Positions 1-38,102 of a stretch of 38,102 nucleotides of DNA are shown one piece after another. Each line of letters starts with the position of its first letter. Positions within the stretch are counted from its first letter, which is position 1. The DNA is from Crocinitomicaceae bacterium (GTDB lineage: Bacteria; Bacteroidota; Bacteroidia; Flavobacteriales_D; Crocinitomicaceae): positions 1-38,102 of the forward strand of contig JAQWYK010000022.1 of the NCBI GenBank assembly GCA_029254025.1, in the 5' to 3' direction. The notes beneath the pieces are model-generated. The model was not told the DNA's origin. It did not search any database and was given only the letters and a program-made list of their open reading frames with translations. Both the position numbers and the translations under genes were made by a program.

Positions 1-356
1 GGCACCCAAAGCCGAGACTTAACTTCAAATGCTCGTTTACCAGATGTAACGAAACCAGGAACATCCTTTGCAGACATGTCGGGAATGTGCAGTGATTTTC
101 GGTTTTTGAATACCCAACCAGGATGACGATCCATTGCAGATTTTTCGCTGTACACTTTGTCATTTTCAGAGAAGCCTTTATTTTTATATAGTTTGAGCTT
201 CCCATGAGTAGTATCCCAAAGAAATATAGAACTGTATTTTACTTGAACGAAATCATCTACAATTTCAAATAGTGAATCTGCTAGTTTTTCAGGGGTCTCA
301 GATGAAGATATACCCTCTATAGTATTCGCAAGTAGTTTAAGTATTTTTTGTTTCAC
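1..356 (-). CDS. GAF-domain signalling protein, N-terminal part (runs off the window)
   Basis: Reading the minus strand from a GTG at 356 gives an open frame of 118 codons that leaves the window at position 1. An in-frame TAA lies a short way upstream of the GTG and no ATG lies between, so GTG is the likely start. The peptide has the look of a GAF domain: an N-terminal amphipathic helix, then a strand pattern around SSIFLWD and KLKLYKNKGF, and a PGWVFKNRKSLHIPD segment typical of the GAF core. GAF domains bind small ligands or tetrapyrroles and sit in front of histidine kinase, cyclase or phosphatase output domains; the output here lies outside the window. It is divergent from the BLUF gene with only 51 bp between the two start codons, which suggests shared regulation. 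The domain call is from pattern recognition only. Confidence 0.72.
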   Translation of the reverse strand, partial: MKQKILKLLANTIEGISSSETPEKLADSLFEIVDDFVQVKYSSIFLWDTTHGKLKLYKNKGFSENDKVYSEKSAMDRHPGWVFKNRKSLHIPDMSAKDVPGFVTSGKRAFEVKSRLWV

Positions 357-407
357 GAGGTATTTAATTCTATTTTTGTAAATATACCATTATTCGAATT
401 GATATAA

Positions 408-824
408 ATGATCAGTCTTCTTTACATAAGTACAAAGTCCACCTCAATCACGGAGCAAGATATTTCAATGATAGTCGAGTCCTCCTCTGTTAATAATGCA
501 GAGCTCGAAATAACTGGTGTATTATTAGAATATAACAACTGCTTTTTGCAATATTTAGAAGGTCCAGAATATAATGTTTTGAGATTGTACGATACTATTA
601 AACGGGATAATAGACATTCAAATATTCAATTAATTCAGAATAAAGATATTCAAGAAAGGATATTTTCAGATTGGAGTATGATTTTGAAGGATTTTTCTGA
701 CTTATCAGAAGAAACTCAGGGAAATGGAGTCGTCTATTCCAAAAAGGAATTTAGAAACTATGTGGATAATAATGAATTTTGGAATAAAGTAGATATGGTT
801 GAGTATTTATCCAATTTAATATGA
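408..824 (+). CDS. BLUF-domain blue-light photoreceptor, short form
   Basis: This 138-residue protein is a stand-alone BLUF domain, a flavin (FAD)-binding blue-light sensor. The residues known to matter in the family are all present at the right spacing: Tyr6 and Gln48 (the photoactive Tyr-Gln pair, 42 apart as in AppA), Asn30, Trp89 and Met91 in a DWSM motif. The motifs ITGVLLEY, FLQYLEG and RDNRHSN are also typical. Residues from about 95 to the C-terminus form a short tail with no output domain, so the protein probably signals by contact with a partner, as short BLUF proteins do. The gene starts 51 bp from the divergent GAF gene. The ATG at 408 gives the normal BLUF N-terminus. A weak 8-bp hairpin (818-825 with 832-839) spans its stop codon. 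Confidence 0.9.
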   Translation: MISLLYISTKSTSITEQDISMIVESSSVNNAELEITGVLLEYNNCFLQYLEGPEYNVLRLYDTIKRDNRHSNIQLIQNKDIQERIFSDWSMILKDFSDLSEETQGNGVVYSKKEFRNYVDNNEFWNKVDMVEYLSNLI

Positions 825-873
825 AGGTTTTTTCATATTGTTCTTAGTTATCTATCCGTAATTGATTTTTCTT

Positions 874-1434
874 ATGAAATGGATTGGCGAGCGTATTAGT
901 TTTGTAGATAACAAGGATAAACTAACAGTAGTGATTTATCCTCCTAAAATTGGAATCAAGTATCAATTGTTAGTTTTTTGGTCTTTGCTTTGGATGGCTA
1001 TTGGAGCATATGTTACCTCCCAGTTTTTCTATGTTACCAATCAGAAAGAACAAATTACGTTAATCATTTTCATGTCTTTTTGGTTGTATTTCGCCGTGCG
1101 CGTTGGTAAGACATTAATTTATTTGACATGGGGGCGGGAATATATCAAGCTTGATATCGAGGGATTACATGTAAAGATAGCAACAGGAAAATACGGTAAG
1201 TCGAAACGCTATTTCTTAGAGAATCTGCAGCGATTTGATGTCGTGGAATTAAAAGAAACTTCTTTTCAAGCGATTTACGAGTCGTCTGCCTGGGTCAAAG
1301 GGTCTAATCGATTAAGTTTCGAATACCTTGGAAAGGTATTCACTTTTGGTCGGAAATTGAATGAAAAGGATACCACTATTCTTTATAAATTGTTGTTCAA
1401 AAGAATAGAACAACTCTTACGTCAAAGTAAATAA
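874..1434 (+). CDS. Hypothetical two-helix membrane protein
   Basis: I do not recognise a named family. The 186-residue protein begins with about 25 polar residues, then has two hydrophobic segments (about residues 28-50 and 60-82) with a short loop between them. A soluble C-terminal part of about 100 residues rich in strands follows, with a layout resembling small bacterial PH-like membrane proteins. The ATG at 874 (MKWIGERI) is preferred; a TTG at 862 would add four residues. It follows the BLUF gene by 49 bp in the same direction, and a strong bidirectional terminator lies directly after the stop. A link to light sensing is possible from position only. Confidence 0.7.
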   Translation: MKWIGERISFVDNKDKLTVVIYPPKIGIKYQLLVFWSLLWMAIGAYVTSQFFYVTNQKEQITLIIFMSFWLYFAVRVGKTLIYLTWGREYIKLDIEGLHVKIATGKYGKSKRYFLENLQRFDVVELKETSFQAIYESSAWVKGSNRLSFEYLGKVFTFGRKLNEKDTTILYKLLFKRIEQLLRQSK

Positions 1435-1467
1435 AAAAACGTGCAATTAATATTGCACGTTTTTTTT
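1434..1467. terminator. Bidirectional intrinsic terminator
   Basis: A perfect 8-bp stem (CGTGCAAT at 1440-1447, ATTGCACG at 1452-1459) with a TAAT loop is flanked by an A-run on the left and a T-run on the right. It lies between the stop of the small membrane protein (plus) and the stop of groEL (minus), so it can end transcription from both sides. Confidence 0.88.
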
Positions 1468-1484
1468 CTTAGGATATTAACTGA

Positions 1485-3409
<1,925 letters not shown>

Positions 3410-3518
3410 ATTTTTACGTTTTAATGTTTATAATTAACTTAGCCCGATAGGCGAATTTTATGCCATTATTTGTTTGTCTTTCATTTGGCAGAAAAATGTT
3501 TCATTCGGTATTGAAAAT

Positions 3519-3543
3519 TGTCAGAAAGGCTGACATCCTGACA
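3519..3543 (-). promoter_or_regulatory. TGTCAG repeat cluster upstream of groES
   Basis: Read on the minus strand, the stretch carries TGTCAG, 2 nt, TGTCAG, 5 nt, CTGACA. Two half-sites are direct repeats and the second forms a perfect 6-bp inverted pair with the third. It lies just after the stop of the ligase gene and about 110 bp before the groES start. It could be an operator for stress control of groESL. It could also be a weak terminator hairpin for the ligase gene, since the stem is followed by ATTTTC. The sequence does not decide between them. No CIRCE element is present. Confidence 0.4.
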
Positions 3544-3555
3544 CGGGGAGCACGA

Positions 3556-4524
3556 TTATTTTGTTTCGTAAACGTAGATTTCAGTCCAAAAATCCGTGAT
3601 AGGTATCCCGGCCGATTTTAACATTTTTGGAACGATGGATTCACTTGAAAAACCTGGGGTAGTATTGACTTCAATAACATGGGGTGCATGACCAATAATG
3701 ATAAAGTCTATTCGTGCAATCGAGCGCAATTGCAGTACGCTGTAAATTTTTTTAGCTTGTTCTTGAATCGAAGCGGTAAGCTCTGCGGATATTCTAGCCG
3801 GAGTGATTTCTTTTGACTTACCTAGGTATTTAGCTTCATAATCGAAGAAGTCAGTTTCCGAAATGATTTCAGTGCACGGAAGTGCAACAAGGCCCGCTTC
3901 GCTGCGATAAACTCCACATGTAACTTCTGTGCCGTCCATAAAAGATTCAATGACCACGGTTTTTCCTTCTTTGAATGCTGCTGTAATTGCAGGTTGAAGC
4001 TCCTTTTGCGAATAAACTTTTGAGATTCCATAACTTGACCCTGAATCTGCGGGCTTTACGAAACAAGGAAGTCCTAACTGCGATATTATTTCATCTAGGT
4101 TCACATTTTCAGCTGACAATAATAAAATTGAATCTGCAACCTTGATGTCGAAGTTTTTAAGAAACTGGTTACAGAACCATTTGTCAAATGATAATTCAGA
4201 AGAAAGCGCATTACTATTAACAAAGGGTAGTTGCTTCATTTCAAAGTAAGCTTGCAATTTTCCGTTTTCACCAGGGTTACCGTGAATATAAACATGTGCC
4301 AAATCAATGGTGATCAATTGGCCATCTACGAAAAAACTAAAATCTTCTAGAGAAACACGGTATTTCGCACCATTGTATTCTGCCTCCCATCCTGACCTGT
4401 CGACATATACCAAAAAAGGGTTATACATCGATCGAGGTAAGTGATTTAATATGGTAGTAGCACTTTTAACCGAAATCTCATATTCAGAGGAGAATCCTCC
4501 ACAGAAAATACCAACGTTCTTCAT
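3556..4524 (-). CDS. ddl: D-alanine--D-alanine ligase
   Basis: The 322-residue protein is an ATP-grasp ligase that joins two D-alanines for peptidoglycan precursor synthesis in the cytoplasm. The N-terminus MKNVGIFCGGFSSEYEIS is the usual Ddl opening (GG.S.E.E.S). The central ATP-grasp part has LPCFVKPADSGSSYGISKV, VVIESFMDG and TEVTCGVY. The C-terminal part has IARIDFIII and IEVNTTPGFSSESIVPKM, with the metal-binding Glu and Asn in EVNT.PG. Start: ATG at 4524 fits the family; a TTG at 4533 would add three residues. The gene lies 87 bp after the peptidase gene and 146 bp before groES, all on the same strand. Confidence 0.93.
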   Translation of the reverse strand: MKNVGIFCGGFSSEYEISVKSATTILNHLPRSMYNPFLVYVDRSGWEAEYNGAKYRVSLEDFSFFVDGQLITIDLAHVYIHGNPGENGKLQAYFEMKQLPFVNSNALSSELSFDKWFCNQFLKNFDIKVADSILLLSAENVNLDEIISQLGLPCFVKPADSGSSYGISKVYSQKELQPAITAAFKEGKTVVIESFMDGTEVTCGVYRSEAGLVALPCTEIISETDFFDYEAKYLGKSKEITPARISAELTASIQEQAKKIYSVLQLRSIARIDFIIIGHAPHVIEVNTTPGFSSESIVPKMLKSAGIPITDFWTEIYVYETK

Positions 4525-4559
4525 TGTAAACAATTATTAACACGAATTACGGAATTTAA

Positions 4560-4597
4560 TTCTGCTCATCAACCGTGAGCAGAAAAAGTTATGAGCA
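4560..4597 (-). terminator. Hairpin with an alternative pairing arm, after the peptidase gene
   Basis: A perfect 9-bp stem (TTCTGCTCA at 4560-4568, TGAGCAGAA at 4576-4584, 7-nt loop) lies between the stop of the M14 peptidase gene and the ddl start. A further arm, ATGAGCA at 4591-4597, can pair with TGCTCAT at 4563-4569 instead, so two hairpins compete. In the minus-strand RNA no clear U-run follows, so this is a weak terminator or an attenuator-like structure rather than a textbook terminator. Confidence 0.45.
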
Positions 4598-4611
4598 TCT
4601 GAATTTTGAAA

Positions 4612-6963
4612 CTATTGAATCACCACTAGGCGCATAGGGTTACTATTAAACTCCCCGGTGTTGTAGCGTACAAAGTACACTCCTTGATTGAGTTTTTGGA
4701 CATCAAAAGCAACAACATTCGTAGGATGGTTAATTTCTTCCAGCATCACAAGGTTTCCAGCTGCATCGTACACTGTAATCACGCCCTTCTCAACGAATGA
4801 AGGGAATGAAAGTTGAGCAATTGAATGAGCAGGATTAGGTACTAGTTTTAATTGACCAAGAAACTCTTCAGGTGTATTTACTGTTGGATCTTCCTCCAGG
4901 TCGTAAAGAATTTCAAAATCGTCAAAGTAAAATCCATCCTTTTGAACAAATCCGTCAGATTCCAATACGAAGCGAACTCGAGCCTGTTGTCCGATATAAT
5001 CACTTAAGCTGATTTCTTCTAATACCCAATCATTCTGAGTTCCGTCGTAAAGAGGAGCATCTTCTTCCTGAACCCCTCCATTGTTGAATACACCAGGTTG
5101 AGTGTAGTTACCACATTGCGGAATCCAAGTTTGGCCGTTATCAATAGATATTTGAAACTGCGCGTAATCCCAATCTGATTCAATGTCCCACTTCGCATGA
5201 AAACGAATGATTCCTGTTAGTGCATTTGTTAAATCAATGGGGTCGTTAAATGTATAAGCGTAGAAGGAGTTAGATGAATAATTTGAATTTGGACTATCTG
5301 TGAAAGAAGTTGTGGGCGATACAAATTCTTCGGTTGTAAGTTCAAAATCTCCAGTCCAATTAGCGTCGGTTGTTCCGTCATCTGTGAGTTGAAGCGTTGC
5401 ACTTCCAAATTGCTTCACTATAGTGTCGCGTTTCGCCCAAAGACCATTATCAAGATTTAATATATACTTAATTTCATCACCATACTGAATCGTGCTTTCA
5501 AGCTCATAACTAATTGCACCGCTTTGTTGTTCTAAAAGCGCTAAATTATAGGTGATGGGACTGCCAACTGATGCTATTCCGGAGATAGGTGTGATACTAA
5601 CTTCGAGAGGACCTACTTGACGACCATATCGAACAACGTCATGATTAAAATCACCAGTCATTGCAGTGATGGAAGAACCACTATCCGTTTCTGAGGCAAC
5701 TCCATAAATTAATGGAAGATGAGCAAGAACGAGGTTAGGGAAGAGCATATCGATACAATCACCTAATATTTGATTAGAAGGAGACCAAAAGTTACCTCCT
5801 ACTTCAGGTGTCATAGCGAAAATCCCTTCGTCCACATACATATAGTCATCGGTATCTCCAGATGCTGGGTATAAACCAGAGCTTTTAATTGCATCATAAC
5901 CGCTGTATTGAGCCATGTGTCCACTGTATGCACTAAAATAGTCGTCATCCGCTGCAAATTCATTGGATGTAGCACCAATCGGGTAGAGCAGTAACTTTCC
6001 ATAAGTGTGTGCATTAAAGGCAAAGGAAACTCCAAATTGTTCTGCTATTTTCTTCATGTTTTTTGATTCCGGCTCTGAAAATGGTCCGGTACCCGGGAAG
6101 GTATCGTCATTTCCATTGAAGCTAACTCCAGTAGTTCCCCATTCATAGCTGAAATTTCTATTTAAATCAACTCCTCGGTTCGTGTTTCCGTGATTCGGGT
6201 TTCTATTTTTTCGATGCATACCCCCGCCACTCGGGTCTGTGAATTCATTTCGTGCATATCCATCTGGATTGATCATCGGTACGAAATACATTTCAACATT
6301 ATCAACTAGGTATGTTACTTCAGGATTGGTACCGTAGTTCTCTAGAATATACCACATGTAAAAAAGTGTTTCAGACAAGGAGCCAGGCTCACGTGAGTGA
6401 ATAAGTGAAGTATAGAGTACACGTGGTTTATTTTGTAATGTATTTGGATTGTTGGAAATACGTAAATAATACATAGTTCTTCCTTCATGCGTTAATGTAT
6501 CGGAAATCGGAATGATGTCTGTAATTAAATTGGGATATTGAGACAACATTGAAGAAAGGTTGTCAAACATTTCTTGCGTGGTGAAATAGCCACCATAACT
6601 TCCTAATTGAAAATTCGATGGAACCGTTGGGTTGAATCCTCCTGTCGCACTTGTAGGGCAAGTGGCATTTTTCGCAGAGGTATTTAAGGTGTTTTGTGTA
6701 GCGTAGTAGGAAGATACATCTTCAATAAGTATTTCCACGGTGTACCCTTCGTTTTTAGCGAGTTCCAAATGAGAAACGGAGAAGTCGCTTATGATGAAAG
6801 TACCTTCTTTAATAATTCCGTGATCAACATCTAGACCAATTTGAGCTAAACTTTCTAGCGTTCTTGGGTTAAACCATATTTTGGCTTTGTGATAAACTTC
6901 TTGAGAAAGACCAATATTCACTGAAAATAGTGAAAGACAGAGAAATAGAAAAATTGAACGCAT
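4612..6963 (-). CDS. Secreted M14 zinc carboxypeptidase with T9SS sorting domain
   Basis: The 783-residue precursor should be exported by Sec and then by the type IX system. The ATG at 6963 gives a clear signal peptide (MRSIFLFLCLSLFSVNIGLSQ); an upstream ATG would bury it behind 17 polar residues. Residues 120-430 form the M14 domain: zinc ligands His189 and Glu192 (HSRE), His319 (FNAHTYG), substrate-binding NRN near 268-270 and catalytic Glu387 (TPEVGG). A beta-rich region follows, with a jelly-roll/MAM-like segment (about 540-690) with DWDYAQFQIS and NGQTWI. The last 75 residues are a type A T9SS C-terminal domain (LVPNPAHS, then VYDAAGNLV, then GVYFVRY). It probably trims peptides outside the cell or on its surface. 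It follows gldD by 69 bp on the same strand. Confidence 0.93.
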   Translation of the reverse strand: MRSIFLFLCLSLFSVNIGLSQEVYHKAKIWFNPRTLESLAQIGLDVDHGIIKEGTFIISDFSVSHLELAKNEGYTVEILIEDVSSYYATQNTLNTSAKNATCPTSATGGFNPTVPSNFQLGSYGGYFTTQEMFDNLSSMLSQYPNLITDIIPISDTLTHEGRTMYYLRISNNPNTLQNKPRVLYTSLIHSREPGSLSETLFYMWYILENYGTNPEVTYLVDNVEMYFVPMINPDGYARNEFTDPSGGGMHRKNRNPNHGNTNRGVDLNRNFSYEWGTTGVSFNGNDDTFPGTGPFSEPESKNMKKIAEQFGVSFAFNAHTYGKLLLYPIGATSNEFAADDDYFSAYSGHMAQYSGYDAIKSSGLYPASGDTDDYMYVDEGIFAMTPEVGGNFWSPSNQILGDCIDMLFPNLVLAHLPLIYGVASETDSGSSITAMTGDFNHDVVRYGRQVGPLEVSITPISGIASVGSPITYNLALLEQQSGAISYELESTIQYGDEIKYILNLDNGLWAKRDTIVKQFGSATLQLTDDGTTDANWTGDFELTTEEFVSPTTSFTDSPNSNYSSNSFYAYTFNDPIDLTNALTGIIRFHAKWDIESDWDYAQFQISIDNGQTWIPQCGNYTQPGVFNNGGVQEEDAPLYDGTQNDWVLEEISLSDYIGQQARVRFVLESDGFVQKDGFYFDDFEILYDLEEDPTVNTPEEFLGQLKLVPNPAHSIAQLSFPSFVEKGVITVYDAAGNLVMLEEINHPTNVVAFDVQKLNQGVYFVRYNTGEFNSNPMRLVVIQ

Positions 6964-7032
6964 AATTTTATAGTTTTGGCTATCAAGGTAAGAAATTCTC
7001 ACAAGATGAACCAATAAAATTCGCTGATTGGT

Positions 7033-7608
7033 CTATTTGGACCACTGAGCGGTGGACATAAGCCTATAAAGATCTTCTTTTACAAAGTTCAAAACTGGCT
7101 TTATCGAGTCGTAATTTGGCCTGGAATTGAAGTAGATAATCCCGTTCATAAATATATTAGTCGAGTCTGTAAGGTAAAATTGAAAAGGAGAAGCTACATT
7201 ACCTTGGAGTTCGAAAAAGGTTCCAAAAACTTTTGTTTCCTTGTTGATAAAAACGGAATCATAAATAGCGGTTGCTTTCACTTTGTGTTCGTCAATTTTG
7301 TCGAGTGCGTAATTCACGTATGCTGAGAGTGATGTGTCCATTTGGATGTAGCTCAAGTGAATTGTCCCATTTAATTGCTCGAAATGAATGTCCCGATTAC
7401 AACTGTTATTAATGGGCTGGACGTCAAAATAGTTCGGCTTTTGGAATGAATAAGAACAGGGGTCCTCGTACGTTGTGTATTCCCGTTCTGGGAATTCAAT
7501 CTTGAGATAAGTAGGTGGTTTTGGTATAAATGTTTTATTTCCGTCACAAAATGTAACAATGAGCAAAAGTGGGAGAATAAGAACGAGAATAAAGTTACTC
7601 TTCCGCAT
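7033..7608 (-). CDS. gldD: Gliding motility lipoprotein GldD
   Basis: This 191-residue protein matches GldD, a lipoprotein needed for gliding and for T9SS function in Flavobacterium. Visible features are a hydrophobic N-terminal segment (residues 5-20) ending at Cys21, then the typical PKP..YLKIEFPEREY region and DPCSYSFQKP, with the conserved FNSRPNYDSIKPVLNFVKED near the C-terminus. The lipobox is odd: it reads IVTFC, with Phe rather than Gly, Ala or Ser before the Cys. The gene overlaps the end of gldE by 14 nt, which indicates translational coupling in the mutY-ssb-gldE-gldD operon. Confidence 0.93.
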   Translation of the reverse strand: MRKSNFILVLILPLLLIVTFCDGNKTFIPKPPTYLKIEFPEREYTTYEDPCSYSFQKPNYFDVQPINNSCNRDIHFEQLNGTIHLSYIQMDTSLSAYVNYALDKIDEHKVKATAIYDSVFINKETKVFGTFFELQGNVASPFQFYLTDSTNIFMNGIIYFNSRPNYDSIKPVLNFVKEDLYRLMSTAQWSK

Positions 7609-8932
7609 GGTTTAATTTAATTATTTTAACTGTTTTTACCCTTTTCTTGTCAGACGATTCAACAATAAATTTGATGTTTTCAAATTCAAACGATTCGTTG
7701 TTGCGTAATATTTTTCCAGATTGCTCAATCAAAAATCCAGCTATTGAGTCCGATTCACCTTTTGCTTGTTCAAAGGATTTACCGTCAATGTCTAATACCT
7801 TGTAAAGGTCTACTAGTGGAGTTTTTCCCTCGAAAACAAAAGTATTTTCATTGATTTTCGAATAGATGATGTTGTCGTCATCAAATTCGTCTGTTATGTC
7901 GCCAACAATTTCTTCTAAGACATCTTCTAATGTGACTATTCCGCTAGCGCCTCCATACTCATCAACAACTACTGCCATGTGCATTTTCATTGACTGAAAT
8001 TCTTTTAATAAGTCATCAATTTTTTTGTTTTCTGGAACAAAGAAAGGGGTGCGAATTAATACCCTCCAATCGAAGTTTGCCTCCTCGCCAAGGTGGGGGA
8101 GTAAATCCTTGATATAGATAATTCCTAATACATCATCAAATTTTTCTTCATAAACTGGAATACGTGAATAACCTGCCTCGCGTATAACCTCGAGTAATTC
8201 TTCAAAATTGATATTTTTTTCTATGGCTACGGTGTCGACACGAGAGCGCATAATTTGTTTTACATCGGTATTCCCAAAATTGACTATTCCTTCAAGTATT
8301 TTATGCTCATCTTCCGAACTATTTTCTTCACGGGTTAAGGCTATAGCATGTTCTAAATCATCTGTTGAGATATCGATTGATTTTTTTCGAGCAGTTTTAA
8401 GAATCACATCGGTGCCATTAACAAGTATTATTTTAAGCCAAGAGAATGGAGGTAATTTACCGGCATAGTAGATAGGTTTTGCCATTAGTAAAGCGATCTT
8501 CATGCTATTTCTATTCGCATAAACTTTTGGGACAACTTCGCCAATTAGCAGGATGACAAAGGTAATTACTCCAATTTCTATGATGCTTCGTAATAAGTCA
8601 AACTCATCCGTTTCTGGATAAAAATTCAGGAATACATAACTCGCAAGAATTACAATTGCAATATTGATGAAGTTATTTAAGATAAGAATAACGGCGAGAA
8701 GTTCTTTTGGTTTAGACAGTAATAATTTAACCGTTTCTGAGGATTTGTTCTTGTTGTCTTCCAGTTCATTTCTATCCGAGGGACTTAATGAGAAGAAGGC
8801 TACTTCAGAACCAGAAACGAGTGCTGATGATGCAAGTAAAATAATTAAAACACCAATAGAAAACCAGATTTCTGTTCCAAGTTGAGCGGCTAAAAGAAAG
8901 AATGTAGTGTAATGTTGGGGGTCTCCGTCCAT
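7595..8932 (-). CDS. gldE: Gliding-associated membrane protein GldE (CNNM/CorC-type)
   Basis: The 445-residue protein has the CNNM/HlyC/CorC layout: transmembrane DUF21 part with about four hydrophobic segments (residues 18-160), a CBS pair (about 210-335), and a C-terminal CorC_HlyC domain (about 355-440). In Flavobacterium this paralogue is GldE, linked functionally to GldD. The start is taken as ATG at 8932; a TTG at 8944 would add four residues. It lies 17 bp after ssb and overlaps gldD by 14 nt. The CNNM/CorC family is tied to divalent cation transport, but no transport role is shown for GldE. Confidence 0.93.
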   Translation of the reverse strand: MDGDPQHYTTFFLLAAQLGTEIWFSIGVLIILLASSALVSGSEVAFFSLSPSDRNELEDNKNKSSETVKLLLSKPKELLAVILILNNFINIAIVILASYVFLNFYPETDEFDLLRSIIEIGVITFVILLIGEVVPKVYANRNSMKIALLMAKPIYYAGKLPPFSWLKIILVNGTDVILKTARKKSIDISTDDLEHAIALTREENSSEDEHKILEGIVNFGNTDVKQIMRSRVDTVAIEKNINFEELLEVIREAGYSRIPVYEEKFDDVLGIIYIKDLLPHLGEEANFDWRVLIRTPFFVPENKKIDDLLKEFQSMKMHMAVVVDEYGGASGIVTLEDVLEEIVGDITDEFDDDNIIYSKINENTFVFEGKTPLVDLYKVLDIDGKSFEQAKGESDSIAGFLIEQSGKILRNNESFEFENIKFIVESSDKKRVKTVKIIKLNHAEE

Positions 8933-8949
8933 CGTTAAGTGCAACTTAG

Positions 8950-9402
8950 TTAAAATGGTAAATCGTCCTCGTCATCATCCTTCATTAAATCAGGACTAAG
9001 CGATTGAGGAGATTGCTGAGGTGTGTGAGTAGGATATGCATTCGGTGATGCGTTATTACTTTCATTGCGTGCAGACAGCATGGTGAAGTTATCGGCTACT
9101 ATTTCTGTTGCGTATTTTGCAGCTCCCGATTCATCTTGCCACGATCTTGTTCGCAACTTTCCTTCGATGTATACCTTCATTCCTTTTTTTAGATAGTTTT
9201 CAGCAACATCTGCAAGTCCGCGCCAAACAACAATATTGTGCCACTCGGTTATTTCCTTTTTTTCGCTGGTGTTTTTATCGGTGTAGGTCTCTGAGGTAGC
9301 TAAAGGAAACCGCGCAAGTTTCGCACCGTTTTCTAGAGCTCTAATTTCAGGGTCTTTTCCTAAATTACCAATAAGAATTACTTTATTAACGCTTCCAGCC
9401 AT
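8950..9402 (-). CDS. ssb: Single-stranded DNA-binding protein
   Basis: The 150-residue protein protects single-stranded DNA in replication, repair and recombination. It has the OB fold (residues 4-110) opening VNKVILIGNLGKDPE, followed by a flexible Pro/Gln/Ser linker and the acidic tail DDDEDDLPF that binds partner proteins. Length is normal. It sits between mutY (53 bp upstream) and gldE (17 bp downstream), the standard flavobacterial order. Confidence 0.98.
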   Translation of the reverse strand: MAGSVNKVILIGNLGKDPEIRALENGAKLARFPLATSETYTDKNTSEKKEITEWHNIVVWRGLADVAENYLKKGMKVYIEGKLRTRSWQDESGAAKYATEIVADNFTMLSARNESNNASPNAYPTHTPQQSPQSLSPDLMKDDDEDDLPF

Positions 9403-9455
9403 AAAACAAATTTAGCATAATTATTTATTGAATGTTAATTCGACTGTAAGGAATG

Positions 9456-10496
9456 TTAAAATGACGACGAATTCACTTGTTCTAAGAACCGGTCAATCAG
9501 TCTAGGGATGGCATATTCAGCCAGGTCAGAATGGTTACATTGAATATAGTTTGAAGTGTCCATCGGTTTGTTAAGTTTAAGTTTCCAAAAGGTAGCAAAA
9601 ATATGTTGATGGCTAAGTATGTGCTTGTACTCGGCAATTGGAGACGGTTCAATTATTAATCCTAGTGTTTTTTCAATCACGTTTTTTGTAGCGGAAGGTG
9701 TCAATTGTTTTTCTACTTCTACCAACGGGAATTCATACATGTTCTCCCAAATGTCTTTTTGAGTTCTTTTTTGGAGCAGTATATTTTGTTCTGAGTATAT
9801 GTAATGAAAGAATCGATTGCGCGTCTTTGTTTTTTTAGACTTAACCGGAAGTTCATATACTCTATTTGCACGAAGGCCTTGACAAGAGTCGTTTAAGGGA
9901 CAGGTATTACAGACTGCTTTTTTTGGGGTGCAAACGAGCGCGCCGAGCTCCATAATGGCTTGATTGAAACTTGCTGGGTCTTTTTTGTTTATGAGGTTGT
10001 TTGCATATTCTGTAAATAGTTTCTTCCCTAAAGTAGTGTCAATCGGGGTGTCTTCATTGTAATATCTAGATAGAACGCGAAAAACATTACCGTCAACAAC
10101 AGCATGAGGGAGATCAAATGCAAATGATGCGATGGCGGCAGCTGTATAATCTCCAACACCCTTTAGTTGTCGAATATCAGAATAATTAGAAGGAAAATGG
10201 CCATCATGGTTTGAGAGTATTTGCTTTGCTGCTGTATGTAAATTTCTTGCTCTGGAATAATAGCCCAGTCCTTGCCATAGCTTAAGTACTTCATCTTCTG
10301 GGGCAAGCGCTAGATCTTTAATAGTTGGAAAATTTTTAATAAATTTCAAATAGTAGTTTTTACCTTGATCAACCCTTGTTTGTTGCAGAATCACCTCCGA
10401 AAGCCAAATATGATACGCATTTTGAGTGTCTCTCCATGGTAGGTTTCTTTTGTTTTGTCGATACCAAACATCAATTAATAGAGCGAAATCGCGCAT
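9456..10496 (-). CDS. mutY: A/G-specific adenine glycosylase MutY
   Basis: The 346-residue enzyme removes adenine mispaired with 8-oxoguanine. The HhH-GPD core carries SEVILQQTRVDQG with the catalytic Glu, LKGVGDYTAAAIASFAF as the helix-hairpin-helix, and AVVDGNVFRVL with the catalytic Asp. The 4Fe-4S cluster loop is intact: Cys-x6-Cys-x2-Cys-x5-Cys in CTPKKAVCNTCPLNDSC. The C-terminal 120 residues are the NUDIX-like domain that recognises 8-oxoG. It is the first gene of the mutY-ssb-gldE-gldD unit and is divergent from the HU gene across a 104-bp gap with a symmetric promoter dyad. Confidence 0.97.
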   Translation of the reverse strand: MRDFALLIDVWYRQNKRNLPWRDTQNAYHIWLSEVILQQTRVDQGKNYYLKFIKNFPTIKDLALAPEDEVLKLWQGLGYYSRARNLHTAAKQILSNHDGHFPSNYSDIRQLKGVGDYTAAAIASFAFDLPHAVVDGNVFRVLSRYYNEDTPIDTTLGKKLFTEYANNLINKKDPASFNQAIMELGALVCTPKKAVCNTCPLNDSCQGLRANRVYELPVKSKKTKTRNRFFHYIYSEQNILLQKRTQKDIWENMYEFPLVEVEKQLTPSATKNVIEKTLGLIIEPSPIAEYKHILSHQHIFATFWKLKLNKPMDTSNYIQCNHSDLAEYAIPRLIDRFLEQVNSSSF

Positions 10497-10530
10497 TGAG
10501 GTAAAACTTAAATAATAAACGTTAAAAATG

Positions 10531-10562
10531 TAAAGGTAATATGAATCTACTAATTACCTTTG
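10531..10562. promoter_or_regulatory. Divergent promoter dyad between mutY and the HU gene
   Basis: A perfect 9-bp inverted repeat (AAAGGTAAT at 10532-10540, ATTACCTTT at 10553-10561, 12 nt apart) contains a -7-like element on each strand: TACCTTTG at 10555-10562 (plus) and TACCTTTA at 10538-10531 (minus). The distances to the start codons are nearly equal, 38 nt to HU and 34 nt to mutY. No clear -33 TTTG is seen for either. Confidence 0.55.
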
Positions 10563-10600
10563 TCTTTGAAAATCAAATTGTTTAATAAATAAAATAAATC

Positions 10601-10891
10601 ATGACAAAAGCGGATATTGTTGCTCAAATTGCAGACAAGACAGGATTAGAAAAAAACGAAGTACTTCAAACGGTTGAAGCATTTATGGAAACTGTGAAAG
10701 GTTCTTTATCCAACGGAACAAACGTGTATTTAAGAGGTTTTGGTTCGTTCATTGTAAAAGAACGCGCTGAAAAAACGGGACGTAATATTTCAAAAAACAC
10801 GACAATCATTATTCCAGCTCACAACATACCTTCATTCAAGCCTGCAAAGACATTTGTTGAAGATGTAAAAAATAAAGTAAAAGTGAAATAG
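10601..10891 (+). CDS. HU/IHF-family nucleoid DNA-binding protein
   Basis: The 96-residue protein is a histone-like DNA-bending protein that acts as a dimer. It has the HU start MTKADIVAQIADKTGLEK, the helical dimer part (residues 1-45), the GFGSFIVKERAEKTGRN arm region, and a C-terminal NIPSFKPAKTFVEDVKNKV helix. HU and IHF subunits cannot be told apart from sequence alone. The gene is followed by a strong intrinsic terminator. Its position, divergent from mutY and ahead of RNase G, is the usual order in the group. Confidence 0.95.
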   Translation: MTKADIVAQIADKTGLEKNEVLQTVEAFMETVKGSLSNGTNVYLRGFGSFIVKERAEKTGRNISKNTTIIIPAHNIPSFKPAKTFVEDVKNKVKVK

Positions 10892-10894
10892 TTT

Positions 10895-10925
10895 TTGCCA
10901 CTTAAGAAAGTTATTCATATCTTTG
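10895..10925 (+). promoter_or_regulatory. Bacteroidota-type promoter for the 30-residue basic peptide
   Basis: TTG (10895-10897, the end of a TTTTTG run), 20 nt, then TATCTTTG (10918-10925) matches the consensus TTTG-N19/21-TAnnTTTG. The expected start of transcription, 5-8 nt after the -7 element, falls inside the left arm of the HU terminator. Confidence 0.72.
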
Positions 10926-10958
10926 CACTCCTGTTTTTAGAGCAGGAGTGTTTTTTTT
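10926..10958 (+). terminator. Intrinsic terminator of the HU gene
   Basis: A perfect 8-bp stem (CACTCCTG at 10926-10933, CAGGAGTG at 10943-10950) with a 9-nt loop is followed by eight T. It begins at the base after the TATCTTTG element described above. Confidence 0.9.
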
Positions 10959-11008
10959 AAGAGGAACGCACTTTACAACTATTATTAATACATTAAAATA
11001 TATAAGCT

Positions 11009-11101
11009 ATGCCAAGCGGTAAAAAAAGAAAAAGACATAAGATGGCTACACACAAAAGAAAGAAGAGACTCAGAAAAAACCGTCACAAGAAGAAGAAATA
11101 A
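11009..11101 (+). CDS. 30-residue basic peptide, AURKAIP1/COX24 (mS38-like) family
   Basis: An ATG at 11009 opens a frame of 30 codons ending in TAA. The peptide starts MPSGKKRKRHKMATHKRKKR and continues with mostly Arg and Lys; about two thirds of the residues are Lys, Arg or His. This is the short bacterial form of the AURKAIP1/COX24 domain, related to mitochondrial small-subunit protein mS38 and to the small basic ribosomal proteins of actinobacteria. It is therefore probably a ribosome-bound protein. It has its own promoter (10895-10925) and its own terminator (11131-11160), so it is a single-gene unit. It is easy to miss because of its length. Confidence 0.82.
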   Translation: MPSGKKRKRHKMATHKRKKRLRKNRHKKKK

Positions 11102-11130
11102 TCTTCACTTTCTTTTTAGTTCATTGGATT

Positions 11131-11160
11131 AACTTAGTGGGATATTCTTGCTAAGTTTTT
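11131..11160 (+). terminator. Intrinsic terminator after the basic peptide gene
   Basis: A 7-bp stem (AACTTAG at 11131-11137, CTAAGTT at 11151-11157) with a 13-nt loop ends in a T-run. It lies 30 bp after the stop codon and before RNase G. Confidence 0.68.
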
Positions 11161-11188
11161 CCTATTTATAAATTAAATTTTAGCTTCC

Positions 11189-12736
11189 GTGAATTACGAA
11201 CTAGTAGTTGATTCCAGAGGAAGCAGTGTTTGGCTTGCACTTCTTAAGGATGGTAAGCTTATTGAATTACACGAGGAACAGAGTAAAACCGATTATGCCG
11301 TAGGAGATATTTACCACGGAAAGGTTAGAAAAGTTGTACCGGGTCTCAACGCTTGTTTTGTTGATGTAGGTTATGAAAAGGATGCATTTTTGCATTACTT
11401 GGATCTAGGGCCTCAATTTAATTCGCTAAATAAGTTCACAAAGGAAACCTTACAGGGTAAGCAAAATGTTGCTGATTTATTATATTTTAAACCTGAGCAA
11501 GATATTGAAAAGGATGGCAAAATCACCGATATTGTATCCAGCTCTCAACATATTCTTGTTCAGATTGCCAAAGAACCTATATCGAGCAAAGGTCCACGTT
11601 TGAGTGCCGAAGTTACGTTTGCGGGTAGGTTTATTGTCCTTGTCCCTTTTTCTGATAAAATTTCAATCTCTCAGAAGATTAAAGATCAAGCTGAAAAGGA
11701 TCGTTTGCGTGAGATTCTGCAGAGTATTAAACCGAAAAATTTCGGGGTGATTATTCGCACAGTTGCCCAGAATAAGAAAGTGGAGCAATTGGACCAGGAT
11801 CTAAAGAATCTTATGGACAAATGGAAGATAATGCACGACAACCTAAAAAACTCTGCACCACCAAGAAGAGTGCTAGGGGAAATTAATAAAGCATCTTCCA
11901 TTTTGCGTGATTTATTGAATGGAGATTTTACAAAGATCCATGTCAATGATGAAGTATTACTTGAGCAGATGAAAACGTACGTTGCATCCATCGCTCCGGA
12001 CAAAGAGAAAATCCTTAAATTATACAACGGAAATTTAGATATTTTTGAGCGATTTGGAATCAATAAGCAGATTAAGATGCTTTTTGGTAAGAAAGTTCCT
12101 TTGCCAAGTGGTGGTTATTTAATTGTTGAGCACACGGAAGCTATGCATGTTGTCGACGTGAATAGCGGTAATCGTAAAGATGCGAATGGACAGGAAAGTA
12201 ATGCACTTGCCACAAATCTTGAAGCTGCGGAAGAGCTCTCTAGAGTGCTTCAGTTGCGAGACATGGGGGGAATAGTGGCCGTCGATTTTATCGATATGCA
12301 TGAAAAGGAGAATAACAAGGCGCTTTTCGAGAAAATGAAGGAATTCATGAAGTCGGATCGAGCGAAGCACAACATTCTTCCTCCCTCACGTTTTGGTGTA
12401 ATGGAGATTACACGACAACGCGTACGACCTGTAACAGACATTAAAACTGCAGAAAAATGTCCTACATGTAATGGGACGGGTGAGGTTACAGCGAGTATAT
12501 TGTTTGCTGAAGAAATAGAAAATAATTTAGCTTACTTAATTAGAGATAAAGGCTTAAGTGATGTATCAATTTGGGTTCACCCATATTTGGAATCTCATTT
12601 TAAAAAGGGGCTTCTCTCTCGTCAGATGAAGTGGTTTTTGAAATATAAAAAATGGATTCGTGTTCATGGCGTAACGGATTATCATTTTCTTGAATATTCC
12701 TTTAAAAATAAAAATAAAGAAGATATTGTGCTCTGA
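11189..12736 (+). CDS. rng: Ribonuclease G (RNase E/G family)
   Basis: The 515-residue endoribonuclease matches RNase G in length and lacks the long scaffold tail of RNase E. It cleaves single-stranded RNA, including rRNA precursors. Features in order: S1 domain (about 35-120, with GDIYHGKVRKVVPGLNACFVDVG), the 5'-sensor and RNase H-like parts (120-300), the DNase I-like catalytic part with metal-binding Asp in MHVVDVNSGN and in AVDFIDMHEKEN, and the zinc-link CPTCNGTG. The start is GTG at 11189 (VNYELVVDSRG), which fits the family. The stop TGA shares one base with the recX ATG. Confidence 0.96.
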   Translation: MNYELVVDSRGSSVWLALLKDGKLIELHEEQSKTDYAVGDIYHGKVRKVVPGLNACFVDVGYEKDAFLHYLDLGPQFNSLNKFTKETLQGKQNVADLLYFKPEQDIEKDGKITDIVSSSQHILVQIAKEPISSKGPRLSAEVTFAGRFIVLVPFSDKISISQKIKDQAEKDRLREILQSIKPKNFGVIIRTVAQNKKVEQLDQDLKNLMDKWKIMHDNLKNSAPPRRVLGEINKASSILRDLLNGDFTKIHVNDEVLLEQMKTYVASIAPDKEKILKLYNGNLDIFERFGINKQIKMLFGKKVPLPSGGYLIVEHTEAMHVVDVNSGNRKDANGQESNALATNLEAAEELSRVLQLRDMGGIVAVDFIDMHEKENNKALFEKMKEFMKSDRAKHNILPPSRFGVMEITRQRVRPVTDIKTAEKCPTCNGTGEVTASILFAEEIENNLAYLIRDKGLSDVSIWVHPYLESHFKKGLLSRQMKWFLKYKKWIRVHGVTDYHFLEYSFKNKNKEDIVL

Positions 12737-13209
12737 TGAAAAAATCAGGGCATACATACTCTTTTTTGGAAGCCAAACGAAAAATTGAAGCCTGGTGTGC
12801 GTATCAAGAACGTGCTCAAAGCGAAGTGGAAAAGAGACTACGTGATTATGGACTCGACACGGAGGATGTATTTGCATTAATTAGTCATCTAATTACGAAT
12901 AACTTCTTGAATGAACAGCGATTCGCGGAGGCATTTACTTCCGGAAAAGTCAGGATTAAGCGTTGGGGAAGACGAAAGATATATAACGAACTGATTCAAA
13001 AACAAGTTTCTAAGATTACGATTCAAGCTGCATTTGATACAATTGATTTGGAGGTGTATGAAAATAACCTTTTTTTTTTAGCGGAACGAAAGTATGCCGA
13101 GACGAAAGGTGATTCGTATGAACGAAAAATGAAGACTGCTCGGTTTTTAACCGGGAAAGGATACGAGTTTGAGCTCATCCAAGATGTTATGGAACGTATT
13201 TGTGGCTAA
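12736..13209 (+). CDS. recX: Regulatory protein RecX
   Basis: The 157-residue protein belongs to RecX, small helical modulators that bind and usually inhibit RecA filaments. Typical features are the repeated three-helix units: AWCAYQERAQSEVEKRLRDYG near the N-terminus, LITNNFLNEQRFAEAFTSGKVRIKRWGRRKI in the middle, and a C-terminal helix set ending GKGYEFELIQDVMERI. Its ATG overlaps the RNase G stop codon (ATGA-type overlap), so the two are translated together. recA itself is not in the window. Confidence 0.9.
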   Translation: MKKSGHTYSFLEAKRKIEAWCAYQERAQSEVEKRLRDYGLDTEDVFALISHLITNNFLNEQRFAEAFTSGKVRIKRWGRRKIYNELIQKQVSKITIQAAFDTIDLEVYENNLFFLAERKYAETKGDSYERKMKTARFLTGKGYEFELIQDVMERICG

Positions 13210-13282
13210 ATTGGATTCCTTGTTAGGCCTTCAAATCTTCAAACATTTCAACTAAAAGCCCTTTCAATGAACATTTACTGGT

Positions 13283-13290
13283 TATCTTTG
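13283..13290 (+). promoter_or_regulatory. -7 promoter element before hemH
   Basis: TATCTTTG lies 35 nt before the hemH start and matches the Bacteroidota -7 consensus TAnnTTTG. A TTTC at about 17-20 nt upstream may serve as a poor -33 element. Confidence 0.6.
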
Positions 13291-13325
13291 CTGTAACTGT
13301 TGAAATTTTCATTGTAGCAAACTAT

Positions 13326-14348
13326 ATGATAAAAACTGGAGTTTTATTGATTCAATTGGGTACGCCTGATAGTCCAAAGGTGAGTGATGTTCGTCGTTAT
13401 CTTACGGAATTTTTAAATGATCCTCGCGTGATTGATTTGCCTTGGATTGCCCGTAAGTTGCTGGTAAATGGTATTATTGTGCCTTTCAGAGCTCCGAAAT
13501 CTGCAAAGATTTATAAGGAGTTGTGGCACATGAGTGCCAATGTGTCCCCGCTATTAACACATACTGAAAACACATTATCGAAACTGATGGATAGATTCTC
13601 GAACGACAAGAATGTTCATTTTCATATGGCAATGCGTTACCAGAATCCATCTATGGATAAGGTGTTGGATGAAATGCGTAGACTCAATTACGATAAGATT
13701 ATTTTACTCCCATTGTTTCCTCAATATGCCAGTGCTTCAGGAGGTTCAGCAATTGAGAAGGCTATGAATATCATCCGTAAATGGTGGGTGATTCCTGATA
13801 TCGAAATCATTTCTCAATTCTACGATCATGAGGGGTATCTCGATGCGATTGTAGAGCGTGCAAAAGAATTCAACTTTAATGATTTTGACCGCATCTTATT
13901 TTCTTACCACGGGCTACCTGATCGTCATGTGGATAAAGTTTATGATACAGGTTTGTGCGAAGATCAACCTTGTGAAACAGAAATGAATGAATACAATAAG
14001 TTCTGTTATAAAGCAACGTGCTTTGCAACCACTCGTCTACTTGCTCAAAAAATGGGACTTAAAGAGACTGATTATACAGTTGCGTTTCAGTCGCGGTTGG
14101 ACAAAAAATGGCTTACTCCTTTTTCGGATCAAGTAATTGAAGAATGGGCCAAGGAAGGTGCTAAAAAAGTGTTAGCATTTAGTCCGGCATTTGTAGCGGA
14201 CTGTCTAGAAACATTAGTCGAAATAGGAGTGGAATACCATGAAGATTTTCAAGAAATGGGTGGCGAAATAGTCCAGTTAGTGCCTTCCACGAATGATCAC
14301 CCCCGATTTATTGATTGCCTAGAGGACCTTGTAAGGAAAAGGATATAG
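13326..14348 (+). CDS. hemH: Ferrochelatase
   Basis: The 340-residue enzyme inserts ferrous iron into protoporphyrin IX, the last step of the protoporphyrin route to haem. It shows LIQLGTPDSPK at the start, QYASASGGSA in the middle, the active-site FSYHGLPDRH with His195, and AFSPAFVADCLETLVEIGVEY near the C-terminus with the conserved acidic residues. Length fits the soluble bacterial form. The gene appears to be a single unit with its own promoter and is convergent with the DUF4301 gene, 59 bp away. Confidence 0.98.
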   Translation: MIKTGVLLIQLGTPDSPKVSDVRRYLTEFLNDPRVIDLPWIARKLLVNGIIVPFRAPKSAKIYKELWHMSANVSPLLTHTENTLSKLMDRFSNDKNVHFHMAMRYQNPSMDKVLDEMRRLNYDKIILLPLFPQYASASGGSAIEKAMNIIRKWWVIPDIEIISQFYDHEGYLDAIVERAKEFNFNDFDRILFSYHGLPDRHVDKVYDTGLCEDQPCETEMNEYNKFCYKATCFATTRLLAQKMGLKETDYTVAFQSRLDKKWLTPFSDQVIEEWAKEGAKKVLAFSPAFVADCLETLVEIGVEYHEDFQEMGGEIVQLVPSTNDHPRFIDCLEDLVRKRI

Positions 14349-14407
14349 ATGTGATTTCATTCAGGCACTCGTCAAATTCCTTGAAGTAACTTAATTAATT
14401 TAGATTA

Positions 14408-15817
14408 CTAGGCCTCTCTATGGGACTCATGTAATAAGTCGAGTACATTTTTCACTGGGGTAAATGTTTTAGAGGAAACTTCTACAAAAACGGTTAGCCA
14501 ATCAGCCATACTTCCATTCCAGAGACCTGGTCTTTCGAGGAACTTAATCGGTCGTCCTTGGAATTTTTTTTCAACGATGAAGTAACTAGAATAATCTGCA
14601 AACTTCTCTAACTCAAATGTGTTCCCGCTTAAGTCTTTAATAGAAACAGCCATTAATACTGGATTGAAGTAATGACTCTGCACCATTAAGCGATATTGTT
14701 CTCCCTCCATTTTGATTTGAGATTTTTCAACGATTTGTTTAGATATTTTCCCATTGTTTTCTACCCAAAAAGGTCCTCCGCCAGGTTGGCCTTCATTCTT
14801 AACCATTCCGCATATACGCATTGGACGATTAATAAACGACACGATATCTGCGTCGCTCATAGAATCTATGATAGCTTCATCATGCACAAGTTGATACGAT
14901 AAATTTAAGGCTTTGAAATCAGACTTCTTAGTCGAAGATAGAGTAATCTTTTTAAGTTCGTTGTGGAGGAACATCAAAATACCACCTAAATAGCGGAAGT
15001 TTTCAATGGCTTCTCCCGATTGAGCTTCATGTTGCACATTATCAATGTTTTTAATGAAGATGATGTCCGTTTCGATAGCTCCGAGATTCTCTAAAAGCGC
15101 ACCATGGCCTGAAGGTCTTCTTAATTCATTACCATCAGAAGTTGTCACGATATTTCCTGTTTGATCGAAAGCAACTGAGTCCGTATTTGGGTTTTGAATA
15201 CTGGTATCAATGACACAGTTTCGTGAAGTTAATCCCTTAATATGGTTTAGGGTGTCGACAATTTCCTGTTCGAACTCTCCATTTATTGTGAAGTGAAAGC
15301 GCGTCGGGTCTTCTTTAATACGTAGTCCTTGAAGTAGCTGCTCTTGAAAAGCATTGAGTACAAAGCTTATTGTTCTATGGAATGGAATAAGTCCTTTAGG
15401 CTTCTGTCCTAACGATAACCCAGTCGGTTGTAACAAATAAGCAATGAATTCATCTAGTGAAATGTTATAATTCCGGACGTTTAATTTTATTTGATAAGGT
15501 AAAAGTTCAAAAAATGCAAAGTCCTCGATATGATTTAAAAATTTTTCTGTTTTACTTCGGTTTACTTCGTTTGGGTTCTCTAAGAAATCGTAAAGGAATT
15601 GAAACATTCTTGAGCCTGATCCTGACGCAGGTATAAACAATGTGGTGGATGCGGTGCTCTCTAAAAATTGCTTTTCAAATTTCTTTTTCTCAAAGGAGTC
15701 GTGGCGAATAATCCCATTATTAAGTTTACAAGGGCTTACAAGTTTTATTTCTGGTTGAGGACTAAAAACAAGTTCGTGCTGTTTTTCCTTGTCATGTATG
15801 GTTATTTCTTGAGTCAT
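14408..15817 (-). CDS. DUF4301 family protein, nucleotidyltransferase-like
   Basis: The 469-residue protein belongs to DUF4301, a Bacteroidota family of unknown reaction. It has a glycine-rich FIPASGSGSRMF motif (about residue 60) resembling the nucleotide loop of sugar-phosphate nucleotidyltransferases. Further parts are KPKGLIPFH, the GHGALLENLG segment and FIKNIDN, which in that fold would hold the metal and sugar. A nucleotidyltransferase function is inferred from these motifs and is not established. The ATG at 15817 (MTQEITIHD) is preferred; a TTG at 15826 would add three residues. The gene is divergent from the methyltransferase gene. Confidence 0.82.
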   Translation of the reverse strand: MTQEITIHDKEKQHELVFSPQPEIKLVSPCKLNNGIIRHDSFEKKKFEKQFLESTASTTLFIPASGSGSRMFQFLYDFLENPNEVNRSKTEKFLNHIEDFAFFELLPYQIKLNVRNYNISLDEFIAYLLQPTGLSLGQKPKGLIPFHRTISFVLNAFQEQLLQGLRIKEDPTRFHFTINGEFEQEIVDTLNHIKGLTSRNCVIDTSIQNPNTDSVAFDQTGNIVTTSDGNELRRPSGHGALLENLGAIETDIIFIKNIDNVQHEAQSGEAIENFRYLGGILMFLHNELKKITLSSTKKSDFKALNLSYQLVHDEAIIDSMSDADIVSFINRPMRICGMVKNEGQPGGGPFWVENNGKISKQIVEKSQIKMEGEQYRLMVQSHYFNPVLMAVSIKDLSGNTFELEKFADYSSYFIVEKKFQGRPIKFLERPGLWNGSMADWLTVFVEVSSKTFTPVKNVLDLLHESHREA

Positions 15818-15853
15818 AGTGTGCAACTGGTTTCGCTTTTAACGAAGCAAATG

Positions 15854-15861
15854 CAAAAATA
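15854..15861 (-). promoter_or_regulatory. -7 promoter element before the DUF4301 gene
   Basis: On the minus strand the bases read TATTTTTG, a full match to TAnnTTTG, 36 nt before the ATG at 15817. No clear -33 element is present. Confidence 0.5.
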
Positions 15862-15950
15862 GTTTATTTACTTCAGTAAATTGTGAAGATAGAGATTTCG
15901 ACAGGATTATATGTAGTTTCCAGGGGAATTTCATGTATCTTCGCTTAAGT

Positions 15951-16709
15951 ATGAATATTGCCTTAGAATTCTTCCAATATCTTCTAAAAGCTAAAGGTCG
16001 GCACGGCACACATTCTCCCTACGTATATGATTTTGTGGATGTTTGCCTTCGATTGCCCATTCCTGGCGATATTAAAAACGGGTTCAAGAATTATTTTCAT
16101 GGATTGCGCACAAATCAAAGTTCGATTGAGGTCATGGATTATGGAGCAGGGTCGAAAAAAATGGGTAAGCGTCGAAGAGTTTCAAAAATGGCTAGAGTAT
16201 CTGGTTCTAATGGGAAATATGGAGAGCTTCTTTTTAGAATTACACAGCACAATAAACCCGCAAAAGTATTAGAATTAGGAACATCACTTGGTATAGGTAG
16301 TTGGATGCTCTCCCGAGGGAATACAAACGCTGCTATGACCACAGTGGAGGGGTGTCCCAATACGTATAATTTTGTGAAAAATGAGCTGTCTTCTCTTTCC
16401 AATATTAAATGTGTAAACGCTTCATTCGTCCATTTTTTGGAATCTAATCATACACATTATGATGTCGTCTTTATCGATGGAGATCATCGCGGAAGCAGCG
16501 TTATGGAAATGCTTGAACTACTGGAGCCTACTCTAAAAGAGGAGACTATTATTATTATCGATGATATTCGGTGGTCGGAAGATATGTTGTGTCATTGGAA
16601 ACAAATTGTAGCTATGGAACGTTATCACCTGACAATGGATTTATTTCGGATGGGAATCGTGGTGAAACGATCACACCAGCAAAAAGAACATTTTATTGTT
16701 AAGTATTAG
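15951..16709 (+). CDS. Class I SAM-dependent methyltransferase
   Basis: The 252-residue protein has a Rossmann-type methyltransferase core: motif I KVLELGTSLGIGSWMLS (about residues 100-116), then TTVEGCPNTYNFVKNEL, and the VVFIDGDHRG motif typical of O-methyltransferase-like proteins. The N-terminus ALEFFQYLLKAKGRHGTHSP is characteristic of a Bacteroidota family without a known substrate. The start at 15951 (MNIALEFF) is chosen over an ATG at 15933, because a TATCTTCG promoter-like element (15936-15943) overlaps the longer version. It is followed after 3 bp by the cobalamin adenosyltransferase gene, so the two form an operon, though no functional link is known. Confidence 0.82.
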   Translation: MNIALEFFQYLLKAKGRHGTHSPYVYDFVDVCLRLPIPGDIKNGFKNYFHGLRTNQSSIEVMDYGAGSKKMGKRRRVSKMARVSGSNGKYGELLFRITQHNKPAKVLELGTSLGIGSWMLSRGNTNAAMTTVEGCPNTYNFVKNELSSLSNIKCVNASFVHFLESNHTHYDVVFIDGDHRGSSVMEMLELLEPTLKEETIIIIDDIRWSEDMLCHWKQIVAMERYHLTMDLFRMGIVVKRSHQQKEHFIVKY

Positions 16710-16712
16710 GAA

Positions 16713-17261
16713 ATGAAGATATATACTAAAACAGGAGACCTTGGGGAGACGTCATTGTTAGGCGGGGAACGATTAAAAAAAAGTAATATTCAAATTGAAT
16801 CTTATGGCACTGTGGACGAATTAAATTCTTGGATAGGCCTCCTTCGGGATCAAGAAATAGACGAAGAGTACCGTAACCAGTTGATAGAGATTCAAGATAG
16901 ATTATTTACAATTGGTTCATTGTTAGCGACATCACTGCAAGGCGCCAAAATGAAACTTCCAGAAATTTCTAATCGTGATATTGACTACCTTGAAAAGAAC
17001 ATCGATGAGATGAACGAAGAATTACCTGAAATGCGCTCATTTGTTCTTCCCGGCGGACATACAACGGTGTCTTATGCGCACATTGCACGGTGCGTTTGTC
17101 GAAGAGCAGAGCGACTTGTGGTGGCAATGAAAGAATTGGGTTTTGAACAACAAATCGTCTTGACTTATTTGAACCGTTTGAGCGATTACTTGTTTGTATT
17201 ATCGAGAAAGTTAACCCAAGATTTAAATGCTCCAGAAATTCCCTGGAAGCCTAGAATGTAA
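16713..17261 (+). CDS. ATP:cob(I)alamin adenosyltransferase, PduO type
   Basis: The 182-residue enzyme transfers the adenosyl group of ATP to cob(I)alamin to make adenosylcobalamin. It carries the PduO N-terminal motif KIYTKTGDLGETSLLGGERL, the helix YGTVDELNSWIGLLR, and the signature RCVCRRAERLVVA and NRLSDYLFVLSRKL, which form the ATP and cobalamin sites. Length is normal for the single-domain form. It starts 3 bp after the methyltransferase gene. No cobalamin-dependent enzyme is in the window; methylmalonyl-CoA mutase elsewhere would be the likely user. Confidence 0.95.
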   Translation: MKIYTKTGDLGETSLLGGERLKKSNIQIESYGTVDELNSWIGLLRDQEIDEEYRNQLIEIQDRLFTIGSLLATSLQGAKMKLPEISNRDIDYLEKNIDEMNEELPEMRSFVLPGGHTTVSYAHIARCVCRRAERLVVAMKELGFEQQIVLTYLNRLSDYLFVLSRKLTQDLNAPEIPWKPRM

Positions 17262-17301
17262 TTGATGTTGATGCTGAATGGGTTATTGTTGAAAACCTTA
17301 A

Positions 17302-17332
17302 TTTGATTTTCTGAAAAATAAATATACTTTTG
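17302..17332 (+). promoter_or_regulatory. Bacteroidota-type promoter for the DUF2795 gene
   Basis: TTTG (17302-17305), 19 nt, TACTTTTG (17325-17332): a full match to the Bacteroidota housekeeping sigma consensus, 34 nt before the start codon. Confidence 0.85.
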
Positions 17333-17366
17333 CCGAAATAAACGAAAAACCTTAAAACAATTAGAT

Positions 17367-17588
17367 ATGTATTGGACGCTTGAACTTGCTTCTTATTTAG
17401 AAGATGCGCCTTGGCCAGCGGCAAAAGATGAATTGATTGATTTTGCTATAAGAACTGGAGCTCCTTTAGAGGTGGTAGAGAATCTTCAAGACCTTGAAGA
17501 TGATGAGGAGGTTTTTGAAAGTATTGAAGATATTTGGCCTGATTATCCTACGAAAGAAGACTTCTTCTTTAATGAAGATGAATATTAA
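17367..17588 (+). CDS. DUF2795-type small acidic protein
   Basis: The 73-residue protein is a very acidic small protein common in Bacteroidota. The N-terminus MYWTLELASYLEDAPWPAAKD followed by LIDFAIRTGAPLEVVENL matches DUF2795, and the tail is rich in Asp and Glu (ends EDFFFNEDEY). Function is unknown. It is a single-gene unit with a perfect promoter and a good terminator, which points to strong steady expression. Confidence 0.88.
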   Translation: MYWTLELASYLEDAPWPAAKDELIDFAIRTGAPLEVVENLQDLEDDEEVFESIEDIWPDYPTKEDFFFNEDEY

Positions 17589-17609
17589 TCAAGCCAAATG
17601 TATTAATTA

Positions 17610-17643
17610 AGTCCTAGCAGTTTTAGCTAGGGCTTTTTGTTTA
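17610..17643 (+). terminator. Intrinsic terminator after the DUF2795 gene
   Basis: A 9-bp stem with one G-T pair (AGTCCTAGC at 17610-17618, GCTAGGGCT at 17626-17634) and a 7-nt loop is followed by a T-run. It separates the DUF2795 gene from the convergent decarboxylase gene. Confidence 0.85.
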
Positions 17644-17649
17644 TATTCC

Positions 17650-18891
17650 TTATTCTTTTTGATGTTCTTTTAGATCTTGAACTAATATATTTTGCTTGTC
17701 TACAGTGACATAATCCATAACAACGATTTTGTACCAGGCGGGATGTTGATGGTTGTCAGGGACTAATCCGTATTTATGCGCAATGTGAGCAGAGACTCCC
17801 TCCTGTTTTAACGTAATAATATTGGCGGCTCGATTTCGAAAATAGGGGATTTTTAATTTATCTAATTGATTACACATCCAAGATGTGCGTTTTTGAAGAA
17901 CAAAGATTTTTTCCATGTATCCAAAGGGGCCATATTTAAACAAGATCATCCATACTGCTACAGCATTCGCTCCAGAGCGACTTCCAATTAATGTGAAATA
18001 TTCCCCTTCAACGTAGCTGGCTTCTTTTGTATTCGCATATTGAATGAGGTTTTTTCGTACGATAAAAATCCCTGTTCCATAGGGTGCTTGGGCCATTTTG
18101 TGCGCATCGAGGGTAACTGAACTAATCTTAGGGTTTCTAAAATTCATCGCGTGTCCTGTTTCTGAGAATGGATAATAAAAACCTCCATATGCTCCGTCCA
18201 CATGGATAAAGTACGTTAGATTCTTTTCTTCTAATGCCTGAATATAATAATCTGGAATGTCAACCGACCCAAACATTGTTGTCATCATATTCGCTACCAC
18301 AATGAATGCCCTTGTCCCCTTTTCCAACTGTGCGTTGATCGCAGCGCTTACTGAATCGGTTTTAACCTCACGTGTATTTGATGTTACGAGAATTTTTTGA
18401 ATATGAGTTCCCAATACATTCGCCGCTTTGTCCATTGAATAATGATTGTCTTCAGAACAAAGGATACAGATTTCTTGGGCGTTGAGTCCTTTCTTTTGGT
18501 TAAAGTAATTGCGGTAAATCCAAATTGCCTGCAGATTTGCTTCTGTGCTTCCTGAAGCGACATATCCATCAAAATGGTCATCGGTTCCTTTTAAAATATC
18601 ATAGGCGCAGATATTTATTAATTCTCACTCAATGGACTGAGTTCCGGAGAAAAATGATTCTGATTGTCCTAATGTATGACATCCAATGTGGTTAGGGTTT
18701 TGAATAAGCGCAGACAAATACGGTGCATCCTTAAAGAATGTAGCATCTTGAGCAAACACTTTTTCATCTAAATAGGAGGCAGGAACACCAAGAATTGTTT
18801 TCTCGCTGTAGTTTATGTTCTGGTGGAGCGCTTCGAATATTTGAGTTTTTATTTCCGCATCACTTTTCTTTTTCCAATACTTTAGCTCCAT
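17650..18891 (-). pseudogene. PLP-dependent (group II) decarboxylase interrupted by one in-frame TGA
   Basis: From ATG at 18891 the frame runs 88 codons to a TGA at 18627-18625, then continues in the same frame without any shift to a stop at 17650, giving a 413-codon frame in total. The whole reads as one pyridoxal-phosphate decarboxylase of the glutamate/histidine/tyrosine decarboxylase superfamily: GCHTLGQSESFFSGTQ before the stop, DGYVASGSTEANLQAIWIYRN after it, the PLP-facing His150, the Asp232 in IHVDGAYGGF and the Schiff-base Lys265 in TLDAHKMAQ. Only the TGA, at codon 89, spoils it; CGA (Arg) to TGA is a one-base change that would suit the context (SIE-x-ELINIC). The promoter is intact. 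Either a recent nonsense mutation, a sequencing error, or read-through; the substrate is not known. Confidence 0.85.
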
Positions 18892-18908
18892 ATAGTCAAA
18901 TTAGGACG

Positions 18909-18939
18909 CAAAAATAACGGTAACAAAATTACAAACAAA
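18909..18939 (-). promoter_or_regulatory. Bacteroidota-type promoter for the decarboxylase gene
   Basis: On the minus strand TTTG (18939-18936), 19 nt, TATTTTTG (18916-18909) is a perfect consensus match, 17 nt before the ATG at 18891. The leader is therefore short. Confidence 0.82.
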
Positions 18940-19026
18940 TCTTTCCTATTAACTAATTAGAAATCATGATTTTAATCATGAAAACAAATTAAAGTAAAAT
19001 CATTATATCAGATCAGTTTTGACTTG

Positions 19027-19641
19027 TTAATTGAAGGTAACTAAACCTGTTTCAATGTCATACATTCCTCCGATCATTTTTATGGTGCCTTCGGTTTCCA
19101 TTTCAGATAGAATTTCACTTTTTGCGCGAATTTCTGCTAACGCGATATCTACATTGATGTTAGCAACACGCTGTACTTTCTCTTCAGTATCTATTATTCC
19201 CACCTCGGCTTCTACTTGTTGAACAGCAGGTTGTATTTTACGCAATAGCCCTGTGACATTACCCATCTCGGCATGCTGACACGCCGAGGTCACCGCGCCA
19301 CACTTTGAATGTCCGAGCACTACAACCAGTTTTGATCCTGCGACTTTACAAGCATACTCCATAGAGCCTAATATATCCTCATTTACAATATTACCTGCCA
19401 CGCGAACACTGAAAATATCGCCTAAACCTTGATCAAAAATAAGTTCAGCAGAAGTTCTACTATCAATACAACTCAAAATTACTGCGAATGGGAATTGTCC
19501 ATCAGAGGTTTCATTTACTTGATTCAATAAATTTCTGTTTGCACGCAAATTATTAATAAATCGTACGTTACCTTCTTTTAAGTACACTAGCGCATCCGTC
19601 GGAGTGATTTCGCTTTGAGATTTTTTATTGTGAGTTCGCAT
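19027..19641 (-). CDS. Beta-class carbonic anhydrase
   Basis: The 204-residue enzyme interconverts CO2 and bicarbonate. The zinc-binding and catalytic residues are present: Cys58, Asp60 and Arg62 in CIDSR, and His111 and Cys114 in HSKCGAV. Other typical parts are SAELIFDQGLGDIFSVRVAGN and LGSMEYACKVAGSKLVVVLG. The ATG at 19641 (MRTHNKKSQSE) gives the normal length for Bacteroidota. Longer versions from 19734 would add an unlike, mostly hydrophobic and basic stretch that reads through probable promoter sequence (TTACC-GTT-GGTAA dyad near 19687). No signal peptide is seen, so it should be cytoplasmic. Confidence 0.93.
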   Translation of the reverse strand: MRTHNKKSQSEITPTDALVYLKEGNVRFINNLRANRNLLNQVNETSDGQFPFAVILSCIDSRTSAELIFDQGLGDIFSVRVAGNIVNEDILGSMEYACKVAGSKLVVVLGHSKCGAVTSACQHAEMGNVTGLLRKIQPAVQQVEAEVGIIDTEEKVQRVANINVDIALAEIRAKSEILSEMETEGTIKMIGGMYDIETGLVTFN

Positions 19642-19813
19642 GTTTTCTTTTCTCGTGTATTTCGTTTTACTGAGTAAATTATTTATTACCGTTGGTAAAG
19701 GTAATAATTCTCTGTAATATCGTAGGACTAACATTGTGATTTTATTCAAAGGTGGATTATGCGGTAAATGTTGAATGCTTTAATGAAATGCGCTGAACTG
19801 CTTCAATGCTTCC

Positions 19814-19845
19814 TTGTAATATTGGTTGGAAATTGTCTATTTTTG
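19814..19845 (+). promoter_or_regulatory. Promoter for the MORN/DUF2490 cluster
   Basis: TTG (19814-19816), 21 nt, TATTTTTG (19838-19845) matches the Bacteroidota consensus, 33 nt before the start of the first gene. Confidence 0.7.
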
Positions 19846-19878
19846 TGTTATTAAACCAAAACGCACGAATTAGGACGT

Positions 19879-21882
19879 ATGAAGCTAGCGAAGAAAGTAG
19901 TTTCTCTTCAGAAAGGTATACTGTTCTTGGCGCTTATTCAAGGAGTAATATCGAATGCGCAGGAGCATGCGCGTAGTATAGTGAAAGAATCTTTTTCTTT
20001 GACAGCTGATTGCAGAGGGAGTGCGGAGTACGGATATATTATCGACCAAGGGAAAAGAGTATATGATGGGGAATTTTATTTCAATTCTTCTGAAGTAAGT
20101 TCACTTGATTTTTCGGTCGTTCATACAATAGAGCTCTTTGGAGCATTCTCAAAAGGTGAAAAATCTGGACGTTGGAAATTTAGTAAAAGTGAGCTATCCG
20201 CTGTAGGTAAACCAGTTGGTCAGACACAAACAGCTTATTTAGTGAATTATCCAGCAGCAGGAAAACAGCGCCTGGTTTCAGGTGACTTTCTAAATGGTAA
20301 AGCAGTTGGAAAATGGACATCTGGAATATATACACTCAATCAAGGACAAGTAACAGATACTCTTAGTTTCTGTGAAACTCAGTTAAAGGAAAATCGATGG
20401 GTGGGAACCTTTTCGGGTTATTCGGGACAGTTTCAAATTACAGGTAATGTAGACGAAGATGGTTTTGCGGATGGTATATGGGTGGTGTTGCATAACAACG
20501 GAACATTGAAAGAAGAGCGCAGATACAAGTCCGGTGAACTGGTAGAGCATAACATCACCAAAGACGGTGTCCGGTTTAATATCCCACATCTTGGAATGAG
20601 TGATTCAGAAGGTCATACTATGGAAGTGGAAATCTCTTCTGTCTACCTCGACGTATTGTATCAAACCAGTGTTCTGCCGGTTAAGTCGGGGAATAAAATA
20701 CTAGAATTACAGGACGTTCGGAAAATGATTGGGAAAGGAAACAGGTTTATAGAAGAATCTCTTTTTCGTTTTTTACAGAATGAAAACATGTCAATTTGGG
20801 AAGTGCTTCCAGGAAGTTCATCGTTTCAATTGCCAAAATTAAAAATCCGAAAATATCCTTTTTCAGAGCAAGAAAAGATAGATTTAGAACACATTTCTGA
20901 ATTATTGGCCGATTCAAAAGATTTGGTGGAAGTCTTTTTTTTAGACCCGCATGTTGACTTGAGTATTCATCGGGAGGAAGAGTTGGCATATCGACACAAG
21001 GTTTTTACTGAATACAGGAGCGCCTTGAATAAATTGACTAGACTCGTCGTTCTTTTGGAAAGGCCATCTTTTGAATTTGTTGACCGAAAACTGCTACTTC
21101 CGTATCTGGCGGAAGATTTTCTCTTCCCCTCGGTTATTACGTATTCCTTTGGAGGAAAGAAGAACTTGCGTGAAACCTATTTTCCAAAAGGTCTCGAGGC
21201 AGAGTCGTTTTCCATTGCTTCGATTAATGGTTTGATCGAGTCAATTCACTTTCAGCTCATTAAAGAATCGAATGAGGTTCGTCCGATTCTAGCCGAGCTG
21301 AAGCGTGAGTCTGAGGTTTCGGACAAAGAAAAAGTATTACTAGAACTGCGGGATTCTGTGTGCGGACAGTTCGCTAATACACTTGGATTAGATAATTTTA
21401 ATCAGTATCATGAACAGTATTCTGACCAAGTATTAAGTTTTGTTAATCATAGATTTTCTATTTATGCGCAACTCGCATTAGATGACCGCATTGCAACAAT
21501 TGACGAAGAACTTGTATGTTTTCTTCAGTTTATCGAATTCTATGAGTTTTTAGTAAACCTAACTTCGAAATTACATGATGTCGAGATGTTATATACACGA
21601 AAAATTTGGAACCCATTTACTTTTACTGATATGCAAGAGACTGTTAAAGAGCGTGTTTTTAATGCCTATGAGAAAACACTTTTGCCGTATGCCTTTCAGG
21701 AGTTGGAACAAGGTTTATCATGTTATACTATAAACGAGAAGATGAATCAGTTTTCGTATATTTTTTCGAAGATGAAAGAATTAAGAGAACGGGACACTTC
21801 TGAACTAGAATCTCAGTTAAAACGTTTCTCTACCCTGGAGGAGGTTGTTAAAGTGTTCGAACTTAATTTTGGGGCTCGATAA
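19879..21882 (+). CDS. Large secreted protein with MORN/YwqK-like turns, family not recognised
   Basis: The 667-residue product has a signal peptide (about residues 1-27, ending ISNAQ). Residues 50-220 contain MORN- or YwqK-like beta turns: VYDGEFYF, GAFSKGEKSGRWKF, SGDFLNGKAVGKWTSG, and DGFADGIWVVLHNNGTLKEERRYKSGE. The rest (about 240-667) is mostly helical, with no motif I know, and includes several Glu- and Leu-rich helices but no transmembrane segment. It is probably periplasmic or exported. Its stop abuts the ATG of the DUF2490 gene with no spacer, so the two are translated as a unit. I give no function. Confidence 0.85.
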   Translation: MKLAKKVVSLQKGILFLALIQGVISNAQEHARSIVKESFSLTADCRGSAEYGYIIDQGKRVYDGEFYFNSSEVSSLDFSVVHTIELFGAFSKGEKSGRWKFSKSELSAVGKPVGQTQTAYLVNYPAAGKQRLVSGDFLNGKAVGKWTSGIYTLNQGQVTDTLSFCETQLKENRWVGTFSGYSGQFQITGNVDEDGFADGIWVVLHNNGTLKEERRYKSGELVEHNITKDGVRFNIPHLGMSDSEGHTMEVEISSVYLDVLYQTSVLPVKSGNKILELQDVRKMIGKGNRFIEESLFRFLQNENMSIWEVLPGSSSFQLPKLKIRKYPFSEQEKIDLEHISELLADSKDLVEVFFLDPHVDLSIHREEELAYRHKVFTEYRSALNKLTRLVVLLERPSFEFVDRKLLLPYLAEDFLFPSVITYSFGGKKNLRETYFPKGLEAESFSIASINGLIESIHFQLIKESNEVRPILAELKRESEVSDKEKVLLELRDSVCGQFANTLGLDNFNQYHEQYSDQVLSFVNHRFSIYAQLALDDRIATIDEELVCFLQFIEFYEFLVNLTSKLHDVEMLYTRKIWNPFTFTDMQETVKERVFNAYEKTLLPYAFQELEQGLSCYTINEKMNQFSYIFSKMKELRERDTSELESQLKRFSTLEEVVKVFELNFGAR

Positions 21883-22710
21883 ATGCACAAGTTCCTTCCA
21901 TATACATTGACTCTATTGTGTATTTTGAATGTTCACACTAGTCTTTCACAGGAATATTTCCCGAATGAGTCAGTATTTAAAAAGTCAGCTACTGCAACAT
22001 GGTTTAACTCCTATTGGAATATACGGTTTTCAGAGAAGTTTTTTTGGGCAGCTGAGGTTCACCATCGAATGTATGAAACGCCGAATATGCCTTATATTGG
22101 TAGGGTTGGGCAGCTCTATAATCGACATGGAATAAAGTATATGTTTTCTAAAAAGTTGAATATTACTGCTGGTTTTGTTTTGCGGATGAATTTCAACCCT
22201 GAACCTGGAAATGATGCGTTCGAACGGATGGTGTTGGAGCCAAGGATATGGCATGAGTATTTGTTTGGATTACCTTTAGAGGTGAATGGAGTTGATGTTG
22301 TGGCATATCACAGGTTGCGCTTTGAGCATCGTTGGAGTCGCTCGAATTTAAAAGGTTCCGAATATATCTACAGGAACAGATACCGATATAAGTTTATGTT
22401 GAAGGTTCCTTTGAATAAAAAGAAATTAACGACAGGGGCATTGTACTTTAATCCCGATGTTGAAATTATCATGCAAAGCGGAAAGACGATTGTTGCAAAC
22501 CCATTAGAGGATTTGCGTATATACCCCAATCTGGGATATATTTTTACTCCCCGCGTATCGGGTTCACTAGGAATGATGTATACGACTGGTCAGGCAGACT
22601 TGTTTGGTTATAGTTACAAGCAAAATTGGATATGGAAGTTTAACGTGTACGTATCCATAGATGCCCGAAAATTTGAACAGAAGATTCCCGAAATCAATTA
22701 TGGGGAATAG
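21883..22710 (+). CDS. DUF2490 outer-membrane beta-barrel protein
   Basis: The 275-residue protein has a signal peptide (residues 1-22, ending SLSQ) and then alternating strands with many aromatic residues: ATWFNSYWNIRFSEKFFWAAEVHHRMYE, LNITAGFVLRMNF, RLRFEHRW, RNRYRYKFMLKVPL. This is the DUF2490 pattern, a small outer-membrane beta-barrel family of unknown role in Bacteroidota. The C-terminus is not a T9SS domain. It starts directly after the stop of the preceding gene and is followed after 53 bp by the MORN gene. Confidence 0.85.
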   Translation: MHKFLPYTLTLLCILNVHTSLSQEYFPNESVFKKSATATWFNSYWNIRFSEKFFWAAEVHHRMYETPNMPYIGRVGQLYNRHGIKYMFSKKLNITAGFVLRMNFNPEPGNDAFERMVLEPRIWHEYLFGLPLEVNGVDVVAYHRLRFEHRWSRSNLKGSEYIYRNRYRYKFMLKVPLNKKKLTTGALYFNPDVEIIMQSGKTIVANPLEDLRIYPNLGYIFTPRVSGSLGMMYTTGQADLFGYSYKQNWIWKFNVYVSIDARKFEQKIPEINYGE

Positions 22711-22763
22711 TTAGACCATCGTTTTCTTAGATATGGTTACATTTGTTGAAAGTATCGAAATAC

Positions 22764-23648
22764 ATGATCGCGAAACATAAATATCTTGTACTATTTATCA
22801 TAACATGTGTTGTAACAATTATTGTTATAAGTACTTGGTATTCAAATAAGATTTCTAGGTTCGAGGGACAGATTGGGGATCAAAAAGAACGGGTAGATAG
22901 TTTAAAATCAGAACTGTTGTGGTTGACGCAATTATCCGGTATGGATTATAATTTTATTTCAGGAGAATATGAAGTTGCAAAAACAGAGTATCAAAATATT
23001 TTGAATAGCCTTCCAAACTTACATCACTTAAAAACTTCTGTAGATTTGAGGTTAGCGCGAATTTCTTCCATCGAAAATGCTACTAAGTCGGACGCTACAA
23101 TTAAGGATATCGAAACAATGCAGCTTGCGTTAAGGCAACGGGATGAAATCATTGAGCTGCTAAATAATACAATGGATAGTTTGAATACTGAGCATAAGAA
23201 TGAACACAATCAATTGGCCCTGCAGATAAAAGAGCAAGAAACAGAATTGACTCAACGATTGAACGAGATTCATAGAAAAGAGAAAATTCAGGTGATTTCG
23301 TTTAAAAGCCAGAAAGGAAAGTTGATTCATTACCTTGGAGAAGTTAAAGATGGCAAAGCCAATGGAGGCGGTGTTGGGATTTGGAGTACAGGGAGTATGT
23401 ACAAAGGAGAATGGAAAGAAAATTTACGCCATGGTCAAGGGAAATATCAATGGGCAGACGGTGATGTTTATGAGGGAACATATATCAATGATATACGAGA
23501 AGGTGAGGGAGTTTATCACTGGGCATCTGGAGAGCATTACGATGGCGAGTGGTCTGATGACAAAAGAAACGGTTTCGGAAAACTCTTTGATAAAGACAAT
23601 AATCTGACCTATCAAGGACAGTGGCGCAATGACAAGATTGTAGGGTAA
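22764..23648 (+). CDS. Membrane-anchored coiled-coil protein with MORN repeats
   Basis: The 294-residue protein has one N-terminal membrane segment (about residues 7-25), a long coiled-coil region (about 30-175, rich in Glu, Lys, Gln and Leu), and five MORN-type repeats at the C-terminus (about 190-290), including YKGEWKENLRHGQGKYQW, YEGTYINDIREGEGVYHW and YDGEWSDDKRNGFGKLF. MORN repeats form flat beta surfaces that bind lipid or protein. The ATG at 22764 (MIAKHKYLVLF) is preferred to the TTG at 22743. With the secreted and outer-membrane partners upstream it could link inner and outer membranes; that is inference. Confidence 0.83.
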   Translation: MIAKHKYLVLFIITCVVTIIVISTWYSNKISRFEGQIGDQKERVDSLKSELLWLTQLSGMDYNFISGEYEVAKTEYQNILNSLPNLHHLKTSVDLRLARISSIENATKSDATIKDIETMQLALRQRDEIIELLNNTMDSLNTEHKNEHNQLALQIKEQETELTQRLNEIHRKEKIQVISFKSQKGKLIHYLGEVKDGKANGGGVGIWSTGSMYKGEWKENLRHGQGKYQWADGDVYEGTYINDIREGEGVYHWASGEHYDGEWSDDKRNGFGKLFDKDNNLTYQGQWRNDKIVG

Positions 23649-23725
23649 TTTCCTCAATTTTTCATAAAACACCCGATTGTGAACAATTTATGTAAAGGCT
23701 TGTTTTTAATACTACTCAATTAGTT

Positions 23726-23733
23726 TAATTTTG
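23726..23733 (+). promoter_or_regulatory. -7 promoter element before dxs
   Basis: TAATTTTG matches TAnnTTTG and lies 18 nt before the dxs ATG. A TTG at 23700-23702 is 23 nt upstream, a little far for a -33 element. Confidence 0.55.
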
Positions 23734-23751
23734 TTTGCTTAATAAACGCTT

Positions 23752-25704
23752 ATGTCACAGTACACACCCGGCCCGCTTCTGAAGGATATTAATATACCAG
23801 CAGACTTACGCAAATTATCCATCGAACAACTTCCGCAAGTCTCGGATGAGTTGCGTCAATTCATCGTCGATGTGATCTCTGAAATTGGGAACTCTCATTT
23901 TGGTGCTAGTCTCGGGGTAGTGGAGCTTACTGTAGCCTTGCATTACGTTTTTAATACGCCAGAAGATCAGTTGGTATGGGACGTAGGACATCAAGCATAT
24001 GGCCATAAGATATTAACCGGTAGACGTGATATTTTTCACACGAATCGCTTAAAAGGTGGAATATCTGGATTTCCAAAAAGAAGTGAGAGTATCTATGATA
24101 CTTTCGGAGTTGGGCACTCATCTACGTCTATTTCTGGAGCACTTGGTATGGCCGTAGCAAACAATTATAAAGGACATAAATTAAGACAGCATATTGCAGT
24201 AATTGGTGACGGAGCAATGACGGCAGGCTTAGCCTTTGAGGGCCTGAATCATGCTGGTTTTGAGAAAGATGCTAACTTATTGGTGATTTTGAATGATAAT
24301 TGTATGTCCATAGATCCGAACGTCGGCGCTCTGAAAGACTATTTGACGGATATCACAACGTCGCACACGTACAATAAAGTGAAAGATGAGGTATGGAACC
24401 TCTTAGGTAAGCTTTCGAAGTTTGGTCCGGATGCGCGTTCGGTGGTCAGTAAAGTTTCAACTGCCCTTAAGGGTAGCCTCTTGAAGCAGAGTAATCTGTT
24501 TGAAGCTTTGAATTTTAGGTATTTTGGCCCTGTAGATGGACATGATCCGATTGCTTTGGCGAAGATTTTGGAAGATTTGAAGGATATACCTGGTCCGAAG
24601 ATTTTACATTGTATCACTAAAAAAGGAAAGGGATATAAATTTTCTGAGGAGGGTAATCCTACTCAATGGCATGCTCCTGGAGTATTTAACAAGGAAACAG
24701 GTGAAATTGTAAAGGTGGTCCCGAAATCACCTGAGCCACCAAAATACCAAGATGTTTTTGGACATACAATCGTTGAGCTTGCTGAGAAGAATGAAAAAAT
24801 TATGGGAGTAACACCTGCAATGCCCTCAGGTTGTTCTTTGAACATTATGATGAAAGCGATGCCCGAAAGAGCATTCGATGTAGGAATTGCTGAACAACAT
24901 GCGGTTACATTTTCTGCTGGACTAGCCACACAAGGTATGGTTCCTTTTTGTAATATTTACTCTTCCTTCATGCAACGAGCTTATGACCAGGTAGTACATG
25001 ACGTGGCGTTACAAAATTTAAATGTTGTTTTTTGTTTGGATAGAGCTGGTTTTGCAGGTGCTGACGGAGCTACACATCATGGAGCATATGATATCGCCTA
25101 CATGCGAAGTATTCCTAATATGATTGTAGCTGCTCCGATGAATGAAGCAGAATTGCGCAACTTAATGTTTACCTCGCAGCAACCAGAAATGGGTCCATTT
25201 ACTATTCGATATCCAAGAGGAAAAGGGGTGATGACGGAATGGAAAACGTCTATGAAACCGATTAAAGTGGGTACTGGAAGAAAAATCACTAATGGAGAAG
25301 ATATTGCCATTTTAACAATAGGTCATCCGGGTAATTTTGCGCAAGAGGCAGTTGCCCAATTAAAGGAGTCAGGTATTTCTGCCGCACATTATGACATGCG
25401 TTTTGTTAAACCATTGGACGAGACACTTTTACATGAGGTTTTTTCTAAATTTGATAAAGTAATCACTGTAGAAGATGGTTGTGTTATGGGCGGAATGGGT
25501 TCTGCAATTTTGGAATTTATGGCTGATCACAATTACCAATGTCAGGTAGCTCGACTTGGCATACCGGATGAATTCATTCATCACGGTACCCAAGAGGAGT
25601 TATACAGAGACTGTGGCTTTGATGCCCGAGGAATTGTTGAAAAAGCTGTTGCGTTGCTTCCTCGTGTGAAAGTAGAAGAGGAGAGAATTAAAAAATCAGT
25701 TTAA
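23752..25704 (+). CDS. dxs: 1-deoxy-D-xylulose-5-phosphate synthase
   Basis: The 650-residue thiamine-diphosphate enzyme condenses pyruvate and glyceraldehyde 3-phosphate, the first step of the MEP isoprenoid route. The transketolase-like layout is complete: DVGHQAYGHKILTGRRD (about 78-94), the ThDP motif GDGAMTAG at 152-159 with the downstream NDNCMSI, catalytic Glu381 in GIAEQHAVTFSAGLA, and HHGAYDIAYMRSIPNM in the second domain. The third domain has GHPGNFAQEAV and EDGCVMGGMGSAILEF. It is a single gene, convergent with comM. Confidence 0.98.
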   Translation: MSQYTPGPLLKDINIPADLRKLSIEQLPQVSDELRQFIVDVISEIGNSHFGASLGVVELTVALHYVFNTPEDQLVWDVGHQAYGHKILTGRRDIFHTNRLKGGISGFPKRSESIYDTFGVGHSSTSISGALGMAVANNYKGHKLRQHIAVIGDGAMTAGLAFEGLNHAGFEKDANLLVILNDNCMSIDPNVGALKDYLTDITTSHTYNKVKDEVWNLLGKLSKFGPDARSVVSKVSTALKGSLLKQSNLFEALNFRYFGPVDGHDPIALAKILEDLKDIPGPKILHCITKKGKGYKFSEEGNPTQWHAPGVFNKETGEIVKVVPKSPEPPKYQDVFGHTIVELAEKNEKIMGVTPAMPSGCSLNIMMKAMPERAFDVGIAEQHAVTFSAGLATQGMVPFCNIYSSFMQRAYDQVVHDVALQNLNVVFCLDRAGFAGADGATHHGAYDIAYMRSIPNMIVAAPMNEAELRNLMFTSQQPEMGPFTIRYPRGKGVMTEWKTSMKPIKVGTGRKITNGEDIAILTIGHPGNFAQEAVAQLKESGISAAHYDMRFVKPLDETLLHEVFSKFDKVITVEDGCVMGGMGSAILEFMADHNYQCQVARLGIPDEFIHHGTQEELYRDCGFDARGIVEKAVALLPRVKVEEERIKKSV

Positions 25705-25787
25705 TTCTATTTAGAGGGATAAACTAGACTTTCTTTCCTAAACATTTTCAATTAAGTATTCTGTTATGAATCTGCGATGATGGCAAT

Positions 25788-27326
25788 TTACCCTGCCCAG
25801 TTTTCTCTATCCAGATTTCTAAAGTGAATGGCTTCTGCCAGATGTGCTGTTTCTATATTTTTCGACTGTTCTAAATCTGCAATAGTTCTAGCTACTTTTA
25901 GGATTCTGTCATAGGCGCGAGCAGATAGGCCTAAAGTATCCATAGCTCGTTTCAATATGGTGTTGCCAGAGTCGTCGATTCGACAGTGCAGTCTTAGTTC
26001 TTTGCTTCCCATTTGTGCGTTACAATGAACACCTGATTCTTTTGCAAAACGATCTTCTTGAAGTAGGCGTGCACGGACTACTCGCTCTCGGATGTCTTGA
26101 CTTCCTTCTGCAGGCATGTCATGTGCTAATTCATTAAAAGAAACTGGTGTCACTTCAACATGTAAATCAATACGGTCTAAAAGTGGACCGCTTATTTTGT
26201 TGAGGTAATTTTGAACCACACCTGTTCCGCAAACACATTCTTTTTCAGGATGATTGTAATACCCGCAAGGACAAGGATTCATTGCTGCAATCAACATGAA
26301 TCCAGCAGGGTATTCAACGGTGAATTTTGCACGAGAGATGGTTACTTGACGATCTTCTAGCGGCTGTCGCATAACTTCAAGTACGGATCTTTTGTATTCT
26401 GGTAATTCGTCTAAAAAGAGTACACCATTGTGCGCTAAAGATATTTCTCCAGGTTGGGGATATTGTCCTCCCCCAACGAGCGCCACATCTGAAATGGTAT
26501 GGTGAGGCTTACGAAAAGGACGACTGGTAACTAATCCTGCACCAGCATCAACCTTTCCTGCTACGGAATGTATTTTTGTTGTTTCCAAAGATTCTTCAAG
26601 ACTCATGGGTGGGAGTATTGTGGGTAGCCGTTTGGCGAGCATTGATTTCCCGGCCCCCGGAGGGCCAATGAGAATAACATTGTGCCCCCCGGAGGCTACT
26701 ATTTCAAAAGCCCGTTTTATGTTTTGTTGACCCTTTACATCTCTAAAGTCAACATGTAACTCGTTGAGTTTTTTATAAAATTCAGCTTTTATATCTACAA
26801 TTGTTTGTTCGATATTATTTTCCCCGTTTAAGAAATCAATAACTTCTGTAATTGTGCTTGCCCCATAAATTGCAAGGCCGTCTACAATTGCTGCTTCTGT
26901 CGCATTTTCTTTGGGGAGGATAATACCTTTGAATCCTTCCTTTTTTGCCGTTAATGCAATCGGAAGAATCCCTTTTAATGGTTTTAGGCTTCCGTCGAGT
27001 GATAATTCGCCAAGAATAATATATTCTTCAAGCAAATCTTGGTTAATCTGTTCTGAAGCCGCTAAAATTCCAATTCCAATGGGCAAGTCAAATGTAGATC
27101 CTTCTTTACGAATGTCTGCTGGTGCCATATTGATTGTGATTTCTTTTCCAGGGTACTTGTAACCATTATTGGTAATAGCTGCTTTGATACGCTGCTGGCT
27201 TTCTTTGACCGCACTATCCGGAAGACCAACAAGAATAAAATTGACGCCTTTGTCAATATTTACCTCGATGGTAATAGTGGTGGCATCAATACCGAAAACG
27301 GCACTGCCATAGGTTTTTACTAACAT
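25788..27326 (-). CDS. comM: YifB/ComM family Mg-chelatase-like AAA+ ATPase
   Basis: The 512-residue protein is ComM, a helicase that moves branches in three-stranded DNA during natural transformation. The N-terminal part (1-180) has the Lon-protease-like fold with GLPDSAVKESQQRIKAAI. The AAA+ part has Walker A GPPGAGKSML, Walker B GVLFLDELPEY, a zinc-like Cys set near NPCPCGYYNHPEKECVCG, and LLDRIDLHVEV. The C-terminal part has LSARAYDRILKVARTIADLE. Length is normal. The start ATG at 27326 is typical. No other competence gene is in the window. Confidence 0.95.
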   Translation of the reverse strand: MLVKTYGSAVFGIDATTITIEVNIDKGVNFILVGLPDSAVKESQQRIKAAITNNGYKYPGKEITINMAPADIRKEGSTFDLPIGIGILAASEQINQDLLEEYIILGELSLDGSLKPLKGILPIALTAKKEGFKGIILPKENATEAAIVDGLAIYGASTITEVIDFLNGENNIEQTIVDIKAEFYKKLNELHVDFRDVKGQQNIKRAFEIVASGGHNVILIGPPGAGKSMLAKRLPTILPPMSLEESLETTKIHSVAGKVDAGAGLVTSRPFRKPHHTISDVALVGGGQYPQPGEISLAHNGVLFLDELPEYKRSVLEVMRQPLEDRQVTISRAKFTVEYPAGFMLIAAMNPCPCGYYNHPEKECVCGTGVVQNYLNKISGPLLDRIDLHVEVTPVSFNELAHDMPAEGSQDIRERVVRARLLQEDRFAKESGVHCNAQMGSKELRLHCRIDDSGNTILKRAMDTLGLSARAYDRILKVARTIADLEQSKNIETAHLAEAIHFRNLDRENWAG

Positions 27327-27404
27327 ATTAATACAGTTGTTTAGGTTATACTGTATCTTAAGTTAGTGAAAAAGTTCAATTATAAAAGTAGTAGTAGAAA
27401 AAAA

Positions 27405-27974
27405 CTAGCAATAATGACGTTCCACATAATCAATCAACGCATGAATCACTTTTATATGAATTTCTTGAGCTCGGTCCGCGTATTTGGAGAAGGGTGCACG
27501 TATCTCTACCTCACATAAATCGCCCATTTTCCCTCCATCTTTTCCAGTAAGGCCAATCACCTTTATGCCTTTTGATTGAGCCGTGTTAATAGCGTTAAGA
27601 ATATTCGGAGAGTTTCCAGAAGTGGAAATAGCAAGCAGCACATCTCCTTTTCTTCCTACACCCTCTAAGTACCTTGAAAAGATGTGATCATAACCAAAAT
27701 CATTGGATACGCATGACATGTGGGACGCATCGGCAATGGCTATAGCGCCTATGGCAGGCCGATTTTCACGGTATCTACCAGTGAGTTCTTCAGCAAAATG
27801 CATTGCATCGCACATCGAACCACCATTTCCACAGCTTAAAACTTTCCCACCTTGTTCAAAGCTATCTACCAACAACTTCCCAGCTGCTTCTATAGCTTGG
27901 AAATTCTTAGGGTCACTGTTAAATAAGTGTAAAATTTCTGCTGCTTCAATAAAATGGTCTGCTATTTGTTTCAT
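27405..27974 (-). CDS. gmhA: Phosphoheptose isomerase (sedoheptulose-7-phosphate isomerase)
   Basis: The 189-residue SIS-domain enzyme turns sedoheptulose 7-phosphate into heptose 7-phosphate, the first step to the heptose of LPS. It keeps the family motifs [66 protein letters not shown] and EIHIKVIH. The active-site Glu (62 or 63) and His178 are present. DiaA-type paralogues share the fold, but the match here is to GmhA. The gene is alone; TACTTTTG on the minus strand (28003-27996), 21 nt before the start, is a -7 candidate. Confidence 0.94.
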
Positions 27975-28023
27975 GGTGCTTCGAAAATGTTAATCCAAAA
28001 GTAAACAAAATGAAATTAATTGA

Positions 28024-28053
28024 TTGGTTAATTATTGAAGTTTACTATATTTG
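28024..28053 (+). promoter_or_regulatory. Bacteroidota-type promoter for the 141-residue secreted protein
   Basis: TTG (28024-28026), 19 nt, TATATTTG (28046-28053), 34 nt before the start. A short palindrome (TAGAGT at 28059-28064, ACTCTA at 28067-28072) lies at the expected transcription start. Confidence 0.78.
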
Positions 28054-28087
28054 AAAACTAGAGTTTACTCTACTAAACAATAACAAA

Positions 28088-28513
28088 ATGAAAAAAATTC
28101 TATTATCAATTGTTGCCTCACTTGCTCTACTTTGGTCGACTGCCCAAGATCAAACTTGTTTTGAGCGCTTAGAAAAAGCGTTTAATGAAAGAGGTTCTTA
28201 CACTGTTTCTGACGATATTCATAGAAATGTGATTATTAGTTTTTTTGAAAACGGGGAGGTGTATTGCGTGAAAGGTAAAGCACGTGTTGAAAACGGAACA
28301 TTATCTTCCATTTTTATTTACTTCGATGATAATACTTCGGAGTTGTATGATAAGAAGTTTTACAATCAGAAAAAACAACCACCAATTATCACAAACGGAA
28401 TCACTGAGATGGCAACCACTACTGAGGGAGAGAAATTCCGAGTGGTATTCATTGACAGATTAAAACCAAAGAAAAAATCTTTTCAAGAAGCAGTTCTTCC
28501 TGATGATTTATAG
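28088..28513 (+). CDS. Small secreted protein of unknown function
   Basis: The 141-residue product begins with a signal peptide (about residues 1-19, MKKILLSIVASLALLWSTA). The mature part has two Cys (in QTCFERL and VYCVKGK) that may form a disulfide, a run of predicted strands (NVIISFFENGEVYCV, SIFIYFDDNTSELY), and a basic C-terminal stretch KPKKKS. It has no T9SS domain or lipobox. I do not recognise a named family. It stands alone between its own promoter and a strong bidirectional terminator. Confidence 0.78.
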   Translation: MKKILLSIVASLALLWSTAQDQTCFERLEKAFNERGSYTVSDDIHRNVIISFFENGEVYCVKGKARVENGTLSSIFIYFDDNTSELYDKKFYNQKKQPPIITNGITEMATTTEGEKFRVVFIDRLKPKKKSFQEAVLPDDL

Positions 28514-28530
28514 AGGTTAAAAAGGAAATT

Positions 28531-28560
28531 AAAAGGGTCACATTTTGTGACCCTTTTTTT
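28531..28560. terminator. Bidirectional intrinsic terminator
   Basis: An inverted repeat with a core stem GGGTCACA (28535-28542) and TGTGACCC (28546-28553), 3-nt loop, is flanked by AAAA and by seven T. The A and T tracts extend the stem to 12 bp. It serves the secreted-protein gene (plus) and rsmG (minus). Confidence 0.9.
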
Positions 28561-28563
28561 ATG

Positions 28564-29187
28564 CTAAATAATTTGTACGTAAACGACTTTTTTTGTTTCG
28601 AAAAATTCTTCTGTAAAAAAGTTAGAGATCTCAAAAAACTCATAATAATTTTTAATGGGTGCCATTTCTTCCTTGAGATTGCCTCCTTTCAAGTATAGAA
28701 TACCATTTGGTAGCGCATTCATTTGCTTTTTCTTAACCTTGTTCTTAACCCATTGAAGAAACGTTGGCATTGCTGTTACCGCGCGACTAATAATGAAGTC
28801 ATATGTCTCTTTCACATTTTCGACACGTGTATGGCTGGTTTTTACATTTTCCAACGTTAAAGCATCAGTAACCTCTTTAACCACTTTAATTTTCTTTCCG
28901 ATCGAATCTACTAGGTGGAAGGAGCATTCAGGATAAAGAATGGCTAAAGGGATACCCGGGAATCCTCCCCCGGTTCCTACATCTAGAAAAGTTGTTCCTG
29001 GTTTGAATTGGATGATTTTGGATAATGCCAATGCATGAAGAACATGACGCTCGTAAAATTGATCCATATCCTTTCTACTAATAACGTTGATTTGTTCATT
29101 CCAGAACTTATAGAGTTCTGAAAGTTGACGAAATTGTTCGAATTGACGATCAGTTAAATCGGGAAAATATTTTTTTATAATATCCAT
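28564..29187 (-). CDS. rsmG: 16S rRNA (guanine527-N7)-methyltransferase RsmG
   Basis: The 207-residue enzyme methylates G527 in 16S rRNA. Diagnostic motifs are KFWNEQINVISRKDMDQFYERHVLHAL, the SAM-binding FLDVGTGGGFPGIPLA, FHLVDSIGKKIKVVKEV and ISRAV near residue 134. Length is normal. It lies 19 bp after the sigma-factor gene on the same strand, so the glycosyltransferase, sigma factor and rsmG are probably co-transcribed. Confidence 0.96.
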   Translation of the reverse strand: MDIIKKYFPDLTDRQFEQFRQLSELYKFWNEQINVISRKDMDQFYERHVLHALALSKIIQFKPGTTFLDVGTGGGFPGIPLAILYPECSFHLVDSIGKKIKVVKEVTDALTLENVKTSHTRVENVKETYDFIISRAVTAMPTFLQWVKNKVKKKQMNALPNGILYLKGGNLKEEMAPIKNYYEFFEISNFFTEEFFETKKVVYVQII

Positions 29188-29206
29188 AGTTAAAAAATGG
29201 AGTCTA

Positions 29207-29812
29207 CTAGATGGAGTCTTTAGTGTTTTTCATCATGTTAGCTAGAAAATCGCGTGCCCGGAAAAGCTGAGCTTTAACAGTACCTAAAGGCAGATCCATC
29301 TCTTGTGCAATTTCTTCGTAACTCAGCTCTTGAAAATAACGCTTCTCAATGAGTTCCCTATACCTTGGTTTTAATTTACTTACTACCAAGCGCATCATTT
29401 TTACCTTTTGGTCTTTTATGATTTCTTCTTCGGGGTCGAGGGTATTCGACTCTACATCTATCCGAACACTGTCTCCATCACTGTTTGCGTAGGCATGGTC
29501 CATAGATGTCAGGTATACTCTCTTTTTTCGAATGAAATCGATACAATTGTTGGAGGCAATTTTGAACAACCATGTGCTGAAGGCGTAGCTAGGGGAATAT
29601 TGTTCTAGACGATTAAACGCTTTACCAAATGCTTCAATGGTTAGATCTTCTGCGTCATCACTGTTTTTGATCATTTTTAGTAACATGAAATAGACAGACT
29701 CTCTGTAGCGATCCATCAATTCCGCAAAGGCTGCTTGATCACCGTTTTTAGCTTTTTCTACTAATCCTAAGTCCTTTTTGCCTTTATCCGAAAGGTGTTC
29801 ACCTATTTCCAT
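29207..29812 (-). CDS. ECF-type RNA polymerase sigma factor
   Basis: The 201-residue protein has sigma region 2 (about residues 25-95: DRYRESVYFMLLKMIKNSDDAEDLTIEAFGKAF, then FSTWLFKIASNNCIDFIRKKR) and region 4 (about 140-195: LKPRYRELIEKRYFQELSYEEIAQEMDLPLGTVKAQLFRARDFL). A short acidic linker lies between them and there is no region 3, as in ECF sigma factors. No anti-sigma gene lies next to it. Its first 10 nt overlap the end of the glycosyltransferase gene, so the two are coupled. What it controls is not shown. Confidence 0.93.
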   Translation of the reverse strand: MEIGEHLSDKGKKDLGLVEKAKNGDQAAFAELMDRYRESVYFMLLKMIKNSDDAEDLTIEAFGKAFNRLEQYSPSYAFSTWLFKIASNNCIDFIRKKRVYLTSMDHAYANSDGDSVRIDVESNTLDPEEEIIKDQKVKMMRLVVSKLKPRYRELIEKRYFQELSYEEIAQEMDLPLGTVKAQLFRARDFLANMMKNTKDSI

Positions 29813-30939
29813 TGGTTTTGTGTTGACTTTTCAGTTGTGTAGAACAAGATTGGTGCTAGAATAGCGTATAAAACATCCCAAAAGGGGAATGCCCAAACTA
29901 AGTTTTTTTCTTTCAATTTTACCATAATTCGCCCTTGAACGCTCCATTTTAAAAGGGTGATGAAAGAAAATATACCAATACTCAACCAACACAACTGATG
30001 ATGAATGAACAAAGTAAAAAAAGATGTGTAGAATAAAAGCAAAGAAAGCGGGTATATTCCTAACAAAAGCTTTTTAATAACTCCATAATATTCAGTTGTA
30101 GTAAAATGCCTTGATTTTTGTTTATACCAATCTGCCCAGGTATTTTTAGATTCCGAATAGGCAAAGGAGTCTGGATGTATACAAATAGCGTAGTTACCTC
30201 TTTTTGCAGCCTCTTGAATAAATAAGTCGTCATCCCCAGACTGCAACGAATAGTGGGATTTAAACCCATTCACAGAGAGGAAGAGTGAGCGTGTGTAACC
30301 CAAGTTTCTTCCAACTCCCATGTATGGTGCACCAGCCTTTGCGAAGGATAGGTAGTTCGCTCCAATCATAACCGTATCGAGCCTTACAAGACGATTCAAT
30401 AATCCGCGATCTTTTTTATACGGTCCGTAACCTAGAATAATTTCCTTTTTTTCAGTAAACTTTCCCGCCATGTGCTTCAACCATTCGTTGGAGTTAGGTT
30501 CGCAATCGGCATCGGTAAATACAAGGTGTTCATATTTAGCACCTTTGATTGCAATCGTCAAAGGCAATTTCTTTCCATTTCGTAGGTGTTTACTACGCTC
30601 CAGTTCAATCACTTTTAGATGGGGGTACTGGCGTTGGAAGGCTTTTAGAATGTGGCTAGAGTCGTCACTCGATTGATGATTCACCACAATCACTTCGAAT
30701 TCGGGGTAATCTTGATTTAAAATTTTCGGGAGTAGGTGGAAAAGATTGTCTTCTTCATTTCGAGCTGCAATAACGACAGTGACAGGCGATAAATTAATTG
30801 GCAGTGTGGCAGGTTCTCTGTGCAAAGCTAACCGTAAATAGAAGAAAACAACCCAAAATAATTGAATGAAGGAAAAGGTACAAAAAAGGATAAAAATTAT
30901 CCAAGTGAAAAGGTCTTCTGAATTGGGGAGTACGTGCAT
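29803..30939 (-). CDS. Membrane-bound family 2 glycosyltransferase
   Basis: The 378-residue protein has one N-terminal membrane segment (about 10-35), a GT-A domain (about 50-270), and two to four C-terminal membrane segments (about 285-370). The GT2 motifs are present: VTVVIAARNEEDNL, the DxD-type VFTDADCEP, SGDDDLFI with the catalytic acid, and QKSRHF in the place of QxxRW. It most likely adds a sugar to a lipid or polysaccharide at the cytoplasmic membrane; the product is not known. It overlaps the sigma factor gene by 10 nt and is divergent from tgt. Confidence 0.9.
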   Translation of the reverse strand: MHVLPNSEDLFTWIIFILFCTFSFIQLFWVVFFYLRLALHREPATLPINLSPVTVVIAARNEEDNLFHLLPKILNQDYPEFEVIVVNHQSSDDSSHILKAFQRQYPHLKVIELERSKHLRNGKKLPLTIAIKGAKYEHLVFTDADCEPNSNEWLKHMAGKFTEKKEIILGYGPYKKDRGLLNRLVRLDTVMIGANYLSFAKAGAPYMGVGRNLGYTRSLFLSVNGFKSHYSLQSGDDDLFIQEAAKRGNYAICIHPDSFAYSESKNTWADWYKQKSRHFTTTEYYGVIKKLLLGIYPLSLLLFYTSFFTLFIHHQLCWLSIGIFSFITLLKWSVQGRIMVKLKEKNLVWAFPFWDVLYAILAPILFYTTEKSTQNQWK

Positions 30940-30982
30940 TCCTTACTTTTCTACAAATATGAGGTACTTGTAGAAATAGAAT

Positions 30983-30990
30983 TATCTTTG
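30983..30990 (+). promoter_or_regulatory. -7 promoter element before tgt
   Basis: TATCTTTG is a full match to TAnnTTTG, 24 nt before the ATG at 31015. Its place also argues against a longer tgt reading frame. No clear -33 element is seen. Confidence 0.6.
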
Positions 30991-31014
30991 TACACTTTAT
31001 TTTTCAACAAGTTT

Positions 31015-32145
31015 ATGCACTTTAATTTACAGCACACAGATCAAAATAGTAAGGCCAGAGCCGGAGAATTCCATACTGATCATGGAGTTATTCAAACGCC
31101 TATTTTTATGCCTGTCGGTACTGCAGGTACAGTGAAAGGTGTTCATCAGTATGAAATCGAAGCTGAAATTAAGGCGGATATCATCCTGGGAAATACCTAC
31201 CACCTTTATGTAAGGCCTGGACTTGAAGTCTTAAATGCCGCAGGTGGATTGCACAAGTTCAATAATTGGAATAAGCCGATTCTTACAGATAGTGGAGGTT
31301 ATCAGGTATATTCTTTATCTGGTTCGCGGAAAATTACCGAGGAAGGTGTGAAGTTTCAGTCACATACAGATGGTGCTTACCACTTTTTTACCCCAGAAAA
31401 TGTGATGGATACCCAACGCGTGATTGGTGCAGATATCATTATGGCGTTTGACGAATGTACCCCGTATCCATGTGACTATCGCTATGCAAAACGTTCGATG
31501 CATATGACGCATCGTTGGTTGAAGCGTTGTATTGAACGTTTCGATGCGACGGAACCGTTGTATGGTTATGACCAAGCGCTATTTCCAATTATTCAGGGGA
31601 GCGTGTATAAGGATTTGCGAGAGGAATCGGCAGAATTTATTGCAAATACAGATTGTATTGGAAACGCCATTGGCGGCTTGTCTGTAGGAGAACCGGATGA
31701 AGATTTGTACGAGATGACGGATTTAGTGACCGATATTTTACCGAAAGAGAAACCGCGTTACCTAATGGGAGTCGGAACGCCCATTAATTTGTTGGAATGT
31801 ATTGCATTAGGAATAGATATGTTTGATTGTGTTATGCCAACACGGAATGCGCGTCACGGAATGCTTTTTACCAGCGAAGGAATTATAAACATTAAAAACA
31901 AGAAATGGGAGAAGGATTTTTCACCCATTGATCCAAATGGGACATCTACTGTGGATCACTTTTATTCGAAAGCTTATCTGCGTCATTTGATTCGATGTAA
32001 GGAAAATTTAGGGATACAAATTGCATCTATTCACAATTTAGCGTTTTACTTGTCGTTAGTTAAGCAGGCTCGTGAACGAATTATTGACGGAACATTCACT
32101 GCTTGGAAAAATGAAATGGTAGTTAAACTCGCTAGAAGATTATAA
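31015..32145 (+). CDS. tgt: Queuine tRNA-ribosyltransferase (tRNA-guanine transglycosylase)
   Basis: The 376-residue enzyme exchanges guanine 34 of GUN-anticodon tRNAs for preQ1. The TIM-barrel motifs are complete: TPIFMPVGTAGTVKG, LGNTYHLYVRPG, TDSGGYQVYSL with the general-acid Asp92, DECTPYP, GLSVGEP, MGVGTP and DMFDCVMPTRNARHG with the nucleophile Asp271. The usual zinc site CxCxxC, expected at about 307-315, is absent: the segment reads PIDPNGTSTVDHFYSKAYL. The His of IHNL (340) is kept. The start at 31015 gives the normal N-terminus and follows a promoter element. The lptF/lptG-type gene follows after 3 bp. Confidence 0.96.
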   Translation: MHFNLQHTDQNSKARAGEFHTDHGVIQTPIFMPVGTAGTVKGVHQYEIEAEIKADIILGNTYHLYVRPGLEVLNAAGGLHKFNNWNKPILTDSGGYQVYSLSGSRKITEEGVKFQSHTDGAYHFFTPENVMDTQRVIGADIIMAFDECTPYPCDYRYAKRSMHMTHRWLKRCIERFDATEPLYGYDQALFPIIQGSVYKDLREESAEFIANTDCIGNAIGGLSVGEPDEDLYEMTDLVTDILPKEKPRYLMGVGTPINLLECIALGIDMFDCVMPTRNARHGMLFTSEGIINIKNKKWEKDFSPIDPNGTSTVDHFYSKAYLRHLIRCKENLGIQIASIHNLAFYLSLVKQARERIIDGTFTAWKNEMVVKLARRL

Positions 32146-32148
32146 GTT

Positions 32149-33234
32149 TTGCTCAAGATTCTCGATCGATATATCATTAAAAAGTTTCTTACCACCTTCT
32201 TCTTTATGTTAGGGGTTGTTATGTTGCTTGCAATGGTGTTTGATATTTCTGAACGATTGGGTGATTTTATTCAGAAAGAAGCGCCATTAAGCGCCATTTT
32301 TTTTGATTATTACTTGAATTTTGTCATTTATTTTGGAAACCTTTTTTCACCACTTATTGTATTTATTTCAGTGATCTGGTTTACTGCTAAATTAGCCCAG
32401 AATACCGAAATAATCCCAATGATTAATAGTGGTCGAAATTTTCTGCGTTTAATGCGACCATATATGATTGGTGCGACTATTCTCATGTTAATATCATTGG
32501 TGATGAATCATTTCGTCCTCCCGGAGTCGAATAGAGTACGCTTACAGTTTGAGGAAGATTATTACCGAAACGTTCGCCGTGTTTCAAACTATTACGCCCA
32601 ATTCCCAGATAATAAGACAGTCTATTTTGATTCGTATCGATCAGACCTTCAAAGGGTATTGGGGTTAGTGGTGGAGCAGCGCGATGATAATAACAGGCTT
32701 GTATCCATTATTAAGGCGAGAGAGGCGCGAAATATAGATTCTACTTTTAATTGGGAAATCCAGGATTATTTTATTCGCTTCATTGGCAGCCCTCATGATA
32801 GCATTGTGGTTGGGAAGCCCAGGGAGACCATGGATACGGTATTCCCTTTTCAATTGAATGAGATGGCGCAAAGACACACTGTTGTTCAGACAATGGGGTT
32901 TTATGAAATCCAAAACTTCATTGATTATGAGAAGGAAAAGGGTAATCCGAACATTGCATTTTTTGAAATTGAGTTTTATCAGCGGACGTCCTTCCCTTTT
33001 GCAACGTATGTATTAACGTTGATTGGGATGGTGTTGGCATCTCGAAAAACGAGAGGTGGAGTTGGGGTTAATTTGGCTATTGGTATTGCACTAGCAGTAT
33101 TGTATATTTTCGCTATGAAAGTTACTACCGTGGCCTCCGTAAATGTTGGGTTCCCAACTTATTTAGCGGTTTGGCTTCCTAATATTATTTTCGCCGCTAT
33201 TGGATTGTATATTTATCGATTTACCCCAAAATAG
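32149..33234 (+). CDS. LptF/LptG family LPS export permease
   Basis: The 361-residue protein belongs to the LptF/LptG permeases that, with LptB, lift LPS from the inner membrane. It has three N-terminal membrane segments (about 12-35, 55-80, 100-122), a periplasmic beta-jellyroll part (about 125-270), and three C-terminal membrane segments (about 275-295, 305-325, 330-355). The opening LKILDRYIIKKFLTTFF is the family N-terminus, so the TTG at 32149 is the start; no ATG lies near it. It is 3 bp after tgt and is co-transcribed with it. LptF and LptG cannot be told apart here. Confidence 0.93.
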   Translation: MLKILDRYIIKKFLTTFFFMLGVVMLLAMVFDISERLGDFIQKEAPLSAIFFDYYLNFVIYFGNLFSPLIVFISVIWFTAKLAQNTEIIPMINSGRNFLRLMRPYMIGATILMLISLVMNHFVLPESNRVRLQFEEDYYRNVRRVSNYYAQFPDNKTVYFDSYRSDLQRVLGLVVEQRDDNNRLVSIIKAREARNIDSTFNWEIQDYFIRFIGSPHDSIVVGKPRETMDTVFPFQLNEMAQRHTVVQTMGFYEIQNFIDYEKEKGNPNIAFFEIEFYQRTSFPFATYVLTLIGMVLASRKTRGGVGVNLAIGIALAVLYIFAMKVTTVASVNVGFPTYLAVWLPNIIFAAIGLYIYRFTPK

Positions 33235-33261
33235 AAGTCTGCTGGGTCCAATTTATATAGC

Positions 33262-33867
33262 TTAACCCGCTTCAGCAACCACTTCTTGAACTTCTGGCAA
33301 ATGCTGTTTTAAAAGTTGCTCGATTCCTCCTTTTAGGGTTGCTGTAGAGGACGGACAACCTGAACAAGCACCTTTCAGAACAACTGTTACTGTTCCATTA
33401 TTGTAGTTGACAAATTCGATGGCGCCACCATCACTCTCTACAGCTGGACGAACGTATTCATCGAGTAAGTCTCTGATCGCATCATCATATTCGGAGGGAG
33501 CATATGCTTTACCTGAAGTTGCAGATTCTTGAACAGCCTCTATAGGTTTAGCTTCTGGAAAGCGAATCAATATTTCATTGCCATCTGCAATATAATTACG
33601 AATAAAGTCACGCAATTCAACCTGGACAAAATCCCAAGAAAGCGCCTCGTTTTTGGTGATAGTTACAAAGTTCGCAGCAAGGAAAACACCCTTCACAAAT
33701 GGAAAGTTAAACAACTCTTCCGCTAAAGGAGAAAAACCTTTCGCGTCTGCTTGCGACAAAAATTCCACTGATTTATCCGGAGGTAGCAGGTAGTTGTTTG
33801 CTACAAACTTCATAGTGGCTGGGTTAGGAGTCATTTCAGCGTATATCGTAACAGGAATTTTAGACAT
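33262..33867 (-). CDS. NifU-like Fe-S scaffold/carrier protein (Nfu type)
   Basis: The 201-residue protein carries the N-terminal Nfu domain (about 5-95, with TPNPATMKFVAN and FPFVKGVFLAANFVTITK) and the C-terminal NifU domain (about 125-198) with the cluster-binding CxxC in GACSGCPSSTATLKGGIE. Proteins of this layout accept Fe-S clusters and hand them to target enzymes. Length is normal. A TAATTTTG -7 element lies on the minus strand at 33894-33887, 19 nt before the start. It is divergent from the Cys-rich secreted protein gene. Confidence 0.94.
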   Translation of the reverse strand: MSKIPVTIYAEMTPNPATMKFVANNYLLPPDKSVEFLSQADAKGFSPLAEELFNFPFVKGVFLAANFVTITKNEALSWDFVQVELRDFIRNYIADGNEILIRFPEAKPIEAVQESATSGKAYAPSEYDDAIRDLLDEYVRPAVESDGGAIEFVNYNNGTVTVVLKGACSGCPSSTATLKGGIEQLLKQHLPEVQEVVAEAG

Positions 33868-34004
33868 GTCTTCTTGTTTTAGTTGACAAAATTACAAACT
33901 AATTCAAGATTTGTTTCGTTACGCACTGTTTAATTTAGAATAATTCTAAATGACATAGATTTATTCTCGAGGATATGGTTACAAGAATGGCAGATAATCA
34001 GAAT

Positions 34005-34035
34005 TTTGTTACTTCCTATTTTAGTTTTAAATTTG
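34005..34035 (+). promoter_or_regulatory. Promoter of the metal cluster, placed for a leaderless mRNA
   Basis: TTTG (34005-34008), 19 nt, TAAATTTG (34028-34035) is a perfect consensus match. The -7 element ends only 4 nt before the ATG at 34040, so transcription should start at or within a few bases of the start codon. Other promoters in the window lie about 17-38 nt ahead of their genes. Confidence 0.72.
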
Positions 34036-34039
34036 CAGT

Positions 34040-34492
34040 ATGAAACAGTTGATGTTTAGCACTTTCTCTTTGCTTTTAGTTGCCCAGATTTTTTTGGGTT
34101 CTACGGGTGTGATTGTGTATGAACATCATTGTAAGAAGGACGGTACAAGTCGCAGCTTGTTTATTGAGCAGGAGCATGGTAGGGATGCTATCAAAGAAGT
34201 TAAGAGTTGTTCGGCAAATTCATGCTGTTCCTCTGCCGAGAAAGTGGCTTCCAATTCCTCTTCGTTTGATAAAGAAGTTTGTTGCAGTAATTCCATTGAC
34301 TATATTCAGCTCGATACTGATTTGGCGCTTGAAAAAAATGAATTACAGTTCAAGGTCTTAGTTACAATGCCTACTGAGTCTGCTAATGAAAATCCTCCTG
34401 CCGCACTAGCTGAGACTTCTTCCTCTTATAGAGGCCCTCCTCCAAGTTCTATTTCGGAGCGATTGGCTTCCCTTCAAACCTACATCATTTAA
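34040..34492 (+). CDS. Cys-rich secreted protein, HYC_CC_PP family
   Basis: The 150-residue protein has an N-terminal signal segment (about residues 1-22), then the pattern that names the family: His-His-Cys (29-31), Cys57, Cys-Cys (62-63), Cys-Cys (81-82) and a Pro-Pro-Pro run (133-135). The six Cys and the His pair look suited to bind a soft metal such as copper or zinc, but no role is known for the family. It is the first gene of a three-gene cluster with a TonB-dependent receptor (35 bp later) and a heavy-metal-associated lipoprotein. A second ATG at 34052 is possible if transcription starts later than expected. Confidence 0.8.
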   Translation: MKQLMFSTFSLLLVAQIFLGSTGVIVYEHHCKKDGTSRSLFIEQEHGRDAIKEVKSCSANSCCSSAEKVASNSSSFDKEVCCSNSIDYIQLDTDLALEKNELQFKVLVTMPTESANENPPAALAETSSSYRGPPPSSISERLASLQTYII

Positions 34493-34527
34493 GACACTCA
34501 TTTACAAGTAAAAAGAGTGTTAATTAA

Positions 34528-36759
34528 ATGATTTTTACAATGAATTTTATAAAAATAATTAGTGTAGTTGCATTATTGAGCAGCTACAGTTTTGGTCAAA
34601 TTGACGGAAAAGTATACGGACTGGTTGATGATAAAAAAGTCGAGCTGTTCGGTGCTGAAGTTTTCTTTAAAAATGGAAGGCAAGGAAAGACCACTTGTGA
34701 CGAAGGAGCGTTTTTGTTTGAGTTTCTCCCGAAGCTTCCTGACACGCTTATAGTGCGTGCACTAGGGTATTACCCCGATACAATCCCGATTAGTAAGAAT
34801 GAGAAGCAACTTCACTTGGAGGTGGTGCTTTATCCAGATAATTTGTTGGAGGAGTTTGTTTTCGTTCAGAAAAGAGAGAATTCATCCATCATGCGCTTAG
34901 ATCCTAGGAATGTGGAAAATCTCAGCAGTGGTGAGTTACGTAAGGCAGCATGCTGTAACCTGTCAGAGTCTTTTGAGACCAACGCTACAGTCGATGTGAA
35001 CATGACAGATGGTGTCTCAGGAGCTAAGCAGATAGCAATGATGGGGTTGAGTGGGGTATACACTCAAATTCAAATGGAGAATATTCCTATTATTCAAAAT
35101 TTAAACGTAGCCCACGGTATGAATTCTATTCCTGGTACCTGGATTGAGTCAATACAAATCACCAAGGGAACAGGAACAGTTGTGAATGGTTATGAGTCGA
35201 TGGTTGGGCTGATAAATTTGGAGTATCGTAAACCGGATGATCTTGAGCGACTATTTGTGAATGTATACGGTAATATTCGTGGAAGAGGAGAACTCAACGT
35301 TCACGGAGGAAAAAAGATAAGTGACAAACTGAGTACGGCTTGGTTTGTTCATGGGGCTACGGTTCAAGGTGAAAATGATCGCAACAACGATGGGTTTCGT
35401 GATATTACTATGGGTGAAGACTTGATTTTTTTAAATCGATGGAAGTATGCGAGTGATCGTTTCGTTGGACAGCTTACGTTGAAGGGGAATCTTTCCCAGA
35501 AATATGGAGGTCAACTTGGATACGAGCGAGGAGATACAGCTAGTATTTATGGGGTATTTAATGAAAATCGGAATCTTGAGGTTTCAGGGAAAACAGGTTT
35601 TATATTTAAAAAGCCCGCGACATCAATAGGTGTTATTTATTACGCTAAATATTACGATATGATAGCCCAATTTGGGAAGCGTGAATTAGTAGCTCAACAA
35701 TCTAGGGGGTACGTTAATGCTGTTTACGATGGGATATTGGGCACAACTCTGCATAAGATTAAAGCAGGGCTAAGTTTTGTGTACGACGACTTACATCAAG
35801 TAGTGACAAGTGACTTGCCTGCTGGCTACTCAGAATTGTCGTTAATTCGAACCGAAATAGTTCCGGGTGCATTTGCTGAATACACCTATACTGGTTTACG
35901 TTCTACGTTAGTAGCTGGAGTACGTCAAGATTACCACAATATGTTTGGTTGGCAGTTTACACCTAGATTTAACTACAAACATGTTGTTACAGAGAACATG
36001 GACGTTCGGCTTACTGCCGGTCGAGGTTTTAGAGTCTCCAATTATGCCACGGATAACATCGGGTTGTTGGCGACAAACCGCCCATGGGTAGTAGCGGCAG
36101 ATATCCAGCCGGAGGTTTCTTGGAATTTTGGCGGTAGCATACTTCAGCAATTCACATTGTTCGGGGAAAAAGCGCTTTTTACAGTTGATTATTTCCATAC
36201 ACTTTTTGAAAATCAATTAATTGCTGATCGAGATCAAGATGTTTCGCAAATTGTATTCAATAATTTAAGTGGTCGTTCGTTTTCAAATGTCTTACAAGTG
36301 GAATTAAGGTTTTCACCGCTAAAAAATCTTGAAATAAAATCTGCATACAAGTATTTAGATGTTCGTGCTACTATGGGAGGAAGTCTTCTTGAGAAAATGA
36401 TGGTTCCTCGCCATAGAGGATTCGCAAATATTGGCTATTCAACAAGGAATAAGAGATGGGAATATGATTTAACAGCTTCAGTATTTGGTGTACAGCGCTT
36501 GGCGGTTGTAGAGCTCGCTGAAGATGTGCTTTCCGAAGATAATCGCTCCTCAATTTTCCCTATGTTGAGCGCTCAAATTACACATGTTTTTAAAAAGTTT
36601 GAGGTTTACCTTGGGGGAGAGAATTTGTTAGACTTCAGATTAAAAGATCCGATAATAGATGCGCAAAACCCGTTTAGTGAGCGATTTGATGCTACAAGGG
36701 TGTGGGCTCCGATTCTCGGAATTAATATTTATGGAGGAATTAGATTTACAATTAAATAA
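34528..36759 (+). CDS. TonB-dependent outer-membrane receptor, probable metal transport
   Basis: The 743-residue protein has a signal peptide (about residues 1-24, ending SYSFGQ), a carboxypeptidase-D regulatory-like beta domain (about 25-100), a TonB plug (about 105-235) and a 22-strand-type barrel to the C-terminus. The plug has the motif AACCNLSESFETN with adjacent Cys142-Cys143, followed by KQIAMMGLSGVYTQIQMENIPI. Cys-Cys at this place is unusual for TonB receptors and is suggestive of metal or metallophore handling. An ATG four codons in (34540) could also be the start. The flanking Cys-rich protein and CxxC lipoprotein support a metal role; the metal is not known. Confidence 0.92.
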   Translation: MIFTMNFIKIISVVALLSSYSFGQIDGKVYGLVDDKKVELFGAEVFFKNGRQGKTTCDEGAFLFEFLPKLPDTLIVRALGYYPDTIPISKNEKQLHLEVVLYPDNLLEEFVFVQKRENSSIMRLDPRNVENLSSGELRKAACCNLSESFETNATVDVNMTDGVSGAKQIAMMGLSGVYTQIQMENIPIIQNLNVAHGMNSIPGTWIESIQITKGTGTVVNGYESMVGLINLEYRKPDDLERLFVNVYGNIRGRGELNVHGGKKISDKLSTAWFVHGATVQGENDRNNDGFRDITMGEDLIFLNRWKYASDRFVGQLTLKGNLSQKYGGQLGYERGDTASIYGVFNENRNLEVSGKTGFIFKKPATSIGVIYYAKYYDMIAQFGKRELVAQQSRGYVNAVYDGILGTTLHKIKAGLSFVYDDLHQVVTSDLPAGYSELSLIRTEIVPGAFAEYTYTGLRSTLVAGVRQDYHNMFGWQFTPRFNYKHVVTENMDVRLTAGRGFRVSNYATDNIGLLATNRPWVVAADIQPEVSWNFGGSILQQFTLFGEKALFTVDYFHTLFENQLIADRDQDVSQIVFNNLSGRSFSNVLQVELRFSPLKNLEIKSAYKYLDVRATMGGSLLEKMMVPRHRGFANIGYSTRNKRWEYDLTASVFGVQRLAVVELAEDVLSEDNRSSIFPMLSAQITHVFKKFEVYLGGENLLDFRLKDPIIDAQNPFSERFDATRVWAPILGINIYGGIRFTIK

Positions 36760-36778
36760 TAAAACAAAAAATAAAAAG

Positions 36779-37126
36779 ATGAAAAATGTATTAAGTTTAG
36801 CTGTTATGGCAATGTTAGTAGTAAGTTGTGGAGTTTCTAATGGAGCAGATGCTCAAAAAGTAACTGCTAAAATTATGACGAATGCCGAGTGTGGAATGTG
36901 CAAGGATAGAATTGAAGGAGCACTAAATTATGAGAAAGGAATTGTGTTTGCAGAATTAGATGTTCCTTCGAAAGTGGTTACTGTAAAGTTTAAAAATGAT
37001 GTAATCAGCTTGGAACAAATTCGTTCAACTATTTCCAAATTAGGATACAATGCTGATGAGATTAAAGCAGATGCTACAGCCCAAGGAAATCTTCCCGCAT
37101 GTTGTCAACCAGGAGGAATGAAATAA
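36779..37126 (+). CDS. Heavy-metal-associated (HMA) domain lipoprotein
   Basis: The 115-residue protein starts with a lipoprotein signal (lipobox LVVSC, Cys17) followed by an HMA fold (about 25-95). The metal-binding loop reads NAECGMCKDRIE, with Cys38 and Cys41, as in copper chaperones such as CopZ. A second Cys pair (Cys108-Cys109, in ACCQPGG) ends the protein. The ATG at 36779, 20 bp after the receptor stop codon, fits the lipoprotein signal; a longer frame from 36659 only overlaps the receptor gene. As a membrane-anchored metal binder it would pass metal to or from the receptor system. Confidence 0.9.
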   Translation: MKNVLSLAVMAMLVVSCGVSNGADAQKVTAKIMTNAECGMCKDRIEGALNYEKGIVFAELDVPSKVVTVKFKNDVISLEQIRSTISKLGYNADEIKADATAQGNLPACCQPGGMK

Positions 37127-37214
37127 AATAAATTTTTACCTGTATAACTCTCTGTTATTCGGGTTGTTAACGACCTATTAATGGTCTGTTAATAAAATAT
37201 TGAAAAAAGTATTC

Positions 37215-37243
37215 TTTGGGAACAAACAAAAGCACTATATTTG
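37215..37243 (+). promoter_or_regulatory. Bacteroidota-type promoter for atpD
   Basis: TTTG (37215-37218), 17 nt, TATATTTG (37236-37243), 33 nt before the atpD start. Confidence 0.8.
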
Positions 37244-37264
37244 CGCCCGAAATTTCAATTCTAA

Positions 37265-38102
<838 letters not shown>

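Follow-up and report, generated by a model that had tools for sequence, protein, structure and literature searches.

Collectively, our analyses suggest that three adjacent genes of a Crocinitomicaceae bacterium form a copper-handling operon under the control of a translation-time switch, comprising an HYC_CC_PP (HYC) sensor, a hairpin at the junction with the next gene, and a receptor–HMA importer; we place the probability of this reading at roughly 0.6. The genes lie within a 38,102-nucleotide stretch of DNA, hereafter the window, and the features discussed are collected in Table 1. A sequence-only reading had described an HYC_CC_PP gene, a TonB receptor with a Cys-Cys pair in its plug and an HMA CxxC protein in that order, and all three ORFs are present, with Cys motifs that are as described and are conserved among homologs. 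It gave the intergenic gaps as 35 and 20 bp, which become 47 and 19 bp with a receptor start at 34540. This ATG, rather than the one at 34528, is probably the true start, because in a genome of the same genus the two ATGs are one base closer together.

Table 1. Features of the candidate copper operon and their coordinates in the window
Feature	Coordinates	Strand	Remarks
HYC_CC_PP leader ORF	34040..34492	+	150 aa; NF047658 match
TonB-dependent receptor	34540..36759	+	Pfam domains; start 34528 in the ORF list, 34540 favored
HMA-domain protein	36779..37126	+	115 aa; Pfam HMA
Arg-Gly-Pro-Pro-Pro codons (HYC)	34430..34444	+	candidate ribosome-pausing motif; first Pro 18 residues before the end
Bacteroidota-type promoter TTTG-N19-TAAATTTG	34005..34035	+	pattern search
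Predicted RNA hairpin, HYC/receptor junction	34484..34532	+	5' arm 34484-34503, 3' arm 34512-34532

The three families co-occur as the operon model had implied: all three genes were found at 46 of 50 loci in the order to which the window belongs and at 65 of 80 loci in a named-genome scan, in which they were counted anywhere up to 10 kb on each side. That the receptor and the HMA protein are one unit is further supported by natural fusions in several lineages, where either one (L049, L051, L115, L124, L173-L175) or two (L162-L165) HMA domains are located N-terminal to the plug. Among 40 loci hand-picked from a phylum sample, 30 of the 34 receptors with a plug Cys-Cys have an adjacent HYC and/or HMA gene, versus none of the six receptors without it.

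The receptor contains CarbopepD_reg_2, Plug and TonB barrel domains, all above the Pfam cut-offs, and its structural model (pLDDT 89.7) has a TonB-receptor fold. A motif-independent search gave 20 receptors, all 20 of which have the plug pair, Cys142-Cys143 (34951-34956, numbered from 34528); the pair is likewise invariant in all 69 receptors of a scan for which AACCNLSE served as one of two patterns. For the alignment, 68 of 78 loci were used, near-duplicates, long N-terminal extensions and fusions having been dropped by eye. The receptor is nearly core to the order: 57 of 59 genomes, among them the present one, have a match at E ≤ 1e-20, although the sole match in two of these 57 is a 26%-identical paralog. 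The HMA protein scores 37.1 bits against the Pfam HMA model (cut-off 24.8), and its model (pLDDT 86.4) has CopZ copper chaperones as the closest folds. Its CxxC residues, Cys38 and Cys41, are invariant and a C-terminal pair, Cys108-Cys109, is at least 90% conserved among 61 sequences (60 of 65 loci used, with the same exclusions by eye). A lipobox-like VVSC, read by eye, is missing from many relatives.

Several observations point to copper. In some other lineages CPx ATPases, a CopZ-like protein, a multicopper oxidase, Csp1-like proteins and HMBD proteins are encoded near the operon; in Cytophagales it adjoins a copper ATPase, a multicopper oxidase, and Met/His-rich and Csp1-like genes, and ATPases adjoin the receptor at L168 and L184. 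This linkage is clumped in a few lineages, and the copper ATPases near the receptor were called by motif and not by model. Linkage to copper ATPases, which the sequence-only reading had raised, is seen in some lineages, but in the present genome (99.91% complete) the copper ATPase model has no match. The only HMA match in that genome is the HMA protein of this operon, and COX1 and three SCO matches are present. Co-occurrence with a heme-copper oxidase was useless as a test of purpose because 283 of 296 genomes have COX1; one genome (G294) has no COX1 match, yet keeps the operon. A soft metal other than copper, such as zinc, mercury or silver, is an improbable cargo. The HMA protein does match MerP and ZntA-like models below the NCBIfam cut-offs, and ZnuD is among the fold neighbors of the receptor, as for many TonB receptors. 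However, the neighboring genes are copper genes, CopZ ranks first among the HMA folds, and among 32 recurrent neighbor clusters neither a mercury nor a zinc gene was recognized by eye, the zinc regulator suggested earlier included.

Our best reading is that genes 2 and 3 encode a copper importer that would hand the metal to a periplasmic HMA protein, the metal and the direction being inferred. An opposite purpose, copper defense, is less likely but is the strongest of the alternatives: the receptor and HMA protein would be made at high copper and would bind or take in copper or its chelates, HYC acting as a CutF-like on-switch. The occurrence of the HYC architecture 5' of efflux genes, described below, and the genes that adjoin the operon in Cytophagales are consistent with such a role. 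Against it, TonB receptors are importers, and among the 59 genomes all 13 without a copper ATPase match (E 1e-20), a group that includes the present genome and several incomplete ones, have the nearly core receptor.

The first gene passes the NCBIfam NF047658 HYC_CC_PP model marginally (28.2 bits, cut-off 28) and scores below the cut-off in a six-frame genome search (20.8 bits). The encoded protein has a hydrophobic N-terminus, His29-His30-Cys31, Cys62-Cys63, Cys81-Cys82, R131-G-P-P-P135 and a C-terminal QTYII. Among 62 aligned homologs (61 of 73 loci used, again with near-duplicates, long N-terminal extensions and fusions dropped by eye), Cys31 and Cys81 are invariant and Cys62 and Cys82 are at least 90% conserved, but mean column identity is only 16%; what is kept is the cysteines, Pro-Pro and the C-terminal end. 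His-x-Cys is present in 51 of the 62; in these, the median distance from the end of a hydrophobic stretch to this motif is 2 residues, and the earlier description of the protein as secreted is unproven. The last Cys-Cys and the stop codon are a rigid distance of about 74 residues apart, while the N-terminal half is free. By operon type, the median distance from the last Cys-Cys to Pro-Pro is 55 residues (IQR 54-56, n=54) and 56 residues (55-56, n=17), with 18 of 20 loci counted for the efflux type, L222 and L226 having been left out for their uncertain starts; Pro-Pro lies 18 residues from the stop in the family and is missing from the last 45 residues in seven of the 62 homologs. Between the genomes of a same-genus pair, synonymous changes are fivefold rarer in HYC (15 in 150 codons) than in the receptor (121 in 240).

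HYC genes are also found 5' of copper-efflux genes (CusA/CzcA) in genomes without the receptor; CusA was identified by model at five of these loci and the remainder were read by eye. A role for HYC as a folded metal carrier was demoted because HYC also precedes efflux genes, and together with the fixed Cys–Pro-Pro–stop spacing and a co-varying hairpin this distribution also speaks against the periplasmic carrier favored in the sequence-only reading. These same features suggest that HYC is probably a copper sensor read during its own translation rather than a metal carrier. An unlikely alternative is that HYC is a true copper-binding protein, periplasmic or secreted, comparable to a metallophore of protein nature or to a relay anchored in the membrane, and that the hairpin only tunes translation. 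The conserved Cys and His-x-Cys residues and the hydrophobic N-terminus would fit such a protein, as would its position 5' of the receptor on the same strand in 73 of 80 loci, and azurin, a secreted copper protein, is discussed as a partner of OprC in the part of the literature considered (PMC11836926). However, the low identity outside the motifs, the rarity of synonymous changes, the rigid C-terminal spacing beside a free N-terminal half and, again, the presence of HYC before efflux genes are at odds with it.

The HYC mRNA is probably leaderless, as judged from sequence, because the promoter ends (34035) 4 bases before the start codon. Three copies of the promoter pattern occur in the window, against 0.37 expected, and both boxes are unchanged in the same-genus genome. 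TAnnTTTG is placed at -12 to -5 in the relevant part of one report (PMC9723704); it ends within 8 bases upstream of the HYC start at 60 of 115 unique loci, as compared with 50 of 1039 control ORFs. HYC is not always the first gene: at 17 of the 64 loci with 1.5 kb of upstream sequence, another ORF on its strand ends no more than 100 bases before it.

At the junction, the predicted window hairpin pairs the last HYC codons and the stop codon with bases directly upstream of the receptor start at 34540, and the folding z score is -4.7 for 34430-34560, a segment that also contains a second hairpin. Across 94 unique loci, matched arms pair at -10.8 kcal/mol as compared with -5.95 ± 0.24 kcal/mol for swapped arms, with the own arms falling outside the best tenth in 29 of the 94. 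In control junctions (160 of 227 background junctions folded, 120 used for the arm swap), arm pairing is close to that of shuffles and co-variation is absent or slight. Compensatory changes in a fixed register are barely above the slid control (26% versus 24% kept). Start-codon pairing alone was rejected as a mark, since it shows no clear difference (72 of 94 here, 213 of 319 in background junctions). Pairing of the start region with an upstream arm is found in 81 of 94 HYC loci and 141 of 319 background junctions. Four duplicates (L057, L058, L070, L075) are contained in the pooled HYC loci behind the z scores (z < -2 in 61 of 89 HYC–receptor junctions versus 35 of 160 background junctions), the HYC-to-receptor gap (median 69 bases, 106 loci), the control-junction comparison and the fixed-register comparison; the main counts were repeated without them, giving the 94 and 115 unique loci above.

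We consider it improbable that the hairpin at the junction represents an intrinsic terminator, or a hairpin of the generic intergenic kind, rather than a start-occluding switch. Hairpins are common between genes, as the background z scores attest, and a terminator-like pattern does occur at 34563-34588, about 30 bases downstream of the hairpin and within the receptor gene (three occurrences in the region against 2.4 expected). However, with a median GC content of 28% the HYC arms are AT-rich, and a T-run follows them in 9 of 56 cases; the z scores, upstream-arm pairing and arm co-variation all set HYC junctions apart from the background. A sub-threshold Rfam S15-leader match at 34566-34639 was taken as chance.

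A translation-time switch could operate as follows. HYC would be exported during its translation, and copper bound at its cysteines would alter the dwell time of the ribosome in the last part of the ORF. With the metal site about 74 residues before the stop codon, a ribosome positioned at that codon, and hence covering the hairpin's 5' arm, would have just brought the site out across the membrane. Ribosome dwell would set the hairpin open or closed, and hence whether the receptor and HMA protein are made, such that periplasmic copper might be read during translation of a leaderless mRNA. The receptor would then bring copper through the outer membrane and pass it from the plug Cys-Cys to the CxxC and Cys-Cys of the periplasmic HMA protein, which may supply periplasmic copper sites, for example the heme-copper oxidase via SCO proteins. 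The switch could turn on at copper scarcity, as in CruR, or at copper abundance, as in CutF; since the HYC ruler is common to importer-like and efflux genes, regulation of a single sign would be unexpected in one of these two settings.

The combination of HYC, ruler and hairpin appears to have the same architecture as the CutF/CruR leaders that sense copper in Proteobacteria, with no detectable sequence homology to them. For the window HYC, a Pfam search with E up to 10 gave only an unrelated match and not DUF2946, the CruR/CutF domain, and DUF2946 is not among the matches listed for the family (25 of the 37 families matched by any of the 62 HYC members). As described in the relevant part of PMC9973294, CutF of Rhodobacter capsulatus is a small exported protein with a Cys motif and a C-terminal proline motif; its gene is the first of a copper operon (cutFOG) and is followed by a hairpin by which translation of the downstream gene is shielded, an arrangement that resembles the one predicted here. 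However, CutF lies 5' of a multicopper oxidase gene and HYC of a TonB receptor gene, and CutF has CxxxC where HYC has His-x-Cys, two Cys-Cys pairs and no DUF2946 match. In the survey of CutF-like proteins in the same source, Bacteroidota form a large share, and RND pumps and TonB proteins are among the neighbors when all phyla are taken together. The window HYC, which has 150 aa and a PPP that begins 18 residues before its end, would not pass the filter of that survey (under 150 aa, PP within the last 15 residues). CruR (Bp2923, DUF2946), upstream of bfrG/crtA in Bordetella pertussis, is likewise reported (PMC9426467, in part) to open an operon of three genes, the second of which encodes a copper-linked TonB receptor, and has a Cys motif and a C-terminal RAPP at conserved spacing. 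CXXC and RAPP are 45 residues apart in CruR, whereas about 55 residues separate Pro-Pro from the last Cys-Cys of HYC, and a 162-base gap with Rho-dependent termination contrasts with the median gap of 69 and the start-region hairpin here; the third gene also differs, being an HMA protein here. The HYC family name was not found in our literature search.

The downstream proteins also depart from known ones. CrtA and OprC are described as copper-tied TonB-dependent receptors (PMC12914433; PMC8610252, each in part), and OprC is a fold neighbor of the window receptor (Z about 31). However, membership of the OprC group was rejected: no OprC-type model is among the NCBIfam matches with E up to 0.1, and the plug Cys-Cys lacks CxxxM and lies about 45 residues before OprC Cys143 (from aligned ranges, gaps ignored). 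The HMA partner and HMA fusions further distinguish the window-type receptor from CrtA and OprC. In Bizionia argentinensis, a member of the Bacteroidota, an OprC-like TonB receptor has been proposed from sequence for copper uptake; in the part of that report considered, it is said to have CxxxM-HxM, and the remaining TonB proteins encoded by that genome were set aside by the authors (PMC11213822). The HMA protein shares the HMA fold and CxxC of CopZ and MerP but differs in its N-terminal signal region, its extra conserved C-terminal Cys-Cys and its scores below the NCBIfam cut-offs of both models.

We regard it as an even bet that HYC_CC_PP is a Bacteroidota-wide copper sensor based on a nascent-chain ruler, acting from a leaderless mRNA to control both copper import and copper efflux and lacking detectable homology to CruR/CutF; the import side of this device would be a new family of plug Cys-Cys receptors with HMA partners. 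In Gram-negative bacteria, experiments have demonstrated outer-membrane copper entry for only a few receptors; in the portion of the literature surveyed, none of these is from Bacteroidota, the Bizionia receptor being a proposal from sequence. If our reading is true, a widespread receptor family with its own, sometimes fused, HMA acceptor would represent a new copper route and could explain how copper oxidases are supplied in a cell without a copper ATPase match. It would also turn the HYC family into a testable switch, with a peptide, ruler and hairpin that are easily mutated, and one that seems to serve both import and efflux.

The sequence-only reading saw a candidate metal system in three consecutive genes, encoding a HYC_CC_PP protein (HYC), a TonB receptor with Cys-Cys in its plug and an HMA protein; the genes, their order and their cysteines were confirmed from ORFs, sequence and family models. 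The receptor start is probably better placed at ATG 34540 than at ATG 34528, since a genome of the same genus, G001, has one base fewer between the two candidates, which leaves just the latter in frame. The HMA frame is common to a longer ORF in the window list (36659-37126); started at 36779, it encodes a protein with a signal region, as in relatives. On the opposite strand, a gene for an Nfu-type iron-sulfur scaffold is kept as a neighbor in 13 of 80 loci from a scan of named genomes.

Features of the HYC-receptor-HMA region in the window
Feature	Positions	Strand	Remark
Nfu-type scaffold gene	33262-33867	-	
HYC gene	34040-34492	+	150 aa
Predicted hairpin	34484-34532	+	HYC end and stop paired with bases just before start 34540
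Receptor gene	34540-36759	+	probable start
HMA gene	36779-37126	+	

The three families co-occur widely in Bacteroidota, the distribution that a joint system would call for. Matches to the receptor (E 1e-20) were found in 57 of 59 genomes spanning genus to order level, the window's own included; in G002 and G024 the sole receptor match is a 26%-identical paralogue. Among 50 loci of the order (the window and 49 from relatives), HYC is present in 47, HMA in 48 (2 of these fused) and all three in 46; HYC is missing at L039 and L045, HMA at L023, and both at L046, whose contig stops 94 bases upstream. The named-genome scan (Flavobacteriales, Cytophagales, Chitinophagales, Bacteroidales, and others) kept 80 loci, with HYC in 74, HMA in 70 and both in 65, at any position in the fetched locus DNA; it is unfit for counting the plug motif, because AACCNLSE was one of its two search patterns. 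In a phylum sample the receptor matched in 117 of 296 genomes, and among 40 loci hand-picked from these, HYC and/or HMA adjoin 30 of the 34 receptors with plug Cys-Cys and none of the 6 without it (L171, L172, L198-L201). The four exceptions are L197 and L193, L195, and L196; the latter three carry CCDLAGCF rather than CCNLSESF, and HYC and HMA are absent from their fetched locus DNA. The related receptors of L171, L172, and L198-L200 have a CxxC (e.g., DCAVCGTNNIRINGM) ~20 residues further along the plug and neither HYC nor HMA within the fetched locus DNA; they are possibly another metal receptor. In a Parabacteroides distasonis record, a TonB receptor whose plug reads ACCNLAESF is accompanied by an HMA gene, and the gene preceding the receptor encodes Cys-Cys pairs and Pro-Pro 18 residues from the end, with no match to the HYC profile.

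The strongest evidence that the HMA protein and receptor function together comes from gene fusions. In L049, L051, L115, L124, L173, L174, and L175 the receptor is preceded in the same polypeptide by an HMA domain bearing its terminal Cys-Cys, and in L162-L165 by two such domains in tandem, read by eye; the fusions place the HMA domain in the periplasm, close to the plug. A YVTN-type beta-propeller protein lies beside the receptor and HMA gene or between them at L016, L091, L105, and L106. The receptor was modeled from 69 sequences (pLDDT 89.7); the model adopts a TonB-receptor fold, with Cir, Fiu, and BtuB closest, and places Cys142-Cys143 (numbered from ATG 34528) between two short plug helices. 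The copper receptor OprC is among its fold neighbors; as the alignment starts by pairing residue 118 of the model with OprC residue 73, OprC Cys143 would correspond, gaps ignored, to about residue 188 and not to the plug Cys-Cys. For the HMA protein, the model (pLDDT 86.4) has CopZ copper chaperones as its nearest structures.

The neighborhood also points to copper. By motif, CPx-type ATPases neighbor the unit at Cytophagales loci L087, L091, L100, L102, L105, and L108, and an ATPase likewise sits alongside it at L168 and L184. Other recurrent Cytophagales neighbors are a CopZ-like protein (under model cut-offs), HMBD proteins, a multicopper oxidase, a Met/His-rich protein without family match and, at L107 and L110, Csp1-like proteins (under cut-off); all these copper-type neighbors are drawn from few lineages. 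An AraC-type regulator near the receptor in 13 of 80 scan loci (Cytophagales; e.g., L102:12164-12730) has an N-terminal CDRC stretch resembling HMA, with no Pfam HMA match, and is a candidate copper-binding regulator. In the window genome, 99.91% complete, HMA and COX1 have one match each and SCO three, and the copper ATPase model TIGR01511 has none. At E 1e-20, TIGR01511 finds nothing in 13 of the 59 genomes, some of them incomplete (G021 at 59%); each of the 13 carries the receptor. Here the route taken by copper would need to run through the periplasm. A purely respiratory purpose is disfavored by G294, which lacks a COX1 match and encodes HYC, receptor, HMA, and then an ATPase.

Our tests of HYC neighbors, spacing, RNA, and start were prompted by two proteobacterial proteins. 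PMC9426467 describes Bordetella CruR as a small Cys-motif protein with C-terminal RAPP that acts as a nascent-chain copper sensor, its gene heading a three-gene operon that holds a copper-linked TonB receptor; PMC9973294 describes CutF as a CruR-like kind of protein, with a hairpin covering the next gene's start, and counts many Bacteroidota proteins as CutF-like. Twenty further HYC loci were surveyed downstream of HYC: 18 come from genomes in which the receptor has no match at E 1e-50, and 2 from G309, where its best match is weak. By eye, CusA/CzcA pumps are the next genes in 13 (of five checked by model, three exceed the TIGR00914 cut-off and two are part-length pieces), and HMA-, HMBD-, or Met/His-rich proteins follow in L210, L213, L218, L224, L225, and L226; no copper gene was recognized adjoining HYC at L217. 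Between the last Cys-Cys and Pro-Pro the median distance is 55 (IQR 54-56) in 54 HYC proteins with receptor and 56 (55-56) in 17 from other operons; in both operon types Pro-Pro lies 18 residues and the last Cys-Cys 74 from the end (the three distances are 52, 18, and 70 in the window), and spacing on the N-terminal side is more variable. Pro-Pro is missing from the last 45 residues in 7 of 62 proteins. The window tail carries RGPPP; most HYC tails lack R-A/G before PP. According to PMC12992588 (EMBO J), RAPP and RGPP are strong arrest sequences, TonB-class leaders bearing them occur across Gram-negatives generally, and the copper-factor class was not seen in Bacteroidota. HYC proteins end in aromatic-x-aliphatic up to the stop in 41/62 and 15/18 cases, despite varying hairpin sequence there; this ending may be part of a pausing signal, or a degradation tag.

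Of 115 unique loci, 60 have a TAnnTTTG promoter box ending ≤8 bases from the HYC start, vs. 50 of 1039 control ORFs, a placement that points to a leaderless start. In 17 of 64 loci a same-strand ORF ends ≤100 bases before HYC, which therefore usually, but not invariably, stands alone at the 5′ end. Between the window and G001, HYC shows 15 synonymous and 18 nonsynonymous codon changes in 150, and the receptor 121 and 21 in 240; the scarcity of synonymous changes suggests that HYC RNA is constrained beyond the protein level. Folding the last 40 bases of HYC through base 20 of the receptor ORF gave a mean z of -2.51 (89 loci; < -2 in 61), compared with +0.24 at receptor-HMA junctions (66; 3), -0.71 at background same-strand junctions (160; 35), and -0.36 within HYC (59; 4). 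The start region pairs with an upstream arm in 81/94 unique HYC loci vs. 141/319 background junctions; pairing of the start codon itself (72/94 vs. 213/319) is no distinguishing mark, and 33 of 56 hairpins have this codon within their 3′ arm.

Moreover, the arms co-vary. Cognate arms of 97 loci average -10.64 kcal/mol, vs. -5.96 ± 0.23 when swapped between loci (best of 5000 shuffles, -6.76). Removing four duplicates gave -10.76 vs. -5.95 ± 0.24 (best -7.16), with 65 of 94 cognate pairs in the best tenth, and 54 representatives under 60% identity gave -11.02 vs. -5.98 ± 0.32 (best -7.24). Taken singly, 46 of 97 loci pair better than every one of the 20 shuffles made of their head. When compensatory changes were counted at fixed register, 26% were kept, barely more than the 24% of a slid control. 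Control receptor-HMA arms gave -2.76 vs. -3.06 (42 loci), and background gene pairs differed slightly (-6.33 vs. -5.94 ± 0.21; n = 120). HYC before other operons gave -9.11 vs. -6.25 ± 0.61 (16 loci), and directly before HMA -8.67 vs. -5.92 ± 0.89 (7 loci, one clear alone).

Part by part, such a system is already known: metal-sensing nascent leader, copper TonB receptor, and HMA chaperone. In searches of an open-access library we found no description of the plug-Cys-Cys receptor family with its HMA partner and fusions, or of the HYC ruler and start-region hairpin in Bacteroidota; the CutF-like survey lists in the supplements of PMC9973294 may contain some HYC proteins. We propose a switch in which a ribosome at the HYC end would sit on the 5′ arm, freeing the receptor start region, and a ribosome short of that end, or already gone, would let the hairpin close over it. 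Lying ~74 residues before the stop, the last Cys-Cys would have just emerged from both ribosome tunnel and translocon when the ribosome is at the HYC end, and copper could make the ribosome's stay there longer or shorter. Since CruR is switched off with copper and CutF on, and HYC is found ahead of importer-like as well as efflux genes, regulation of either sign is possible.
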